64,000 nucleotides of DNA from Ruminiclostridium papyrosolvens DSM 2782 (GTDB taxonomy: Bacteria > Bacillota > Clostridia > Acetivibrionales > DSM-1351), in NCBI RefSeq assembly GCF_029318685.1, contig NZ_CP119677.1, positions 2,843,001 to 2,907,000 of the forward strand, read 5' to 3'. The notes below the pieces were generated by a model. It was not told where the DNA came from. It saw nothing but the letters and a program-made list of their open reading frames with translations, and made no database searches. Of this stretch, positions 1 to 64,000 are shown piece after piece. A program made the translations under genes and the position numbers. Position 1 is the stretch's first letter. Each line of letters begins with the position of its first letter.

Positions 1-1192
1 GAGTAATACTCTCTGAAGCTAAAAGTCTGCCGTCCTGAGTCAATTTCTCAATTATTGCTGGATTTGATTTCTTGTAGAACATACCTGCAAAAGGTCCCGC
101 TTCTTTAGTCAGGAAGCCCTTGCTGTCAACCGGAACCAATACAGGAATCTTGTATTTCTGGCATACAAGGAAGTCTTCCGCACCATGTCCCGGAGCAGTA
201 TGAACACAACCGGTACCTGCTTCAAGAGTAACATGGTCTCCAAGAATAACCAGTGAATCCCTGTCCAGGAACGGATGCTTGCAAAGAATTCCTTCAAGCT
301 CGCTGCCTTTGAATTTTGCAACAGTTTCATATTCTGTTATAGCAGCAGCCTTCATTGTATTTTCAACAAGCTCTGCAGCGAGAACATAGTACTCATCGTT
401 TGCTTTTACAACAGAGTATTCAAATGACTCATTCAAACAAATTGCAAGGTTTGCAGGCAAAGTCCAAGTAGTTGTTGTCCATATAACAAAGTTAATCTTT
501 TCCTTTGGTGCGACACCTTCAAAAATTCCCTTGTCATCTCTTACCTGAAACTTAACATATATTGATACGGTAGTATCGTCTGCGTATTCAATTTCAGCTT
601 CAGCCAGAGCAGTTTCACACTCAGGACACCAGTATACAGGCTTTAAGCCTTTATATATATGCCCCTTCTTAGCCATTTCCCCAAAAACTTCTATCTGCTT
701 TGCTTCAAACTCCGGTTTAAGAGTTACATACGGATGCTCCCAGTCAGCTCTTACACCCAGTCTTTTAAATGACTCTCTCTGTATATCCAGATACTTCATT
801 GCAAAGCCTTCACATGCCTCTCTGAAAACAACAGGACCAACTTCATGCCTCTTTAGCCCCAATTCCTTGATGGCTCTCTGTTCAATCGGAAGTCCGTGTG
901 TGTCCCAGCCCGGAACATATGGAGTATAGTATCCTGACATACTTTTATACTTAACAACGATATCCTTTAAAATCTTATTCAACGAGGTTCCAAGGTGAAT
1001 ACCTCCATTTGCATAAGGCGGTCCGTCATGAAGTATAAAGGAAGGCTTTCCTTCCGCTTTCTTCAATTGCTTATTATAAATATCCATGTCTTCCCATTTT
1101 TTCAGGAATTCCGGTTCCCTTTGAGGCAGGTTTGCCCTCATAGGAAAGTCAGTTTGTGGTAGATTTAAAGATTTTCCATAATCTTCTGCCAT
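1..1192 (-). CDS. ileS: Isoleucyl-tRNA synthetase, N-terminal part (cut by window edge)
   Basis: Charges tRNA-Ile with isoleucine in the cytoplasm. The minus-strand frame is open from an ATG at 1192-1190 to the window edge, about 397 codons. The N-terminus reads [20 protein letters not shown], and the frame closes at the edge with [20 protein letters not shown], both typical of bacterial class I IleS (full length about 930 residues). The stretch seen covers the start of the Rossmann fold and most of the editing domain; the KMSKS part lies outside. An AGGTAAT-like ribosome site precedes the ATG. An isoleucine T-box leader lies immediately upstream, which supports both the identity and the start. 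Only the 3' part is missing, because of the window edge. Confidence 0.95.
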
Positions 1193-1239
1193 TTCTATTA
1201 CCTCCGGTTAAATATAGTAAATTAATTATTCTAAAATAT

Positions 1240-1512
1240 AACAAAGCCCCGTTCCATCAAAGGGACGAGGCTATTTTCGCGGTACCACCCAAATTATTTT
1301 GTAGCATGAAAAATAATAACATGACAATAATCACTTCGTTTTATAACGGCTCATCACCGGCACACCCTACTTCAGTATATGTTCCACACATATCATAGAA
1401 TTTCAGGCTGCAACTCATGGATGATTTTCAAAAGCTTGAACCTGCGGAAATTTCACCTCTCTTCCGCTCTCTGTGAAGCCAACTGCTTTCTACTCTTTCC
1501 AATCATCATATT
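1240..1512 (-). promoter_or_regulatory. T-box leader of ileS (isoleucine)
   Basis: On the minus strand a complete T-box can be read. It has an AGUAGAAAG specifier-loop element near 1490, the distal GGUGAAA loop, the T-box motif AATTTGGGTGGTACCGCG at 1295-1278, and a G+C-rich terminator hairpin with a U-run at about 1272-1236. The specifier sits between GAA and GAG as AUC at 1425-1423, an Ile codon followed by A, which matches ileS. By family knowledge, uncharged tRNA-Ile pairs with the specifier and the UGGN bulge and prevents termination. Confidence 0.93.
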
Positions 1513-1674
1513 TAGAATATAATATTAAATTAATAATACATCAATTACCCAACCGCCGTCAAGGCTACTATTTTAATTTTTACCACTTATCTGCTCACTT
1601 ATAATAAAAAATCACACAATCTACCCATTGGAATAAACTGTAATGTACTTTATTGAAAAGGAGCAAAGCACATA

Positions 1675-2178
1675 ATGAATTTTGACTTCAATGAGCTTAT
1701 TAATAATCTGAAAAAAAATAACTACAAGCTTATCGGTTCAGGTTCATGCCGCATTGTATATGACTTGGGAAATGGTTATGTAGTTAAGGTAGCCAAAGAT
1801 GTCAGAGGCATTTTACAGAACGAAACCGAGCATTCTACTTATCAATCCTGCAAGTCAGACTTTTTTGCCGAAATTCTTGCTGCTTCTGAAAATCACAGAT
1901 ATCTTATAATGGTAAAAGCTAAAAGAATCACTGATATCAGAACCGTTTTAAGGTACTACAAAGTACAAAAAATGAACGACCTTATTAAAAGGCCCTTATT
2001 TGCAGAAGATATAGAAAGTAAAAAAATAGGCAGTGGTGACTTAAAGAGAGCGTCAAGCTGGGGAATCGTTAAGGATGTCCCCGTCTTAATTGATTATGGA
2101 TTAAGTCAAAGTACCTATATTAAATACTATAGAAACAAGCTTTTCGGAAGATTCAGACGTCTTAATTATTCTTCCTGA
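1675..2178 (+). CDS. Small protein-kinase-like protein (possible pseudokinase)
   Basis: A 167-residue soluble protein with a compact kinase-like layout. It has a glycine-rich loop GSGSCRIVYD (residues 21-30), a VVKVAK strand with Lys38 in the VAIK position, and a late IDYG (139-142) in the place of DFG. The catalytic loop is poor: where HRD...N is expected one reads GDLKRASSWGI, so phosphotransfer is doubtful. At 167 residues it is much shorter than Hanks-type kinases (about 260) and resembles small kinase-fold proteins seen in phages and clostridia. A strong AAGGAG site precedes the ATG. It converges on pdxR and overlaps its 3' end by 13 bases. Function is unknown; the kinase fold is an inference from motifs. 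Confidence 0.75.
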   Translation: MNFDFNELINNLKKNNYKLIGSGSCRIVYDLGNGYVVKVAKDVRGILQNETEHSTYQSCKSDFFAEILAASENHRYLIMVKAKRITDIRTVLRYYKVQKMNDLIKRPLFAEDIESKKIGSGDLKRASSWGIVKDVPVLIDYGLSQSTYIKYYRNKLFGRFRRLNYSS

Positions 2179-3587
2179 TATTTGCTTTGAAGGCACTTTT
2201 CTAAAATCGCCATGCCTTCACTGATTTGGTCAATTCCGGCAGATGCGAAACTAAGCCTTATATAATCATCACAGTTTTTGTGTATATTATCATAAAAAAT
2301 ACCTGATGGAATAAATACAAGACCATTTGCTTTGCACTTTTGATAAAATAGCTTTGCGCTAAGATAACGGGGCAACCTTACCCAGAAGTACAACCCTCCA
2401 CCCGGCTTTTCATATTTTACCCCATACTTTTGCAATCTTTCCAATGCGGTAAGCATAACTTCAAACCTACCTCTGTAAATCTCCTTCATATACTGTAAAT
2501 GTTCTTCCCACTTTTCGCTTCTGAAATATAAGTCTAAGGACCTTTGTATCAATCCTGATGAAGAAATATCACTAGTATGCTTTATTTTAGTAAAATCGCT
2601 TAGAAGCTTATTAGGTATAACCATGCACCCTACTCTTAGACCCGGCATTAGAATTTTAGAAAAACTTTTCAGGTAAATTACACATTCATTATCAATATCC
2701 AAAGCTTTAAGAGGCATAGGTTTTTCCTTTTCAAAATATAACTCTGACATAGAATCGTCTTCGACAATATACAGTTGGTTCTCTTTTGCCAGAAGCAGCA
2801 ACTTTTTTAGCTTTTCTTCGCTGTAGCATACCGTAGTCGGATTCTGATATCTGGACATAACATATATCAGCTTAGGCTTGCAGATACGAATCTTTTTTTC
2901 GAGTTCTTCCATGTCCATCCCATCTTTATCCATGTTTACACTGATAATCCTTGCACCCCTTGATTTAAATGCTGCAACGGCACCATCATAAGTAGGGGTT
3001 TCCGTTACAACATAATCACCGGGGTTTAAAAGTACTTTTCCTATAATATCTATGCCCTGTTGTGCCCCTGAAACAATTTGGAGATAATTCTCATTTTCAA
3101 CGAAAATCGAATACTCCCTGTTAAAATAATCAAGAATTGACTGTCTCAAAGGTCTGTAGCCGTTACTCTCGTCATACCCGAAAGCAAAGCCTTTGTCTCT
3201 TTCCAACACCTCATTTATACAAGCTTTAAATGATTCAATAGGAAAAATTGACGGGTGCGGAGTTGCACTTGCAAAGTTAATAACAGAGGTATCCTTGAAC
3301 AATCCCAAATCACTGGAAAAATTTATATCTTCCTTTCCGGTTTTGGTATTGGACACAAAATATCCGCTACCTTTTTTGGCTGTTATATAGCTGTTGCTCT
3401 CAAGCTGTTTATATGCATTAACTACCGTACTGGTATTCACTCCCAATTGGGAAGCAAGGCTCCTTATTGCAGGAAGACGCTCTCCAGGTTTCATTTCCCC
3501 CTGTGAAATCTGTTCTTTGATACTGTTAAATAACTGTAAATATTTTGGTTGTTCCTCATTTAATAATTGTATCGATACAATTTTCAT
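2166..3587 (-). CDS. pdxR: MocR/GntR-type regulator of pyridoxal phosphate synthesis
   Basis: A 473-residue fusion of an N-terminal GntR winged helix (about 10-75; QPKYLQLFNSIKEQISQGEM, then ALASQLGVN-type HTH) and a fold-type I aminotransferase domain (about 110-465) with the PLP-lysine motif YLKSFSKILMPGLRVG. In Gram-positive bacteria such PdxR proteins bind PLP and control pdxS/pdxT. Here the gene is divergent from pdxST across a 211-base gap, the usual arrangement. A perfect palindrome lies in codons 2-8 of this gene, and a close copy lies before pdxS, which suggests auto- and cross-regulation. Other MocR targets are possible in principle, but the position makes PdxR the best call. Confidence 0.88.
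   Translation of the reverse strand: MKIVSIQLLNEEQPKYLQLFNSIKEQISQGEMKPGERLPAIRSLASQLGVNTSTVVNAYKQLESNSYITAKKGSGYFVSNTKTGKEDINFSSDLGLFKDTSVINFASATPHPSIFPIESFKACINEVLERDKGFAFGYDESNGYRPLRQSILDYFNREYSIFVENENYLQIVSGAQQGIDIIGKVLLNPGDYVVTETPTYDGAVAAFKSRGARIISVNMDKDGMDMEELEKKIRICKPKLIYVMSRYQNPTTVCYSEEKLKKLLLLAKENQLYIVEDDSMSELYFEKEKPMPLKALDIDNECVIYLKSFSKILMPGLRVGCMVIPNKLLSDFTKIKHTSDISSSGLIQRSLDLYFRSEKWEEHLQYMKEIYRGRFEVMLTALERLQKYGVKYEKPGGGLYFWVRLPRYLSAKLFYQKCKANGLVFIPSGIFYDNIHKNCDDYIRLSFASAGIDQISEGMAILEKCLQSKYQEE
3565..3582. promoter_or_regulatory. Candidate PdxR operator 1 (inside pdxR start region)
   Basis: AATTGTATCGATACAATT is a perfect 18-base palindrome. It overlaps codons 2-8 of pdxR. The core TGTATCGRTACAATT recurs upstream of pdxS at 3743-3757. 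Confidence 0.6.
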
Positions 3588-3740
3588 ATAGCCTCTGCTT
3601 TCAAACTAACAGACACAAGCCCCATATACTCTATTTTGACTACGTGTCCGCCAGTTAATTATTTAATTTTTTTAAAATTCATATTGACAATTAATTTTTT
3701 CTGTGTAAAAATATACAAAATTTAGCCGTAAATGCACGCT

Positions 3741-3758
3741 AGTGTATCGGTACAATTA
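3741..3758. promoter_or_regulatory. Candidate PdxR operator 2 (upstream of pdxS)
   Basis: AGTGTATCGGTACAATTA repeats the operator 1 core with one mismatch in the inner part. It lies 41-58 bases before the pdxS start, downstream of a possible TTGACA element at 3684-3689. Binding by PdxR is inferred from repetition and position. Confidence 0.55.
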
Positions 3759-3798
3759 GTATATTTTAATTTTAAATAAAAGTAAAGGGGTATGTATT

Positions 3799-4677
3799 AT
3801 GAATGAGAGATATGAATTAAACAAAAATCTGGCACAGATGCTCAAAGGCGGAGTAATAATGGATGTAGTAAATGCGAAGGAAGCGGAAATTGCACAAAAA
3901 GCAGGCGCCGTTGCTGTAATGGCTCTTGAAAGAGTTCCTTCTGACATAAGAAAAGCCGGAGGAGTTGCAAGAATGTCCGATCCCAAAATGATAAAAGATA
4001 TACAGAGCGCCGTATCAATTCCTGTTATGGCCAAGGTTAGAATCGGACATTTTGTTGAAGCGCAGGTACTTGAAGCCCTTTCAGTCGACTATATTGATGA
4101 AAGCGAAGTATTGACCCCCGCCGATGAAGAATTTCACATTGATAAGCATACATTTAAGGTTCCCTTTGTATGCGGTGCAAAAAATCTCGGAGAAGCTCTC
4201 AGAAGAATTGGCGAAGGTGCATCCATGATAAGGACAAAAGGTGAAGCCGGCACAGGTAATGTTGTTGAAGCAGTCCGACACATGAGAACTGTTACAAACG
4301 AAATCAGAAAGGTTCAGAGTGCATCCAAACAGGAACTTATGACCATAGCAAAGGAACTGGCAGCTCCATACGACCTTGTACTATATGTTCATGAAAACGG
4401 TAAACTTCCCGTTATTAACTTTGCAGCAGGCGGAATCGCAACTCCGTCAGATGCGGCATTAATGATGCAGCTTGGATGCGATGGTGTATTCGTTGGTTCA
4501 GGGATATTCAAATCCTCAGACCCTGCAAAGAGAGCTCAGGCTATTGTAAAGGCGACTACTTATTATAACGACCCTAAAATCATCGCAGAAGTTTCTGAAG
4601 AATTGGGTACAGCAATGGATTCAATAGATGTAAGAGAACTTTCAGGCAACAGCCTGTATGCCTCCAGAGGTTGGTAA
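3799..4677 (+). CDS. pdxS: Pyridoxal 5'-phosphate synthase, synthase subunit
   Basis: Builds PLP from ribose 5-phosphate, glyceraldehyde 3-phosphate and ammonia in the DXP-independent route, as a dodecamer carrying PdxT glutaminase subunits. The 292-residue protein has the usual length. It shows [20 protein letters not shown], the [13 protein letters not shown] stretch with the ribose-phosphate imine Lys79, the [11 protein letters not shown] loop and the phosphate-binding [19 protein letters not shown] lies 8 bases before the ATG. pdxT follows after 20 bases, so the two form an operon controlled by the divergent pdxR. Confidence 0.97.
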
Positions 4678-4697
4678 ACTTACAGAAAGGACTAAAA

Positions 4698-5267
4698 ATG
4701 AAAAAAATAGGTGTATTAGGCTTGCAGGGTGCCATTTCCGAGCATTTGGATAAACTGTCTAAAATACCCGATGTTGACCCATGTAGCGTAAAATATAAAG
4801 AGGACATTGCTGCAATAGACGGACTTATTATTCCCGGTGGTGAAAGCACTGCAATAGGTAAGCTTATTTGTGATTTTAATCTTACTGAGCCCTTAAAAGC
4901 AAGAATAAAGTCAGGGATGCCAGTCTGGGGAACCTGTGCAGGAATGATTATTCTTGCCAAGGAAATCACAAATGACCCTAGGCGTCATCTGGAAGTAATG
5001 GATATAAATGTTGTAAGAAATGGATATGGTAGACAACTGGATAGCTTTACTACGGAAGTTTCCCTTCCAGCTCTTTCTTCTGAAAAAATCCCCTTGGTTT
5101 TTATCAGAGCGCCTTATGTGGTTGATGTGGCCCCACAGGTGGAGGTTATCCTGCGTGTAAACGATAATATAGTTGCATGCAGACAGAACAATATGCTGGC
5201 CACATCCTTTCATCCCGAACTTACGAATGACCTTAGCTTTCACAGGTACTTTTCAGAAATGATATGA
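4698..5267 (+). CDS. pdxT: Pyridoxal 5'-phosphate synthase, glutaminase subunit
   Basis: Hydrolyses glutamine and feeds ammonia to PdxS. The 189-residue class I glutamine amidotransferase has the GGESTAIGKL oxyanion segment, the nucleophile Cys80 in GTCAGM, and the His172/Glu174 pair in HPE. An in-frame upstream start at 4671 exists, but AGAAAGGA sits just before the ATG at 4698, and starting there gives MKKIGVLGLQG, the normal PdxT N-terminus. It is therefore a separate second gene of the pdxST operon rather than an overlap. Confidence 0.96.
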   Translation: MKKIGVLGLQGAISEHLDKLSKIPDVDPCSVKYKEDIAAIDGLIIPGGESTAIGKLICDFNLTEPLKARIKSGMPVWGTCAGMIILAKEITNDPRRHLEVMDINVVRNGYGRQLDSFTTEVSLPALSSEKIPLVFIRAPYVVDVAPQVEVILRVNDNIVACRQNNMLATSFHPELTNDLSFHRYFSEMI

Positions 5268-5277
5268 CACATAAATT

Positions 5278-5318
5278 AAAGGCATATTAACCACATTTTT
5301 ATTGGTTAATATGCCTTT
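5278..5318. terminator. Bidirectional terminator between pdxT and the rhomboid gene
   Basis: A perfect 16-bp stem (AAAGGCATATTAACCA with its complement) and a 9-nt loop, with T-rich flanks on both sides. It can serve both convergent genes. Confidence 0.85.
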
Positions 5319-5332
5319 CTTACTTTACTTTC

Positions 5333-6892
5333 TTATTTGAGTTTTTCAATATTTGAAAGCAATTCCTTAATATTTTCAGTATTTGATGAGCCTGCTTTTT
5401 CGGCTTCCTCAAGCTCCTGCTTTGCTTTATCAAAGTCTTTTGTATTATAGTATATGAATCCAAGGAGATAATGTCCGTCAGCAGGATTTAGTTCAGCTAA
5501 AGCCTTTGTATCCTTAATGCCCTCATCAAATTTTCCCTGATTTACCTCAGCCCTGATTAAAGACCACAATACTCTGGTCTTTATATCTTTATCAGATAGC
5601 TTCAGCTCAAGAATTTCCTCTGCCTTTTTTTCCGACTCCGGCCAGTTATTCTGAGTATCAAAGCCCTCCAAGGCAGCCAGCTTAGGCGAAAGAACATTTA
5701 TATCATTATTAAAACCGTAAAATAGCAATCCCACAGCAATTACTGCTGCAAGCAAAATTGATGTGACTTTTTTCAGTAAGGTTTTTCCATTTTTTTCTTG
5801 GTAAGAATACACTGCTCCTGTGGTCAGGAACCCTCCCACCAAACCGCCTATGTGTGCATGGTTGTCTATTCTTTTGTTCATAACCCCATAAGCAAGGTTT
5901 ATCACAATCATAGTAATAAGATTCACACCATAACTGCTTTTTAAAAGAGCGGGACGTCGTAACGAGAAATACAGCATGGCTCCCACTAAACCGAATATTG
6001 CACCTGATGCCCCTACAGAGGAATTTAGCGAGAAAGCAAAACTTGCCGCTGAGCCAATGAGACCCGCTACAAAGTAGATGGCCAAAAATCTGCCTCGTCC
6101 GAATATTTTTTCCACCTGAGCCCCTATAATATAGATGGAATAGCAGTTTACAGCCAAGTGAACAATATCAGCATGCAAAAACATAGGTGTAAAAAATCTC
6201 CAATACTGGCCTTCCATAATGAGATTATTTACCTTGGCTCCAAAAGGTTCCAGCTGTTGTTCATAAGAAGTTCCTGTTTTCATGGCTACAAGCCGCAACA
6301 AGCCATACATAAGTACATTCATTGCGATAATAATATATGTCAGCCATGGTGTTTTAGCCTTGAACTGAATTTCAAAGTCCTTTTTTCTGTTCTCAATAAT
6401 GTCTTCTATATCCTTATAATCGGTTTCTCTTTTTTCAAGGCCCTTTGAAAAAAACCTTTTAAAAGACTTTACCAATCCGGCGTCAAAAGCCGGAACACTG
6501 AAATACTTCTCTACCTGTTTTTCCGAAATGTTTAAAGAAATACATTTCATAAAACGCTTCTCCGAGGTAATATCCATCTGATGTTGCTTAATAATTTCGA
6601 CTTTATCCATATCAGTTGTATTTTCAAACAAAAAAACCTTGAAAATATATGCGTTACTACCTTGAATATTATTCAGCATCGCAGCACCATTTAACATAAT
6701 GTTGCGTATTTGCTCTATTGTGTACCTGTCTGCGTCAATAATTTCAACAAATACAGAAGTTCCTTGAATCTCTCTTATCATACTTACAATACCATTAGAT
6801 AAATCAGGTATCTGATTATCAGCTGATATCAGGTGGTAATAGTCCTTTTCCACAAGATATCTCACAAGTGAACTTAAATAATTATTTTTCAT
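5333..6892 (-). CDS. gluP: Rhomboid-family intramembrane serine protease with TPR tail (GluP/YqgP type)
   Basis: A 519-residue membrane protease. Residues 1-185 form a soluble N-terminal domain. The hydrophobic core (about 185-390) carries the rhomboid dyad: Ser296 in GASGAIFG and His347 in HAHIGGLVGG. The C-terminal ~110 residues contain helical repeats of TPR type (LNPADGHYLLGFIYYNTKDFDKAKQEL). Layout and length match Bacillus YqgP/GluP, which cleaves membrane proteins and is linked to manganese/magnesium transport homeostasis. An alternative TTG start at 6910 would place GGAGG inside the gene, so the ATG at 6892, with GGAGG upstream, is chosen. The substrate is unknown here. Confidence 0.88.
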   Translation of the reverse strand: MKNNYLSSLVRYLVEKDYYHLISADNQIPDLSNGIVSMIREIQGTSVFVEIIDADRYTIEQIRNIMLNGAAMLNNIQGSNAYIFKVFLFENTTDMDKVEIIKQHQMDITSEKRFMKCISLNISEKQVEKYFSVPAFDAGLVKSFKRFFSKGLEKRETDYKDIEDIIENRKKDFEIQFKAKTPWLTYIIIAMNVLMYGLLRLVAMKTGTSYEQQLEPFGAKVNNLIMEGQYWRFFTPMFLHADIVHLAVNCYSIYIIGAQVEKIFGRGRFLAIYFVAGLIGSAASFAFSLNSSVGASGAIFGLVGAMLYFSLRRPALLKSSYGVNLITMIVINLAYGVMNKRIDNHAHIGGLVGGFLTTGAVYSYQEKNGKTLLKKVTSILLAAVIAVGLLFYGFNNDINVLSPKLAALEGFDTQNNWPESEKKAEEILELKLSDKDIKTRVLWSLIRAEVNQGKFDEGIKDTKALAELNPADGHYLLGFIYYNTKDFDKAKQELEEAEKAGSSNTENIKELLSNIEKLK

Positions 6893-6985
6893 TTGAAATA
6901 AATCCTCCAATATTTACGGCTCCGTATTTAAAAAGTATTGCACCCACAAAGTCAGAAGCCTTAGTAATAACCCCCATATATAAAA

Positions 6986-7010
6986 AATTGCCAGTATTAA
7001 ACTGGCAATT
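6986..7010. terminator. Terminator after the acyl-CoA synthetase gene
   Basis: AATTGCCAGT and its exact complement around a 5-nt loop. On the minus strand it is followed by a T-rich run. It lies 49 bases beyond the stop codon of the gene at 7059-8723. Confidence 0.75.
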
Positions 7011-7058
7011 AATTACTTCTATATTATTATAATATTGATTAAGTCAATTGGCAACACA

Positions 7059-8723
7059 TTACGCAGTCTCTATAGCTGCTTCATCTTCAAGTCCCAATTG
7101 AGCAATAGCATTTTCCCTCATTTTGTACTTCTGAATCTTTCCGCTTGCAGTCATTGGGAAACTGTCTAAAAAGCCAACAAATTTAGGAGTTTTATGCCTT
7201 GCCATATTAGCTTTTACTGCTGCTTTAACCTGTTCTTCCGTCAAGCTACAACCCTCTTTAAGTATAACACAGGCCATTATTTCCTCTCCATATACTTTAG
7301 AAGGAACACCAATTACCTGTACATCCTTTATTTCCGGCAGAGTGTATAAAAACTCTTCTATTTCCTTTGGATAAATGTTTTCTCCGCCTCTGATAATCAT
7401 ATCCTTTATTCTTCCGGTAATCTTGTAGTATCCATTTTCATCCCTTGTTGCCAAATCTCCTGTATGAAGCCACCCGTCAGCATCTATGGCCTGTGCGGTT
7501 GCTTCAGGCATCTTGTAATAACCCTTCATAACATTGTAGCCTCTGGCAACAAATTCTCCGGGAACACCGTCTGGAAGATCCTGATTTGTTTCTGGATCAA
7601 CAATCTTACATTCAATAAACGGAAGAGAACGACCCACAGTCGAAACCCTGAGTTCAAGGCTGTCACCTATTCTTGTTTGAGTACACACAGGAGAAGCCTC
7701 CGTCTGACCATAAGGAATAGTAATATCCTTCATATTCATTTTTTCGACAACTGCTTCCATAACTTTTATAGGACATGGTGAACCTGACATAATCCCGGTT
7801 CTTAATGAAGAAAAATCAAATTTACCAAAATCAGGATGTTCAAGCATGGCTATGTACATTGTAGGTACTCCATGCACTGCCGTACAACCCTCACTCTGAA
7901 TTGCATTCATTACCTTTATCGGAGAATAATAATCAATAGGAACCATAGTTGTTCCATGTGTTACACAGGCCATTATTGCAAGCACCAATCCAAAGCAATG
8001 GAAAAACGGAACAGGAATACAAAGTTTATCTGCATAGGTAAAATGCATACAATCGCCTATGCACATACCATTATTTATAATGTTATAATGTGTAAGCATT
8101 ACACCCTTTGGAAAACCTGTAGTTCCTGAAGTGTACTGCATATTTATAACATCGTGGCAATCAAGACTATTGCTGATGTTATAAAGCTCTTCGTCAGAAA
8201 TATCTCTGCCAAATTCAATAATATCGTCCCAGTTGAACATTCCCGGATGCTTCTCAGCACTGACACTTATGACATTTTTCAGATACGGCAGCTTTTCGCT
8301 GTGAAAATTACCCGCTTCAGAGTTCTTTAATTCAGGACAAAGTTCATTAATAATCTGTATGTAATTGGAATCTTTAAAACCATCTAAAAGAACCAATGTA
8401 TTTGTATCCGATTGTTTTAGCAAATATTCAAGCTCAAATACTTTATAGTTAGTGTTTACCGTTACAAGAACAGCACCTATTTTTGCTGAAGCAAACAGTG
8501 TAACAAGCCATTCCGGTACGTTTGTTGCCCAAATAGCAATATGATCGCCCTTTTTAATCCCCATTTTCAGAAAACTCTTTGCAACTTTATTGCAAAGCTG
8601 GTTGAATTCAGAATAAGTTTTTCTGAATGGGCGGTCTGTGTATAATGCACAGTCATGATCAGGATATCTCTTTGCCATATCATCTAGTAAACTACCAACC
8701 GTAATCTCTATCAGTTTCTCCAC
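7059..8723 (-). CDS. Acyl-CoA synthetase (AMP-forming, ANL family)
   Basis: Activates a carboxylic acid with ATP and joins it to CoA. The 554-residue protein has the ANL motifs in order: YTSGTTGFPKG (P-loop), PVPFFHCFG, YGQTEASPVC, GWLHTGDLATRDENGYYKITGR, GGENIYPKEIEEFL and the C-terminal catalytic Lys in TASGKIQKYKMRE. A TTG at 8738 lies inside the ribosome site, so GTG at 8723, 8 bases after GGAGG, is the better start. The similarity is to medium/long-chain FadD-like ligases, but the acid cannot be read from sequence. Unusually, the gene sits alone behind a T-box leader with a Leu-type specifier. That suggests a link with leucine or its branched-chain acid (isovalerate). Confidence 0.9.
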   Translation of the reverse strand: MEKLIEITVGSLLDDMAKRYPDHDCALYTDRPFRKTYSEFNQLCNKVAKSFLKMGIKKGDHIAIWATNVPEWLVTLFASAKIGAVLVTVNTNYKVFELEYLLKQSDTNTLVLLDGFKDSNYIQIINELCPELKNSEAGNFHSEKLPYLKNVISVSAEKHPGMFNWDDIIEFGRDISDEELYNISNSLDCHDVINMQYTSGTTGFPKGVMLTHYNIINNGMCIGDCMHFTYADKLCIPVPFFHCFGLVLAIMACVTHGTTMVPIDYYSPIKVMNAIQSEGCTAVHGVPTMYIAMLEHPDFGKFDFSSLRTGIMSGSPCPIKVMEAVVEKMNMKDITIPYGQTEASPVCTQTRIGDSLELRVSTVGRSLPFIECKIVDPETNQDLPDGVPGEFVARGYNVMKGYYKMPEATAQAIDADGWLHTGDLATRDENGYYKITGRIKDMIIRGGENIYPKEIEEFLYTLPEIKDVQVIGVPSKVYGEEIMACVILKEGCSLTEEQVKAAVKANMARHKTPKFVGFLDSFPMTASGKIQKYKMRENAIAQLGLEDEAAIETA

Positions 8724-8777
8724 AACCAACACCTCCAAGTTAAATTGTAACCCTATTCATAAAATGTTTAAAAAAAT

Positions 8778-9012
8778 AAAAAGCCTTCCGTCTCGTAATC
8801 ATGAGACGAAAAGCTATGTTTCCGCGGTACCACTCAAGTTAATTCCTTATTAAAGAAATTCTCTTTAAATCATATAACGGTGAAAACCGTTTCAGCCTAC
8901 ATATTTCTATTTCAGCCAAAAATGCTCTTGGGCGAGCTTCAACCTTCAAAGCCTCTGTCTTTCACCAGCCGACAGCTCTCTACTGACTTATGTACGGTTT
9001 ACTATTCCCATT
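8778..9012 (-). promoter_or_regulatory. T-box leader before the acyl-CoA synthetase (specifier reads as leucine)
   Basis: The minus-strand RNA shows all T-box parts. There is a GGGAAUAGUAAAC start of stem I (about 9009), GCUGUC...GACAG with the GGUGAAAG distal loop (about 8975-8953), a stem III hairpin ACGGUUUUCACCGU (8888-8875), the T-box motif AACTTGAGTGGTACCGCGG (8840-8822), and a strong terminator ending in a U-run (8812-8775). Aligned with the ileS leader, the specifier is CUC (8936-8934), a leucine codon followed by G. A one-base shift would read GCU (Ala). A T-box ahead of an acyl-CoA ligase is unusual. Confidence 0.88.
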
Positions 9013-9079
9013 CACTGCACTGTTTTTATTGGAAATTATTAATATAATACTATGTCGACAAACTAAGTGTCAATACTTT

Positions 9080-9730
9080 TTATACTTTTATATTATGTTT
9101 GAATGCATATATGGCTGCCTGAGTTCTATCATTAACGTCAAGCTTTTTGAATATGTTTGATATATGGTTTTTAACAGTTTTTTCGCTTATATAAAGGGTT
9201 TTAGCAATTTCTTTATTAATCATTCCCTCTGCTATAAGTTTTAAAACTTCCACTTCTCGATTGGTCAGGTTGTTTGCAATAGATTTATCCTGTTCATATA
9301 GTGTTACTCTGTTAAATTCCTTTACAAGCTCGCCGGTCATATTAGGCTGTATGTATGTTTGGTCATGGTAAACACTTCTTATTGCCTCTATCAGCACTGA
9401 TGATTCCGCATCCTTTAAAACATAACCCTCACATCCAAGCTGTAATGTCTTAAACAGATATTCTCTGTCCTGATGCAGCGTCAACACAATTATTTTATAA
9501 TTTACAGGCTCCTGCTTTAACATTTTAATGGCCTGAAGACCATTTATAACAGGCATATTTATATCCATCAGGATAATATCAGGCCTTATCTTTTTGGACA
9601 TGGCAACAGCTTCCTCGCCATTAGATGCCTGCGAAACCACGCAAATATCTTCCTCCAACTCAAGGATAGTTTTTAATCCTTGTCGAACCATAGCATGGTC
9701 ATCTGCAATCATTACCCTAATTTTATTCAT
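9080..9730 (-). CDS. degU: DegU-like response regulator (NarL/LuxR family)
   Basis: A 216-residue transcription factor. The receiver domain (1-120) has acidic residues ADDH, phospho-acceptor Asp56 in ILMDINMP, and Lys in VLKDAES. The C-terminal LuxR-type HTH (about 150-212) reads LTNREVEVLKLIAEGMINKE and ISEKTVKNHISNIFKKL. The same strand-end motif VNDRTQAAIYAFKH is found in DegU proteins. The start overlaps the end of degS by 4 bases with GGAGG inside degS, so they are translationally coupled. In Bacillus DegS/DegU controls exoenzymes, competence and motility; in a cellulolytic clostridium exoenzyme control is an attractive guess only. Confidence 0.87.
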   Translation of the reverse strand: MNKIRVMIADDHAMVRQGLKTILELEEDICVVSQASNGEEAVAMSKKIRPDIILMDINMPVINGLQAIKMLKQEPVNYKIIVLTLHQDREYLFKTLQLGCEGYVLKDAESSVLIEAIRSVYHDQTYIQPNMTGELVKEFNRVTLYEQDKSIANNLTNREVEVLKLIAEGMINKEIAKTLYISEKTVKNHISNIFKKLDVNDRTQAAIYAFKHNIKV

Positions 9731-10902
9731 TTCTGAGAGTCCTCCCCTTCATCCAGTAATGGTATATGAATCGTAATTTTAGTTCCTACTCCGACCTGTG
9801 ATACTATATCCACCTCTCCTTCAAGCAGGGTCACCCTCTCTTTCATGCTAAAAAGGCCAAATCCGCCAGTACTTTCAGGCTCTATTGTTTTAACATTCTT
9901 AGTGTTAAATCCAACACCATTATCAGCAATGATGATAATTAATTTTTGGTTGACATGCTCCAAAAGAATTGAAACTCTTTTTGCCTGTGCGTGTTTTAGT
10001 ACATTATTCAAGGATTCCTGTACAATTCTGAAAGCCGCAAGTGATATGACGGGCTTAATTTCTTCATTAATTGCTCTGGATCTGAGCTGAACATCAATCC
10101 CCGTTTCTTCTTTGAATGAAATTACATAACGCTCTAAAGTCGGCAGTAACCCTAAATCATCAAGAGCCATAGGTCTTAGGTTATATATTATCTTTCTGAC
10201 CTCCTGAAGACCTTCTCTCATAACTTTTTTAAGGTTCTGCAGTTCTTTTCTTGCTTCATTAACATCTTTATCCATCAGACGCTCACAAATCTCAGCTTTA
10301 ATAACAATATTTGACATTGATTGTGCAGGACCATCGTGAATTTCTCGGGCAACTCTTTTGCGTTCTTCCTCCTGAGCCTCTATAATCTTGATTCCGAGAA
10401 ACTGCCTCTGCTGCAAATTATCCAACTGCTCCCCTGCATTTTGCAAATCTCCGCTAAGATAGTCCAGAGCGATGCTCACATGTCCTATGAGGCTATCTGC
10501 CCTTTCCAGAGTTTTCAGGCATTCCTTTATTCTTATTTCAAGGTCGTTTCTTCTTCTAATGAGAAAGGTCTCCTGTTCACGCCTTACCGCAAGTTCAACT
10601 CTTATATTATCTGCAGTCTGGTAAGCCTTGGCAAGCTCATTCTGACTATGCCTGTTAAATTCCTTATTTACATCATATAGTTTCTTTTTACTTAGTTTAA
10701 GGTCATGTTCCAGATTTTCGATTACACTGACAATTTCAAAGACCTGCTGTTTTAGTGTTACTAATTCATCTTCAAGTCTTTTGCATTCCTTTCTTGAGTT
10801 CTCAGCAATTTCAATAATCTCGTTCTTACCTGATTCAATAGATTTTATAGTTTTTGTAATTATATCATTCATCTGTACAGAATTATTTTTATAGCTTCTC
10901 AT
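9727..10902 (-). CDS. degS: DegS-like cytoplasmic sensor histidine kinase
   Basis: A 391-residue kinase without membrane segments. Residues 1-165 form a long coiled-coil DegS sensor domain (QQVFEIVSVIENLEHDLK and similar). A HisKA_3 dimerisation helix follows with phospho-His189 in EERKRVAREIHDGPAQS, then an HATPase domain with N-box QESLNNVLKHA and the glycine motifs DNGVGFN and GGFGLFSMKERV. The order and wording match Bacillus DegS closely. A TTG at 10914 is possible, but ATG at 10902 has better spacing to GGA. It is the first gene of the degSU operon; the stimulus is unknown. Confidence 0.87.
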   Translation of the reverse strand: MRSYKNNSVQMNDIITKTIKSIESGKNEIIEIAENSRKECKRLEDELVTLKQQVFEIVSVIENLEHDLKLSKKKLYDVNKEFNRHSQNELAKAYQTADNIRVELAVRREQETFLIRRRNDLEIRIKECLKTLERADSLIGHVSIALDYLSGDLQNAGEQLDNLQQRQFLGIKIIEAQEEERKRVAREIHDGPAQSMSNIVIKAEICERLMDKDVNEARKELQNLKKVMREGLQEVRKIIYNLRPMALDDLGLLPTLERYVISFKEETGIDVQLRSRAINEEIKPVISLAAFRIVQESLNNVLKHAQAKRVSILLEHVNQKLIIIIADNGVGFNTKNVKTIEPESTGGFGLFSMKERVTLLEGEVDIVSQVGVGTKITIHIPLLDEGEDSQK

Positions 10903-11084
10903 GTTTTTGTCCAATCTTTATAATCCCGCAAACAGCAGGTGAATATTTCTACACTATAGTATATTTTACCTAATATCTATTTTTCCTACAATAAATATTA
11001 TAAAAAATATCTTAATATATAAATATTAGCAAAAAGCACCGTGCATTTAATTGAAAATTTTATAATATTTTTTGAAATTAAGTG

Positions 11085-11113
11085 TTGACAATAATACTAT
11101 CAGCTCTTATAAT
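11085..11113 (+). promoter_or_regulatory. Consensus sigma-A promoter of tRNA-Lys copy 1
   Basis: TTGACA (11085-11090), a 17-base spacer, then TATAAT (11108-11113); all 12 positions match consensus. The tRNA starts about 38 bases downstream. Confidence 0.92.
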
Positions 11114-11151
11114 GTAAAAGTGTTCGGACGGCAAGTCCTTAAATTAAATAT

Positions 11152-11227
11152 GCGCCATTAGCTCAGTTGGTAGAGCACCTGACTCTTAATCAGGGTGTCC
11201 CCGGTTCGACCCCGTGATGGCGCACCA
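11152..11227 (+). tRNA. tRNA-Lys (anticodon CTT), copy 1
   Basis: A 76-base cloverleaf with a GCGCCAT/ATGGCGC acceptor stem, AGCTCAGTTGGTAGAGC D arm, anticodon loop CTCTTAA (CTT), GGTTCGACC T arm and encoded CCA. It is identical to the copy at 11419-11494. Confidence 0.97.
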
Positions 11228-11230
11228 AAC

Positions 11231-11266
11231 AAAACCGCTTATCTCTAAGGCTAAGCGGTTTTTGTT
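11231..11266 (+). terminator. Terminator of tRNA-Lys copy 1
   Basis: AAAACCGCTTA pairs with TAAGCGGTTTT around a 10-nt loop and runs into T7. Confidence 0.9.
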
Positions 11267-11347
11267 TTTTATAAAGTATAAAATATTGTTCCCAAGAACC
11301 AACAATAAGAATTCTACATTTTTTTCAGATAAATAAATATTTTGTTG

Positions 11348-11376
11348 TTGACATTATCAAATATTGCTCTTATAAT
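11348..11376 (+). promoter_or_regulatory. Consensus sigma-A promoter of tRNA-Lys copy 2
   Basis: TTGACA (11348-11353), 17 bases, TATAAT (11371-11376). The start-site segment AAAAGTGTTCGG is shared with copy 1, while most of the spacer is not. Confidence 0.92.
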
Positions 11377-11418
11377 ATAAAAGTGTTCGGGCGAGGTAAG
11401 CCCTTGAATATTAAGTAT

Positions 11419-11494
11419 GCGCCATTAGCTCAGTTGGTAGAGCACCTGACTCTTAATCAGGGTGTCCCCGGTTCGACCCCGTGATGGCGCACCA
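11419..11494 (+). tRNA. tRNA-Lys (anticodon CTT), copy 2
   Basis: A second, identical 76-base tRNA-Lys with encoded CCA, under its own promoter and terminator. The repeat unit is about 267 bases. Confidence 0.97.
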
Positions 11495-11526
11495 AAAAAC
11501 CGTTTGATTATTCAAACGGTTTTTAT
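11495..11526. terminator. Terminator of tRNA-Lys copy 2
   Basis: AAAAACCGTTTGA, loop TTAT, TCAAACGGTTTTT and a T-rich tail. It also lies just beyond the stop of the convergent GIY-YIG gene. Confidence 0.9.
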
Positions 11527-11531
11527 TTTTG

Positions 11532-11795
11532 TTAAAATACTTCTAGTAAATCATTTTGTGTTGAAATTAATATTTCTTTTTGCTTTCTGGTCATTTTTTT
11601 GATGCCGTGTTCTCTTGATAACGCTATAGATTTAGTTTCCACCTCTTCGTAATACACAAGAGTCACAGGAAGTCTTGCTCTTGTATATTTTGCTCCCTTG
11701 CCCAGATTATGCACTTTAATTCTTTTTTGCAAATCATTCGTATACCCTGTATACAGTGTCTTGTCAGCACATTGTAAAACATAAACGTAATACAT
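11532..11795 (-). CDS. GIY-YIG domain protein, UPF0213 type
   Basis: An 87-residue single-domain GIY-YIG protein: [20 protein letters not shown] gives the paired Tyr strand motifs, followed by Arg in [20 protein letters not shown] and a Glu region. This is the size and wording of the UPF0213/YazA group. Members are small nuclease-fold proteins with a possible DNA-repair role. An upstream in-frame ATG at 11855 overlaps the cyclase gene; the AGAGGTG site favours the start at 11795. Cellular role is unknown. Confidence 0.82.
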
Positions 11796-11835
11796 TTTTT
11801 TAAAAAACACCTCTAATATGTAAATATTTAATATT

Positions 11836-12456
11836 CTAAACAAGTATTTTAGCAACAGCCCTCACCATACAGGAATCAGCCCTAATCTTTAAAGGAAATG
11901 CCATTAATTCAAAATCAGATCCTGACGGGATTTTGTCCAGATTAGTTAGATTTTCCAGCAGCAGAACACCGTTGCCCAGCAAGTATTTGTGCATTTCATA
12001 AGGGAATTTGTCAGGTGAAGGTGAATCCATTCCCACCAATTTAACCCCTTGGTTTACCAGCATTCTGCAAAATGACAGGTCAAGCACGGGGTGATTACTA
12101 TAATAGATATCCTGTCCGTAAAATCTATCCATCCCGGTATGAATCAATACTATACTCTTTCCCCGCATAGTTTGCAAATGGCTGTTTTCTGCTTCTAAAA
12201 CGCTTTTACCAAAGGTATGTATTAGGCATGCAGGGCCATAAAATCTTTCCAAAGGATAGTCACATATGTATTCATAAACATCAGTCAAGTGCATTGCCCC
12301 ATCAACATGAGTTCCAACGTGCATTCCTGTTTCAATCCAATGATTATTATACTGTTCTTGGGAAAATTTATGGGTATGGCACACTTTCACACAAGCGTCC
12401 CCGGGATAAACAGGCATATTGTTAAATATATCACGAGATAAATCTATTAGTTTCAT
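11836..12456 (-). CDS. Cyclase/kynurenine-formamidase-like metal hydrolase
   Basis: A 206-residue protein of the cyclase family (Pfam Cyclase). The metal-binding signature [11 protein letters not shown] (about residues 46-56) fits HxGTHxDxPxH with Ala-Met in place of Pro. [15 protein letters not shown] is the usual N-terminus, and [18 protein letters not shown] matches the second conserved region. Family members hydrolyse N-formylkynurenine or cyclic amides. There is no tryptophan-degradation gene nearby, so the substrate is open. It precedes the GIY-YIG gene on the same strand with a 40-base gap. Confidence 0.82.
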
Positions 12457-12524
12457 ATTTTTACTTCCTAATAATTTTTATAGTCTATATCAATTATACC
12501 GTTTTTATGAACTCAGGTAAAATT

Positions 12525-12584
12525 AATAACAAAAAGGCTTCATAAAGCCGATTTAACCTCAGCAAAATGAAGCCTTTTGTTATT
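12525..12584 (-). terminator. Terminator overlapping the stop of the small secreted protein gene
   Basis: AATAACAAAAAGGCTTCAT pairs with ATGAAGCCTTTTGTTATT across a 23-nt loop. The right arm includes the stop codon of the gene at 12583-12984. Confidence 0.75.
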
Positions 12585-12984
12585 ATTGTACGCTATAAGT
12601 GGTAACAACACTGCTTGCACCGCAGGTAATGTCTATATTATATGTCCCGGTATCCGTTTTCTCGTCTACCTTCCAAGTACATAAAAGATTTCCATCCTTA
12701 CCTGCAACCAAATTTCTTACAGATGAGTAATCTCTCCCGTTGATTTTATAGGATGCAATAATTCTGCAATTTGAGCCTGGTGCAACCTTTATTGCAAGTA
12801 CCCCTATTTCTCCTCGTTTGATATACGGTCTTCTAGCAACAATTTCTATTCCTCCGTCATTTTGTGCTTGGAAGTTGCTTTGCCTATTTGTCACATCTAT
12901 ACTCCCGTCCTTTAAACCTTTGTAGTTTATAAAGCCCGGCAGCAATAATGCAATAGCTAATAAATAAGATAAAATACGTTTCAA
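12583..12984 (-). CDS. Small secreted protein of unknown function
   Basis: A 133-residue protein starting at a TTG, with AGGTGAT about 9 bases upstream. The N-terminus MKRILSYLLAIALLLPGFIN is a signal peptide or signal anchor. The mature part (about 45-133) is predicted beta-rich (IVARRPYIKRGEIGVLAIKV, RNLVAGKDGNLLCTWKVD, TGTYNIDITCG) and looks like one immunoglobulin-like domain with three cysteines. Single-gene unit ending in a terminator. I do not recognise a specific family; envelope location is inferred from the signal sequence. Confidence 0.65.
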   Translation of the reverse strand: MKRILSYLLAIALLLPGFINYKGLKDGSIDVTNRQSNFQAQNDGGIEIVARRPYIKRGEIGVLAIKVAPGSNCRIIASYKINGRDYSSVRNLVAGKDGNLLCTWKVDEKTDTGTYNIDITCGASSVVTTYSVQ

Positions 12985-13069
12985 AATAAAATCACCTCGA
13001 AGTATTTATTACTTATTTTTCACCATTATTATTTTAATATTAATTGTTTAAGGTAGTAATTAATGCTAA

Positions 13070-13609
13070 TTAATAATTTTTTGCAAGAATCTGGAAGTAT
13101 GCTTGAGGATGGTCGCATACAGGACATACTTGAGGAGCTGTTTCTCCTACGTGAATGTGTCCGCAGTTTGCGCACTGCCATATTACTTTTTCATCTTTAA
13201 TAAATACTGCATTACCTTCAACATTCTTTAAAAGAGCCAGATATCTCTCCTCATGCTCTTTTTCAATTTCTGCTACAGCTTCAAAAAGATAAGCTATTTT
13301 ATCAAAACCTTCTTCTTTTGCCTCTTTTGCAAATTGCGCATACATATCGGTCCATTCATAATGCTCGCCGCTTGCAGCATCCTTGAGATTGGATGCAGTA
13401 TCGCCTATACCATCATGTAGAAGTTTAAACCATATTTTAGCATGCTCTTTTTCATTATTTGCTGTTTCCGTAAACAATGCTGCTATTTGCTCATATCCCT
13501 CTTTTTTTGCTTTCGATGCATAATATGTATACTTGTTTCTTGCCTGTGATTCCCCTGCAAATGCAGCCATAAGGTTTGCTTCTGTCTTAGTTCCCTTTAA
13601 GTTACTCAA
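13070..13609 (-). CDS. rbr: Rubrerythrin
   Basis: A cytoplasmic peroxide-scavenging di-iron protein of anaerobes. The 179 residues contain an erythrin four-helix domain with iron ligands in [25 protein letters not shown] and [15 protein letters not shown]-terminal rubredoxin-like knuckle reads CANCGH ... [11 protein letters not shown]. The gene appears to start at TTG, 9 bases after AGGAGG; no ATG fits. It is monocistronic. Rubrerythrins reduce H2O2 using rubredoxin or NADH donors not present in this window. Confidence 0.95.
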
Positions 13610-13840
13610 TTGAAGTTACCTCCTGTTTTTTAAAATAATAATATATTAATAATGTTATACCATAGTTTTCTTGATTTGAAACCACCCTTTTCAGAAAAAA
13701 ACTAATGATAAATTATATCACACAAAGGTAATTTTAATGAATTATGCCAATACTATGTTTGCTTATATAAGTTATAATGTTAAACAAAAGATATTGATTA
13801 ATATTAATAATAATAGACATAGCACAGGAGGCTGATTATC

Positions 13841-14320
13841 ATGGATAAATCAATTAGCAAAAAGGTATCTGATTCCAGAACTGAGCAAATTCAAATACTA
13901 ATGCCTGAACATATAAACGGGTTTAACCGTCTTTTTGGCGGCAAGCTTATGGAGTGGATTGACGTTGTTGCAGCTGTTGTTGCCAGAAGGCATTCCGGCT
14001 GTAATGTAACTACAGCATCCATAGACAATTTACAATTCAAAGCACCTGCTTACGTAAATAGTACTATATTTTTACTGGGTCAGATTACTTATGTAGGAAA
14101 TACGTCAATGGAAGTAAGAGTAGATACCTTTGTGGAAGAACTCAACGGAACACGTCGCATGATAAACAGAGCATATCTGGTTCTCGTTGCATTGGATAAT
14201 AATGACCTTCCTGTTCCCGCTCCGGGAATAATCCTGGAAACAGAAGAAGAGAAAGCAGAATGGGAAGCCGCCAGAAAACGCTGTGAACTAAGAAAGCAAA
14301 GACGCCGTGAAGAGTTCTGA
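13841..14320 (+). CDS. Acyl-CoA thioesterase, hotdog fold (YciA/BACH type)
   Basis: A 159-residue single hotdog domain. PEHINGFNRLFGGKLMEWID carries the N/D-type catalytic segment at the start of the long helix, and HSGCNVTTASIDNLQFKAPA is the typical following strand. This group cleaves acyl-CoA to free acid and CoA. A strong AGGAGG site precedes the ATG. It converges with the AAA ATPase gene, 12 bases away. Substrate length cannot be read. Confidence 0.86.
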   Translation: MDKSISKKVSDSRTEQIQILMPEHINGFNRLFGGKLMEWIDVVAAVVARRHSGCNVTTASIDNLQFKAPAYVNSTIFLLGQITYVGNTSMEVRVDTFVEELNGTRRMINRAYLVLVALDNNDLPVPAPGIILETEEEKAEWEAARKRCELRKQRRREEF

Positions 14321-14331
14321 TATAGCACTGA

Positions 14332-15084
14332 TTAATCAGAATCAAATAAATACCTGAGCATTTTTTGAGGATTGTTAAGAAATTGTCTGGTTACAATATA
14401 ATGCTCAGTTTCCTCATACTGAGTCAACTTAATCCCATTCTCATCTATTGTGAAAATATCTGCATCTGGATAAGCCAATAGAATAGGCGAATGGGTAGCT
14501 ATAATAAACTGACAGTTTTGTTTGACAAGCTCATTTATACGAACCAGTAGTGTCATCTGTCTGGTCGGGGACAGTGCAGCTTCAGGTTCATCAAGTACAT
14601 ACAGGCTGTTCCCTCCAAACCTGTTCAATATCAGTGACATGAAGCTTTCTCCATGGGACTGATCGTGCAGAGATTTTCCTCCATATATATGTATGAATGG
14701 GTTTGGTGCAGCCTTATCAAGCCTGTCAATCTCACTTGCAACATTATAGAAGCTTTCAGCTCTTAGAAAAAAACCATCTTTCGGTCTTTTTACACCCTTT
14801 GCAACAATGAGATTTTTATATAACGTAGAATGTGTTTCTACTGAAGAAAAATTAAAATTTTTTGTGCCACCCTCAGGATTAAACCCTAAATTTACGGCAA
14901 TAGCCTCTAGTAAAGTTGATTTTCCGGTACCGTTTTCACCTACAAAAAAGGTTACTTTCTTATTTATACTCAAAGGTCCAAGATTCCTGACAACAGGTAA
15001 AGAAAAAACATAGCTTTCATTGGACGAAATATCTTCTCTTAGTTTAATTTCTCTCACATACAAATCATTGAAAAGGTTAGGCAT
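14332..15084 (-). CDS. AAA family ATPase (SMC/ABC-like, stand-alone)
   Basis: A 250-residue ATPase with Walker A GENGTGKST (near residue 51), a signature-like SHGESFMSLI, Walker B LYVLDEPEAALS and the following H-loop ATHSPILL. This is the AAA_15/AAA_23 type, related to RecF/SMC heads but without a long coiled coil. Such short proteins occur singly in many Firmicutes; some act in defence or toxin systems, many are uncharacterised. No partner nuclease or methylase is adjacent. The start has GGAGGAAGAAGG before the ATG. Confidence 0.82.
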   Translation of the reverse strand: MPNLFNDLYVREIKLREDISSNESYVFSLPVVRNLGPLSINKKVTFFVGENGTGKSTLLEAIAVNLGFNPEGGTKNFNFSSVETHSTLYKNLIVAKGVKRPKDGFFLRAESFYNVASEIDRLDKAAPNPFIHIYGGKSLHDQSHGESFMSLILNRFGGNSLYVLDEPEAALSPTRQMTLLVRINELVKQNCQFIIATHSPILLAYPDADIFTIDENGIKLTQYEETEHYIVTRQFLNNPQKMLRYLFDSD

Positions 15085-15249
15085 CCTTCTTCCTCCGTAA
15101 TAGGTTCCCTAAGGGTTTATCAATTTCTATTATATACAGGTTTCTTCAATAAATCAAGAACATTTGTTCTGTTTATTTTATCTGATAACCTTTGATTATT
15201 TAGAAAAATATGTAATAATAATCATATAATCATTGACGGAGATGTTTTT

Positions 15250-15984
15250 ATGAATATTGATATATTGACAGATATTATAAGAAATGCTGACAGCATTGTA
15301 TTTTTCGGAGGAGCAGGAATGAGTACCGAGTCAGGCATACCTGATTTCCGGTCTGAAAACGGCCTTTATATGACAGCCGGCGGCACAAAGTACTCACCTG
15401 AAACAATGCTTTCACACAGTTTTTTTGTTTCGCATACCGACGAGTTTTTCAAATATTATACAACTAAAATGATATGTAAAGAGGCTAAACCAAATTCAGG
15501 ACATATAGCTCTGGCAAAACTTGAGGAAGCCGGCAGACTTAAAGCTGTTGTAACACAGAATATAGATGGTCTTCACCAACTGGCCGGCAGCAAAAAAGTT
15601 TTTGAGCTGCACGGCTCGGTTCACAGAAATTATTGTACTAAATGCAGAAGCTTTTACGATTTGGATTATATACTTAATGCAAAAGCTATTCCCCGTTGTG
15701 TTAAATGCAACAGTGTTATCAAGCCTGATGTGGTACTGTATGAGGAGTCTTTGGATAATGACGTGGTAAGCGGTGCCATAAATTCAATAAGAACTGCCGA
15801 TGTTCTTATTATTGGCGGAACTTCACTGGTTGTATATCCTGCAGCAGGACTTATTGATTACTTTAGAGGGAAAAAACTGGTTCTTGTTAATAAAAGCACC
15901 ACGCCCTATGATTCAAGAGCTGACCTCGTAATAAATGATTCAGTGGGAAAAGTCCTTGAAACTGCTGTAAAACCCATTCTATAA
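15250..15984 (+). CDS. cobB: NAD-dependent protein deacylase (sirtuin)
   Basis: Removes acyl groups from protein lysines using NAD, giving nicotinamide and O-acyl-ADP-ribose. The 244 residues show GAGMSTESGIPDFRS, TQNIDGLHQLAG, the catalytic His in FELHGSVHRNYC, four zinc cysteines (CTKC ... CVKC), and GTSLVVYPAAGL. It is a normal full-length bacterial Sir2, divergent from the AAA ATPase gene and convergent with fluC, 4 bases from it. The orthologue in Bacillus is srtN; in E. coli cobB. Confidence 0.94.
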   Translation: MNIDILTDIIRNADSIVFFGGAGMSTESGIPDFRSENGLYMTAGGTKYSPETMLSHSFFVSHTDEFFKYYTTKMICKEAKPNSGHIALAKLEEAGRLKAVVTQNIDGLHQLAGSKKVFELHGSVHRNYCTKCRSFYDLDYILNAKAIPRCVKCNSVIKPDVVLYEESLDNDVVSGAINSIRTADVLIIGGTSLVVYPAAGLIDYFRGKKLVLVNKSTTPYDSRADLVINDSVGKVLETAVKPIL

Positions 15985-15988
15985 AAAA

Positions 15989-16369
15989 CTACATATTTAC
16001 AATTGTTTTAGCAAGCATTTTGCCTAATACAACACCCATAAGGCAAAATGCTATGCTTAAAATAATATTTGCTACACCAAAAACTGCTTTTCCATCCTGA
16101 AAAAGGTTAACAGTTTCCAGACTAAAGGTTGAAAATGTTGTAAACCCTCCTAAAATACCTGTAGTTAAAAATAACTGTAATTTTTTGTTATCAGGACACA
16201 AACCCACAAGCAGCTGTGTTAATAATCCTATCAAAAAAGAACCCAGTATGTTAATAATTAGTGTTGCTATAGGAAAACCACTTGTATTAATCTTATTTAT
16301 TAAAGTTGATATATAATATCTTGATGCTGCCCCAATGAATCCTCCAAGTCCCACAAATATTGCGTTCAT
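15989..16369 (-). CDS. crcB: Fluoride ion channel FluC/CrcB
   Basis: A 126-residue inner-membrane protein with four hydrophobic segments, exporting fluoride as a dual-topology dimer. It has GLGGFIGAASRYYIS at the N-terminus, the polar track Asn in INILGSF, and the signature TGILGGFTTFSTFS. Only one crcB is present here, whereas many Firmicutes carry a tandem pair; homodimers are also known. I see no fluoride riboswitch in its 5' region. Confidence 0.93.
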   Translation of the reverse strand: MNAIFVGLGGFIGAASRYYISTLINKINTSGFPIATLIINILGSFLIGLLTQLLVGLCPDNKKLQLFLTTGILGGFTTFSTFSLETVNLFQDGKAVFGVANIILSIAFCLMGVVLGKMLAKTIVNM

Positions 16370-16534
16370 TTTAAAATCCCCTTCTTAAGCCATTTCATTA
16401 TAAATATTTTCTCAAGTTAATCAAAATGTAAGTGTATTTTTATTATATACCAGGTTATATTTATACTCAAATTCCTTTCAAAATGCAATTTCATAATTGC
16501 ACTATTCTCAAAGATGTGATAAATTATTTATGCG

Positions 16535-16570
16535 TGTAAATGCATAAATTCGACTTTTTATGCATTTACA
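16535..16570 (+). repeat. 14-bp hairpin just 5' of the glycine aptamer
   Basis: TGTAAATGCATAAA and its exact complement around an 8-nt loop. It abuts the aptamer P1. It could be part of the riboswitch architecture or an independent hairpin. Confidence 0.6.
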
Positions 16571-16713
16571 GCTCTCTGGAGAGTCCCAGGAATGGGCGCC
16601 GAAGGTGCAAGGCAATGGTTTTTTCATTGCCGGTCTCTCAGGCAAAAGGACAGAGCTTTATAGCTTAACGTCTTTCTCTTGGAGAGCCAAAACATTCGTT
16701 TTGGCTTTTTTGT
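16569..16713 (+). promoter_or_regulatory. Glycine riboswitch (single aptamer) and terminator
   Basis: GAGAGTCCCAGG, GGGCGCCGAAGGTGCAAGG and GGTCTCTCAGGCAAAAGGACAG-like segments (16575-16655) are the conserved glycine aptamer elements. Only one full aptamer is seen. The following GCTTTATAGC...GGAGAGC segment may be a ghost-aptamer helix. An intrinsic terminator AGCCAAAAC/GTTTTGGCT with T6 lies at 16685-16712. Placed before an AGCS symporter, it probably lets glycine control uptake; the direction of control cannot be read with certainty. Confidence 0.9.
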
Positions 16714-16749
16714 TTTTCAAAAATTTCAAGAAAGGATAGGTTAAAAATA

Positions 16750-18204
16750 ATGTTAGACAAAATCATCAGTTTCTTTTCTTTTGAAAAGATCAGCAATTTT
16801 ATTACTTGGTTTGACGGTATTGTTTGGGGATTACCATTAATTATCTTAGTTCTGCTCGTTGGAATTTTACTCACAGTAAGAACCGGTATGCTGCAAGTCA
16901 GACATCTGCCCCGTGCTCTGAAGTATATGGTTAAAAATGAAGAAGGCGGTAAAGGTGAAGTATCCAGCTTCGGTGCACTTTGTACGGCACTATCTGCCAC
17001 AATCGGTACAGGAAATATAGTAGGTGTTGCAACTGCAATCGTTGCCGGCGGTCCCGGCGCTTTATTCTGGATGTGGATTGCAGCATTTTTCGGAATGGCT
17101 ACTAAGTATACAGAAGGACTTCTGGCTATAAAATATCGTACCATTGACGAAAACGGACATGTTTTAGGCGGTCCATTCTACTACATACGAAATGGTATGG
17201 GCAAAAGATGGGGGTGGCTTGCTAAGACTTTCTCATTTTTCGGAGTCGCTGCCGGACTTATGGGTATCGGAACCTTTGTGCAGATTAATGGTATTTCTGA
17301 TGCAGTACGTAATTATTTTGATCCCAATAATCTTCATACAATATCTATTATGGGAAAAAGTTATTCATTAGCAATAGTATTAACTGCTGTTATCGTTACT
17401 TTGTGTGTAGGATTAGTTATTATTGGCGGAATAAAAAGAATAGCAAGCGTATCGGAAATCATTGTCCCTTTTATGGCAATTTCTTATGTTATAGCTACAC
17501 TCATAGTTCTTTTTGCAAATGTAAAGGCAATTCCCGATGCTTTTGTTCAGGTTTTTGAAGGTGCCTTCGGACTCAAAGCCGTGGGTGGCGGAGCAATTGG
17601 TGTTGGTATAAGTTCAATGCTTAATTCCATGAGAATGGGTATTGCCCGCGGTATATTCTCAAACGAATCCGGTTTAGGAAGCGCCCCTATTGCTGCTGCT
17701 GCTGCTAAGACTCAGGAACCTGTACGTCAGGGTCTGGTTTCAATGACAGGTACTTTTATTGATACAATTATAATCTGTACAATGACTGGTCTCTGTATTA
17801 TAACTACAGGTTCATGGAACATAGGACTTAAAGGTGCCGCTGTAACACAGAACGCCTTTAAAGAAGGATTTGGTTTTGCACCTACGCTGGGTTCCTTTAT
17901 CCTTATGATAAGCCTCGTGTTCTTTGCCTTTACAACAATTATCGGTTGGAACTACTACAGTGAACGTTGCATGGAATATCTGACAAACGGTAATATGAAA
18001 GCAGTTAAGGTTTTCCGTTGGCTGTACATTCTGGCTGTTTTCGCAGGCCCCTTTATGACAATAGAGATTGTTTGGAATATATCAGATATTTTCAACGGCT
18101 TGATGGCCTTTCCAAACCTGATTGCTCTGATAGCACTTAATGGTGTTGTTGCAGCGGAAACTAAGAAATATTTTGATAAGATAAAGGAAAGAAAGCTTAC
18201 TTAA
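16750..18204 (+). CDS. Sodium:alanine/glycine symporter (AGCS family)
   Basis: A 484-residue integral membrane protein with about 11 hydrophobic segments that couples uptake of small neutral amino acids to sodium. Family hallmarks are LCTALSATIGTGNIVGVATAI, GGPGALFWMW, the cytoplasmic GGPFYYIRNGMG, GIARGIFSNESGLGSAPIAAAAA and TTIIGWNYYSERC. The upstream glycine riboswitch points to glycine, and perhaps alanine, as substrate. A monocistronic unit closed by a 21-bp hairpin. Confidence 0.95.
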   Translation: MLDKIISFFSFEKISNFITWFDGIVWGLPLIILVLLVGILLTVRTGMLQVRHLPRALKYMVKNEEGGKGEVSSFGALCTALSATIGTGNIVGVATAIVAGGPGALFWMWIAAFFGMATKYTEGLLAIKYRTIDENGHVLGGPFYYIRNGMGKRWGWLAKTFSFFGVAAGLMGIGTFVQINGISDAVRNYFDPNNLHTISIMGKSYSLAIVLTAVIVTLCVGLVIIGGIKRIASVSEIIVPFMAISYVIATLIVLFANVKAIPDAFVQVFEGAFGLKAVGGGAIGVGISSMLNSMRMGIARGIFSNESGLGSAPIAAAAAKTQEPVRQGLVSMTGTFIDTIIICTMTGLCIITTGSWNIGLKGAAVTQNAFKEGFGFAPTLGSFILMISLVFFAFTTIIGWNYYSERCMEYLTNGNMKAVKVFRWLYILAVFAGPFMTIEIVWNISDIFNGLMAFPNLIALIALNGVVAAETKKYFDKIKERKLT

Positions 18205-18281
18205 TTTTTGCTTTGATTTTTAAAGGCAAAACATTAAATTTAGAGTGTCACAAAAGTGCTAAAAAGCAATTAATTAAATTT

Positions 18282-18327
18282 ACACATAAAAACAGCTTTC
18301 AAAATATTGAAAGCTGTTTTTATGTGT
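18282..18327. terminator. Long perfect hairpin terminator
   Basis: A perfect 21-bp stem with loop AATA. It sits between the symporter gene and the convergent gene at 18364-18921 and can end both. Confidence 0.85.
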
Positions 18328-18363
18328 CATTAGGTCAAAATAGGTACAATTTCATCAATTGTG

Positions 18364-18921
18364 TTATCCCACTATATTAAACGTATAAATGCAGGGACTT
18401 TCTTTGCTTACTCCGCTCTGGGGTATGTCCATTGAATTAATTTTGAGTTTTATTCCCAGTGTTTTTTCTAAAGCATACATGCGCCCTCCCGCACAACTTT
18501 CATAATATAACATAAACGGTGCTGTGAGTTTTCCATTAAGTGTATGTCTGTAACACTCATCACAGGCAAATGTTATCGTTATGGTATTAGTTTCTTCGTC
18601 CAAAGTGATGTTGCGTGTCTTTCCGGTATAATCCTTTATGAAAGTGTCTAAGTAGAGTTCCAGTCTTACGCAAAGAGGTTTATCTGCGTGTTCCATCGCA
18701 AACGCTTTACGGACTTTATCGTGCCCGGTACCCAGACAGCCCCCATGTTGTTCCCAGAGCGTAAAGCGCTGCTTTTCGGTAAGATGTTCCCCCATTGCTT
18801 CCATAAACCTGTTATCGCACTCGTTTCCGCTGTATGTTTGCACAATGCTTTTAAATATAGGCAATATATCCTCGGAAATACCGTTTTTTCGCTTTTTCAT
18901 AATGCTTAACATCGTTTTCAA
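18364..18921 (-). CDS. Conserved cysteine-rich protein of unknown function
   Basis: A 185-residue soluble protein with conserved-looking cysteine positions: GGCLGTGHDKVRKAFAMEH, ITFACDECYRHTLNGK, CAGGRMYALEKTLGIKLKIN and a C-terminal PCIYTFNIV. Such a pattern suggests a metal or ligand site, but I cannot name the family. The start is TTG with GGAGG 9 bases upstream, and no alternative fits. It lies 4 bases after the broken merR gene and reads in the same direction, so it was probably that regulator's operon partner and seems still intact. Confidence 0.7.
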   Translation of the reverse strand: MKTMLSIMKKRKNGISEDILPIFKSIVQTYSGNECDNRFMEAMGEHLTEKQRFTLWEQHGGCLGTGHDKVRKAFAMEHADKPLCVRLELYLDTFIKDYTGKTRNITLDEETNTITITFACDECYRHTLNGKLTAPFMLYYESCAGGRMYALEKTLGIKLKINSMDIPQSGVSKESPCIYTFNIVG

Positions 18922-18925
18922 TTGA

Positions 18926-19899
18926 TTAAGCCTCCAAATCTATCTTTTCTTCCTTTAGTTTTATAGGTACATATCTTTGTAGCTGTTCATAGCCGAGGCC
19001 TTTTTTTATTTCATCGTCATTATAGGTCATGTTCCCCATGATGTCCCGTTCTTCGTCAAGCATAAAATTCGTTTTTTTCAACCAATTTAAGATTTTGCTT
19101 TCAACTTTCATAATGCTGTCATCATCACCGTCAATGCATACGGCAGAAGCATACAAACCGCCTTTTAACTCAGTGACTTCTTACGGAGCGGTATCAAGTT
19201 CGTTGACACACTCATGTACACTATATAGCCATCTGAATTTTCCGTCGTTTCTTCTGCACAAAAAATCGGCGCAATCAAAAATAGCATTTTTTTCAAATTT
19301 TTATGCTTACCAATCCAAAACATTAAACAGTCTTCATTAAACAATTCATCAAAATTTTGATACTGTGATGTCAGTGCCAAAAATTTCGGTATTCTCATAA
19401 TCATTACATCCGGGATTTTCTTATTGAGTTTTTCGGTTATTTCCATCAAACGATTCACATTCGCCGGCTTGCCGTTGTAATCAACATTTACAAGATGTCC
19501 TTAAATCTCTTGAGCCTTTTCGTAAAGCAGCTTCACATCCGCATCCTTCGCAAAATCGGATTTTTTGATTTGCTTTATAAATTCCAACACAATAGACTTC
19601 AACTCGTGCAGAAGCGATACCTCTTCGTCAATGACATCAACTTTGTTCCCCATAACCTCCAGTACTACCTCAGAATCCGGTGCGTCAAATATACGCCGGA
19701 TATCTTTTATGCTTATGTTCAGTTTTCGCAACGTCAATATCTGCTCCAACCGTTTTACGGCAGCCTCATCATACATTCTATAGGCATAATCTTCACTTCG
19801 GGTGCTGGATATCAGCCCCATATCTTCATAATACTTCAATGCACGTGCAGAAATATCATATTTTATTGACATTTCACGTATTTTTATAAGTTCGCTCAT
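18926..19899 (-). pseudogene. MerR-family regulator with GyrI-like ligand domain, broken
   Basis: The N-terminal 132 codons (19899-19501) encode a MerR winged helix (IREMSIKYDISARALKYYEDMGLI) and its coiled coil. The same frame then meets TAA at 19503-19501 but continues as GHLVNVDYNGKPANVN, reaching a GyrI-like C-terminal domain. Near 19190 the frame slips by one base, and another TAA follows within AP*EVTELKGGLYASAV before the reading resumes to 18926. Two stops and one frameshift in a single recognisable gene argue for a true pseudogene rather than a sequencing slip. A MerR protein truncated to its DNA-binding part could still be made. Confidence 0.85.
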
Positions 19900-20064
19900 A
19901 TTTTGCCTCCGTAACCATTTTCTATAACCATTATAAAGTACGACGCAACGATGGAGTCAACAGAAAATGAAAGTTATGTAAATCTTCTAAGCTTTCAATT
20001 AAACAAAAATCGCATGAGGAAATGTGAAAATTCAGAATAAGGGTAAAATATGGGTAAAAAATAA

Positions 20065-20104
20065 AGACAGACGTTTTCTAATAAAATCTGAAAACGTCTA
20101 TCTT
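20065..20104 (-). terminator. Terminator downstream of the flavodoxin-like gene
   Basis: AGACGTTTTC pairs with GAAAACGTCT around an 11-nt loop, with a T-rich run on the minus-strand side. It lies about 80 bases beyond the stop at 20181. The rest of 19900-20180 shows nothing I can name. Confidence 0.65.
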
Positions 20105-20180
20105 ACCTGAATTAACAGTGGAAAAAAGATTTATAAACAGAACGGATTTTCTTGAGTTCAAGCACTTGAAATTTTTAGAG

Positions 20181-20729
20181 TTAATCATTCATGATTATAT
20201 TACAGAATTTTTCTATTTGGTTTTTTCTGTTTTCAATATCACCTTTATACTCGATAGAACAGAGTCCCAAACTATTCTTTGGTACTATTTCTAAGTGTCC
20301 ATAAAAGTGTTCTATGCTTTCTATTATTCTATTACACTCCTTTATACTCGGTCCCGTTCTCAATGCAATACTATATCCCTTTTTCCCATGACCAATTATT
20401 GCATGTGGCTCGTGTGTATTACACCAAGGGGTGCATCTGTCTATAAATGATTTAAATTGTCCCGGGATATCGGCCCAATAAGAAGGTGCTACTGAAATAA
20501 TAATATCAGCCCAACAAAATTCTTTGACGACATTTAGAGCATCATCATTTTGTATGCATTCTGCTGTTTTATGACATACCCGGCATCCTTTACAAAACTT
20601 TATTTCATAGTCATCAATACAAATGTTTCTAATATCAAATTTTGCTTCCAATAATGAGTTGACTACGTTTATTATTTCGGCTGTGGCACCATTTTTTACA
20701 GGGCTACAGTTTATCAATAAAACATTCAT
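20181..20729 (-). CDS. Flavodoxin-fold NAD(P)H-dependent FMN reductase-like protein
   Basis: A 182-residue protein of the FMN_red/iron-sulfur flavoprotein group. The N-terminal INCSPVKNGATAEIIN is the FMN phosphate loop. CKGCRVCHKTAEC (about residues 46-58) is a four-cysteine cluster like that of iron-sulfur flavoproteins, though the spacing could be redox-only. SVAPSYWADIPGQFKSFIDR is the second flavin-contact segment. ATG at 20729 follows AGGAGG by 7 bases. Likely a cytoplasmic electron-transfer or quinone-reductase-like enzyme; the partner is unknown. Confidence 0.82.
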   Translation of the reverse strand: MNVLLINCSPVKNGATAEIINVVNSLLEAKFDIRNICIDDYEIKFCKGCRVCHKTAECIQNDDALNVVKEFCWADIIISVAPSYWADIPGQFKSFIDRCTPWCNTHEPHAIIGHGKKGYSIALRTGPSIKECNRIIESIEHFYGHLEIVPKNSLGLCSIEYKGDIENRKNQIEKFCNIIMND

Positions 20730-20900
20730 CAATAGACCTCCTCAAATTGCTGTTTGCCTATATGGTATTGTAAATTTATAATACCATATTTAGATATAAA
20801 AAGCAGCCTTCAACCGCTTGCAAATAGCATATTCCAGAAAAAAATATGTAAAGCACAGTTTACCTATTCTTATTTTGTGTACCTTTTGGTGGTGATTATT

Positions 20901-21461
20901 TTGAGTGAATCTGTAAATGATGCTCTATCTAATAAAGACAAAATACTTTCAGAATATTCAAATACTGGAACCCGACTAAGAAATCAAGGGATAGACATGT
21001 CCGGGGTTTATTTTGGAATCAACGATAAGTTAAGAACAGGAGAAGATAAATCAAAGAGACAATCAAAATTCGAAGTTATCAATACATCATCCCCAAATTA
21101 TCAAGAAGAATCTGAGGATGAAGATGTTGATACTACCCCGGAAGGTCATTTTCTTTGGAAACCAGAGAATGATTTTATTAAGGTCTATCCCGAAGCTTTG
21201 AACAAGATCTCGTTTCGACTTACGGGTGCTGAAACACTATCATTGATACGACTTATCCCTTTTATTGATTATCAAAGTGGAATGCTCAAGAAAGATAAGA
21301 AGCCACTCATAACCAAAGATATTGTTGAACTCATGAAGTTTTCAAAGGTCACGGTTATTAATAATGCGAATAAATCAGCTCCGCATATGAAAATATTTTA
21401 TAGGCAAGCCCGTTTTATTGCTTATCAGAAATTTATAGATAGACGTCCAAATTTAAAATAA
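20901..21461 (+). CDS. Phage/plasmid-type winged-helix protein, probably truncated
   Basis: A 186-residue protein read from TTG at 20901 with GGTGGTG just before. The middle is acidic and low-complexity (QEESEDEDVDTTPEGH). The C-terminal half contains FRLTGAETLSLIRLIPFIDYQSGML, ITKDIVELMKFSKVTV, resembling the start of a helix-turn-helix seen in plasmid or phage replication and accessory proteins. After SKVTV the sequence becomes NNANKSAPHMKIFYRQARFI, which does not continue the HTH as expected, hinting at an internal deletion. It lies in a patch with other element remnants. Function not assigned. Confidence 0.5.
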   Translation: MSESVNDALSNKDKILSEYSNTGTRLRNQGIDMSGVYFGINDKLRTGEDKSKRQSKFEVINTSSPNYQEESEDEDVDTTPEGHFLWKPENDFIKVYPEALNKISFRLTGAETLSLIRLIPFIDYQSGMLKKDKKPLITKDIVELMKFSKVTVINNANKSAPHMKIFYRQARFIAYQKFIDRRPNLK

Positions 21462-21527
21462 TTTGCATATTATTGCAGGAATATAATTCCTTTTATAGAA
21501 TTAGCTTGATAAAAGGAGGAATAATTT

Positions 21528-21974
21528 ATGGAAAAAGATTTGAAATTAGCCTTGATATCAGAAGTTAGAGAAGATTTAAGAACTATAGAGCAAATACAAA
21601 TAACCTTGGTATTGTCTTATTATGGATTTTTTACTTTAATTGTTTCTGTTATGCTTTCAAATAACATAAATGTATTTAAGGCAAGCTTAATAAATACAAT
21701 CGTATTTACTTTATTGTTTGTTCTAGGCATTGTTTTGCAAATGATTCAAATAAGTTATAAATATTGGCAATCACATTATCTTAAACTTTTAAAAACTTGG
21801 ATTAGTGAATTTAAGATAGATGATTCTGAATTACCAGTTTGGTTAGCAAGTGAATATAAAAAGATGACTCCTTGGAGCATAAATTTAATTTTGAGAATTT
21901 CAACTATATCACTTACGGTTATATCTTTTATAGTATTAATATTTTATATATCCAGATTAGTTATTAAAATATAG
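21528..21974 (+). CDS. Hypothetical membrane protein
   Basis: A 148-residue protein with three hydrophobic segments (about 27-46, 56-76 and 122-145) and a polar middle region (KYWQSHYLKLLKTWISEFKI). AAAGGAGG stands before the ATG. No family recognised. Codon and base use are very A+T-rich, as in the neighbouring element remnants, so it may be cargo of the same lost element. Confidence 0.6.
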   Translation: MEKDLKLALISEVREDLRTIEQIQITLVLSYYGFFTLIVSVMLSNNINVFKASLINTIVFTLLFVLGIVLQMIQISYKYWQSHYLKLLKTWISEFKIDDSELPVWLASEYKKMTPWSINLILRISTISLTVISFIVLIFYISRLVIKI

Positions 21975-22035
21975 TTTTTTACTTAAGGCACCTATAAAGG
22001 TGCTTTTTTCTTGCCCGAAAGAAGGTGGTGTTATT

Positions 22036-22533
22036 ATGGTAGCAAAACAATCTCGCAAAATTATAAAATCACCTGCAAAAACAGAGGAGATTTCTATAGA
22101 TATCTTTGAACCCAGTCCGCTCGAAACGGAACTTTTGCCTGTTAATCCCCTGCTTCAATCACCGGTTATAACAGTAAATGATGAAACTGAGCAAAAAGTC
22201 CAAATAATAACTGAAATTGAATCTCTTGCCCAAATAAATAAGCAGCAACTAGCAGTCAAGCGGCAGCAAATTGAACTTGAGGTTGAGAAAATAATAGATT
22301 CTGTACTTTCGGAAGAGACTTTGAAACGTGTATCCAAGAGTATTAACACACCTATGGACATGAAGTTTATGGCCGAAGCTGCTGAACGATTAACCGGCAC
22401 TCTCAAGAACCTGATGAACAGGAACTCCATGGATGAATTCGGCACAAAGAAAAAACAGAAGATTAACTTCATTTTCAAGAGCTCTGGTACAATTACAGGA
22501 CAGAGTATAAACCACATTTGTACACATGAGTAA
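22036..22533 (+). pseudogene. Phage-like protein fragment fused out of frame to an integrase end
   Basis: Read from ATG 22036 (GGTGGTG upstream), 165 codons. The first ~150 residues look like a small phage structural or terminase-type protein: a Lys/Ser-rich start, a helical middle (IESLAQINKQQLAVKRQQIELEVEKI) and PMDMKFMAEAAERLTGTLKN. The last residues (SINHICTHE) appear to belong to a different gene and run straight into the recombinase remnant that follows in the +1 frame. The most likely history is a deletion that joined two genes. Original function is uncertain. Confidence 0.5.
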
Positions 22534-22759
22534 AGGCAGGGTGAATCTCAAAGAACTTCAGGAGGCTCTTGGACATGACGAATCAACGACCACATTAGAT
22601 ATATATGGGACTATGTTAAGTGATACAAAAACGACTGCGATCAAAATTGATGATGTATTTAAAGGTCTAGATGATGAAATGGAAAAAATCAAGGTGAAAT
22701 CAGTAGAAAGAGAAAAATCAAAAGTCATACAAATCAATAAATTTAGAAAAATTAAATAA
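22526..22759 (+). pseudogene. Tyrosine recombinase (integrase), C-terminal remnant
   Basis: 77 codons: NLKELQEALGHDESTTTLDIYGTMLSD is the C-terminal end of a phage-type tyrosine integrase, with the LGH box and the nucleophilic Tyr in TLDIYG. The N-terminal arm-binding and core domains and the two catalytic arginines are absent. It overlaps the preceding fragment in another frame and ends in a small hairpin (22755-22779). It lies about 105 bases from a tRNA-Pro, the usual target position for such integrases. Confidence 0.78.
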
Positions 22760-22779
22760 GCCGAAAGGCTTATTTTTTT
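22755..22779 (+). terminator. Terminator of the integrase remnant
   Basis: AATAAGCC, loop GAAA, GGCTTATT and seven T. The left arm overlaps the stop codon. Confidence 0.8.
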
Positions 22780-22824
22780 GCGATAAATAAATAATCTTCG
22801 TAAAACTTTCGTAATTTTTATAAA

Positions 22825-22861
22825 AAATAAGCGGCTTTCAATTTCTGAAAGCCGCTTATTT
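22825..22861. terminator. Terminator of tRNA-Pro
   Basis: A perfect 16-bp stem (AAATAAGCGGCTTTCA) with a 5-nt loop. On the minus strand it begins 4 bases after the CCA end and runs into a T-run. Confidence 0.88.
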
Positions 22862-22865
22862 ACTA

Positions 22866-22943
22866 TGGTCGGAATGACGTGACTTGAACACGCGACCTCT
22901 TGCACCCCAAGCAAGCACTCTAGCCAAACTGAGCTACATCCCG
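22866..22943 (-). tRNA. tRNA-Pro (anticodon GGG)
   Basis: A 78-base cloverleaf on the minus strand, including encoded CCA: acceptor CGGGATG/CATTCCG, D arm TAGCTCAGTTTGGCTAGAG, anticodon stem CTTGC-TTGGGGT-GCAAG (GGG) and T arm GTTCAAGTC. Likely the integration target of the element remnant at its 3' side. Confidence 0.94.
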
Positions 22944-23015
22944 ATAACGCGAAATTAATTATAGCATACTAAATTTAGAATGTAAATACTAAAAAATATT
23001 AATTTATATCCTAAT

Positions 23016-23055
23016 AAAAAAAACCGGAATGCATATTTGCAATCCGGTTTTTTTT
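23016..23055 (-). terminator. Terminator of the small cysteine-motif protein gene
   Basis: AAAACCGGA...TCCGGTTTT hairpin with an inner GCA/TGC pairing and T-runs at both ends. It overlaps the stop codon at 23054-23056. Confidence 0.75.
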
Positions 23056-23284
23056 ATTCTTCTTTTGGTTGTAATTCACTTATATGATACGTAATACACT
23101 TGGAAGCTTTTGGTACTTTGCTAACCTTTGGCGTTGTACTCATTACAGCAGCAGTTGCTGTGGCTTTAGCACGCCCTGCTTTTTTGGCCTTTGCTTGTAA
23201 AAGCTTACCCAAATTTGTACTACAATGTTTGTTACTGCAACTTCCATTAATAATCATTGACCCACACTTGCAGAATTCTACCAT
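23054..23284 (-). CDS. Small basic protein with N-terminal cysteine knuckle
   Basis: A 76-residue protein with CKCGSMIINGSCSNKHC at the N-terminus, four or more cysteines in a zinc-knuckle-like spacing, followed by a Lys/Ala-rich tail (LQAKAKKAGRAKATATAAV). Two ATGs are possible; the one at 23284 has AAGGG at a better distance. The composition suggests nucleic-acid binding, but this is inference only and I know no family. It is a single gene between tRNA-Pro and the small membrane protein gene. Confidence 0.6.
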   Translation of the reverse strand: MVEFCKCGSMIINGSCSNKHCSTNLGKLLQAKAKKAGRAKATATAAVMSTTPKVSKVPKASKCITYHISELQPKEE

Positions 23285-23635
23285 AATATTCATCCCTTCA
23301 AGTCTTGTATGAAATACTAGTATACCACAAGAAAGGCCACAATTGTCACTGGAAATAAATGTATTCTAATGTTGTTCAACTTCTTATTAACTAATTTTAA
23401 TGTAATTTTGAAATTTGCATTACTCTTTCGCTTTGTTTTAACGTTAGTAGTTGTCCTGTTTTTATTTATGCGAACCCTAGTAACCGGATGAATTCTCAAA
23501 ACTTTTTGTATCATTTTAAGACCGCCTTATCCTGAATACTCCAGTTAATATATCGGCATTTTATAGCAAAAAAAATAGCCTTTAGTTAAAACCAAGGCTA
23601 AAGTTTGAGTAGTACCTTAATTAAAATACACAAGG
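23285..23635. other. Gene-poor stretch with one terminator
   Basis: No convincing gene. A 65-codon minus-strand frame at 23317-23514 lacks a good ribosome site and any recognisable pattern. A hairpin TAGCCTT/AAGGCTA with a T8 tail at about 23568-23602 serves as terminator of the small membrane protein gene to its right. Confidence 0.6.
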
Positions 23636-23806
23636 TTAATAATGTTTACCCTTCTTAGCAACTAATCTATATACTATATATCCAGCAATAACAAGAATTG
23701 CTAATGGTATTAATTGTTTTAGTATGAATCCGACTATACTAACCGCCGTTATCAGCAAAAATATTGCTACTATTATGGTTATAATCCTTTTAGTTTTATC
23801 ATCCAT
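23636..23806 (-). CDS. 56-residue membrane protein
   Basis: Too short for usual ORF cut-offs. ATG at 23806 is preceded by GGAGGG at good spacing. The protein has a charged start (MDDKTKRI), two hydrophobic segments separated by a short KQ turn (IITIIVAIFLLITAVSIVGF and LIPLAILVIAGYIVYRLV) and a basic tail KKGKHY. This is a helical hairpin with both ends probably in the cytoplasm. A terminator follows. No family recognised; ribosome site, composition and terminator support a real gene. Confidence 0.72.
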   Translation of the reverse strand: MDDKTKRIITIIVAIFLLITAVSIVGFILKQLIPLAILVIAGYIVYRLVAKKGKHY

Positions 23807-23926
23807 ATACTTTATCCCTCCGTCTTTATTATAGGTAAATTATACACCTATATATATACTTTTGTCTATAAAAATTTAATTATTTTGATTCAATTATTAA
23901 TTTTTTTAATATTTGAATCAATTTCA

Positions 23927-25078
23927 TTAATTTCGATAACCTTTTGCAATCAAATTTATTGATTGTATTACAAAGTCAACTTCATCATTTGTATTAAAAC
24001 AGCCTACACTTAATCTGACAATTCCGGAATTTACTGTCTTAAAATGTGAATGTGCCAACGGAGCACAGTGGAGACCTGCTCTGCATTCAATTTTATACTG
24101 CTTGTCAAGCAGATAACTGACTTCTGAAGAATCCACTCCCTCAAAGTTAAATGCCACTATCCCACTGTTTTCTTCAGCACTTTCTGGACTGAATATCTTT
24201 ATATTATTAATACGACTTATGCCATTAAAAAGTCTGACAGTTAGTTCATCCTTTTTTTTACGAATTTTATCAATACCATTTTTTTGAATAAACTCCACTC
24301 CTGCCCCAAGCCCTGCTATACCCGGTGTGTTTAAAGTTCCGCTTTCAAGTTTGTCGGGCATTATTTCAGGCTGATACAGCAGTTCTGAACTACTGCCTGT
24401 ACCGCCTCTCATTAACGGCCTCATCCTTATTTTAGGTGACACATATAAGCCGCCAGTTCCCTGAGGACCCAGAAGACCTTTATGTCCGGGAAATGCAATC
24501 ATATCCGCATGAATCCGGTTTATGTCAAACTCTATACTTCCCAATCCCTGCGATGCATCCAGCAAATAATTTATGCCATTATTCCGTGCTATTTTTCCAA
24601 TCTCTTCAACGGGCATGATTATACCGTTAACGTTTGATGAAAGCGTACACACAATCAATTTTGTTCTCTTATTTATACTTTTTCTTATATCCTGCGGATC
24701 AACACGTCCAAGACTGTCAGCACCAACAATAGTCAGCTTAACTCCACCGTATTTTTCAAGGGTTTTTAAGGGTCGTATCACCGAATTATGCTCCATACAA
24801 GTTGTAATAACATGGTCCCCCGATGAAAGGCTTCCGCAAATTGCTATGTTTAAAGCCTCTGTTGCATTTTTGGTAAAACTAATGTTCAGACTATCCTCTA
24901 TTTTCAGCAGCTTTGCTATACGTTCACGAGTAGTATTCACAGTTGTAGCACTGGCAATAGACATTGTATGACTCCCTCTGCCCGGATTGGCACAATAAGT
25001 TCTCAGACATTTATCCATTTCGCTATATACAGCATCAGGTTTTGGAAAGGAAGTAGCAGCATTATCCATATAAATCAT
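23927..25078 (-). CDS. Class V aminotransferase / cysteine desulfurase-like enzyme
   Basis: A 383-residue PLP enzyme of fold type I. It has MDNAATSFPKP at the N-terminus, NPGRGSHTMS, TKNATEALN, the substrate-binding TTCMEHNSVIRPL, the PLP Asp in YLLDASQGLG, the PLP lysine in FPGHKGLLGPQGTGG and a C-terminal RAGLHCAPLAH with a cysteine in the desulfurase position. This pattern fits the cysteine-desulfurase-family group related to, but distinct from, IscS/NifS; no iscU or thiI lies nearby. ATG 25078 follows GAGG; a TTG at 25090 is less likely. It is probably last in an operon with the two PLP genes upstream. Confidence 0.86.
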   Translation of the reverse strand: MIYMDNAATSFPKPDAVYSEMDKCLRTYCANPGRGSHTMSIASATTVNTTRERIAKLLKIEDSLNISFTKNATEALNIAICGSLSSGDHVITTCMEHNSVIRPLKTLEKYGGVKLTIVGADSLGRVDPQDIRKSINKRTKLIVCTLSSNVNGIIMPVEEIGKIARNNGINYLLDASQGLGSIEFDINRIHADMIAFPGHKGLLGPQGTGGLYVSPKIRMRPLMRGGTGSSSELLYQPEIMPDKLESGTLNTPGIAGLGAGVEFIQKNGIDKIRKKKDELTVRLFNGISRINNIKIFSPESAEENSGIVAFNFEGVDSSEVSYLLDKQYKIECRAGLHCAPLAHSHFKTVNSGIVRLSVGCFNTNDEVDFVIQSINLIAKGYRN

Positions 25079-25124
25079 AATATACCTCAACTATTTTGAT
25101 GGTTTATTATAATGTATGAAACTA

Positions 25125-26315
25125 TTATTTCTTTAGTTCCTCCGTAAGAAGCTCTCCCAATATTTTAACTCCCTTAGTAATTTTCTCCTCTGTAAGACCC
25201 GAAAAGTTGAGTCTCATTGTATTTTCGTGTCCCCCTCCCGGATAAAAAGCACTCCCCTGTACAAATGCCACTCCTCTTTTCATTGCATTAACCAGAAGCT
25301 CTCTGCTCGATATCATTTGAGGTAAAGTCACCCACAAAAACATTCCCCCCTGGGGGTCTGTGTAGGATATTCCCTCCGGAAAATATCTCTTTATAGAATC
25401 TAGCATTGTATCTTTTCTCTTTTTATAAATTAATATATTATCTTTTATATGAGCTTTAATATCGTATTTTTCTATATAACGTGCAATAAGCATTTGCGTA
25501 AAGAAGTTAGTATGCAGGTCTGTCCCCTGTTTTAGAAGAATATATTTTTTTAATATTTCTTTCGATGCACTCACCCACCCAACCCTGAAGCCGGGACAAA
25601 CTGTTTTTGAGAAAGTACTCAGGTATATTACTCTTCCCTCAGTATCAAAGCTTTTTAAAGGAGGAAAGTTATTTCCGTCAAAGCAAAGTTCACTATAGGG
25701 ATTGTCTTCAACTATAATCAGGTCATAATTACTGGCAACATCCATAAGAGCTTTACGACGCTCCAGACTCATTCGCCTTCCCGTTGGGTTTTGGTAGTCA
25801 GGTATAGTGTACAAAATTTTTATGTTTTTGTTTTTGTTCAGCTTCTTCTTTAAATCCTCAATAATTAAACCTTCTTCATCCATTTCAATTTCCATATATT
25901 CGGGGTAGCATGGATTAAATGCATTTATGGCAGATAAATAAGTAGGACTTTCACAGAGAACAACATCTCCCTCATCCAGAAAAACCTTAGCAGTAAGATC
26001 TAAACCCTGCTGTGAGCCTGATGTTATCAGAATATCGCAAGGCTCCACAGTAATTCCCTTTTCGCCCATCAGCTCTGCAATAATTTTATGCAGTTCGTCA
26101 TATCCTTCTGATACTGCATATTGCATTGTTTTTGCCCCATTTTCTGATAATACCTCATTACATAGTATTTTCATTTCTTCAACAGGAAATGTCTCCTCCG
26201 CCGGGAGACCACCCCCAAAGGATATAATATCCTCCGAATCCGTTAATTTCAGAAGCTCTCTTACTTCAGATGATTTAAGTGTAAGAGCTCTCCTTGCAAA
26301 TGTATCTTTTAGCAT
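25125..26315 (-). CDS. PLP-dependent aminotransferase, class I/II (2-aminoadipate/LysN-like)
   Basis: A 396-residue fold-type I aminotransferase without a DNA-binding domain. SEDIISFGGGLPAEETFP, TSGSQQGLDLTAKVFLDEGD, ESPTYLSAINAF, YTIPDYQNPTGRRMSLERR, EDNPYSELCF and the PLP lysine in YLSTFSKTVCPGFRVGW are all present. The closest wording is to 2-aminoadipate or broad-range aromatic/branched-chain aminotransferases. It starts at ATG with GGAGGG upstream, 27 bases after the MocR gene, so they are likely co-transcribed and the MocR protein probably regulates it. Substrate not fixed. Confidence 0.88.
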   Translation of the reverse strand: MLKDTFARRALTLKSSEVRELLKLTDSEDIISFGGGLPAEETFPVEEMKILCNEVLSENGAKTMQYAVSEGYDELHKIIAELMGEKGITVEPCDILITSGSQQGLDLTAKVFLDEGDVVLCESPTYLSAINAFNPCYPEYMEIEMDEEGLIIEDLKKKLNKNKNIKILYTIPDYQNPTGRRMSLERRKALMDVASNYDLIIVEDNPYSELCFDGNNFPPLKSFDTEGRVIYLSTFSKTVCPGFRVGWVSASKEILKKYILLKQGTDLHTNFFTQMLIARYIEKYDIKAHIKDNILIYKKRKDTMLDSIKRYFPEGISYTDPQGGMFLWVTLPQMISSRELLVNAMKRGVAFVQGSAFYPGGGHENTMRLNFSGLTEEKITKGVKILGELLTEELKK

Positions 26316-26342
26316 GAAATTCCCTCCTTCATAGCAAGAATT

Positions 26343-27863
26343 TTATATAAATGGATTAATCTCTGCTTTAAATTCATATTTCTTTTTTAAACTGGCTGTG
26401 GAGTACTGCTTTATGCAGTTCTTTAAAATAGAAACACCCTCTTTTATGTACTTTTCACTGGGATAGGAAAAATTAAGCCTTATATAGTTGCCATTAATAC
26501 TATAACCCGGATAAAATATATCCCCCAGCATTACCACAACCCCTTTGTCGGCTAAGCCTTTGACAAACTCATTCATGCGTATATAATCAGGAAGCCTGAG
26601 CCAAATAAAATATCCTCCATTCGGGACGGTTATTTCCATACCGTCCAAGTTACCTTTGTTTAGTTCATTTAGCATCAAATCCCTTTTGTTTTTATATATT
26701 TTTCTTAAATAATCTAAATGAGGCCCCATATGTCCACCATTTAAAAATTCATTAATTGTAAGCTGCGAAAGTGTACTTGTCTGTATATCAGTAATCTGTT
26801 TAAACTGAATAAACCGACTTATAATATTCTCACTTGCCACAACAAAACCTACTCTTAGACTGAATGAAATTGTTTTTGAAAATGAGCTAAGGTAAACTAC
26901 ATAGTCGTTATTGTCCAAGCTTTTCAGAGATGGTAACGGATTGCCACTGTAATATAGCTCACCATATGGATCATCCTCAAGAATTGGCAAATTATAATAA
27001 TATGCTAGTTTCAGAAGCCCTTTTCTTCTTTCTAAGCTCATGGATACTCCCGTTGGGTTATGAAAATTGGGCTGAGTATATAGAAATTTCGGTCTGTACT
27101 TTATAAGACAGGATTCCAGAATATCCAGCCGTATTCCCTCATCATCCATTGGTATTCCTATAATCTTTGCATCATAACTTTCAAACGCTTGTATGGCACC
27201 TATATAAGTAGGTTCCTCCACCAGAACTACGTCTCCCGAATCTATAATCGTACGTGCAAAGAACTCTATAGATTGCTGTGAGCCTGATGTAACCATTATT
27301 TGTTTTGTTCCTGCATTAATACCATTTCCCTGAATATATGCCTTAATTGCGGTTTTCAGCTCAGTGCTTCCATCAACGGGAGTGGGCATAAACAGCTTTT
27401 CTCTATATTTTTCTATTATCTGAAGGTTCAAATTTTTCATGAGATTAATATCACAAGCGTCTTCTGAAGAAATACCTGATGCAAAAGATATAATTCTTTC
27501 TTTTTCAAATACTGATAATATATTATTTATTGTTTGCTCCCCTGCTCTTGCAGCTCTTTTGCTTTCAAACTGTCCCCACCTCACTGGCGGTATGTACATT
27601 TTCTCTTGAGTAACATCCTTTGTCAGTGACGCCAGAACTACTGTTCCACTACCTATTCGTGATTCGACCAGACCGTCAGCTTTAAGCTCCATATACGCTT
27701 TAACAACTGTACTTCTGTTTACACCAAGTTTCATGCTCAGTGTCCTTTCAGCAGGTAATATAAAATTTGAAGGCAGCTTGCCAACTACAATTTGATGCTC
27801 TATCTGTTTTTTTATCTGCAAGTATATAGGAGTTTTTGATTCTCTGTTTATTGTAATATCCAT
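26343..27863 (-). CDS. MocR/GntR-type regulator with aminotransferase domain
   Basis: A 506-residue protein: a GntR winged helix (about 10-80; TPIYLQIKKQIEHQIVVGKL, ERTLSMKLGVNRSTVVKAYMEL), then a fold-type I domain with TSGSQQSIEFFARTI, YTQPNFHNPTGVSMSLERR, EDDPYGELYY and the PLP lysine in YLSSFSKTISFSLRVGF. It is a second, distinct MocR in this window. It heads the cluster with the two PLP enzymes and has a 22-base inverted repeat in front of it, so self-regulation together with the two downstream genes is likely. The effector is probably an amino-acid-PLP adduct, but this is inferred. Confidence 0.9.
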   Translation of the reverse strand: MDITINRESKTPIYLQIKKQIEHQIVVGKLPSNFILPAERTLSMKLGVNRSTVVKAYMELKADGLVESRIGSGTVVLASLTKDVTQEKMYIPPVRWGQFESKRAARAGEQTINNILSVFEKERIISFASGISSEDACDINLMKNLNLQIIEKYREKLFMPTPVDGSTELKTAIKAYIQGNGINAGTKQIMVTSGSQQSIEFFARTIIDSGDVVLVEEPTYIGAIQAFESYDAKIIGIPMDDEGIRLDILESCLIKYRPKFLYTQPNFHNPTGVSMSLERRKGLLKLAYYYNLPILEDDPYGELYYSGNPLPSLKSLDNNDYVVYLSSFSKTISFSLRVGFVVASENIISRFIQFKQITDIQTSTLSQLTINEFLNGGHMGPHLDYLRKIYKNKRDLMLNELNKGNLDGMEITVPNGGYFIWLRLPDYIRMNEFVKGLADKGVVVMLGDIFYPGYSINGNYIRLNFSYPSEKYIKEGVSILKNCIKQYSTASLKKKYEFKAEINPFI

Positions 27864-27925
27864 TTTTCCTTCTCCCTTTAAACTAACAATATGTTTTATG
27901 TAAATAACTGGTAATAAGTAATTTT

Positions 27926-27947
27926 AAAATTGGTACCATCCAATTTT
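27926..27947. promoter_or_regulatory. Candidate MocR operator with repeated CCAATTT boxes
   Basis: AAAATTGG, six bases, CCAATTTT forms an exact inverted repeat 63 bases before the MocR start. Further CCAATTT boxes occur at 27980-27986 and 28004-28010. A TTATAAT element (minus strand) touches the palindrome at 27947-27953. Confidence 0.55.
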
Positions 27948-28027
27948 ATTATAAGGCATAATTTATTATAGAAAAACATCCAATTTGCACATTTTACACC
28001 AAGCCAATTTATACATGTAAAGAAAAA

Positions 28028-28065
28028 GCTGTACCCTTGAAATCGTCTCTCTTCAAAGGTACAGC
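28028..28065 (-). terminator. Terminator of the ECF S-component gene
   Basis: GCTGTACC.TTGAA pairs with TTCAA.GGTACAGC around a 10-nt loop, with one asymmetry, and runs into T-rich sequence on the minus strand. Confidence 0.8.
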
Positions 28066-28082
28066 CCAATAATTTCTTTATA

Positions 28083-28604
28083 CTAATTAATTTTTGCCTT
28101 CCTCAAGCTGGTAATTACCGGTATTGCAATGAATCCTCCTATCAAGGCTGTTACAAGCTGCGGCCAACTGAACATACCCAAAAGTTTTTGAGCAAACTTA
28201 GGAAATTCAAATATACCAAGGAATAAATTAATAGAACCGTACAAAAATCCAAACTTCAAAATAGAAGCTAGAATAACACCTGCATATTTGTTTTTGTTAT
28301 ATAGAAAGTAAAATACTATTACCAATATAAGGTTTGCTACCGATATTACGGGAGCATACAAAAGTAGTGCGGCTGCCAGTGGAGCATGGTTGTTTATAAG
28401 TGATGTAAAGGGAGATAACACGGCAATTGCTATCCCACCTCCAATCCCTGCTGTCATTGCAGCTACTAATATACACATATTGACCAATGGGCCAACTATA
28501 AAATTATTATATGCCGGAAGGCTTCTTCCGGCCATCTGCACCGCCACTACAACAGCAAGAAGAACCGCAGTTCTTGTAATCATACCAATTTTATTATTTT
28601 TCAT
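28083..28604 (-). CDS. ECF transporter S component, substrate unknown
   Basis: A 173-residue very hydrophobic protein with about six membrane segments. The N-terminus (MITRTAVLLAVVVAVQMAGR) has the small-residue face typical of ECF S components, and the loop GRSLPAYNNFIVGPLVNMCI fits the same group. It would bind a vitamin or metal and dock on a shared EcfAA'T energising module encoded elsewhere. AGAGGGGG precedes the ATG. No riboswitch that could name the substrate is visible in 28605-28855. Confidence 0.75.
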   Translation of the reverse strand: MKNNKIGMITRTAVLLAVVVAVQMAGRSLPAYNNFIVGPLVNMCILVAAMTAGIGGGIAIAVLSPFTSLINNHAPLAAALLLYAPVISVANLILVIVFYFLYNKNKYAGVILASILKFGFLYGSINLFLGIFEFPKFAQKLLGMFSWPQLVTALIGGFIAIPVITSLRKAKIN

Positions 28605-28855
28605 ATATGTCCCCCTCTTGTAAATTATATAATGATATAGAATGAATAATACATTGAATTATTGTATAAATATACCACAAAATTCTGCTTATTAACATCA
28701 TTTTAGCAATGTGCTTAACTAAATTCCCATTTCCTATGGACTTTTTAATTGAAAAGTAGCATAATAAATCTAGAATTTTCACATAAATTGATTGATACTT
28801 TCTTATAAAATATCAAATTTTGCTTAATAATTATAGAGAAGGGAGTAATACGAAA

Positions 28856-29920
28856 ATGAATATTTCTATTACCAAAACTACAAATCCTAAACAAAAACCC
28901 GATATGAACAATTTAGGATTTGGGACATATTTTACTGACCATATGTTCATTATGGATTATACTGAAGGAAAAGGCTGGCATGACCCGAGAATAGTGCCAT
29001 ACGCTCCTTTAGAAATGGACCCGGCATCAATGGTTCTTCATTATGGTCAAGCTATATTTGAAGGCTTAAAAGCATATAAAGCTAAAAACGGCCATATTCT
29101 TCTTTTCAGACCTGATAAAAATATGGCAAGAGTAAACAGTTCTAACGAACGACTTGTAATACCCAGCATCGACGAGGGCTTTGGTGTACAAGCTATTAAA
29201 GAACTGGTTAACGTTGATTCAGACTGGATTCCTGACGCTCCGGGTACATCTTTGTACATACGTCCGTTTATAATTGCAACAGATCCGTATCTGGGTGTAA
29301 GACCATCTGATACTTACAAGTTTATAATCATTCTTTCACCGGTTGGAGCTTATTACAAGGAAGGAATGAATCCTGTAAAAATATATGTTGAAAGCAACTA
29401 CGTACGTGCGGTAAAAGGCGGATTGGGCTTTGCAAAAACAGTTGCAAACTATGCATCAAGTCTTAAAGCACAGGTTGAAGCTAAACATTCAGGATATACT
29501 CAGGTTCTCTGGCTGGATGGTATTGAAAAGAAATATATTGAAGAAGTAGGAACAATGAATGTATTCTTTAAGATAGACGGAGAAGTTATAACTCCATCCC
29601 TTGAAGGCTCAATTCTTCCGGGTATAACTCGTATGTCAACTATTGAAATGCTGAGAAAATCAGGTATAAAAGTTACTGAACGCAGAATAACAATTCAGGA
29701 ACTATATGATGCACACGCAGCAGGAAAATTGGATGAGGCATTCGGTACCGGTACCGCAGCAGTTATTTCACCTATAGGTGAATTTAACTGGGATGGAAAC
29801 GTTATTTCTGTAAACGGTGGAAAAATTGGACCTGTAGCCCAAAATGTATATGATACAATCACTGGAATTCAAAGTGGTGAACTTGAAGATACTTTTGGCT
29901 GGACACAGATAGTTAAATAA
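28856..29920 (+). CDS. ilvE: Branched-chain amino acid aminotransferase
   Basis: The last step of Leu, Ile and Val synthesis, and the first of their breakdown. The 354-residue fold-type IV PLP enzyme has FGTYFTDHMFIMDYTEGKGW, HYGQAIFEGLKAYK, RPDKNMARVNSS, the PLP lysine in VANYASSLKAQ, DGIEKKYIEEVGTMNVFF and GTGTAAVISPIGEF. GAAGGGAG stands before the ATG at 28856; a more upstream frame start at 28820 adds unrelated residues. Monocistronic, closed by a hairpin. Possibly relevant to the leucine-T-box acyl-CoA synthetase elsewhere in the window. Confidence 0.95.
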   Translation: MNISITKTTNPKQKPDMNNLGFGTYFTDHMFIMDYTEGKGWHDPRIVPYAPLEMDPASMVLHYGQAIFEGLKAYKAKNGHILLFRPDKNMARVNSSNERLVIPSIDEGFGVQAIKELVNVDSDWIPDAPGTSLYIRPFIIATDPYLGVRPSDTYKFIIILSPVGAYYKEGMNPVKIYVESNYVRAVKGGLGFAKTVANYASSLKAQVEAKHSGYTQVLWLDGIEKKYIEEVGTMNVFFKIDGEVITPSLEGSILPGITRMSTIEMLRKSGIKVTERRITIQELYDAHAAGKLDEAFGTGTAAVISPIGEFNWDGNVISVNGGKIGPVAQNVYDTITGIQSGELEDTFGWTQIVK

Positions 29921-29932
29921 TAATTATATTAT

Positions 29933-29970
29933 AAAAGCTCTTGTTTTCGATCATGATTACAAGGGCTTTT
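29933..29970 (+). terminator. Terminator of ilvE
   Basis: AAAAGCTCTTGT pairs with ACAAGGGCTTTT, one mismatch, followed by T-rich sequence. Confidence 0.75.
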
Positions 29971-30029
29971 TAATTTGAAGTTATAATGTAAATGGTACAG
30001 GTATATATTAGAGAAGGATATTCTAATAA

Positions 30030-31322
30030 GTGCGGTATCAATCTGAAATGAATTATTTTATATTTTCATCATTTATTGCTTTTGCATTAACTTTTTATTT
30101 GTGTAATAAAAGTAAAATTTTTCAATATATTAAAAAAAGTTTTTTACCTCTTTGTGCTGCATTATTCATTATAGCTCTGATAGTTTTTCCTAAGACGGCT
30201 GTTTCTTCAGCTTCAAAGGGTATCCACCTGTGGTTGGAAGTGGTTTTTCCTTCTCTTTTCCCATTTTTTGTCGCTTCTCAATTACTAAACCGCTCAGGTT
30301 TTATTGGGTTTGCAGGTATTATAATGGAGCCGGTAATGCGGCCTATTTTCAATATACCCGGGTGTGGCTCTTTTGCTCTTGCTATGGGTATTGTAAGTGG
30401 CTATCCAATAGGTGCCTCCATCACAAGCGATTTGAAGCGGCAGGAACTTATAACTAAAACTGAGGCCGAGAGACTTCTGACTTTTACAAATAATTCAGGT
30501 CCCCTTTTTATTATGGGAGCTGTAGCCGTGGGAATGTTTAATATGCCCGCAGCCGGTTACCTTCTATATATTAGCCATGTTGCCGCTTGTCTTACAGTAG
30601 GGTTTATTTTCAGATATTATAAGAGTTCTGAGAAAAGTACCCAAAAACCTTATTTAAAGATGTCCCAAAAAATCAGATTTGAGCTCAAAAAGTTAAAGAA
30701 TTCTGATATAAGCCCATACACTCTTTTTGGTGAATGTGTAAAAAGCTCTATATCCACTATCTTCGCCATTGGAGGATTTATTATATTTTTTTCTGTTTTA
30801 ATAAATATTCTGATTTCAAGCGGATTTAGCGGATGGGTCTGCAGTACAGCCCCAACTTTTCTTAGCAAATTGGGTATAGGACCGCAACTATTGGAAGGAA
30901 TTTTTTGCGGTTTCTTTGAAATAACTACCGGCGCAAACCTTATCAACTTAGCAAATGCAGACTTGGTTATAAAACTATGTACGGTAAGCCTTATAATAGG
31001 TTGGGCAGGCCTGTCGGTACATGCTCAGGTTTTAAGCGTAATAAACGGCTCCGATATAAGTGCAAAGCCTTATATTCTTGGCAAAGCCCTTCAAGGAGTT
31101 ATTTCATGTGTATATACTTTTATAGGTTATAATTTATTCAGCAGCCTCATTCATAAAACATCTTCTGTATTTGCAAATTCAGAAAAGCTATTTCCAGATA
31201 ACTGGAAAAGCATATTACAATCTTCTTTTAATTCTGTCTTAATAATATCAGTAATAATGCTGCTGATTTCTGTTATTTATATATGTACAACTGCTTTTAT
31301 GTCAAGGAAAAACTTATTTTAA
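30030..31322 (+). CDS. ylbJ: Sporulation integral membrane protein YlbJ
   Basis: A 430-residue protein with about nine hydrophobic segments and two nucleoside-recognition/gate-like regions. WLEVVFPSLFPFFVASQLL, GCGSFALAMGIVSGYPIGA and LTFTNNSGPLFIMGAVAVGMF are characteristic of YlbJ. In Bacillus YlbJ is made under sigma-E and is needed for cortex formation. In Bacillus it is next to ylbH (rsmD) and ylbI (coaD); here it faces the same genes tail to tail, so the neighbourhood is kept with altered orientation. GTG 30030 has AGAAGGA upstream; ATG 30048 is the alternative. Confidence 0.88.
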   Translation: MRYQSEMNYFIFSSFIAFALTFYLCNKSKIFQYIKKSFLPLCAALFIIALIVFPKTAVSSASKGIHLWLEVVFPSLFPFFVASQLLNRSGFIGFAGIIMEPVMRPIFNIPGCGSFALAMGIVSGYPIGASITSDLKRQELITKTEAERLLTFTNNSGPLFIMGAVAVGMFNMPAAGYLLYISHVAACLTVGFIFRYYKSSEKSTQKPYLKMSQKIRFELKKLKNSDISPYTLFGECVKSSISTIFAIGGFIIFFSVLINILISSGFSGWVCSTAPTFLSKLGIGPQLLEGIFCGFFEITTGANLINLANADLVIKLCTVSLIIGWAGLSVHAQVLSVINGSDISAKPYILGKALQGVISCVYTFIGYNLFSSLIHKTSSVFANSEKLFPDNWKSILQSSFNSVLIISVIMLLISVIYICTTAFMSRKNLF

Positions 31323-31751
31323 TTCTTCCCTGTTGGTTCTGATAACCTCGGCAGCTTCTGACAGTATATCCTCGACTTTATTTAGAACACCGTCGGCATA
31401 CTCTCTGGCACCCAACCTGACTTCTCTTGCATTTTTCTGTGCAGCTGCAATGATTTCGTTGGACTGTTCATAAGCTTTTTTGGTTATTTCATGCTCGTCA
31501 ACAAGAGATGCAATTTTATTTTCAGCATCCTTCATTATATTGTTGGCTTCCCTCTGTGCTTCCAGCAAAATCCTCTGGCGTTCTTCCTTAACCCATTTTG
31601 CCTGCTTTATATCGTCTGGCAGCTTGAGCCTCATCTCTTTAATTATTTCAAGTATTTCTTCCCTATCCAGAAGACATTTTCCTGAGAACGGTACACTTGG
31701 ACTTTTCTCAACAAGTTCCTCCAATGTTTCCAGTATAGTTAAAATTTCCAT
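31314..31751 (-). CDS. Coiled-coil protein (V-type ATPase subunit E/H-like), unknown role
   Basis: A 145-residue, highly charged and helical protein: EERQRILLEAQREANNIMKDAENKIASL and EIIAAAQKNAREVRLGAREYADGVLNKVEDIL. This is a stalk-like coiled coil similar to DivIVA or ATPase peripheral-stalk proteins, with no enzymatic motif. It is last in the recG-rsmD-coaD operon, 18 bases after coaD, and overlaps ylbJ by 9 bases tail to tail. Its position next to coaD is common in clostridia, but the function is unknown to me. Confidence 0.75.
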   Translation of the reverse strand: MEILTILETLEELVEKSPSVPFSGKCLLDREEILEIIKEMRLKLPDDIKQAKWVKEERQRILLEAQREANNIMKDAENKIASLVDEHEITKKAYEQSNEIIAAAQKNAREVRLGAREYADGVLNKVEDILSEAAEVIRTNREELK

Positions 31752-31769
31752 ATCATAAACCTCCCCGGG

Positions 31770-32252
31770 TTATTTGAGTTTAAATTTATCAATAATGTCT
31801 TTTTCTATGCATTCAGGTACCAGGCCATTTATATTTCCCCCATGTCTCGCAAGCTCTTTTACCATACTTGAGCTTAAAAAAGAATAGTTTATACTTGACA
31901 TCATAAAAAGTGTTTCAATGTCAGGCGCCTGATTTTTATTCAACAATGCCATCTGCAGCTCATACTCAAAATCCGATACAGCCCGCAAGCCTTTAATTAT
32001 TACATTTGCGTTTTTTTCCTTTACAAAGTCAACCAGCAGTCCTGAAAAGCATTCAATTTGAACATTGGTATTATCCTTAACTACCTTTTTTAATAAGTTA
32101 ACTCGTTCATCAATAGAAAAGAGAGGATTTTTGCTATGATTAATTAATACTGCAACAATAAGTCTGTCACAAATTTTTGATGCTCTCTCAATTATATCTA
32201 AATGTCCGTTTGTAACAGGATCAAAACTTCCGGGATATATAAATGTGTTCAT
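31770..32252 (-). CDS. coaD: Phosphopantetheine adenylyltransferase
   Basis: Fourth step of coenzyme A synthesis: 4'-phosphopantetheine + ATP to dephospho-CoA. The 160-residue protein starts [20 protein letters not shown], including the nucleotide-binding NGH, and contains [19 protein letters not shown] and the SSxxxFLSSS motif ([15 protein letters not shown]). A longer frame begins at 32333, but AAGGATG before 32252 and the family length fix the start here. Lies 20 bases after rsmD in the same operon. Confidence 0.96.
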
Positions 32253-32272
32253 TCTTTTATCATCCTTGAAAT

Positions 32273-32827
32273 TTATTTTCTTTTGTAAAAAGTTAATTTG
32301 GTTTTTCCATAAACCTGCTGTCTGGAAACACACAGTGTACCTATTTCCTGAGGCAGCTGATCCTCTATATCTGTTTCGACAGATATTAAAACCTTTTCAT
32401 CCAACACTCCAGAATTTTCAAGATTTTGTAAAATACCCGGTACAATTTCCTTTTTATATGGAGGGTCTAAAAAAATTATATCAAACTTTTTACTCAGTTG
32501 GGAGAGTTTTTTCAGTATTATTTGTGCTTCACCTAAAAAAATCTCTGATTTATCCATTAATTTTGTATGCTCCAGATTTCTGGTTATAATTTCTGTACTT
32601 TGCTCACTCTGATCGCAAAATACAGCACTTTCAGCACCTCTGCTCAACGCCTCAATACCAAGGCTTCCGCTACCCGCAAACAAATCCAGTATGTTTGAGC
32701 CGGGTATATACGATGCTATTATATTAAATAAATTCTCTTTTACCCTGTCTGTAGTGGGCCTTGTGTTCATTCCTTCCAAAGTACTCAACTTTAAACCTTT
32801 GGCACTTCCTGAAATTACTCTCAGCAT
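32273..32827 (-). CDS. rsmD: 16S rRNA (guanine966-N2)-methyltransferase
   Basis: Methylates G966 of 16S rRNA during 30S assembly, with S-adenosylmethionine. 184 residues: the N-terminal [14 protein letters not shown] and [13 protein letters not shown] are the family opening, [19 protein letters not shown] is the SAM loop, and [11 protein letters not shown] is the N-methyltransferase DPPY motif. ATG 32827 gives the standard N-terminus; GTG 32836 is three codons upstream. Lies between recG and coaD. Confidence 0.94.
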
Positions 32828-32848
32828 ACTAATCACACCTGACTTCTT

Positions 32849-34921
32849 TTATGATAATGTAACCTTGTCCCCAAAATAAGCGGCAAGGTGTTTCTTTAAT
32901 TCGTTATGTTTCATAAGCCCCGGGTCAGCCTGAATAATCTCCATTGCACTCTCCTGAGCCTGCTTTAATATTTCCATGTCCTTGTACAAATTTGCTATTT
33001 TTAGTTCGGGTAGCCCGTGCTGTCTGGTACCAAAAAATTCACCGGGACCCCTTATTTCCAAGTCCTTCTCTGATATTACAAAACCGTCGTTGGAGTGAGT
33101 CATAATTTTCATTCTTTCTTTTGCAACCTTTGAGTTTGACTGGTTAAACAAAATACAGAAGGATTGTTCATCTCCTCTGCCTACTCTCCCCCTCAACTGA
33201 TGCAACTGCGCCAGACCAAATCTTTCAGCATTTTCTATTATCATGACTGTTGCATTAGGTACATTTACACCAACCTCTATTATAGTTGTAGATACAAGTA
33301 TACTTATTTCACCGGAAACAAAGCTCTTCATTATTGCTTCTTTTTCAGAAGACTTCATTTTTCCATGAATAATTCCTACGTTTAAATCACGAAATACACT
33401 TTTGCTTATATCTTCTGCCGTAACTACTGCTGATTTTGCCTCTATCTCCTCAGATTCTTCTACAAGCGGGCAAACAATATATACCTGTCTGCCTTCATTT
33501 ACTTTTTCCCTCACAAAGTTATTAATTCTCTCCCTCATAGCTTCATTTACAGAGTATGTTTTAATCGGTTTTCTGCCTGGCGGAAGCTCATCAATTATTG
33601 ATATATCCAAATCACCGTATAAAATCAGCGCCAGAGTTCTGGGAATCGGAGTTGCAGTCATAACCAAAACATCAGGATTCTGACCTTTTTCCGTCAATAT
33701 TGTTCTTTGGCGAACTCCAAATCTGTGCTGTTCATCAGTAATAACAAGCCCCAGCTGTTTAAATTCTACATAATCCTCTATAAGTGCATGAGTTCCAATA
33801 ACTACATCAGTTTTTCCTTCTTTTAATTCTTCTACTATCAACTGCTTCTGCTTTTTTGTCAGACTGCTGGAGAGTAATTCAACTGAAACACCAAAGCAGT
33901 CAAACAAGCTTTTTATGGATTTGAAATGCTGTTCAGCCAATATTTCCGTTGGTACCATTAAAGCTCCCTGGTAACCACATTTAACAGCTTTAAACAATGC
34001 CAGAACTGCAATCATTGTCTTTCCTGAGCCAACATCCCCCTGCACAAGTCGGTTCATTACACGAGAACTTTCCATGTCCTTTTCAACTTCCACAAAAACC
34101 TTTTTCTGTGCATTTGTGAGCTCAAAGGGAAAAGATTTAATAAAATCTTCCATTTGGTCTATGTGAGTATATTTTATACCCACTCTTGTATCTGTTGCAA
34201 GGCTCTTGTATGATAAAAGCCCCAGCTGCAGCATAAACAGTTCTTCAAAAACCAGTCTGAACCTTGCACTTTCAATATCCCGGACAGAAGCCGGAAAATG
34301 TATTTGCTTTATAGAATAGGTTCTGTCAGGGAGCTTGAACTTATCTCTGACAGATAAAGGTATCATGTCTTCAAGCTCAATATCATTTATTATCTTTATT
34401 GCCTCATACACAACCGACCTGATAATATTCTGTCCCAAATCTTTGGTAGAAGAATAAACAGGAAGTATTTTAAGGCTTTTCTTCATGTCTTTAGAACTTG
34501 CTTTTTCAAAAACCGGATTTACTATTTGCAGTTTATTTAATTTTCTTTCTGCTTTTCCGAAAAATATATAGTTATCTCCAAGTTTTAAAGAATTTTTAAC
34601 ATATGGCTGATTAAACCAAATTGCCGTAATCTTTCCGGTACTGTCCTCAATTGAAACTCTTGATACCGTCATACCTCTTTTTGGTCTTGTTATGCTTACA
34701 TTTGACACTATAGTTCCTTCAAAGGAACACGGAACACCATTCTGAAGATCAGCTATATTCTTTATGCTGCTTCTGTCTTCATATTCTCTTGGGTAATAAG
34801 TTAAGACATCAAATAAGTTATGGATTTCAAGTTTTTTAAATAGTGATTCCCGTGACTCGCCAACACCCTTTATATATCTGATTGATTTTTGCTTCAAATC
34901 GTTAATAGTTATTTTTTTCAT
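32849..34921 (-). CDS. recG: ATP-dependent DNA helicase RecG
   Basis: Reverses stalled forks and migrates Holliday junctions. 690 residues, the family length: N-terminal wedge/OB domain (about 50-180; YYPREYEDRSSI), Walker A QGDVGSGKTMIA, ITDEQHRFGVRQR (DExH), TATPIPRTLALILYGDLD, and motif VI LHQLRGRVGRGDEQSFC. First gene of the recG-rsmD-coaD operon. The yloU-yloV genes that separate rpmB and recG in many Firmicutes are absent. Confidence 0.97.
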   Translation of the reverse strand: MKKITINDLKQKSIRYIKGVGESRESLFKKLEIHNLFDVLTYYPREYEDRSSIKNIADLQNGVPCSFEGTIVSNVSITRPKRGMTVSRVSIEDSTGKITAIWFNQPYVKNSLKLGDNYIFFGKAERKLNKLQIVNPVFEKASSKDMKKSLKILPVYSSTKDLGQNIIRSVVYEAIKIINDIELEDMIPLSVRDKFKLPDRTYSIKQIHFPASVRDIESARFRLVFEELFMLQLGLLSYKSLATDTRVGIKYTHIDQMEDFIKSFPFELTNAQKKVFVEVEKDMESSRVMNRLVQGDVGSGKTMIAVLALFKAVKCGYQGALMVPTEILAEQHFKSIKSLFDCFGVSVELLSSSLTKKQKQLIVEELKEGKTDVVIGTHALIEDYVEFKQLGLVITDEQHRFGVRQRTILTEKGQNPDVLVMTATPIPRTLALILYGDLDISIIDELPPGRKPIKTYSVNEAMRERINNFVREKVNEGRQVYIVCPLVEESEEIEAKSAVVTAEDISKSVFRDLNVGIIHGKMKSSEKEAIMKSFVSGEISILVSTTIIEVGVNVPNATVMIIENAERFGLAQLHQLRGRVGRGDEQSFCILFNQSNSKVAKERMKIMTHSNDGFVISEKDLEIRGPGEFFGTRQHGLPELKIANLYKDMEILKQAQESAMEIIQADPGLMKHNELKKHLAAYFGDKVTLS

Positions 34922-35165
34922 ACAACCTCTTTTGTAAGTACACTAGCAATATTTCTTTAAGTTTCCGGCTATGTAAAGTAAATTGTACCATATTTTTCGA
35001 CATTGAAAAAGGGTACATGGTCCTGTATCCTTTAGTCATCTATAATTGATATGATTTTAATTTAAAAAGACTTGCAGTATATGGCTTTTGTGTGTTAAAA
35101 TAGTTATTGCTTGATGCCGAATTTTGAGAAATTAAATTCTCCAATAATTAAAGGAGGTGTAATAT

Positions 35166-35354
35166 ATGGCAAAGTGTGAAGTATGCAGTAAAGCAACTAC
35201 TTTTGGAAACAATCGAAGCCATGCATTAAATGCTACTAGCCGTACATGGAAACCTAATGTAAGAAAAATAAAGATAATTGATAATGGCACACCAAAGTCA
35301 ATTAACATATGCACAAGGTGTCTTCGTTCAAACAAAGTTACCCGAGCTATATAA
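35166..35354 (+). CDS. rpmB: Ribosomal protein bL28
   Basis: A component of the 50S subunit. 62 residues, MAKCEVCSKATTFGNNRSHA ... CTRCLRSNKVTRAI, including the paired CxxC motifs of the zinc-binding (C+) form. A strong AAAGGAGG precedes the ATG and a short terminator follows. Divergent from recG, convergent with the spoVM-like gene. Confidence 0.97.
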   Translation: MAKCEVCSKATTFGNNRSHALNATSRTWKPNVRKIKIIDNGTPKSINICTRCLRSNKVTRAI

Positions 35355-35380
35355 TTTGATTACGTTAAATTTCTAAAAAT

Positions 35381-35406
35381 AAAAAAGCGTTACGAGACGC
35401 TTTTTT
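35381..35406. terminator. Shared terminator of rpmB and the spoVM-like gene
   Basis: AAAAAAGCGT, 6 nt, ACGCTTTTTT: symmetric, so usable from both strands. Confidence 0.85.
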
Positions 35407-35439
35407 ATTTTTCCATTTTTTACTTCTTCTTATGTAAAA

Positions 35440-35511
35440 TCAGCCTATTTTAAATACCTTCTTTAATATGTTTCCAAAAAACTTAGGCATTTTTAAAACT
35501 ACTATCTTCAT
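35440..35511 (-). CDS. spoVM: SpoVM-like spore coat anchoring peptide (23 residues)
   Basis: A very short gene missed by ORF cut-offs. ATG at 35511 is preceded by GGGGGAG with a 7-base spacer; stop at 35442-35440. The peptide begins MKIVVLKMPKFFGNILKKVF and matches the SpoVM plan: an initial strand, K-x-P-K-F, a Gly, then a basic amphipathic helix. In Bacillus the 26-residue SpoVM recognises the convex forespore membrane and anchors SpoIVA, and its gene lies directly beside rpmB, as here. Neighbourhood, ribosome site and residues all agree. Confidence 0.85.
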   Translation of the reverse strand: MKIVVLKMPKFFGNILKKVFKIG

Positions 35512-35670
35512 AATTACACTCCCCCTGAATAGCTCTTACTATATATCATATTCGGCAAAAAGTACTTTCGTGATAGTAAATGCAAATTCTTAACCTAAAA
35601 AGTTGTCTAAATTTTATTTATAGTGAATAGATATATACGGATAAGCTATTTTTTCAAAGGGAGTGGTCAG

Positions 35671-36351
35671 ATGTTATCTTTAGTCCATACTAGTAAAAGA
35701 AATAAGCTTTTAGCTATAATATCATTTTTTATATTTCTTATTGGCATTATTATATTTGTTCGTAGTTTTTTTTATGGAAACTCTTATTATACTATAACAG
35801 TTAACAGCCAAATATCTTTTTCTTACCCCATAGATTTCTCAATAAAAAATGTATATGCCAGCGACCCTGCTTCTGCTCCATACGTTCAGGCAAGCAATAG
35901 TAAATATAAGAGTTTTATTGATTATAAGTCACCTGAAGATAAATTTCATTTTAGCTATCCTTCAAATTTCAAGTTGAATCAACAGGCTTTCCCGGGAAGT
36001 GAAATACTATATCATGTAGATTTTCAAAACAAAAGTGACAATACCTTTACAGGGTTTGTTCAAGTTTGGAACCTGCCCTATGACCTCAGTAAATTTCTCG
36101 AGGAATCAAAAGAAAACTCCCTTGCCGATTTTATTAATTTCAATTCCAAAGAGATTGAAGTCAATAAAATGAAGGGGTATTTTTGGGAGTACACCGTAAA
36201 AAGTTCTAATGAAAACTATAAAACACTTGAAGTATTTCTCTCAAAGGATTCCAGACTATATAGAATAAGTTTTTATATACCCGAAAGAAAATACACCAAA
36301 GAAGACTATGACATGTTTTGGAAAATGGTAATTTCTCTTAAAGTTAATTAA
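35671..36351 (+). CDS. Membrane-anchored protein with PsbP-like domain
   Basis: A 226-residue protein. A basic N-terminus is followed by one membrane segment (LLAIISFFIFLIGIIIFVRSFF, about 14-35), then an outside domain. DKFHFSYPSNFKLNQQAFPGSEILYHVDF and KGYFWEYTVKS...LEVFLSKDSRLYRISFYIPE resemble the PsbP-like fold common in clostridial lipoproteins. ATG 35671 follows GGGAGTGG. It overlaps the GGDEF gene by 4 bases tail to tail. Role unknown. Confidence 0.7.
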   Translation: MLSLVHTSKRNKLLAIISFFIFLIGIIIFVRSFFYGNSYYTITVNSQISFSYPIDFSIKNVYASDPASAPYVQASNSKYKSFIDYKSPEDKFHFSYPSNFKLNQQAFPGSEILYHVDFQNKSDNTFTGFVQVWNLPYDLSKFLEESKENSLADFINFNSKEIEVNKMKGYFWEYTVKSSNENYKTLEVFLSKDSRLYRISFYIPERKYTKEDYDMFWKMVISLKVN

Positions 36352-38024
36352 CCGATTTTTTGAGAAATCATAATACAATTTCTTCCATTTTCCTTTGCCT
36401 TGTATAGTGCATTGTCTGCATCTCTGATTAATCCTACCTGATTGGAAGATGTTTCAGGGTAGCACGCTATTCCAAAACTTGCAGTAACAGAGGCTGATAT
36501 AAGATTGTCTTTAATTACATTGCCTGCAATTTTTGTACGTAAAAACTCAACTTTTTCATGAGCCTGCTGTATTGATGTCCTAGGTAATATAAGTACAAAT
36601 TCTTCTCCCCCGAACCTCGCAATGGTATCAGTCCCCCGCAGGTTATTTTTTACTGTTTGTGCTACTTCTTTCAGTACTACATCACCAAAGAGGTGTCCAT
36701 ATGTATCATTAAATATCTTGAAAAAGTCAATATCAAGAATTACAAGAGATAAATTATATCCTTTTTCTTCTGCCATCTTAAATTCAGCTTCAAATTTTTC
36801 ATGGAAGTATACACGGTTGTAAACCCCTGTCAAACCATCAACTGTGGCCATTTCCTGTAGGTTTGCATAAAGCTCGGCATTTTCAATTGCCATACTTACC
36901 TGTTTTCCCAAGGTAGTAAGCAGCCTTAAATTTTCGGTATTGAAGGTATTGTTATTTCGGTGTTCAATGAGAGTGAGTCCGAATTTTCTGGATTTCAAGC
37001 TCAAAGGCACACACATAAAGGACCCTATTTGTCTTGTCTGAATAAAATCATATTTATCAGGATCAACCATGTTTTCTATCAATGGCTTTTCATTTTGTAA
37101 TATATCAAGGAGAAGTTCACAATTAACATTGTCAGCTAAAATTGCAAGCTCTTCTTTGTTGGTAATATTTGTGAATTGCACCTTGAGTCTGTTTTTCTTC
37201 TGGTCAAACAATAATATAGAAGAAAAGTTTACGCCCATTACACCTATTATTACATCATTTACAAAATTAAGTAACTCGTTTATGTCTAGTATTGAGCCTA
37301 TGGCCTCACTCACTTGTTGAAGAGTATAAAACTCTGCAATACTGGATGTAAGCCTCTTATTTGTATCTTCAAGCTTAAAGTTGGTTTCCTTGAGCGTTTC
37401 ATACTGGTTCTTTATTTCATCCTTGGCCGAAGCAAGCTGCTCGTACTTCTCACCCAATTCATCAATTAACCTATCATTTTCCTGTTCATTTTTTAAGTTT
37501 TCAGAATAAATTTTAGCACTTATACTAAATATACAAAGTAGTAAAATATATATACAGAAAATCCTGAAAAGACTAAAAACTACTTTTGAAGCATCAAAGG
37601 GTTCTTGTATTCCATATAATACAAATATATTTGCTATCTTGATTACTGCACTGAACCCCAATAACAGATAAGTTAGCTTTTTACCCTTACGAATACTTAT
37701 AAAAAATAAAGGCAAGACAAGAGAAAGGTACTCTATCCCATCAGAAAATGGCAATAAAAACACAGACGTCAAAAAAACTTCCATCGACCTAAAAACGTCA
37801 AATGCTTTGTCTGAATATAAATTTATATTATTTACAAATAAAATTTTAACAATATTCAAAACCACAATCGACACTATAAATACAGTGAGATAATTTTTTT
37901 TACTAAAATAAACATTAGCATTAGTATAAAGTTCCTGCTTGAAAAACAATGCAGAAAACAGTAATACAATAAATACCCAATAAAGGTTAATCATAACCTT
38001 TTCATATTTTTGTATTTTATTCAT
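36348..38024 (-). CDS. Membrane diguanylate cyclase with GAF domain
   Basis: Makes cyclic di-GMP from two GTP. 558 residues: six or so membrane segments (about 10-175), a coiled coil (to about 235), a GAF domain (about 240-385) and a C-terminal GGDEF domain (about 395-555). The active-site motif is GGEEF (RFGGEEFVLILPR), with an inhibitory I-site RGTD five residues before it, so product inhibition is expected. Last of a five-gene minus-strand run with gaps of 15-34 bases, whose first gene encodes an HD-GYP phosphodiesterase. Confidence 0.93.
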   Translation of the reverse strand: MNKIQKYEKVMINLYWVFIVLLFSALFFKQELYTNANVYFSKKNYLTVFIVSIVVLNIVKILFVNNINLYSDKAFDVFRSMEVFLTSVFLLPFSDGIEYLSLVLPLFFISIRKGKKLTYLLLGFSAVIKIANIFVLYGIQEPFDASKVVFSLFRIFCIYILLLCIFSISAKIYSENLKNEQENDRLIDELGEKYEQLASAKDEIKNQYETLKETNFKLEDTNKRLTSSIAEFYTLQQVSEAIGSILDINELLNFVNDVIIGVMGVNFSSILLFDQKKNRLKVQFTNITNKEELAILADNVNCELLLDILQNEKPLIENMVDPDKYDFIQTRQIGSFMCVPLSLKSRKFGLTLIEHRNNNTFNTENLRLLTTLGKQVSMAIENAELYANLQEMATVDGLTGVYNRVYFHEKFEAEFKMAEEKGYNLSLVILDIDFFKIFNDTYGHLFGDVVLKEVAQTVKNNLRGTDTIARFGGEEFVLILPRTSIQQAHEKVEFLRTKIAGNVIKDNLISASVTASFGIACYPETSSNQVGLIRDADNALYKAKENGRNCIMISQKIG

Positions 38025-38039
38025 ATATTTCCTTTCTAA

Positions 38040-40172
38040 TTACAATTGCATATTCTCCCAAAAAATTTCTATATTGTCTCCCGGAGAAATTGTATCAGTA
38101 AAATTTGCCTGACTTCCATTTAGTTTTAATATAATGTTTCCTTTAGGTACTGATAAATCAAAATTAATATAGTTGAAAATATCTACAAAAATATACTGCT
38201 TGTTTTCTTTCAATTCAATTCTTTCACCGTTTACATAAATAACATACCCCTTTTCGGGTACATGAACACTGTTGTTTTCCAAATAATTCTGTTCAAATTT
38301 ATTTACCAGTACATCATCAGTCTCATAAATCTCTTGTTCCTCCTCAAACCCCTGTTCAGGAACAGTTACCTCAACCGATTCCTCAAAAAGCTCTGAATCA
38401 GTTATACTGTCATTGTCCTTTAGTATGTATTCAGTACTGACGATTTCACCATTTACCTTCAACAAACTGTTTCCAAGACCGAGTTCAAATTTTAATATGA
38501 AATCCTTTAGTGTAACTATTTCCTCTATTTGAACCTTATCACCATTTTTTATAGTTGCATCCATACCGCATGTCTGGCCGTTAATTGAACAGTAAGGTAC
38601 AAGCGCTATCCTGTCTTCGTTCAAATAGACAGTAAGTCCTCTCGTATGTTTTACATAATCAATTACACTTTTTTTAGCGTCCATACCATTGTATGAAGGT
38701 TTTATGTATATGGAATCATTATTATTAATTCTGGTATCAAGACTTGCCGGCTCATTGTTAACAAAAATTTCAGCCGCCATTCCATGTTCACCCTTAATAT
38801 TCTTATCTTTACCGTTAAGTGTGAACTTCAACGACTTTCCTGTTCTGCCAATTAGCTTATCAGGATTATATCCTACCAATATTAAAGCATCCGCTACACT
38901 CAGCTTCTTGGAATTGAACAGCTTTACTTTATTTTCATTTACAGTGACAGACATAAAGTCCTGACCTCTTTGCATGTGAGCCATCATAGCTATGCCAAAA
39001 GGTGTAATGGATTCGGGCCCCGTTAGCTTTTTAATTTTAGTCTTTATGTTTTGTATTACATCCCTCCCTCTTACTGCAACTCTGTTATCAGGAAGCCCCA
39101 GTCCTTCAGCGATTCTGTTTGTAAGTCCCGGTATCTGGCTTCCGCCTCCTATCAAAAAAACGGCATTGGGAGCCTTTTGATTAAACTCCAGAATTTTATC
39201 GCATATGCTTCCTGCTAAAAAATCAATAGTAGGTTCTATTATTTCAATAGCCTTTTGATGTATAATCTCATACTTATTTCCTAGTATATCTGTATATTTT
39301 ATAATTTCTGTACCAGATGAAATAGATATTTTAATTTTCTCCGCTGTATTGAAATCAACCAAAAACTCCTGAGCAATTTTTTCGGTTATCTCGTCTCCGG
39401 CAATAGGAACCATGCCATACGCCACCACAGAGCCGTCTCTGGTTAGTGCAATATCCGAGGTTCCGGCACCTATATCAACCAGAACAAGATTCAAAAGTCT
39501 TAAATCCTTTGGAATAGTTACATTTATCGCAGCTATAGGCTCAAGAGTCAGACTTATTACCTCCAATCCAACCTTTGACATAACGGTGTACAAGCTGTCT
39601 ACTACAACGTGAGGCAGGAAGGTAGCCAGTACTTCCACCCCTATTTTCTTTCCCTTGTGTCCTACAAGCGAAGAAATAACATACCCATTGAGAAAGTAGT
39701 TTACCACACTATATCCCACACAATAAAAGGTCATTTTTTCTTCGTTTGATATTTCATTATCAAGCTTAAATTGCGCATTCTGAATAGCATCAACTTCCAG
39801 ACTCCCTACAATCTCCGATGTAATTTCACGTCCCTGTTCTATATCGTATTCCAGTTTTGTCTGACTTGTTTTTAAAACCCTTCCTGCGGCTGCAATGGCT
39901 ACTTTTGTCAATGTAACCCCTAGTATTTTCTCCAGCCTTTCTTTTACTTGCGTTATTACTTCCGCAACCTTCTCAATATCATGTATTTGTCCATCCAGCA
40001 TTGCACGACTCTTATGTTCACATATCTCAGCCGCAACAACCCTGAAGCATTCCTTCTCATAAAGCCCTACTATACCTATAACCGTCCTTGTTCCAATGTC
40101 AAGAGCAAAAATCAAATCTTCTTCATTAAATGCTTCTGCTTTAGTTTTTGTTATCTTCTGTTTACCAGGCAT
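38040..40172 (-). CDS. FtsA/PilM-like actin-fold ATPase with long C-terminal extension
   Basis: 710 residues, against about 410-420 for FtsA. Residues 20-405 form the actin/Hsp70 fold: ALDIGTRTVIGIVG (phosphate 1), LVLVDIGAGTSDIALTRDGSVV (phosphate 2), FLIGGGSQIPGLTNRIAEGLG (adenosine), with an SHS2-like insertion near 100-190. The remaining 300 residues are beta-rich, with repeated short domains ending in DSIYIKP, DKVQIEE, DSITDS and DNIEIFW, suggesting three or four similar modules. No obvious FtsA membrane-binding amphipathic tail is seen. Encoded between nth and the GGDEF gene. Probably a paralogue used in envelope or division work; exact role unknown. Confidence 0.8.
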   Translation of the reverse strand: MPGKQKITKTKAEAFNEEDLIFALDIGTRTVIGIVGLYEKECFRVVAAEICEHKSRAMLDGQIHDIEKVAEVITQVKERLEKILGVTLTKVAIAAAGRVLKTSQTKLEYDIEQGREITSEIVGSLEVDAIQNAQFKLDNEISNEEKMTFYCVGYSVVNYFLNGYVISSLVGHKGKKIGVEVLATFLPHVVVDSLYTVMSKVGLEVISLTLEPIAAINVTIPKDLRLLNLVLVDIGAGTSDIALTRDGSVVAYGMVPIAGDEITEKIAQEFLVDFNTAEKIKISISSGTEIIKYTDILGNKYEIIHQKAIEIIEPTIDFLAGSICDKILEFNQKAPNAVFLIGGGSQIPGLTNRIAEGLGLPDNRVAVRGRDVIQNIKTKIKKLTGPESITPFGIAMMAHMQRGQDFMSVTVNENKVKLFNSKKLSVADALILVGYNPDKLIGRTGKSLKFTLNGKDKNIKGEHGMAAEIFVNNEPASLDTRINNNDSIYIKPSYNGMDAKKSVIDYVKHTRGLTVYLNEDRIALVPYCSINGQTCGMDATIKNGDKVQIEEIVTLKDFILKFELGLGNSLLKVNGEIVSTEYILKDNDSITDSELFEESVEVTVPEQGFEEEQEIYETDDVLVNKFEQNYLENNSVHVPEKGYVIYVNGERIELKENKQYIFVDIFNYINFDLSVPKGNIILKLNGSQANFTDTISPGDNIEIFWENMQL

Positions 40173-40206
40173 ACCTTACCCCCATGTATAAAAACAGTCG
40201 TGACCC

Positions 40207-40839
40207 CTATTTCTTAGTATAATAACTGCACAAATGATTTATCTCACACTTTTCACATTCAGGTTTTCTTGCGTTACACACAGCTCTTCCATGGAAAACT
40301 AATTTATGGCAAAAATCTGCCCATTTATCTTCAGGAATTATTTTCTGCAAATCGTATTCAATCTTTTCGGGGTCTTCATTCTTTGTTAAGCCCGTTCTGT
40401 TTGAAAGCCTTTTTGCATGTGTGTCAACAACTACTCCCTGCTTTCCATGTATCTCATATAAGTAAAGATTCGCTGTCTTTCGTCCTACACCGGGCAATTC
40501 AAGTAATTCCTCCATATTATCCGGAATTATTCCACTATATTTATCAGTAATAATCTTACAACACCCGATTATATTTTTTGCCTTATTTCTATAGAATCCC
40601 GTTGATTTAATATCTTCCTCAAGTTCTCTTATATTTGCATTTGCAAATGCCTCAACCGAAGGATACTTTTTATATAAATTCTTTGCAACTATATTTACTC
40701 TGGCATCAGTACACTGGGCTGCAAGCTGAGTAGAAATCAAAAGCTGAAGCGGATTCTCATACATTAAAGAACACTCCGCATCAGGATAAAGCTTATCAAG
40801 AACCTCTATCATTTGCAGAACCTTTTCCTTTTTAGTCAT
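40207..40839 (-). CDS. nth: Endonuclease III (DNA glycosylase/AP lyase)
   Basis: Excises oxidised pyrimidines. 210 residues, usual length. It has the helix-hairpin-helix LELPGVGRKTANLYLYE with the catalytic Lys in GRKTA, the catalytic Asp in VVVDTHAKRLSNR, and a C-terminal [4Fe-4S] loop with spacing C-x6-C-x2-C-x5-C (CNARKPECEKCEINHLC). Located 27 bases after glgA in the same operon; a housekeeping gene that appears to travel with the others. Confidence 0.96.
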   Translation of the reverse strand: MTKKEKVLQMIEVLDKLYPDAECSLMYENPLQLLISTQLAAQCTDARVNIVAKNLYKKYPSVEAFANANIRELEEDIKSTGFYRNKAKNIIGCCKIITDKYSGIIPDNMEELLELPGVGRKTANLYLYEIHGKQGVVVDTHAKRLSNRTGLTKNEDPEKIEYDLQKIIPEDKWADFCHKLVFHGRAVCNARKPECEKCEINHLCSYYTKK

Positions 40840-40866
40840 CGAATTATATACCTTCTTTGTATTATG

Positions 40867-42333
40867 TTATCTGTTTTTGTTATCTATAGCTATTTTATAT
40901 AAATCTAAGTACTTAATACAAGGCTTCTTCCAAGAAAAATCACTTTTCAGCGCCCTTACAACCAGTTGCTCCCACTCTTTACTCTTTTTGCTATAAGTAT
41001 GTATTGCTCTATTTAATGTATCTTGAAATTCAGTTTCATCAAATTCAGTAAAAGAGAACCCATTTCCGTTTTTTCTGTCCTTATCATAATCTATTACAGT
41101 TTCAGCAAGGCCTCCTGTAGCCCTTACTACCGGAATTGTACCATATCTGAAACTTATAATCTGTCCTAAGCCGCAGGGTTCAAAACGAGAAGGCATTAAG
41201 AACATATCTGCAGAGGCATAAATCTTTTTAGCAAGTTTTTGATTGAATTCCAAAAAAACTGCTACATTATCGGGGTACTTACTTTGAAGTTCCTTAAATG
41301 ATTTATGATAAAACTCATCCCCGATTCCAAGAACAACCAACTGTATATCATTTTCTTTTATAAATCTGTCAATACAGCCAAAAATGAGTTCCAGCCCCTT
41401 CTGGTGTGTCAATCTCGTAACAATCGCCAGTAGAGGAGCATCACTGTTCCCTAAACCAAACTCTTTCTGGAATTGTCTTTTATTTTCCTTCTTATTCTCC
41501 GGGCATTTAGAGTCAAATACCTTATATAAATCTTCATTCTTACCGGGATCAAACTCTTCATAAGATATTCCATTTACAATGCCAAAAAGGTCTTTCTCTC
41601 TGTTATTGAGTATTCCTTCCATTTTTTCACCGTAGGCAGTTGACAGAATTTCCTGTGCATATTGCTTGCTTACGGTATTTATTTTATCTGAATACACAAG
41701 CCCGCACTTCATAAAACTGAACATCCCATAAAATTCAGCCTTGTCATATGTAAAGAAATCTTCCTCCACGTTCATATATTCGCATATATCTTCGCCGAAA
41801 TTTCCCTGATACTCAAGATTGTGAATAGTATAAACCGTAGAAATATCCTTATAAAAATCCTGTTTTGCATATTTTTCTTTCAGCATCAGGCATAAAGGGC
41901 CTGTATGCCAGTCATTGCAATGAATAATGTCGGGTTTAAAATCGATATGGGGCAACATTTCAAGAGCTGCCTTGCACAGCATTATAAATCTCTGTGCATC
42001 ATCCTGATAACAATAAATACCGTCTCTATAATAATAATGATAGTTTTCTATGAAATAGACCTTAACTTCCTGTGAGGCTGAAACAGGTATACTGCTCTCT
42101 TTTATTACACATGTTTCCTTTCTGTCCCCCATTTCAACAGGAAAGTCGGCAACATAAGCTAATTCTGTATCTATACTTTTATATCGGGGCATAAGTACTC
42201 TTACATCCTGTCCCAACAGGGTTAGTTCCTTTGGCAGAGAACCAGCAACATCAGCCAACCCCCCTGTTTTTGCGAAAGGGTCAACTTCTGCTGATACAAA
42301 AAGTACCTTTAACTTTTTATTAGATAAATTCAC
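40867..42333 (-). CDS. glgA: Glycogen synthase (ADP-glucose type)
   Basis: Adds glucose from ADP-glucose to alpha-1,4-glucan. The 488-residue GT5 enzyme has the nucleotide-sugar site VDPFAKTGGLADVAGSLPKEL, CNDWHTGPLCLMLKEKY, VTRLTHQKGLELI and the C-terminal EPCGLGQIISFRYGTIPVVRATGGLAETV. GTG 42333, 7 bases after GGAGG, is preferred to the preceding GTG. The 18-base gap to the HD-GYP gene upstream places glycogen synthesis in one transcript with c-di-GMP enzymes; glgC and glgD are not in the window. Confidence 0.95.
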   Translation of the reverse strand: MNLSNKKLKVLFVSAEVDPFAKTGGLADVAGSLPKELTLLGQDVRVLMPRYKSIDTELAYVADFPVEMGDRKETCVIKESSIPVSASQEVKVYFIENYHYYYRDGIYCYQDDAQRFIMLCKAALEMLPHIDFKPDIIHCNDWHTGPLCLMLKEKYAKQDFYKDISTVYTIHNLEYQGNFGEDICEYMNVEEDFFTYDKAEFYGMFSFMKCGLVYSDKINTVSKQYAQEILSTAYGEKMEGILNNREKDLFGIVNGISYEEFDPGKNEDLYKVFDSKCPENKKENKRQFQKEFGLGNSDAPLLAIVTRLTHQKGLELIFGCIDRFIKENDIQLVVLGIGDEFYHKSFKELQSKYPDNVAVFLEFNQKLAKKIYASADMFLMPSRFEPCGLGQIISFRYGTIPVVRATGGLAETVIDYDKDRKNGNGFSFTEFDETEFQDTLNRAIHTYSKKSKEWEQLVVRALKSDFSWKKPCIKYLDLYKIAIDNKNR

Positions 42334-42351
42334 CACATTACCTCCAAAATA

Positions 42352-43818
42352 TTAGTTGTTAATTAGCTCTTTAATCATGTTTATAAAAAGCTCAGATATT
42401 CTGGGATCAAACTGAATCCCCTTACATCTTTCAATTTCGTTAATTGCTAATTCCATAGTCATACCCCTTCGGTATGTTCTGTCACTGGTCATAGCATCAA
42501 AGGCGTCGGCAATACATAATATTCTTCCTAATAGACTGATTTCCTCACCCTTTAGCCCATTAGGATACCCTCCACCGTTATATTTTTCGTGATGTTCAAG
42601 AATTGCTTTTAAACCGTTTCTTAAGAATTCTACATTTTTAAGTATATTGTATGATATGAGAGGATGTTTTTTTATTTCTTCATATTCACAATCAGTTAAT
42701 TTGTCAGGTTTATTAAGAATTGAAGCAGATACTCCTATTTTTCCTATATCGTGCAAAATAGCCGCATATCTTAAATCCTGTATAGTATCTTCATCCAGCC
42801 TCATACGGGCAGCAATCTCACATGAAATTTCCATCACTCGCTGGCAATGTCCGCTTGTATAGGCATCCTTTGCCTCGATTGCATTTACCAAAGACATAAC
42901 CGTTTGTATATATCCTGTATTCAAACTATCCGAGTATCTTTGAAGCTCTTCGTTTTTTTGGCGAAGTTCATCCTTGGTTCTGTTGAGATTGTCAATATTA
43001 TAATTCAAATCGTCGTTAACAGCCGCTGTCTCCTCATAGAGGGCTTCTATTTCCTGCTTCTGTATATAAACATCATTTATTAACTGAGACTTGTACATGG
43101 CGACAGCAGCATAATTGGCAAGACTTTGGAGAAATGTAAGGTTTACTCTTTTAAAAGAATATTTATTTCGCGTTTCAAGAAAGATGACACCTAACTGCTC
43201 ATCTGATATGTTAAGTGGTATGACAAGCTTGTCTCCCAATGTACCTCTTCTTTTAATCTCAATTCCGCATTTAACTACAACAGAATTTGTATTAAAGCAT
43301 TGTGTAACAACAGAATCTTCGTCAAAATATTTACCTACTTCTTCAAAGACTATTTCACCCAATTCATATTTACAATATATATCTTGAGAATTTACATCTT
43401 TGAAGCAAATAAGGCATCTGTCGCATCCTGTAAACTTTTTAAATACATCGTATACATATTTGATTATATTTTCAATCTCAATTGTGGAGTTAAATTTTTC
43501 GGACGTAATACTTAAAGCTTCCAACTGATTCTGTTTTTCCGCAAGAAGTTTTAAAGTCTTAAAATAGCTCTTTCCCGCTATTGTGTTGAGAAGATACTCA
43601 TTTTTCCGGAGAATTCCGAATTTTTTAATATTCTTTCGATTTTTTCTATCTATAATAATATATTCACATATATCGAACGCTAAAAAAACAATACACAAGC
43701 CACAAGTTATAGCCAACAGTTTCTCAGAATTGATATAAATTCCGAAAATAAAGCATGGTAAGGCTATAACGCATATAATTATTTTAACTAGATGTAAATA
43801 GTATTTGCTTAAGTTCAT
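42352..43818 (-). CDS. HD-GYP phosphodiesterase with membrane anchor and GAF domain
   Basis: Predicted to hydrolyse cyclic di-GMP. 488 residues: two hydrophobic segments at about 10-55, a GAF domain (about 90-245), a coiled coil (NLNRTKDELRQKNEELQRY) and a C-terminal HD-GYP domain (about 285-485). The metal motif HDIGKIG and HHEKYNGGGYPNGLKGEEI (GYP box) are intact. GGAGG before the ATG at 43818 makes the upstream ATG at 43833 unlikely. First gene of the operon with glgA, nth, the FtsA-like gene and the GGDEF gene. Confidence 0.93.
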   Translation of the reverse strand: MNLSKYYLHLVKIIICVIALPCFIFGIYINSEKLLAITCGLCIVFLAFDICEYIIIDRKNRKNIKKFGILRKNEYLLNTIAGKSYFKTLKLLAEKQNQLEALSITSEKFNSTIEIENIIKYVYDVFKKFTGCDRCLICFKDVNSQDIYCKYELGEIVFEEVGKYFDEDSVVTQCFNTNSVVVKCGIEIKRRGTLGDKLVIPLNISDEQLGVIFLETRNKYSFKRVNLTFLQSLANYAAVAMYKSQLINDVYIQKQEIEALYEETAAVNDDLNYNIDNLNRTKDELRQKNEELQRYSDSLNTGYIQTVMSLVNAIEAKDAYTSGHCQRVMEISCEIAARMRLDEDTIQDLRYAAILHDIGKIGVSASILNKPDKLTDCEYEEIKKHPLISYNILKNVEFLRNGLKAILEHHEKYNGGGYPNGLKGEEISLLGRILCIADAFDAMTSDRTYRRGMTMELAINEIERCKGIQFDPRISELFINMIKELINN

Positions 43819-43937
43819 ATATGCCTCCAGCATTTTATAATTCCAGAAAAATCCTAAGATTATATACTAATTGTAAATTTTTTTTTACTTATTAGCAATA
43901 CAATTTATTTATTCCCTTAATTTTTTTTACTTTTCAA

Positions 43938-43992
43938 AAAAGAAAGCTGCCCAATGAGCAATAAATTTGCTCACAAGGCAGCTCTCTTTTTT
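43938..43992 (-). terminator. Terminator of htrA
   Basis: A long interrupted hairpin: AAAGA.AGCTGCC...TGAGCA with TGCTCA...GGCAGCT.TCTTT. On the minus strand it starts 8 bases after the htrA stop. Confidence 0.85.
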
Positions 43993-43999
43993 ATATAAT

Positions 44000-45568
44000 T
44001 TACTTTGTTTCCCCTAATCTCGCCTGAACAGTTTTTGTATTTCCATCTCTGAAGATATCAATCTTTACAATATCTCCGGGTTTCATCTTATTCTTAACTT
44101 CCTCAAGCTCATCATAGGACTTAACTGTTTTATTATTAAATTTAGTTATTACGTCGCCAGGCATTATACCTGCTTTAGCAGCGGCACCGAAAAGTTCAAC
44201 ATCTGCTACGTATACACCTGCAGGCATTTTATTAGCCTTTGCAATACTTTCTGTATACTGTTGATTTACTGAAATCCCCAGATAAGGTTTTGCAATATAG
44301 GTTTTTGTCATCAGTTCATCTGCTATTCTTTTTGCCTCATTTACAGGGATTGCAAAACCAAGTCCTTCAAATCCCGTTGCAACCATCTTAACTGTATTTA
44401 CTCCAATAAGCTGTCCCTTAATATTCACCAATGCCCCGCCGCTGTTTCCGGGGTTTATAGCAGCATCTGTCTGAACAAGTCTAATTCTCTTGCCTCCATC
44501 TAACTGGACAGTTCTGTTTAATCCGCTAATAACACCGTATGTCAAAGAACCCATATATTCAAGTCCACCCGGATTACCTATGGCAATTGCCGGTTCTCCA
44601 ACTTTGATACTATCTGAATTACCGAATTCTATAACAGGTAAATTTGTCTCACTTATTTTCAAAACAGCAAGATCTGTTTTAGAATCGTAACCTTTAACTG
44701 TCGCTGAATATGGCTTATCTATTTTGTTTGGCAGGAACACTTGAATTTTTGCGTCACTTCTGATACTTCTGGTTTTATCATTTAATGCCCCTTCAATAAC
44801 GTGATGGTTTGTAAGTATATATCCATCGGAGCTTATGATTATCCCAGAACCTTCTCCGCCTTCAGACTGAACACCGAATAATTCATTGGTATTCTGATAT
44901 GATGTTTTTATACCAACAACTGAAGGCCCAACTTTTTCAGCTACACTTGTAACTGCTGATTCTCCGTTCTGAACAATTTCAACTCTTTTTAATTCTCCGG
45001 TATTATTTGATTGTGCATTTTCGGTTTTAAGACCCGGGAAATTATTTCCTAGGTATTCTTTTATATGTGGCTGTACTAACGGAGCAACAAAAAGCATTAA
45101 CAATGCAACAAGTGATGCACCCGAAAGACAGCTCACAGCTGATACAACTACATATTTCCATGTGTTTGACTTTTTAGTATTTGATTTTTTATAGCTCTCC
45201 TTGTAATAATTGTTATAAGCTGAACTCGCTACTCCTTGTATTTCCCCATTGCTATCCCCTGCACCGGAATCAGCCGTAATTGCTTCTTGTGGTAAGGTTT
45301 GTGCTTCTTGTGCGTTTAAACTGTAATCAGAAACAACGGTATCTTGATTTGTATTTTCTTCGGATGTATTATTAACAGGTTCCTTATTTTCAATTACAGG
45401 ATTTATTATGTCATATTGACTACTGTTATTTGTGTTATCCTCCTGAGTTTCATTTACAGACCCTTGTGATTCTGAATTGCTGTTTACTTCATAAGTGCCG
45501 TTATCATTCTTCGGCTGTTCACTAACTGAACCACTTTCATTTATCTTATCGTCTCTATCGTCAATCAT
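44000..45568 (-). CDS. htrA: HtrA/DegP-like membrane-anchored serine protease with PDZ domain
   Basis: Degrades damaged proteins outside the membrane. 522 residues: a 135-residue acidic Asn/Glu/Gln-rich cytoplasmic part, one membrane segment (VVVSAVSCLSGASLVALLML, about 140-165), a trypsin-like domain (about 205-400) with triad His256 (LTNHHVIEG), Asp299 (TDLAVLKI) and Ser376 (GNSGGALVN), and one PDZ domain (about 425-515). Preceded on the same strand by a two-component pair, with a 71-base gap, a layout that fits an envelope-stress response. The long acidic N-terminus is typical of Gram-positive HtrA. Confidence 0.94.
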   Translation of the reverse strand: MIDDRDDKINESGSVSEQPKNDNGTYEVNSNSESQGSVNETQEDNTNNSSQYDIINPVIENKEPVNNTSEENTNQDTVVSDYSLNAQEAQTLPQEAITADSGAGDSNGEIQGVASSAYNNYYKESYKKSNTKKSNTWKYVVVSAVSCLSGASLVALLMLFVAPLVQPHIKEYLGNNFPGLKTENAQSNNTGELKRVEIVQNGESAVTSVAEKVGPSVVGIKTSYQNTNELFGVQSEGGEGSGIIISSDGYILTNHHVIEGALNDKTRSIRSDAKIQVFLPNKIDKPYSATVKGYDSKTDLAVLKISETNLPVIEFGNSDSIKVGEPAIAIGNPGGLEYMGSLTYGVISGLNRTVQLDGGKRIRLVQTDAAINPGNSGGALVNIKGQLIGVNTVKMVATGFEGLGFAIPVNEAKRIADELMTKTYIAKPYLGISVNQQYTESIAKANKMPAGVYVADVELFGAAAKAGIMPGDVITKFNNKTVKSYDELEEVKNKMKPGDIVKIDIFRDGNTKTVQARLGETK

Positions 45569-45639
45569 TATGAAGTCTCCCTTCCTTTTTCTATAGTTTT
45601 ATTTTAAAGATGTATTTTTAAAAAAGTATGAACAAAGTG

Positions 45640-47178
45640 TTAATCTTCAACATAACTTTTGTAGTAATCAAGTGTAAACGTAAACTTTGTTCCTTTTCCT
45701 ACCTCACTTTCCACCCATATGTCCTGTTTGTGCTCAGTTACTATATTTTTTACGATTGCTAAACCAAGACCGGTACCTGTTTTATCCTTTCCTCTTGATT
45801 TATCGGATTTATAGAATCTGTCCCATATTCTTTTCTTATCATCGCCATCTATTCCAATTCCGTTATCCTTAACTGAAACGTATATCTTGTCTTTATTCTT
45901 TGCAGTTTCAACTATTATCTTACCATTTTCATTCGAAAATTTTACGGCATTGTGTAATAGATTTATAATAACCCGTTCAATGGAATCTTTGTCGGCTGAT
46001 ACCATCATGTTGTCAATCTCAAAATTAGCTTCTATTTCCAGATTTTTGGAGGTAATGAGAGTTTCCAACTTGATTACGCAGATTCTTATTAATTCGTTTA
46101 TGTCAAAAGGCTTCATTGTTAATGTTAACTCACCGGATTCCATTTTTGCCAAATCCAGAAGATCATTAACCAATCTGTTAAGCCTGTTGGTTTCATCCCG
46201 AACAATCGTTAAGTAGCCTTTTTGCCTTTCGGGAGGTATAGTACCGTCAAGGATACCTTCGATAAAACCTCTTATGGAAGTCATTGGCGTGCGCAGTTCA
46301 TGGGAAACATTGGCAATGAACCCTCTTCTAAGTTCTTCCAGTCTTTGCAAATCTTCAACCATATGATTAAAACTGTCTGCAAGCTGTCCAATTTCATCTT
46401 GCGAACTGACTACAATCCTCTTTTGGAAATCTCCTCCAGCAATTATTTTTGCGGCATTATTAATCTGCTTTAGAGGGCGAGTAAATCTTATTGAAAATAT
46501 ATAAACAAGGATAATGGCAAGAAGAATGGCAACTCCACCCGAAATAAGAAACAGGCTGAATACTGAAGTTCTTACTTTTTGAATTGCAGGTACGGGAGTA
46601 TGCAGGTAAACAGCCGCTATAGTCTCCTGTTTTCCGTTAATGGGAATCACCTCAAATGGAAGCTGAATAGTAAGCCATGAACTACCGTATTTGTTAAAAG
46701 CGTCATCACTAAAATATCCGAAAAAGTTACCTCGTTCAGTGTTATATTTTTCTCCATTATTCATAACCTTTAAATATTGTCTTTTATCCGGCAGCTTAGG
46801 ATATCCCGTATCGTCCACATACTTCTTGAGTACATCATTTATCTGGTCATCGCTGGTTACGGTGATTAATACATGACCTGTATTATCAACAATCCAAATC
46901 ATAGAATTACTTGAAACACTGTACATTTCCAATGTTTGCCTGAAAATTCCCTGTACCAGTTCCTTATACAGCTGATTATTTCTATTGGGCATATAATAAT
47001 TGTCGAAGAAAACCTTAATATTTCTGGCACTCTCCAGAAGAGTTTCCGTCTCCTGTTTTGTAACAAAACCATTCAAAAAGTAGTACAAAAATCCACCTGT
47101 AACTACATAGCTTAAAACAAGCAGCCCTATAAAAACGGCTACGAGCTTCTGAAATATTGTCTTTTTTAACCTGACCAT
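45640..47178 (-). CDS. Membrane sensor histidine kinase
   Basis: 512 residues: TM1 (about 10-32), an extracytoplasmic dCache/PAS-like sensor (about 35-195), TM2 (about 205-228), HAMP (about 230-282; TRPLKQINNAAKIIAGGDFQKRI), HisKA with phospho-His in FIANVSHELRTPMTSIRGF, and HATPase with INLLHNAVKFSN, DNGIGID and GTGLGLAIVK. Its ATG overlaps the stop of the response regulator (TAATG), so they are coupled. ResE/WalK/PhoR-like by architecture. Stimulus unknown; the downstream htrA suggests envelope stress. Confidence 0.92.
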   Translation of the reverse strand: MVRLKKTIFQKLVAVFIGLLVLSYVVTGGFLYYFLNGFVTKQETETLLESARNIKVFFDNYYMPNRNNQLYKELVQGIFRQTLEMYSVSSNSMIWIVDNTGHVLITVTSDDQINDVLKKYVDDTGYPKLPDKRQYLKVMNNGEKYNTERGNFFGYFSDDAFNKYGSSWLTIQLPFEVIPINGKQETIAAVYLHTPVPAIQKVRTSVFSLFLISGGVAILLAIILVYIFSIRFTRPLKQINNAAKIIAGGDFQKRIVVSSQDEIGQLADSFNHMVEDLQRLEELRRGFIANVSHELRTPMTSIRGFIEGILDGTIPPERQKGYLTIVRDETNRLNRLVNDLLDLAKMESGELTLTMKPFDINELIRICVIKLETLITSKNLEIEANFEIDNMMVSADKDSIERVIINLLHNAVKFSNENGKIIVETAKNKDKIYVSVKDNGIGIDGDDKKRIWDRFYKSDKSRGKDKTGTGLGLAIVKNIVTEHKQDIWVESEVGKGTKFTFTLDYYKSYVED

Positions 47179-47864
47179 TATTTCACCTCAAACTTATAGC
47201 CAACACCCCATACGGTTTTTAGCTGCCATGGCTGACCGTCCAAATCTATTTTTTCACGAACTCTCTTTACGTGTACGTCAACAGTTCTGGAATCTCCATA
47301 AAAGTCAAAGCCCCATACATGTTCCAGTAGCTGCTCTCTTGTAAAAACCTTATTTGGATTTGAGGCCAGAAAAAACAAGAGCTCCAATTCTTTTGGAGGA
47401 AGTTCTATCAGATTCCCCTTTAGGCGGATTGTATAATTACTCTTATTAATAATAAGATTTGGGAATGCAACTTCCAGTGTATCAACTTCTTTATGCTCAT
47501 ATCTTCGCAATACTGCCTTAACCCTAGCAACAAGCTCTTTAGGCTCAAAGGGTTTAACCATGTAATCATCTGCCCCCAGCTCCAGTCCAAGAACCTTGTC
47601 AAAGGTTTCACCCTTTGCAGTCAACATAATGATAGGTATAGAACTTACCTTCCTTATCTCCCTGCAAACCTGCCAACCGTCAATTCCCGGAAGCATAATA
47701 TCCAGAACTACCAGGCTGGGAGTCTGTATCTTAAAGGTATCAACAGCATTAAGCCCGTTATAAGCATAGAGGACTTCATAACCTTCTTTTTCAAGGTATA
47801 ACCCTATCAACTCACATATATTTCTATCATCATCAACTATTAATACTTTGCTTTTACTACTCAT
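47178..47864 (-). CDS. OmpR/PhoB-family response regulator
   Basis: 228 residues: receiver (1-118) with VDDDRN, phospho-Asp in LVVLDIMLPGIDGW, MLTAKGE and the conserved Lys in YMVKPFEP; then a winged-helix DNA-binding domain (about 130-226) with LPPKELELLFFLASNPNKVFTREQLL and DSRTVDVHVKRVREKI. An AAGGAG site precedes the ATG. First gene of the unit with the kinase and probably htrA. Confidence 0.94.
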   Translation of the reverse strand: MSSKSKVLIVDDDRNICELIGLYLEKEGYEVLYAYNGLNAVDTFKIQTPSLVVLDIMLPGIDGWQVCREIRKVSSIPIIMLTAKGETFDKVLGLELGADDYMVKPFEPKELVARVKAVLRRYEHKEVDTLEVAFPNLIINKSNYTIRLKGNLIELPPKELELLFFLASNPNKVFTREQLLEHVWGFDFYGDSRTVDVHVKRVREKIDLDGQPWQLKTVWGVGYKFEVK

Positions 47865-48000
47865 AAGTACTCCTTGTCTTTGTACGTTAATTTTATTCCA
47901 TAAAATTAATATAATTATATCAATTCCCTATGAAAAAAGTGAAGATTTTTAAATTGTTAACAAAAAATTAAAATCAGTATTGCTTTCTTTTTTACAAAAC

Positions 48001-48040
48001 AAAAGGACAAGCTACCCCAGTTACTGATAACTTGCCTTTT
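48001..48040 (-). terminator. Terminator of the immunity ABC operon
   Basis: AAAAGG.CAAG with CTTG.CCTTTT across a 19-nt loop, then a T-rich tail on the minus strand. It lies 70 bases beyond the stop of the yxeA-like gene. Confidence 0.65.
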
Positions 48041-48109
48041 ATAAAGCTTGTCATTATTTAATATACCCAGTTAATACGTTTATTAACATTAGGTGTAAAC
48101 AACTTTTTT

Positions 48110-48469
48110 CTACTTTATATATTTTTTCTTTACCTGTTCAGGTAATTCATCAAACTGTACCTCCTGCCAGTAGGTAACACCACGAAATGGTGCGACATAC
48201 AATTCCAAATAAGCATCTTTTCTCAATTGCTTACTACTGGTGAAGGTAAGAGATTTTTTATCACCCTTCTTGTTGAAAGCATCTAATGTATATTCATAGC
48301 GTTTTTGACTGTTCAATTTTGTGTCATCGTTGACTATCATAGTGTAATAGCTGGCTTTCCCTTCCGGGTTTTCCGGGGTAAGCCGGTTCGGATTAAAAAA
48401 GAAAATAGAAAATGCAACTAAAATAATAATAATCAGACCGATAGTTAATAGTTTTGTCGTAGTTTTCAC
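48110..48469 (-). CDS. YxeA-family secreted/anchored protein
   Basis: 119 residues. A basic start and one hydrophobic segment (LLTIGLIIIILVAFSIFFF) act as signal anchor. The rest fits the YxeA (DUF1093) OB-fold family: YYTMIVNDDTKL, RYEYTLDAFNKKGDKKSLTF, RKDAYLELYVAPFRGVTYWQEV. GTG start, 6 bases after AGGAG. Such proteins are often encoded with peptide-resistance ABC transporters, as here. Role unproven. Confidence 0.82.
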   Translation of the reverse strand: MKTTTKLLTIGLIIIILVAFSIFFFNPNRLTPENPEGKASYYTMIVNDDTKLNSQKRYEYTLDAFNKKGDKKSLTFTSSKQLRKDAYLELYVAPFRGVTYWQEVQFDELPEQVKKKYIK

Positions 48470-48488
48470 AAAGTACTCCTTTCTAAAT

Positions 48489-49220
48489 TCAAGCTTCTAC
48501 ATCAGACTTACGCATCCGATGTATAGCTACGATACTAATAGCTGCAATATAACTTAAATTCGTTAACATAAATATGAGACGCTCTCCCGCTGAAAGACCT
48601 GTTTGACTTAGTACACCCATCCCAATGGTCAGCAAGGAATGGGGAAAAAGGAAACCCAAATGTACGACATACATGCCAAGACCAAGGAAAGCAGCACATA
48701 ACCCAATACCAATAGGAGCGGCAAAACTGCGGATACGCATGGACAAAGCTAATTGCAGAGCACTGATTGTGAGGGCGGCAATCCATCCTCGAAACAACCA
48801 TCCGAACAGTTCTTTCGGAAGCTCATCTGTTATACCTACCAACTTCCCCCCTAAAAAATACAATATAAAAATTAATATCTGAACAAATATCATCAACCCA
48901 CCCACTACTATCAACTTAGCCAGAAAGATACCTGTCTTTGATACGGGTGCAGTCATAATCATATTCCAGTTTTTATTATGATGTTCCATTCTCCACATGT
49001 ACGCACAGCAAATAGCAATAAGAATGGGGAAAAAGAATTCCCCGTAAAATAAACCTACTTGAGACCATAGGCTATACCACTTTTTTGTTAATACACCTTG
49101 GTTCATATAAAAATTGGCACTACCAATCAACACACTTACAACAGGAAGAATCATCAGTATCATCCATATATAAGAATGTCGCAATTTCATCCATTCAGCA
49201 CAAACACATCTTCTTAGCAT
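48489..49220 (-). CDS. ABC-2 type permease, lantibiotic immunity EpiG/MutG-like
   Basis: 243 residues with six hydrophobic segments: MLRRCVCAEWMKLRHSYIWMI opening, LFYGEFFFPILIAICCAYMW, ALQLALSMRIRSFAAPIGIGL and SQTGLSAGERLIFMLTNLSY. It matches the small permeases of LanFEG immunity exporters, which expel antimicrobial peptides from the membrane. It lies 12 bases after a second, related permease gene and shares its transcript. Confidence 0.87.
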   Translation of the reverse strand: MLRRCVCAEWMKLRHSYIWMILMILPVVSVLIGSANFYMNQGVLTKKWYSLWSQVGLFYGEFFFPILIAICCAYMWRMEHHNKNWNMIMTAPVSKTGIFLAKLIVVGGLMIFVQILIFILYFLGGKLVGITDELPKELFGWLFRGWIAALTISALQLALSMRIRSFAAPIGIGLCAAFLGLGMYVVHLGFLFPHSLLTIGMGVLSQTGLSAGERLIFMLTNLSYIAAISIVAIHRMRKSDVEA

Positions 49221-49232
49221 AATAACTCCTCC

Positions 49233-49988
49233 TTATACTTCTTGTCTTGCTACATGTATGCTACCAGCCAGATAAAAAGCTATTCCGGCCACTATCAGAG
49301 TCAGCATCACAGGCAATAATGAACCCATATCTCTTACAACAAAATGCATTTTTTCACTAGTATAGCTTTGTGTAACAGGACTTAACCCTGTGTAGTAAGA
49401 CCATACAAAAATCCTTCTTATTCCTGATGGCAGTAAATCTGCCGTCATCCCAATGAACCCACCAAGCATACCCAGGGACAGAGCAAAGGCCTGATTTTTT
49501 ACTGCCATAGATATCCATTGCTGCAATGCTATAATTACCATATTAGTTAACAAAGTCCCCATAATGAATCGAAACAAAAGAAACATCGGGACAGGTTGTT
49601 CAATACCATTAATAATACCAAATCCTGTAATAGCAAGCACTTGGAGTAGACATGCCCACAACATTACAGCAGATGCAGAAATATATTTCGCCATATAAAG
49701 CTTGCTGCGCCTTACTGAAACACTCAATAGTAATTTCCAGGTATTCCCTTTATGCTCCATATCGCAAATACGAGATACACATATAGCCGATAAAATTGGT
49801 AAGAACAAGCTATTCATAGAGGATAACGTTGCAACAAGCAACTCCCATCCGGCACTATCAGGATTACGAGAAAAGGACATACTAGCCGTCATAAAAGCCC
49901 AGCCGATTTCAACGAGTAAAAATAATGTTACCATTAAAAACAAACGTTTATGACGTAATTTATACAATTCAAGGCTAAAGACTTTCAT
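49233..49988 (-). CDS. ABC-2 type permease, lantibiotic immunity EpiE/MutE-like
   Basis: 251 residues with six hydrophobic segments. The N-terminus MKVFSLELYKLRHKRLFLMV and the central CDMEHKGNTWKLLLSVSVRRSKLYMAK are typical for the LanE permease, and the same MEH..NW.. motif occurs in the second permease, showing common ancestry. Its ATG overlaps the stop of the ATPase gene (TAATG). Confidence 0.87.
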   Translation of the reverse strand: MKVFSLELYKLRHKRLFLMVTLFLLVEIGWAFMTASMSFSRNPDSAGWELLVATLSSMNSLFLPILSAICVSRICDMEHKGNTWKLLLSVSVRRSKLYMAKYISASAVMLWACLLQVLAITGFGIINGIEQPVPMFLLFRFIMGTLLTNMVIIALQQWISMAVKNQAFALSLGMLGGFIGMTADLLPSGIRRIFVWSYYTGLSPVTQSYTSEKMHFVVRDMGSLLPVMLTLIVAGIAFYLAGSIHVARQEV

Positions 49989-50899
49989 TACAAGCTACTC
50001 TCCTTTCCTGTGATATCCAGAAAAATACTCTCCAGATTCTTGTTGTTTTCTTCAATACGTAACACATCAATATTAGCTTCGACTAAACTTCTATTTGCCT
50101 GTATTACCTGTTCGTCCGTCAGGTTTTCGAATACCAAGGAATCATCATGTTCCTCACAAGCCAATCCCTTGGAAAGAAGCAACTTCTGTGACAACTTATT
50201 GTTCTTTGTTTTTAACACAATAGTTGGACGGCTTTTATTTTTCAGTTCATCCATACTACCTTGAAACACCATCCTTCCATCGTTGATAATACCTACCGAA
50301 GTTGCCATCTGCTCAATTTCTGAAAGCAGATGACTGGAAATCAACACTGTCATATCATAGCGTTGTGGTAAAGATTTAATTAACTCTCTGATTTCACCAA
50401 TTCCCGCAGGGTCAAGACCATTTGTAGGCTCATCCAGAATTAAAAGCTTTGGGAAAGATAAGATTGCCATTGCAATGCCTAAACGCTGCTTCATACCTAG
50501 CGAATACTGTCCGACTTTTTTATTTTTTTGATTTTCTAAACGAACAATTTTCAGAGCTTCAGTTACATTCTTATCCGGTACATCACGAAGCTTTTGAATA
50601 ACACGCATGTTTTCAAGTCCTGTGAGATGACCATAATAGGATGGTGATTCTATCAGAGAGCCTGTTTGACTCAAAATAAGACGGCGATTTGCTTCAAAAT
50701 CCTTTTGAAAGACTGTTACTTTGCCATCAGTAGGCCGAGATAGTCCTAAAATCATTTTTAATGTAGTTGATTTTCCTGCCCCGTTAGGACCAAGGAAACC
50801 ATAAATATCCCCTTCACATACTGATAAATTAACATCTTTCACACGATAGGTATTACCATATCGTTTAGAGAGATTATAAGTAGCCACAATTTGATCCAT
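49988..50899 (-). CDS. ABC transporter ATPase, lantibiotic/bacitracin immunity type
   Basis: 303 residues. Walker A GFLGPNGAGKSTTLKMI, signature YSLGMKQRLGIAMAIL, Walker B LLILDEPTNGLDPAGI and H-loop ISSHLLSEIEQMA are all intact; the ~90-residue C-terminal tail is that of BcrA/LanF ATPases. A longer frame from 50968 exists, but TTGGAGCG before ATG 50899 and the normal N-terminus MDQIVATYNLSKRYG fix the start. First gene of the ATPase-permease-permease-YxeA operon. Confidence 0.92.
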   Translation of the reverse strand: MDQIVATYNLSKRYGNTYRVKDVNLSVCEGDIYGFLGPNGAGKSTTLKMILGLSRPTDGKVTVFQKDFEANRRLILSQTGSLIESPSYYGHLTGLENMRVIQKLRDVPDKNVTEALKIVRLENQKNKKVGQYSLGMKQRLGIAMAILSFPKLLILDEPTNGLDPAGIGEIRELIKSLPQRYDMTVLISSHLLSEIEQMATSVGIINDGRMVFQGSMDELKNKSRPTIVLKTKNNKLSQKLLLSKGLACEEHDDSLVFENLTDEQVIQANRSLVEANIDVLRIEENNKNLESIFLDITGKESSL

Positions 50900-50975
50900 A
50901 TTTTTCGCTCCAATCTGTTTAGTAATGTTCCTTATGTGAGAAAGTATAACAAGGTGACCTTTCTTCAAACTAACA

Positions 50976-51025
50976 TCAACCTTACGTCAACCTTAAATTT
51001 TAAATCAGGGTTGATATTAAAGGTG
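50976..51025. promoter_or_regulatory. Operator with paired 11-bp-spaced repeats between the ABC operon and its regulators
   Basis: TCAACCTTA occurs at 50976-50984 and again at 50987-50995, an 11-base period. On the other side AGGGTTGA (51007-51014) and AAGGTGA (51019-51025) repeat the reverse complement, also with 11-base phase. Two direct-repeat pairs facing each other suit tandem binding by an OmpR-type dimer toward both divergent units. Confidence 0.65.
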
Positions 51026-51070
51026 AAATACAAATGAAAGTAATATACAATTACTGTGGAGGGATTTTAA

Positions 51071-51781
51071 ATGGATGATATAAAAAATAAAAAGCTTCTC
51101 ATTATAGATGATGAATTTGAATTAAGGAATATGATAAACGGGTTTTTACGCAAAGAAGGATTCACCTCCATTTTTCAAGCCTCCAATTGTGCAGAGGCAT
51201 TGGAAGTAATCAAATCTGTAAAGCCCGATATAGCTATTTTAGATGTGATGTTGCCTGATGGGGACGGTTTCTCCCTGTTGTCCGCCTTGCGTCAATTCTC
51301 AAATATGCCTGTACTTTTTTTATCAGCAAGAGGTGAGGATGAAGATCGTTTATTAGGGCTTGGTCTTGGCGCGGATGATTACATTGTAAAACCGTTTTTA
51401 CCAAGGGAATTAATTCTTCGTCTGACAGCAATTCTGAGACGAGTTTATTCAACACCAAAACAGGAACAACGTCCTGTCTTCCAATTAAAAGAGCGCATTA
51501 TTGATCTTGAAGGTGGTATTGTTCGCAATGGCAGTACTGAATACCCTTTGACAGCAAAAGAACATGCACTGCTATTTAAGCTTTATGAAAACAGGAATCG
51601 CATCGTAACCAGTGATGCCCTTTGTCAAGCTGCATGGGGGGATGATTATTATGGTTACGAGAATACACTTATGGTACATATCCGCCGTATTCGTGAAAAA
51701 ATTGAAGATAATCCCTCCAGTCCGGAATATTTGCTGACTATCAGAGGGTTAGGCTACAAATTGATGGTGAAGGAGGTGTAA
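51071..51781 (+). CDS. OmpR-family response regulator of the immunity operon
   Basis: 236 residues: receiver with IDDEFE, phospho-Asp in IAILDVMLPDGDGF, FLSARGED and Lys in YIVKPFLP; winged helix with LTAKEHALLFKLYENRNRIVTSDAL and YENTLMVHIRRIREKI. GGAGGG stands before the ATG. The kinase gene follows 1 base after the stop. Divergent from the ABC genes across the repeat-rich operator, it almost certainly controls them. Confidence 0.93.
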   Translation: MDDIKNKKLLIIDDEFELRNMINGFLRKEGFTSIFQASNCAEALEVIKSVKPDIAILDVMLPDGDGFSLLSALRQFSNMPVLFLSARGEDEDRLLGLGLGADDYIVKPFLPRELILRLTAILRRVYSTPKQEQRPVFQLKERIIDLEGGIVRNGSTEYPLTAKEHALLFKLYENRNRIVTSDALCQAAWGDDYYGYENTLMVHIRRIREKIEDNPSSPEYLLTIRGLGYKLMVKEV

Positions 51782-51782
51782 A

Positions 51783-53174
51783 ATGGAAAGCACATTTAGA
51801 ATCTTGAAGCGGTTTATTAGTGCAACCGTGATAATTTCCATCTTTCTGCTGATTTTCAACTTTATACTGTTAGGTGTCTGGGTATTCAAGGGTATGAATG
51901 CCGGTCATTCTCCTAATGATGTTGTTCAAAATGTGGCAAAAAGCTTGCGTATCTCGCCCAATGCTTCTTATTCCTTAGACTTCTCCACATCAGAATTATT
52001 GAGGCAGCATCATGCGTGGGCAATGCTGGTTGACGGAACAGGACACATAGCATGGAATTACATGCTGCCACATGAACTTACCAAAACCTATTCTTTAGCT
52101 GACGTAGCCAAATTTACCCGTAACTACTTGATGGATTATCCCGTTTTCGTGTGGGAACATGCTGAAGGCTTGGTAGTTGTGGGGTATCCAAAAGGAAGCT
52201 TGGCAAAATATCAGCATATACTTCCAACAAGTTGGGTTTCTTCTTCACCATTGAGGATAGCTTCTTTACTCATTGGTAATATTGCACTTGCAGTACTTTT
52301 ATCACTTTTCATCGGCTCCAAGCTGATTCGCTCCATCCGTCCGCTAACTCAAGGAATACAAGGACTTGCTGAGGACATAGAAGTATATGTAGAGCCAAAA
52401 GGAGTCTTAGCCAATCTTGCACAAAGCGTGAACAGTGCTTCAGCTTTATTAAGACAAAGAAATGCCAGTTTGAAAAGCAGAGATGAAGCTCGTTCAAACT
52501 GGATTGCAGGTATTTCACACGACATACGAACCCCACTTTCCATAGTGCTTGGCTACTCAAGTAATCTGGAGGAAAGTAGTGATATCCCCGTCCAAAAAAG
52601 ACAACAAGCAGGTATTATACGTCAACAGGCAGAGAAATTGGGTTCTCTTGTAAGTGACTTAAACCTTGTTTCTATGCTGGAATATGAAATGCAGCCCCTT
52701 GACAAAAAACCTATCCGCCTATCAGCATTAGTCAGACAAGCAGCCTCTGATTTCTTAAATAACGGATTAGATGAACATTTTATACTGGATGTAGAGATTA
52801 ATGATGAAAATGCTCAAGTAAGTGGCGATGAACGGCTGCTGATGCGTTCCATTACTAACCTTATTCTAAATAGCATTAACCATAATCCGGATGGTTGCCA
52901 TATACTCCTGCAAACATTCTATAATGAAGGAAGTAAGACCTGCAGCTTTGTCGTAATTGATGACGGTAAAGGGGTTTCCCAAAATGAGCTTCCTGATTTA
53001 TTAGAGTTACCCTTTTCATCCAAGAGAAAACGTCCACGCCATAATGGACATGGCCTAGGGTTGCCAATGGTTGCAAGAATAGCAAAAGCACATAAGGGAC
53101 ATTTACTTTTATCAAGCGATATTGGAAAAGGGCTGAGAGCAGAAATTGTATTGCCATCCATAAAGGTAGAGTAA
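51783..53174 (+). CDS. Sensor histidine kinase of the immunity operon
   Basis: 463 residues: TM1 (about 12-38), an extracellular loop of about 120 residues, TM2 (about 158-182), phospho-His in WIAGISHDIRTPLSIVLGY, and HATPase with SITNLILNSINHNPDG, DDGKGVS and HGLGLPMVARIAKAH. The sizeable outside loop distinguishes it from short intramembrane-sensing BceS kinases and fits direct peptide sensing. GGAGGTG precedes the ATG, inside the end of the regulator gene. Confidence 0.92.
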   Translation: MESTFRILKRFISATVIISIFLLIFNFILLGVWVFKGMNAGHSPNDVVQNVAKSLRISPNASYSLDFSTSELLRQHHAWAMLVDGTGHIAWNYMLPHELTKTYSLADVAKFTRNYLMDYPVFVWEHAEGLVVVGYPKGSLAKYQHILPTSWVSSSPLRIASLLIGNIALAVLLSLFIGSKLIRSIRPLTQGIQGLAEDIEVYVEPKGVLANLAQSVNSASALLRQRNASLKSRDEARSNWIAGISHDIRTPLSIVLGYSSNLEESSDIPVQKRQQAGIIRQQAEKLGSLVSDLNLVSMLEYEMQPLDKKPIRLSALVRQAASDFLNNGLDEHFILDVEINDENAQVSGDERLLMRSITNLILNSINHNPDGCHILLQTFYNEGSKTCSFVVIDDGKGVSQNELPDLLELPFSSKRKRPRHNGHGLGLPMVARIAKAHKGHLLLSSDIGKGLRAEIVLPSIKVE

Positions 53175-53258
53175 GTGATTAAACTTGTTGAGAATATATA
53201 CCACGATATAATTACATAAGATTTACTACAGCCCCTTTAGTACAAGTTGAAGTTAATA

Positions 53259-53747
53259 TCAGGTATTTGGGGTATTATCAAAAATAAATGCTATTTTAAA
53301 AAGTATATATTTAAAGATTAAAAACCCAATCATGCAACCTATAAAATTTAACGTTGCAATATCAACATTGACAAGCCCTACCGGAAAAATCGCCCTGATT
53401 AGTTGGACAGTTAATATGCAGGCGATATAACATTTAAAAATCAATGATTTATTAAAATATCTGTTAATTCCAAATGGTATTAAAGCACCTAGCGGAATAA
53501 ATAACAAAATATAAAAAAACCAGAAAACATATGGAGAGTTTTTTGTAAACATAAGAGGTAATGTTTTTAAAGGTATCAATTTAATAGAATTAGTGTATCC
53601 AAAAGACCGAATAGTCCTTGCAGCATCCCCTTCATTTGTAGCGGGATTAAGTAAGCAAATAGCAATTAAGGCTATACTTAGAAATAAAAGTATCACCATT
53701 ATTTTTCTAAAAGTGTTATTGATATATTCCTCTCTCAAATTATTCAT
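53259..53747 (-). CDS. VanZ-like membrane protein
   Basis: 162 residues with four to five hydrophobic segments. FYILLFIPLGALIPFGINRYF, LTVQLIRAIFPVGLVNVDIATLNFIGCMIGFLIFKYI is the VanZ signature (acidic residue before the LN..G..IG helix). VanZ proteins give low-level teicoplanin or lipoglycopeptide resistance in some hosts; most are uncharacterised. GGGAG precedes ATG 53747; the frame upstream is not needed. Its place beside the peptide-resistance system may be meaningful or chance. Confidence 0.8.
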   Translation of the reverse strand: MNNLREEYINNTFRKIMVILLFLSIALIAICLLNPATNEGDAARTIRSFGYTNSIKLIPLKTLPLMFTKNSPYVFWFFYILLFIPLGALIPFGINRYFNKSLIFKCYIACILTVQLIRAIFPVGLVNVDIATLNFIGCMIGFLIFKYILFKIAFIFDNTPNT

Positions 53748-53974
53748 TGTGTACACTCCCTTTTGTCTAAAAACTTTTTTATTAAAATGTTGATTACTTG
53801 AAAACTTAATATCAAAAAAAGTCAAGTGGTCAGTGGTAATTATACCTGAATTTTGAGATTATCTATTGATTCATACAAAAAACTCCTTCACTTTATTAGA
53901 TTAAACATTACGTTTACCCTATAAAGCGAAGAAGTCAGTTGGTTTAGAATCACTTCTAACATAGTATACCTTAC

Positions 53975-54820
53975 TTAGCTTACCTTCAATTCCAATCTCA
54001 GCTTATCGGCAATCATTGCAATAAATTCTGAATTGGTAGGTTTTCCCTTGCCTATGTTTACAGTATAGCCAAACAGTGCGTCGATAGCCTCTACCTGACC
54101 TCTGCTCCACGCAACTTCAATTGCATGGCGTATTGCCCTTTCAACTCTGCTTGGAGTTGTATTGTATTCCTTTGCAATACTTGGATACAGCAATTTGGTG
54201 ATGGAATTTATTACGTCAAGATCCTTAACAACCATCATTATTGCATCTCTCAAATACTGATAGCCCTTAATATGTGCAGGCACTCCTATCTCATGCATGA
54301 CATTTGTTACTTCAACTTCAAGGCTTCTTGAAGTATTATTGATATGAGCCGGCTTCTTTTCATTGATAAATGAATCACTCTTGTGTTGCGATATGGAAGA
54401 ATTCATTGATGTGGAAGTGCTAGCTGAAGGCAAGTATGTATTATCCTTTAGTTGTCTGATTCGGCTTACCAGAACATCCATGTCAAATGGCTTCACTATG
54501 TAGTACTCCGCACCTAATGATAAAGCGCGTTGGGTAATCTTATCCTGTCCCACGGCAGAAAGAACAATAAATAATGGCTTTTTCTCAAGATTTGATGACG
54601 CTATTTTTTCCAAAACGCCCAAACCATCTAAATGAGGCATAATTATGTCTAGAATTGCTATATCAGGAGTATTTTGAAGGATTAAATCAACTGCTTCGAA
54701 TCCATCTCTTGCAAGACCAACAACCTCTATGTCCTCCTGGTTGGATAAGTACTCGCATAAGATGTCTCCAAACTCTCGGTTATCATCTGCGATTAGGACT
54801 TCTATTTTTTTACTACTCAA
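53975..54820 (-). CDS. spo0A: Sporulation master regulator Spo0A
   Basis: 281 residues. The receiver (about 5-120) has [12 protein letters not shown], phospho-Asp in [16 protein letters not shown] and Lys in [10 protein letters not shown]; a Ser/Thr-rich linker follows. The Spo0A C-terminal DNA-binding domain is almost canonical: [40 protein letters not shown] and [20 protein letters not shown]. The best start is TTG 54820, 8 bases after a G6 run; an upstream ATG at 54853 would give an atypical N-terminus. Downstream of spoIVB, the order found across spore formers. Confidence 0.97.
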
Positions 54821-54869
54821 ACTGAAAACCCCCCATGTTTTTAATTTTTCCATTATATGTCATGAATCT

Positions 54870-54898
54870 ATTATATTTTGAACTCGACATTATTTCAA
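54870..54898 (-). promoter_or_regulatory. spo0A promoter with embedded Spo0A box
   Basis: On the minus strand TTGAAA (54898-54893), 17 bases, TATAAT (54875-54870). The spacer holds TGTCGAG (54889-54883), six of seven positions of the Spo0A-binding TGTCGAA. It starts about 50 bases before spo0A and suggests autoregulation. Confidence 0.65.
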
Positions 54899-55006
54899 GT
54901 TTTTTACACTAATTGCCTATGAATTATTTTTTCTGAAATAATAAAATACGCTGTATAAGTATATAGTAGCACATTTTCTAGCATTTTGAAATTTTTCTTT
55001 AAAATA

Positions 55007-55053
55007 AAAAACATTATATTATTGCCCAAAAAGAGAAATAAGTATAATGTTTT
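55007..55053 (-). terminator. Terminator of spoIVB
   Basis: AAAACATTATA with TATAATGTTTT across a long loop; T-run on the minus strand; about 40 bases past the spoIVB stop. Confidence 0.65.
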
Positions 55054-55093
55054 CTTTTATATTTATGTTACTTGCTGACATTTTATCTGTAGT

Positions 55094-56407
55094 TTATCCT
55101 GCTTCTTGCTTTACAGGGGCTTCGTTAATATTTTTTAACATCCATTCTACAAATATTCCGTAGCCTCTTGTAGGGTCATTAACCAAAACATGCGTGACAG
55201 CTCCAATTAATTTGCCATCTTGTATTATCGGACTGCCCGACATACCCTGCACAATTCCCCCCGTAGAATTTAATAGCTTCTTGTCAGTTACTCTTATGAC
55301 CATTCCTTTTGGCCCGCTGAAAGACTGCCTAGAAACCTTTTCAATCATTATGTTGAACTCTTCAATTTTGTTTCCTTCTATATTTGACAAAATTGTTGCA
55401 GGTCCAACTTTTACTTGACCTCGCAAGCCTATTGGATATAATCGGTTTTTGTCAATATGAAAGGCCGAGAACATCTGCCCATATATTCCGCATTCTGCAT
55501 TGGCAAATATATTTCCCATTGGAGGCTTGTTTTCCATAAATATTCCTTTCAGTTCTCCCGGGGTTCCTTGCTCACCTTTTCTTACCGAAATAATATTTGA
55601 TTCCATTACTTCACCGCTGTTAACAGGCATCAAGGTTCCGGTGTCAGCATCCGTTATTCCATGCCCCAGAGCGCCAAATCCATGAGTTTCGGGATCATAA
55701 AATGTCATAGTTCCTATACCTGCCGTGCTGTCTCTTACCCATAATCCAATATGGTACTTTTTGTCATTTACACCCTCAATCGGACTAATGGTAGTACTTG
55801 CAAATTCATTTCCACGTTTGAATTTAATTGTCAGTTTGTCTCCTTTACAGTTATCAATCTGCTCAACGAGATCTTTAATTCCTGATAATTTTTTGTTATT
55901 TACTTCATAAATTACATCTCCTGTTTTTATACCTCCATCTTTTGCAGGCGCAGCTTTAGAACCGTCAGGCTTATCAACCTCACTAAGACCGATTACTAAA
56001 ATACCGTCCATTTTAATTTTAACCCCTATAGTATTTCCGCATGCAGCAAGCTTTTTACTAGGAATTATGTCTACTTGCATAGTCTTTAATGGTATAACTC
56101 CAAATGCTTTGAAATTAAGCTTCACCGAGCCTCTCTTTTGTGTTTTAAAAGAAAGTGGTGATATTAATTCCAGATAATTCCCCTGAGCTTTTATATCAGT
56201 ATTATTAAGTTTTAAAACTGCTCTGTTATCAGCCTTGATATTTACAAAATAGAAGCTTTTAAAATTGTAAATATACTCCTCTCCTTCCAGAAGAATAAGC
56301 TTTTCTGGAATTACGGAAAACGCTTGCAAGTAACTGAGTGTAATTACACAAAAACAAACAAATAATAATACAAACAGCTTTTTCTTATTTGATTTGATAT
56401 AGTGCAT
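55094..56407 (-). CDS. spoIVB: SpoIVB peptidase (sigma-K checkpoint signalling protease)
   Basis: 437 residues. One N-terminal membrane segment (LFVLLFVCFCVITLSYLQAF), a PDZ domain (about 120-205; GGIKTGDVIYEVNNKKLSG), then the S55 peptidase domain with FGALGHGITDADTG (His) and the active serine in GIVQGMSGSPIIQDGKLIGAV. Made in the forespore and secreted to the intermembrane space, it cleaves SpoIVFA and lets pro-sigma-K be processed. Located between recN and spo0A, as in Bacillus. Confidence 0.96.
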   Translation of the reverse strand: MHYIKSNKKKLFVLLFVCFCVITLSYLQAFSVIPEKLILLEGEEYIYNFKSFYFVNIKADNRAVLKLNNTDIKAQGNYLELISPLSFKTQKRGSVKLNFKAFGVIPLKTMQVDIIPSKKLAACGNTIGVKIKMDGILVIGLSEVDKPDGSKAAPAKDGGIKTGDVIYEVNNKKLSGIKDLVEQIDNCKGDKLTIKFKRGNEFASTTISPIEGVNDKKYHIGLWVRDSTAGIGTMTFYDPETHGFGALGHGITDADTGTLMPVNSGEVMESNIISVRKGEQGTPGELKGIFMENKPPMGNIFANAECGIYGQMFSAFHIDKNRLYPIGLRGQVKVGPATILSNIEGNKIEEFNIMIEKVSRQSFSGPKGMVIRVTDKKLLNSTGGIVQGMSGSPIIQDGKLIGAVTHVLVNDPTRGYGIFVEWMLKNINEAPVKQEAG

Positions 56408-56463
56408 TTATTTTCACTCTCCCGATATTTAAAATATCTTTACGGCTGCTTGCGGATAATAAA

Positions 56464-56485
56464 ATCACGCCTATTAAAGCGTGAT
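56464..56485. repeat. Short hairpin upstream of spoIVB
   Basis: ATCACGC, 8 nt, GCGTGAT, in the gap between recN and spoIVB. No T-run follows; function unknown. Confidence 0.4.
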
Positions 56486-56540
56486 CTCAAAATCATAATC
56501 ATAAGTTAACCTTTATGCATTTTTATTATTCAAGTAAAAA

Positions 56541-56580
56541 AAAACATGACAGGTAATTAAATATCATATCTGTCATGTTT
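56541..56580 (-). terminator. Terminator of recN
   Basis: AACATGACAG with CTGTCATGTT and nine T on the minus strand; 36 bases past the recN stop. Confidence 0.88.
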
Positions 56581-56615
56581 AGCGACTTTTCGATTTTTGG
56601 AAACCATTTCTATAT

Positions 56616-58316
56616 TTATTTTGCCTTAAAATTTTCAGCAGAGTGAAGTAATTCCTCCGCATGCTTGTAAGCAATGGAAGTTATGTCAGAACCTCCTATT
56701 ATTCTCGCTATTTCCTGAATACGGCCTTTTTCATCCAAAATTCTTACTGTAGTGTATGTATTTTCACCGTTAGAATTTTTTTCAATATAGAGATGATTAT
56801 CAGCCATACAAGCCAACTGGGACAAGTGAGTCACACAGATAACCTGATGGGTTCTCGATATGTAGGACAGCTTTTCTCCAACCTTTTGAGCTGCTTTCCC
56901 GCTGATTCCGGTATCAATTTCATCAAATATAAGTGTTGGGATTGCATCTACATTGGCAAGAATGGTTTTTATGGCTAACATTATCCTTGACATTTCACCG
57001 CCTGAAGCTATTCTGCTAAGAGGTTTCAAAGGTTCTCCCGCATTACTTGAAATGAGAAATTCCACATTGTCCAAACCATTTTTAGTAAAATTATTTTTTG
57101 TTTCCTCTATTACAATATTTACTTTGAAACGTGCATTTTTCATTTCAAGATTTTCAAGTTCGGCAGTTATGTTACTCTCGAGAATAAGAGCTGCCTTTTC
57201 CCTTTGAGAATGCAGCTTAGTAGCTGTTTCCCGCAACTTTTGAGTTATGGATACCAGCTGATTTTTTAAGTCTTCAGCAAGGCTTTCGCTCTGAAGTAAT
57301 TCGTCGTATTCAATCTGGGATTTTTTGAGAAAATCCAAAGCTTCCTTAATACCTGCTCCATACTTTCTCTTGACTCTCGTAATAATATCAAGTCTTTCTT
57401 CTATTACGGACAGTTCATCAGGGTCAAAATCCCCTTCATCCCTTCTTGCCCTCAACTCCTCACAAATATCCTCCAGCTGGTAAACCACTGATTCCAGTTT
57501 TTCGGACAAAGGAATAAGCCCTTCATCATACTTCTGAACGGCTGCAAGCTCTAAAAGTGCCTTGTTAATATTATATGAAGCTGATTTACCGCTGTTTCCG
57601 CCTTCACTGAGGAATTCATAAGAGCTATGTATGGCATTCATTATCTTCTCGGAATTAGCGAGTAATTGTCTTCTTTTTAATAGCTCTTCGTCCTCGCCTT
57701 CCTTTAGTTTGGCATTTTTTATTTCGTCAATCTGAAATTTCAGCATATCCATTCTGCGTTCAATTTCACCTTTATCTCCAACAATGCCTTTAAGTTTTGA
57801 TTTTACCGTTTTATATTCCTCAAAGAGACAGTGATATTCAGACTTAACTTTTTGAATGGTTTCTCCGCCAAAAGCATCCAACAAATCAATATGAGATTCT
57901 GTTTTAAGCAAGGACTGATTGTCATGTTGACCATGAATATCCAAAAGAAGCTGTCCTACCTGTTTGAGCACGGAAACATTAACCAATCTTCCGTTTATAC
58001 GACATGTATTCTTTCCGCTCAAGCTTATTTCCCTTGAAAGGATTAAGCTGCCATCCTCATGTTCAATACCCAGTTCATTCAAAATGTCATTTATATAAGT
58101 ACTGTCATATTCGAACACAGCTTCAATAAATGCCTTTTCTTTACCGTTTCTAATTATGTCCCTGTTTACACGTTCTCCGAGGACAGCATTTATTGAATCA
58201 ATTAGAATGGACTTTCCCGCCCCGGTTTCACCTGTGAGGACATTTAACCCCGGTGCAATTTCAAGACTTATCTTATCAATAAGTGCAATATTCTGGATAT
58301 CGAGCTGTAACAGCAT
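56616..58316 (-). CDS. recN: DNA repair protein RecN
   Basis: An SMC-like ATPase in double-strand-break repair. 566 residues: N-terminal MLLQLDIQNIALIDKISLEI, Walker A LTGETGAGKSILIDSI, central coiled coils (about 150-360), signature RIASGGEMSRIMLAIKTIL, Walker B TLIFDEIDTGISGKAAQKV and CVTHLSQLACMAD. A GTG at 58325 falls in the AGGTG ribosome site, so ATG 58316 is the start. Follows argR by 29 bases. Confidence 0.96.
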   Translation of the reverse strand: MLLQLDIQNIALIDKISLEIAPGLNVLTGETGAGKSILIDSINAVLGERVNRDIIRNGKEKAFIEAVFEYDSTYINDILNELGIEHEDGSLILSREISLSGKNTCRINGRLVNVSVLKQVGQLLLDIHGQHDNQSLLKTESHIDLLDAFGGETIQKVKSEYHCLFEEYKTVKSKLKGIVGDKGEIERRMDMLKFQIDEIKNAKLKEGEDEELLKRRQLLANSEKIMNAIHSSYEFLSEGGNSGKSASYNINKALLELAAVQKYDEGLIPLSEKLESVVYQLEDICEELRARRDEGDFDPDELSVIEERLDIITRVKRKYGAGIKEALDFLKKSQIEYDELLQSESLAEDLKNQLVSITQKLRETATKLHSQREKAALILESNITAELENLEMKNARFKVNIVIEETKNNFTKNGLDNVEFLISSNAGEPLKPLSRIASGGEMSRIMLAIKTILANVDAIPTLIFDEIDTGISGKAAQKVGEKLSYISRTHQVICVTHLSQLACMADNHLYIEKNSNGENTYTTVRILDEKGRIQEIARIIGGSDITSIAYKHAEELLHSAENFKAK

Positions 58317-58345
58317 ACAAAACACCTGCCTGTTTAAAAAATAAT

Positions 58346-58798
58346 TTATGATTTTATCATTTTATTAAATTTATTAACTATGTCCTCTGCAATTTTTTCA
58401 GCCCTGCAAACCATTATCAATGTATCATCTCCTGCTATTGTACCCAGTATTTCAGTCCATTTCAGAGAGTCTATAGCAGAGCCGGCAGCCTGAGCCATAC
58501 CTGAGAGAGTCTTAACAACAACGATATTATTTGCATAATCACTGGAGACGTATGCTTCTGTAAGTATAGTAATCAATCTGTTTGAAACCTGATTTTCAGA
58601 TTGAGCAAACGCAGAATACTTATATTTACCTTCTGCAGTCATAACCTTAATCAGCCTTAGCTCCTTAATATCACGGGAAACTGTGGCCTGAGTCACATCC
58701 ATTCCTTGTTGCTTAAGCTTTTCTGCAAGTTCTTCCTGTGTTTCAATATCATTATTATCGATAATATCCAAAATTTTAGCATGTCTGTTATATTTCAT
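58346..58798 (-). CDS. argR: Arginine repressor ArgR/AhrC
   Basis: 150 residues: winged helix (TQEELAEKLKQQGMDVTQAT, VSRDIKELRLIKV) and the C-terminal hexamer/arginine-binding domain with GTIAGDDTLIMVCR. It represses arginine synthesis and activates breakdown in response to arginine. Its place just before recN is conserved in Firmicutes. GAGGAG precedes the ATG; 3 bases separate it from nadK. Confidence 0.96.
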   Translation of the reverse strand: MKYNRHAKILDIIDNNDIETQEELAEKLKQQGMDVTQATVSRDIKELRLIKVMTAEGKYKYSAFAQSENQVSNRLITILTEAYVSSDYANNIVVVKTLSGMAQAAGSAIDSLKWTEILGTIAGDDTLIMVCRAEKIAEDIVNKFNKMIKS

Positions 58799-58801
58799 AT
58801 T

Positions 58802-59662
58802 TTACTCCTCTTTTCTCTCGTAAATTTTACTTCTGAGTACTGTAAAAAAGTTCTTGGAATTTACTCTGATTATTTTTACCGTACTCTCAGTTTTCTCTAT
58901 TTCCAGGTAATCTCCGCCTGTTATTTCAAGATTTTTCTGCCCGTCCACAGTTACTATAGCTTTATGCTCAAAACCCTGTGATACACATATTTTTATTTTT
59001 CTCATATCCGATGTAATTAATGCCCTTGATGACAAAATATGCGGACAAATTGGAGTAATGATAATCAGATCCGATGTAGGCTCAACTATAGGCCCTCCTG
59101 CTGATAAAGAATACGCTGTGGAACCTGTTGGAGTAGCCACAACAATGCCGTCCCCCGGATACATCTCAACAAGGTTATTATCAATATAAGTACTGAGATG
59201 AAGTATTCTGGGAATACCCCCTCTCGAAATCACAATATCATTAATCGCCACGTCCTCGGCAACTAAATTCCCATCCTTGTATAATTTGGATGATAACATT
59301 ATTCTATCTTCTAAACTGTACCTGTCATTTAATATATTTTCTACCGCTTTATCTATTTCACCTTTTTCCACATCAGTTAAAAACCCAAGAGAGCCAAGGT
59401 TAATACCCAACATGGGGAGTCCATACAAATATGCGGTTCTGGCTGTTCTCAGAAAAGTGCCGTCTCCACCGAGGCATATGATCATATCGCAATTATCACA
59501 AATTTCAACTACATGGTTATCAATATCATCCATCTCAAAAGTACCGTCATAAGTGGGTAAAATTGCTTGTCCACCATGTTTCTGAATACTTGCAACCAAT
59601 TGTTTTGTATACTCTAAACCTTTATCTTTTTGTCTGTTGGTTATAATTCCGATTTTTTTCAT
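58802..59662 (-). CDS. nadK: NAD kinase
   Basis: Makes NADP from NAD and ATP or polyphosphate. 286 residues with MIICLGGDGTFLRTAR, the NAD contact LGINLGSLGFLTDVEKGE, VAINDIVISRGG and VATPTGSTAYSLSAGGPIVEP. GGAGG lies 7 bases before ATG 59662, making the longer frame from 59692 unnecessary. In the tlyA-nadK-argR-recN run. Confidence 0.96.
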   Translation of the reverse strand: MKKIGIITNRQKDKGLEYTKQLVASIQKHGGQAILPTYDGTFEMDDIDNHVVEICDNCDMIICLGGDGTFLRTARTAYLYGLPMLGINLGSLGFLTDVEKGEIDKAVENILNDRYSLEDRIMLSSKLYKDGNLVAEDVAINDIVISRGGIPRILHLSTYIDNNLVEMYPGDGIVVATPTGSTAYSLSAGGPIVEPTSDLIIITPICPHILSSRALITSDMRKIKICVSQGFEHKAIVTVDGQKNLEITGGDYLEIEKTESTVKIIRVNSKNFFTVLRSKIYERKEE

Positions 59663-59728
59663 AGTCAGCCTCCATGAGCCGTGCAATAACATAGTTGTTT
59701 ATCTTTTTTAATCACTTTAACAGATTAT

Positions 59729-60541
59729 TCAGCTTTTTACCAGTGTGTTGTGTGCTTCAGAAACAACACCTTCTACAAGTTCAATAATATCTTTTGAACC
59801 CTGATTTTCATTTTTCGTTGTATACAATAAATACTCTATATTGCCTTCCGGGCCTTTAATTGGTGAATACGATAACTCTTTTATAAATAAATTGCTGGCA
59901 AGAACAAAATTAATTATATTGAATATAACTTCCTTATGGACAGCGCTGTCCCTGACAACACCATGCTTACCAACCTTCTCACGCCCTGCCTCAAACTGCG
60001 GTTTTATAAGACATACCAGCTCAGCCTCGTCCTTTAAAAGTGCCAGAACTGCCGGTAACACCTTTGTAAGGGATATAAATGAAACATCTATTGATGCGAA
60101 ATCAGATAAAAACCCGACATCTTCCGGCTTAACATATCTGACATTTGTACGTTCCATACATATTACTCTGGGGTCGTTTCTTAACTCCCAAGCCAGTTGA
60201 CCATACCCAACGTCTACAGCAACTACCTTTGTTGCACCGTTTTTAAGCATACAATCCGTAAATCCTCCCGTAGATGCACCTATATCAAGACAGGTTTTAT
60301 CTGCAAGATTTATATTAAAAGCACTCACGGCTTTAGCAAGCTTTAATCCTCCCCTGCTAACATAAGGATTGACATTTTCCTTTATTTCAATCTCACATTC
60401 AACAGGGACTTTTGTACCCGGCTTGTCCTCCCTGATTCCATTAATCCACACAAGTCCTGCCATAATAGCACTCTTGCATTTTTCACGGCTCTCAAACAAG
60501 CCTTTATTTACAAGTAGCACGTCAAGTCTTTCCTTTTCCAA
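59729..60541 (-). CDS. tlyA: TlyA-family rRNA 2'-O-methyltransferase (YqxC)
   Basis: 270 residues: an S4 RNA-binding domain (1-60; RLDVLLVNKGLFESREKCKS) and an FtsJ-like SAM methyltransferase domain with LDIGASTGGFTDCMLKNGA, VDVGYGQLAWELR and LIKPQFEAGRE. TlyA proteins methylate 16S/23S rRNA riboses and were also called hemolysins. The start is TTG with GGAGGG upstream. 21 bases after dxs. Confidence 0.93.
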   Translation of the reverse strand: MEKERLDVLLVNKGLFESREKCKSAIMAGLVWINGIREDKPGTKVPVECEIEIKENVNPYVSRGGLKLAKAVSAFNINLADKTCLDIGASTGGFTDCMLKNGATKVVAVDVGYGQLAWELRNDPRVICMERTNVRYVKPEDVGFLSDFASIDVSFISLTKVLPAVLALLKDEAELVCLIKPQFEAGREKVGKHGVVRDSAVHKEVIFNIINFVLASNLFIKELSYSPIKGPEGNIEYLLYTTKNENQGSKDIIELVEGVVSEAHNTLVKS

Positions 60542-60562
60542 AATATACCCTCCAAAGATTTA

Positions 60563-62434
60563 TTATAACATGGTATTTTTTAACATTTCTATTATATCAT
60601 TTGTTACAGCGTCTGTATCTAGTCTGAGTTTTTTCATTAGTTCATCTCTTGAGCCCTGAGATATAAACTGCTCCGGTAAACCTTTTATAAGTAAACGTGT
60701 TTTATAATTAAAAGTGTTAAGGGTATCAAGTACTCTTGTTCCGAACCCGCCCATTACACAATTGTCTTCCATGGTAACAAGGTATTTATATTTATCTGCA
60801 CATGTCTTAATCAATTCTACATCCAAAGGCTTAATAAATCTGGCGTTAACAACTCCTGCATTAATACCGTGTTCTTTTAACTTTTGTGATACATGTAAAG
60901 CTGTTTCAACCATACTGCCAACAGCCAGTATACACACCTGTTGCCCTTCTTCCAGTACTGCTCCTTTGCCGGGCAATAGAGGAATTTCCTGTTTAATTAA
61001 GTCCTTTCCTCTGCCTCTGGGATATCTGATAGCTATAGGCCCGTTATGTTTATTTATGGCATAATCAACCATTGCTCTAAGCTCGTAATAGTCTGCAGGA
61101 GCCATTATAGTAAAATCAGGTATATGATTTAAAAAAGATAAATCAAATTCACCCTGATGAGTTTCTCCATCCTCGCCTACAATCCCTGCTCTGTCAACCC
61201 CTATAACCACATGCAGCTTTTGAAGTGCTATGTCATGTATCAACTGGTCATATGCTCTTTGCAAAAAAGATGAATAAACTGCAACTACGGGTACCATACC
61301 GTTAATGGCCATACCGGCAGCCGATGTAATTGCATGCTGTTCGGCTATCCCCACATCAAAAAACCTTTGAGGGTACGTTTCGCTGAATTTGAATAATCCC
61401 GTTCCCTTTGCCATAGCTGCTGATATTGCAACCACTCTGTCATTCATTCCGGCAGCTTTTAAAACTGCTTCTCCGAAAACTTCGGAATAGTCCGGCAGTT
61501 TCTTTCCATAGGTTTGTCCTGTTTCCACCTCAAAAGGTGCTATTCCATGAAACCTGTCCGGACTTTGTTCTGCATAAGAATAGCCCTTTCCCTTCTGAGT
61601 ACATACATGAATCAGCACAGGCCCTTTAATTTTTTTAGCAGCCTGCAGCGATTTATTTAGCTCGTCCAAACTATGCCCGTCAACAGGTCCGTAATATTTA
61701 TAACCTAACTGTTCAAAAAATACTCCCGGCGTAATGAGATATTTAACAGTACTTTTTAGTTTTCGTACTGCTTTTCTGGCTTTCTTACCTATATTTGGCA
61801 GTTTATCAAGAAAATTATCTATATCCTCTTTAGTCTTTGTGTAAACAGGGTCAGTACGAAGTTTACTTAGGTACCTTGACATTCCGCCAACATTTTGTGC
61901 TATGGACATCTCATTGTCATTAAGAATCACAATAAAGTTGCTGTTTAGTCTTCCAGCGTCATTTAAGGCTTCATAAGCCATTCCGCCTGTCATAGCCCCA
62001 TCGCCTATGACAGCCATTACACTATAGTCTTCCTTCTTTATATCCCTCGCACGGGCAATACCCAGTGCTGCAGAGATTGACGTACTGCTGTGTCCCGTGT
62101 TAAAGCAATCATGTACACTTTCACAGGTTTTTGGAAATCCGGCTAACCCACCGAGTTTTCGTAATGTATCAAAATCTTCCTTTCGGCCTGTCAATACTTT
62201 GTGTACATATGTCTGATGTCCTACATCCCAAACAATCTTATCCTTATTTGTATTAAAGTTATTATGAATCGCAAGTGTCAATTCAACAACACCCAGATTG
62301 GAGGCTAAATGACCCCCTGTTTTTGAGACTTTATATATAAGAAATGTTCTTATTTCTTCTGCAAGAACCTTTAACTGCTCAATCTCCAATTTTTCTATAT
62401 CTTCAGGAGAGTTTATACTATCCAAATACCCCAC
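60563..62434 (-). CDS. dxs: 1-deoxy-D-xylulose-5-phosphate synthase
   Basis: The first enzyme of the MEP isoprenoid pathway: pyruvate + glyceraldehyde 3-phosphate to DXP, with thiamine diphosphate. 623 residues; WDVGHQTYVHKVLTGR, AVIGDGAMTGGMAYEALNDAG (TPP motif), GIAEQHAITSAAGMA and the transketolase stretch GVDRAGIVGEDGETHQGEFD. GTG start after AGGAG. It follows ispA-OLE-oapA, so two isoprenoid genes flank the OLE module. Confidence 0.97.
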   Translation of the reverse strand: MGYLDSINSPEDIEKLEIEQLKVLAEEIRTFLIYKVSKTGGHLASNLGVVELTLAIHNNFNTNKDKIVWDVGHQTYVHKVLTGRKEDFDTLRKLGGLAGFPKTCESVHDCFNTGHSSTSISAALGIARARDIKKEDYSVMAVIGDGAMTGGMAYEALNDAGRLNSNFIVILNDNEMSIAQNVGGMSRYLSKLRTDPVYTKTKEDIDNFLDKLPNIGKKARKAVRKLKSTVKYLITPGVFFEQLGYKYYGPVDGHSLDELNKSLQAAKKIKGPVLIHVCTQKGKGYSYAEQSPDRFHGIAPFEVETGQTYGKKLPDYSEVFGEAVLKAAGMNDRVVAISAAMAKGTGLFKFSETYPQRFFDVGIAEQHAITSAAGMAINGMVPVVAVYSSFLQRAYDQLIHDIALQKLHVVIGVDRAGIVGEDGETHQGEFDLSFLNHIPDFTIMAPADYYELRAMVDYAINKHNGPIAIRYPRGRGKDLIKQEIPLLPGKGAVLEEGQQVCILAVGSMVETALHVSQKLKEHGINAGVVNARFIKPLDVELIKTCADKYKYLVTMEDNCVMGGFGTRVLDTLNTFNYKTRLLIKGLPEQFISQGSRDELMKKLRLDTDAVTNDIIEMLKNTML

Positions 62435-62465
62435 TTGTATTACTCCTTTATTTTACCTTGTTAAT

Positions 62466-63101
62466 TCATTTTTTTTTATTATTCCATTTCTTTTTCTTTC
62501 TAAAATTTAACTTTCCGAAAAGAAATTTTATAACAACCGCTACTTTATATATAATGTAATTACTATTTTGCAATGCTATGGATTTTCCCAGTGCTTTTCC
62601 TCCAACAGTGAGAGATGCAACCATTGCAGTAATTGAAAGCCCAAAAATTGAATTTTGCGCTCCCGTACCGCCTCCCGAAAACTTGTATACTATAAAGGCA
62701 GCCGCCGTACCGCTTATTACACTGCAAATATCTCCGACAACATCGTTGCAGAAATTTGATACCTTGTCGGCATTTCTTATGAGCATAACTGCCTGTTTAG
62801 CACCATAAAGCTTTCTTGACGCCATGGAATGAAATGGTGCTTCATCCGCAGCTGTCGCCGCTGTACCTATTAAGTCAAATAATATACTTATGATTATTAT
62901 AACAAAAACAATGAGAAATGAAACAACTGTGGTAGCATTACCTAATGTTTCATTCGAAAAAAAAGACATAAAAATAGAAATGAAAAAAGTTATTACCGTA
63001 ATTAAAAGTGTCCAAACTCTTGTTTCTTTTTTAGAGCTAATTGCGTTAGCCCTGAATTTAACCTTCTTTTCATCGGCTGGATATTTATAATTATCTTCCA
63101 C
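62466..63101 (-). CDS. oapA: OLE-associated membrane protein OapA (DUF21-like)
   Basis: 211 residues. A hydrophilic start and a basic C-terminus (FRKKKKWNNKKK) bracket three to four hydrophobic segments (TLLITVITFFISIFMSFF, TVVSFLIVFVIIIISILF, DICSVISGTAAAFIVYKF). DLIGTAATAADEAPFHSMAS is a DUF21/CNNM-type helix signature. In bacteria with OLE RNA a DUF21-like protein of this size, OapA, is encoded right next to the RNA, binds it and draws it to the membrane. Here it begins 27 bases after the OLE RNA and precedes dxs. GTG start, 6 bases after GGAGG. Its tie to OLE comes from position and family knowledge. Confidence 0.88.
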   Translation of the reverse strand: MEDNYKYPADEKKVKFRANAISSKKETRVWTLLITVITFFISIFMSFFSNETLGNATTVVSFLIVFVIIIISILFDLIGTAATAADEAPFHSMASRKLYGAKQAVMLIRNADKVSNFCNDVVGDICSVISGTAAAFIVYKFSGGGTGAQNSIFGLSITAMVASLTVGGKALGKSIALQNSNYIIYKVAVVIKFLFGKLNFRKKKKWNNKKK

Positions 63102-63127
63102 ACCAATCCTCCAGATTTATTAGAAAA

Positions 63128-63737
63128 ACAGGTGGCAGTTTATTGAGTAAATTTTGCGGCTTAGGTCAGGCAGGATTTCCCTGACATGTACTGGAATGTC
63201 GCCAAACCAGAGGTTTCCCTTTAAACACATCACCGTACGTCTCCGTTTACGGGGCCTGATTACCACTTAGTCCACACTTTAATCCTCAATAAACCACTTT
63301 GTAAGAACAGTCTAGGGGTTTTCCCCAGCAGTCAAAATGATTCCTAGCCTCTTTTGCAAAAAAGGTTTCAAACAGCAATAATGCTTATATATCGGCCAAT
63401 ACATGAAGCATCTGATCCGTTATCCACCGGATTTCACTCAAGGCAGGCTACACTGTTCACAGCCATCATATAGACACCGCATAACAGGTTTAATCCCTTT
63501 TCGTAGTTGAGGTGGCAAGCAAAAGCTTGACTTTTCTTCCACAAGTAAGGGTCTCCACGGAAAAGGGGTCAACGCCCGCATGCCATTGCGGATCGCCCCT
63601 AAGCCTTAACTCCCAGCATCAACCCACCACTGGGCGTAGCAAGCCGACACAAGGAACTTCATCGATGTGCCCTTAAACGGATTTTTAGGCCCGTCTTCAG
63701 AATCATCAGTACTGACTAGAATACTGCGCCACCCTGT
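63128..63737 (-). ncRNA. ole: OLE RNA (ornate, large, extremophilic RNA)
   Basis: A 610-base non-coding stretch, notably richer in G+C than its surroundings, between ispA and oapA. Its ends pair: ACAGGGTGGC (63737-63728) with GCCACCTGT (63136-63128), followed by a T-run. Inside are many short helices, such as GGGTTTTCCCC-type pairs near 63310 and GGGGCGATCCGCAATGGCAT near 63600-63570. No reading frame. Length, strand, neighbours (ispA, DUF21 protein, dxs) and complex fold match OLE RNA, which forms a membrane ribonucleoprotein with OapA and is linked to tolerance of cold, ethanol and magnesium in Bacillus halodurans. A covariance search would settle it. Confidence 0.92.
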
Positions 63738-63786
63738 TTTTTTGTCAATAGTAATTTTTTAATAACATAAATGCCATTGAGACAAC

Positions 63787-63814
63787 ATTATAACATAAAA
63801 ACTTTGATAAACAA
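63787..63814 (-). promoter_or_regulatory. Possible OLE RNA promoter
   Basis: Minus strand TTGTTT (63814-63809), 16 bases, TATAAT (63792-63787). This would start transcription about 40 bases before the first OLE pairing element, downstream of the ispA stop. The -35 is weak. Confidence 0.45.
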
Positions 63815-63841
63815 AGAGATTATTATTCCCCAAAATTCATC

Positions 63842-64000
63842 TTAGCGGTCCCTTACAACCAGTGATAATGCAAGTTCTTTTAAAAACTGCGCATTATTGC
63901 CGAATGCTTCAAGACAGGAAATACCTTCTTGAGTTACTGTTTCAAGAAGCTTTTTTGACTCTTCAAGTCCATACATGGTTACATAAGTTGATTTATTGCA
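63842..64000 (-). CDS. ispA: Geranylgeranyl/farnesyl diphosphate synthase, C-terminal end (cut by window edge)
   Basis: The last 52 codons of a minus-strand gene, starting outside the window. NKSTYVTMYGLEESKKLLE is the C-terminal KSTYV(x)xxG motif of bacterial farnesyl diphosphate synthases, and the chain ends SLVVRDR. It makes prenyl diphosphates for undecaprenyl-lipid and quinone precursors. The position before OLE-oapA-dxs agrees with the order known from other OLE-carrying Firmicutes. Confidence 0.9.
   Translation of the reverse strand, partial: CNKSTYVTMYGLEESKKLLETVTQEGISCLEAFGNNAQFLKELALSLVVRDR

Follow-up and report, generated by a model that had tools for sequence, protein, structure and literature searches.

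The window, that is, the whole stretch of 64,000 nucleotides analysed here, carries near its end and on the minus strand an OLE RNA and, directly behind it, the gene of the membrane protein OapA. We regard this identification as practically certain. The features are given below, with helix names (P3/P3.1, P5.1, P6.1, P13 and others) assigned by position and not from a published figure.

60563..62434, minus strand: dxs, downstream neighbour (TIGR00204, 810 bits)
62466..63101, minus strand: oapA, 211 aa, GTG start, CNNM-like membrane protein
63108..63112, minus strand: ribosome-binding site GGAGG of oapA, read directly, six nt before the start
63116..63748, minus strand: OLE RNA (RF01071), cmscan 546.7 bits, covariation in 76 sequences
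63128..63136, minus strand: 3' arm of the closing helix, GCCACCTGT, read directly; a T run (63127-63123) comes after it
63197..63204, minus strand: loop UGGCGACA, assigned to P13, the region reported to bind OapB
63330..63344, minus strand: 3' strand of P3/P3.1, partner of 63699..63713
63394..63397, minus strand: palindrome GGCC of the P9 loop, published kissing contact
63580..63587, minus strand: loop AAUGGCAU, taken as the P6.1 loop, dimer contact; AANGGCAU in 76/76 sequences
63631..63635, minus strand: GCCCA loop, taken as the P5.1 loop, dimer contact; GCCCA in 76/76 sequences
63682..63689, minus strand: A-rich P4 loop CCUAAAAA, published dimer contact
63699..63713, minus strand: 5' strand of P3/P3.1, 12 pairs, unpaired in the Rfam model
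63728..63737, minus strand: 5' arm of the closing helix, ACAGGGTGGC, read directly; unpaired in the Rfam model
63787..63795, minus strand: candidate extended -10 promoter TGTTATAAT for ole-oapA, motif TGnTATAAT
63842..64000, minus strand: upstream neighbour, an ispA-type prenyl synthase gene (3' end), stop codon TAA at 63844-63842

The Rfam model of OLE RNA (RF01071) matched the minus strand at 63116-63748 over its full length (model positions 1-616 of 616, cmscan) with an E value of 9.3e-159, and the score of 546.7 bits compares with a gathering threshold of 50. Seven Rfam matches in the window reached gathering score, and OLE was the top scorer. The mature RNA would occupy about 63128-63737. 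No ORF of at least 60 aa on either strand overlaps these 610 nt; the ORF list gives no hint of a protein-coding reading. The results agree with the initial annotation, which had proposed OLE RNA in a gene-free segment of 610 nt and had chosen the Rfam covariance model as its test: the model scores at full length, the segment is free of such ORFs, and its coordinates hold for both the RNA (63128-63737) and the whole unit (62466-63737). Searching with RF01071 revealed no second copy in the own 5.03-Mb single-contig genome, so that the total is one copy, and matches were obtained in 0 of 14 control genomes.

Other RNAs in the window include two T-box leaders above gathering score (8799-9024 minus, 142.4 bits; 1258-1515 minus, 126.3 bits), a glycine riboswitch aptamer (16566-16663 plus, 58 bits) and two tRNA genes with equal scores (11152-11224 and 11419-11491 plus), whose starts are 267 bases apart.

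Standard pairing was found for 141 of the 158 model pairs in the window's OLE. The 17 non-standard pairs, mostly in the P6, P7 and P9 regions, are what a decayed, non-functional remnant could show, but the score of 546.7 bits falls within the 503.7-561.9 bits of 50 full-model genomes (own included; the range omits G010 with 356.4 bits, G014 with 338.2 bits and G026 with 449.5 bits, a partial match). The closest OLE, in another species-level genome of the same genus (L086), is 99.1% identical, that of R. papyrosolvens C7 is 98.9% identical, and oapA is intact. On the full-length score within the range of the relatives and the identity to the L086 OLE we rejected the remnant, which is hardly conceivable.

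The gene order is ispA, ole, oapA, dxs, tlyA, nadK, argR, followed by recN and spoIVB, the last two assigned from their translations by eye. The ispA-type fragment of 46 aa (63862-64000) matched the FPP synthase family NF045485 and the GGPP synthase family NF045685 (E 2.2e-5). The arrangement ispA - OLE - oapA - dxs, which had been read from the sequence, is confirmed by the ORFs, the family matches and the reading of the stop codon.

Published OapA proteins have four transmembrane helices. The window's oapA begins 26 nt past the closing helix of OLE, and its product is 96-97% identical to OapA of R. papyrosolvens C7. It matched the CNNM family PF01595 with an E value of 1.8e-5 and 24.9 bits, under the cut-off of 28.4; a weak CNNM likeness of OapA is also reported in the consulted part of PMC11332333, which further describes a DxxxD motif as specific for OapA and absent from CNNM domains. 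The two residues of this motif, D120 and D124, were invariant in an alignment of 43 sequences (45 of the 59 loci were listed, three running past a stop codon were left out and the own sequence was added). A predicted structure model of OapA had a mean pLDDT of 77.0 and a pTM of 0.66, and its six best PDB matches in Foldseek were all CNNM, CorB or CorC proteins (best E 1.3e-3, TM 0.44). The DUF21-like partner named in the initial annotation thus holds, on the sub-threshold CNNM match, the DxxxD motif and a CNNM-like fold model with modest scores. Like the published OapA, it is a small CNNM-like membrane protein with invariant DxxxD, encoded right after ole, and nothing differs notably. With the Mg2+ transporters MpfA, CorB and CorC it shares, weakly in sequence and fold, the CNNM-type membrane domain, but CBS and CorC_HlyC domains are missing from it, and DxxxD is present. 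Measured by the MpfA family criterion (CNNM, tandem CBS and CorC_HlyC), OapA contains the CNNM-like part alone and falls outside the family.

For the secondary structure, 76 OLE sequences were aligned. They were drawn from 86: the own sequence, 29 from the relatives search (those given as loci among 52 other OLE-bearing genomes) and 56 from 59 OapA loci; we excluded five duplicates and five sequences that were truncated or split (L002, L011, L024, L026, L040). Over 164 pairs, 90.0% of the cells were paired. For the whole structure 2012 cells were changed on both sides, where shuffles gave 646 and slid registers no more than 537; such cell counts overstate independent events because near-identical rows (such as L021 and L027) were kept.

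The initial annotation had claimed that the segment closes on itself. Both arms are at the positions given, and the helix co-varies in relatives, so the claim stands. The inner six pairs (63733-63728 with 63136-63131) were standard in 93.9% of the cells. Changes on both sides were counted in 67 cells, where shuffles gave 17.7, and sliding the helix by 1-3 columns made the pairing worse (33-78%). One of five measures, further pair types, was not above shuffles, 218 of 500 reaching it. Eight sequences (L019, L021, L027, L034, L038, L039, L043, L044) seem to break one closing pair; all eight have GGGUA/UACCC and pair in a register shifted by one. A hairpin CAAGC-UUUU-GCUUG at 63529-63516 lies in the variable P7 region and overlaps a 13-nt insert of the cmscan alignment.

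The long-range helix P3/P3.1 was paired in 88.9% of the cells and had 204 double-change cells against 59.6 in shuffles; here also one of five measures, pairs changed on both sides, was not above shuffles (180 of 500 reach it). This helix bears on a proposal made in print, that OLE is an integral membrane RNA whose P3 spans the bilayer and whose domain 2 lies outside the cell. The 12 pairs, the 5' segment of 18 nt in 70 of 76 sequences (17 in five, 19 in one) and letters which vary while pairing is kept would suit it, as length looks more constrained than sequence. However, equally constant lengths were found for the P4 segment (74/76), the P5 segment (75/76) and the 602-612 strand (76/76), so we rejected the P3 length as specific support for a membrane span. 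OapB, which is expected in the cytoplasm and binds a site in domain 2, also fits awkwardly with an outside domain 2. We consider the integral membrane RNA unlikely.

In cryo-EM, the contacts of the OLE dimer are the A-rich loop of P4, the loops of P5.1 and P6.1 and the loop of P9, according to the consulted parts of PMC12286853 and PMC12265935. Judged by their letters, these three regions are intact in the window's OLE. Among the 76 sequences, the P4 loop is CCUAAAAA in 46, GCUAAAAA in 28 and GGUAAAAU in two. The P9 loop has no letters in seven of the 76 sequences and is palindromic in all 69 others, with GGCC in 66, AGCU in two and GAUC in one; in the latter three the letters have changed in pairs and the palindrome is retained, as required for a symmetric contact of one RNA copy with another. 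The putative P13 loop is identical in 46 of 76 sequences, and the remainder are close variants.

The motif TGnTATAAT occurs within 160 nt upstream of the OLE model start at 46 of 76 loci, where 1.5 were expected from mononucleotide shuffles, and in all nine loci of the genus that were compared (own, L075, L081, L084, L086 and L003-L006). The opposite strand had it at 1 of 76 loci and five equal stretches further upstream at 0 or 1 of 73-74. Around or inside oapA it was also found, at 17 of 76 loci from +700 to +870 and at 12 of 76 from +870 to +1040; in the own sequence this match is a run of Val-Ile-Ile codons. Because of these matches in the oapA region the motif alone is no proof of a promoter, and a consensus promoter scan listed none at 63787-63795. 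The consulted part of PMC9723947 gives OLE of B. halodurans its own promoter, and the motif may extend this, at the level of sequence, to the relatives compared here.

The OLE RNA is present in 53 of the 60 genomes of the relatives search (own included). OLE is described as typical of anaerobic or extremophilic Bacillota in the part of PMC12265935 that was consulted, and from both this range and the 53 genomes OLE is to be expected here. The initial annotation had treated OLE as a surprise in such a genome, which was overstated, and the high interest it gave to this copy belongs to the published system and not to the copy. The identification is correct, the system was known before, and nothing sets this copy apart within its lineage. 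The genome is that of a Ruminiclostridium, and its closest named relative, Ruminiclostridium papyrosolvens C7, is a mesophilic anaerobe. A literature search for OLE RNA in cellulolyticum found no paper.

Among the genomes examined, ole and oapA were jointly present or jointly absent, and the window's OapA was matched in 0 of the seven genomes of the relatives search that lack OLE. Two of these, G013 and G036, are near-complete and have ispA and dxs adjacent (L121, L120), with a gap of about 100 bases in G036 and no more than about 160 in G013; the gap of G036, the one that was read, still holds the promoter-like TGCTATAAT.

When OapA loci were searched by protein alone in named genomes, OLE was found upstream of oapA in 56 of 59, with four cut by contig ends. 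This linkage, together with the position of ole directly before the oapA ribosome-binding site, is what one would expect if the 610 nt were a long structured 5' leader which controls oapA translation in cis only. Two of the three loci without upstream OLE start at contig ends, but in the third, L041 of an uncultured Bacilli genome (a metagenome assembly in which a mixed bin is possible), about 3 kb upstream of oapA are free of OLE and the two are truly apart. Cis linkage therefore seems unnecessary, and on this ground the cis-only leader was rejected. The conservation of the dimer contacts is also unexpected for a mere leader, and a separate OLE RNA of about 630 nt was detected in published work, as stated in the consulted part of PMC9723947. 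We hold the leader to be very improbable.

In the uncultured Bacilli genome, oapA lies near 3000-3560 of L041, after a glycosyltransferase-like gene (by eye), and no OLE is present in this 6.6-kb locus; OLE is found at L125 1501-2094 of the same genome, with no oapA in the 3.6 kb covered. One metagenome bin seemed to have two OLE copies (L021, L027), but both cover the same 4.5 kb with 99.96% identity and are probably an assembly duplicate. As to mobile OLE, no match was found among phages and one among plasmids. The latter, L128 (NZ_AP023421.1, 195848-205969), belongs to a 504-kb replicon of Pusillibacter faecalis that is listed as a conjugative plasmid, carries OLE with 399.8 bits and has the usual order of OLE, a CNNM-domain protein matching the OapA profile, dxs, tlyA, NAD kinase and argR. 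By its record label, this is a housekeeping cluster off the main chromosome.

Candidate genes for the other OLE partners were found elsewhere in the genome. A candidate OapB of 93 aa, encoded between map and infA, matched OapB of PDB 7k9b with an E value of 2.1e-6; it had no Pfam match and a weak L14e match in NCBIfam, and a KOW-family search of the genome (E up to 1) did not list it. The candidate YbxF/OapC is an L7Ae-type protein of 80 aa encoded just before rpsL (PDB 4lck, YbxF, E 5.6e-13), and a second L7Ae-type protein is encoded downstream of nusA. The gene of bS21 is also present. YbxF is OapC in B. halodurans, according to the consulted part of PMC9723947. The own genome further encodes an MpfA-type protein of 441 aa with all three domains (CNNM-CBS-CorC_HlyC), and mpfA is reported absent in H. 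halodurans in the consulted text of PMC11332333.

The KOW-family search also matched a protein of 176 aa (L100 1132-1662, near 241993 of C1 in the own genome) which resembles a NusG paralogue, and gave a separate hit at C1:404788. The former may be a LoaP-type antiterminator.

The window's OLE has in common with that of H. halodurans the length, the consensus structure, the closing helix, P3, the dimer-contact loops, oapA directly downstream and isoprenoid genes as neighbours, and the genomes have in common candidate genes for OapB, OapC and bS21. The RNAs differ only at the level of the lineage, including the hairpin at 63529-63516 of the window.

We consider the published reading, in which ole and oapA form a stress particle at the membrane, very likely and the best supported. 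The RNA would be transcribed from a promoter between ispA and ole, probably with additional read-through of the operon, and would fold back on itself through the closing helix. Two copies may then form a homodimer through the loops of P4, P5.1/P6.1 and P9, and OapA would hold OLE at the membrane, while OapB (at P12.2/P13) and OapC (at a k-turn near P5) may aid folding. Under stress by cold, alcohol, Mg2+ or carbon source the particle would adjust the cell, and its most likely means is to control ion transport through the CNNM-like OapA. For the window's OLE we infer expression, dimer, membrane position and stress role, and the role in stress and Mg2+ is carried over from published work on Halalkalibacterium halodurans. 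A mechanism by control of Mg2+ or other ions has about an even chance.

Because the own genome has an MpfA-type protein, a pure role of OLE-OapA in Mg2+ export may be redundant here. In this order OLE-OapA could instead have a job of its own beside MpfA, that of a membrane particle for sensing or signalling. In favour of this, 34 of the 53 OLE carriers (own included) have at least one long CNNM protein over 70 bits, a hand count in which the full MpfA domain make-up was checked for the own protein only, and the phenotypes summarised in the consulted part of PMC12265935 go beyond Mg2+. On the other hand, MpfA and OLE are anticorrelated across Bacillota and OLE carriers typically have at most one MpfA, as given in the consulted part of PMC11332333. 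The three OLE-lacking genomes with long CNNM proteins (G013, G036, G058) have two each, the genes being adjacent only in G013 and G036, and at least two were found in 7 of 53 OLE carriers. The other four OLE-lacking genomes, with completeness of 83, 91, 55 and 73%, have no long CNNM protein. Our sample shows agreement with the published anticorrelation, yet co-existence of OLE and MpfA is common in this group. We take a job other than Mg2+ export as possible but the less probable reading, behind ion control by the OLE-OapA stress particle.

One further reading is rather doubtful. In this bacterial order OLE would be no simple stand-in for MpfA and would have another task, as suggested by the 34 of 53 carriers; yet the two relatives that cleanly lack ole and oapA between ispA and dxs hold an adjacent pair of MpfA-like genes. 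In the genus of these two relatives (G013 and G036), G027 has OLE, OapA and one MpfA-like protein, in an assembly of 790 contigs in which another such gene may be hidden.

Few bacterial RNAs without an assigned biochemical task are as large and as well conserved as OLE. The locus draws attention to anaerobes that have candidate genes for all partners, and one related genus, in which some genomes have ole-oapA and others lack it, would be useful for finding what OLE does that MpfA cannot. If the loss of ole-oapA in the two relatives is true, it would offer a natural comparison of loss and replacement within one genus, and it would show which of the OLE tasks a protein can take over.
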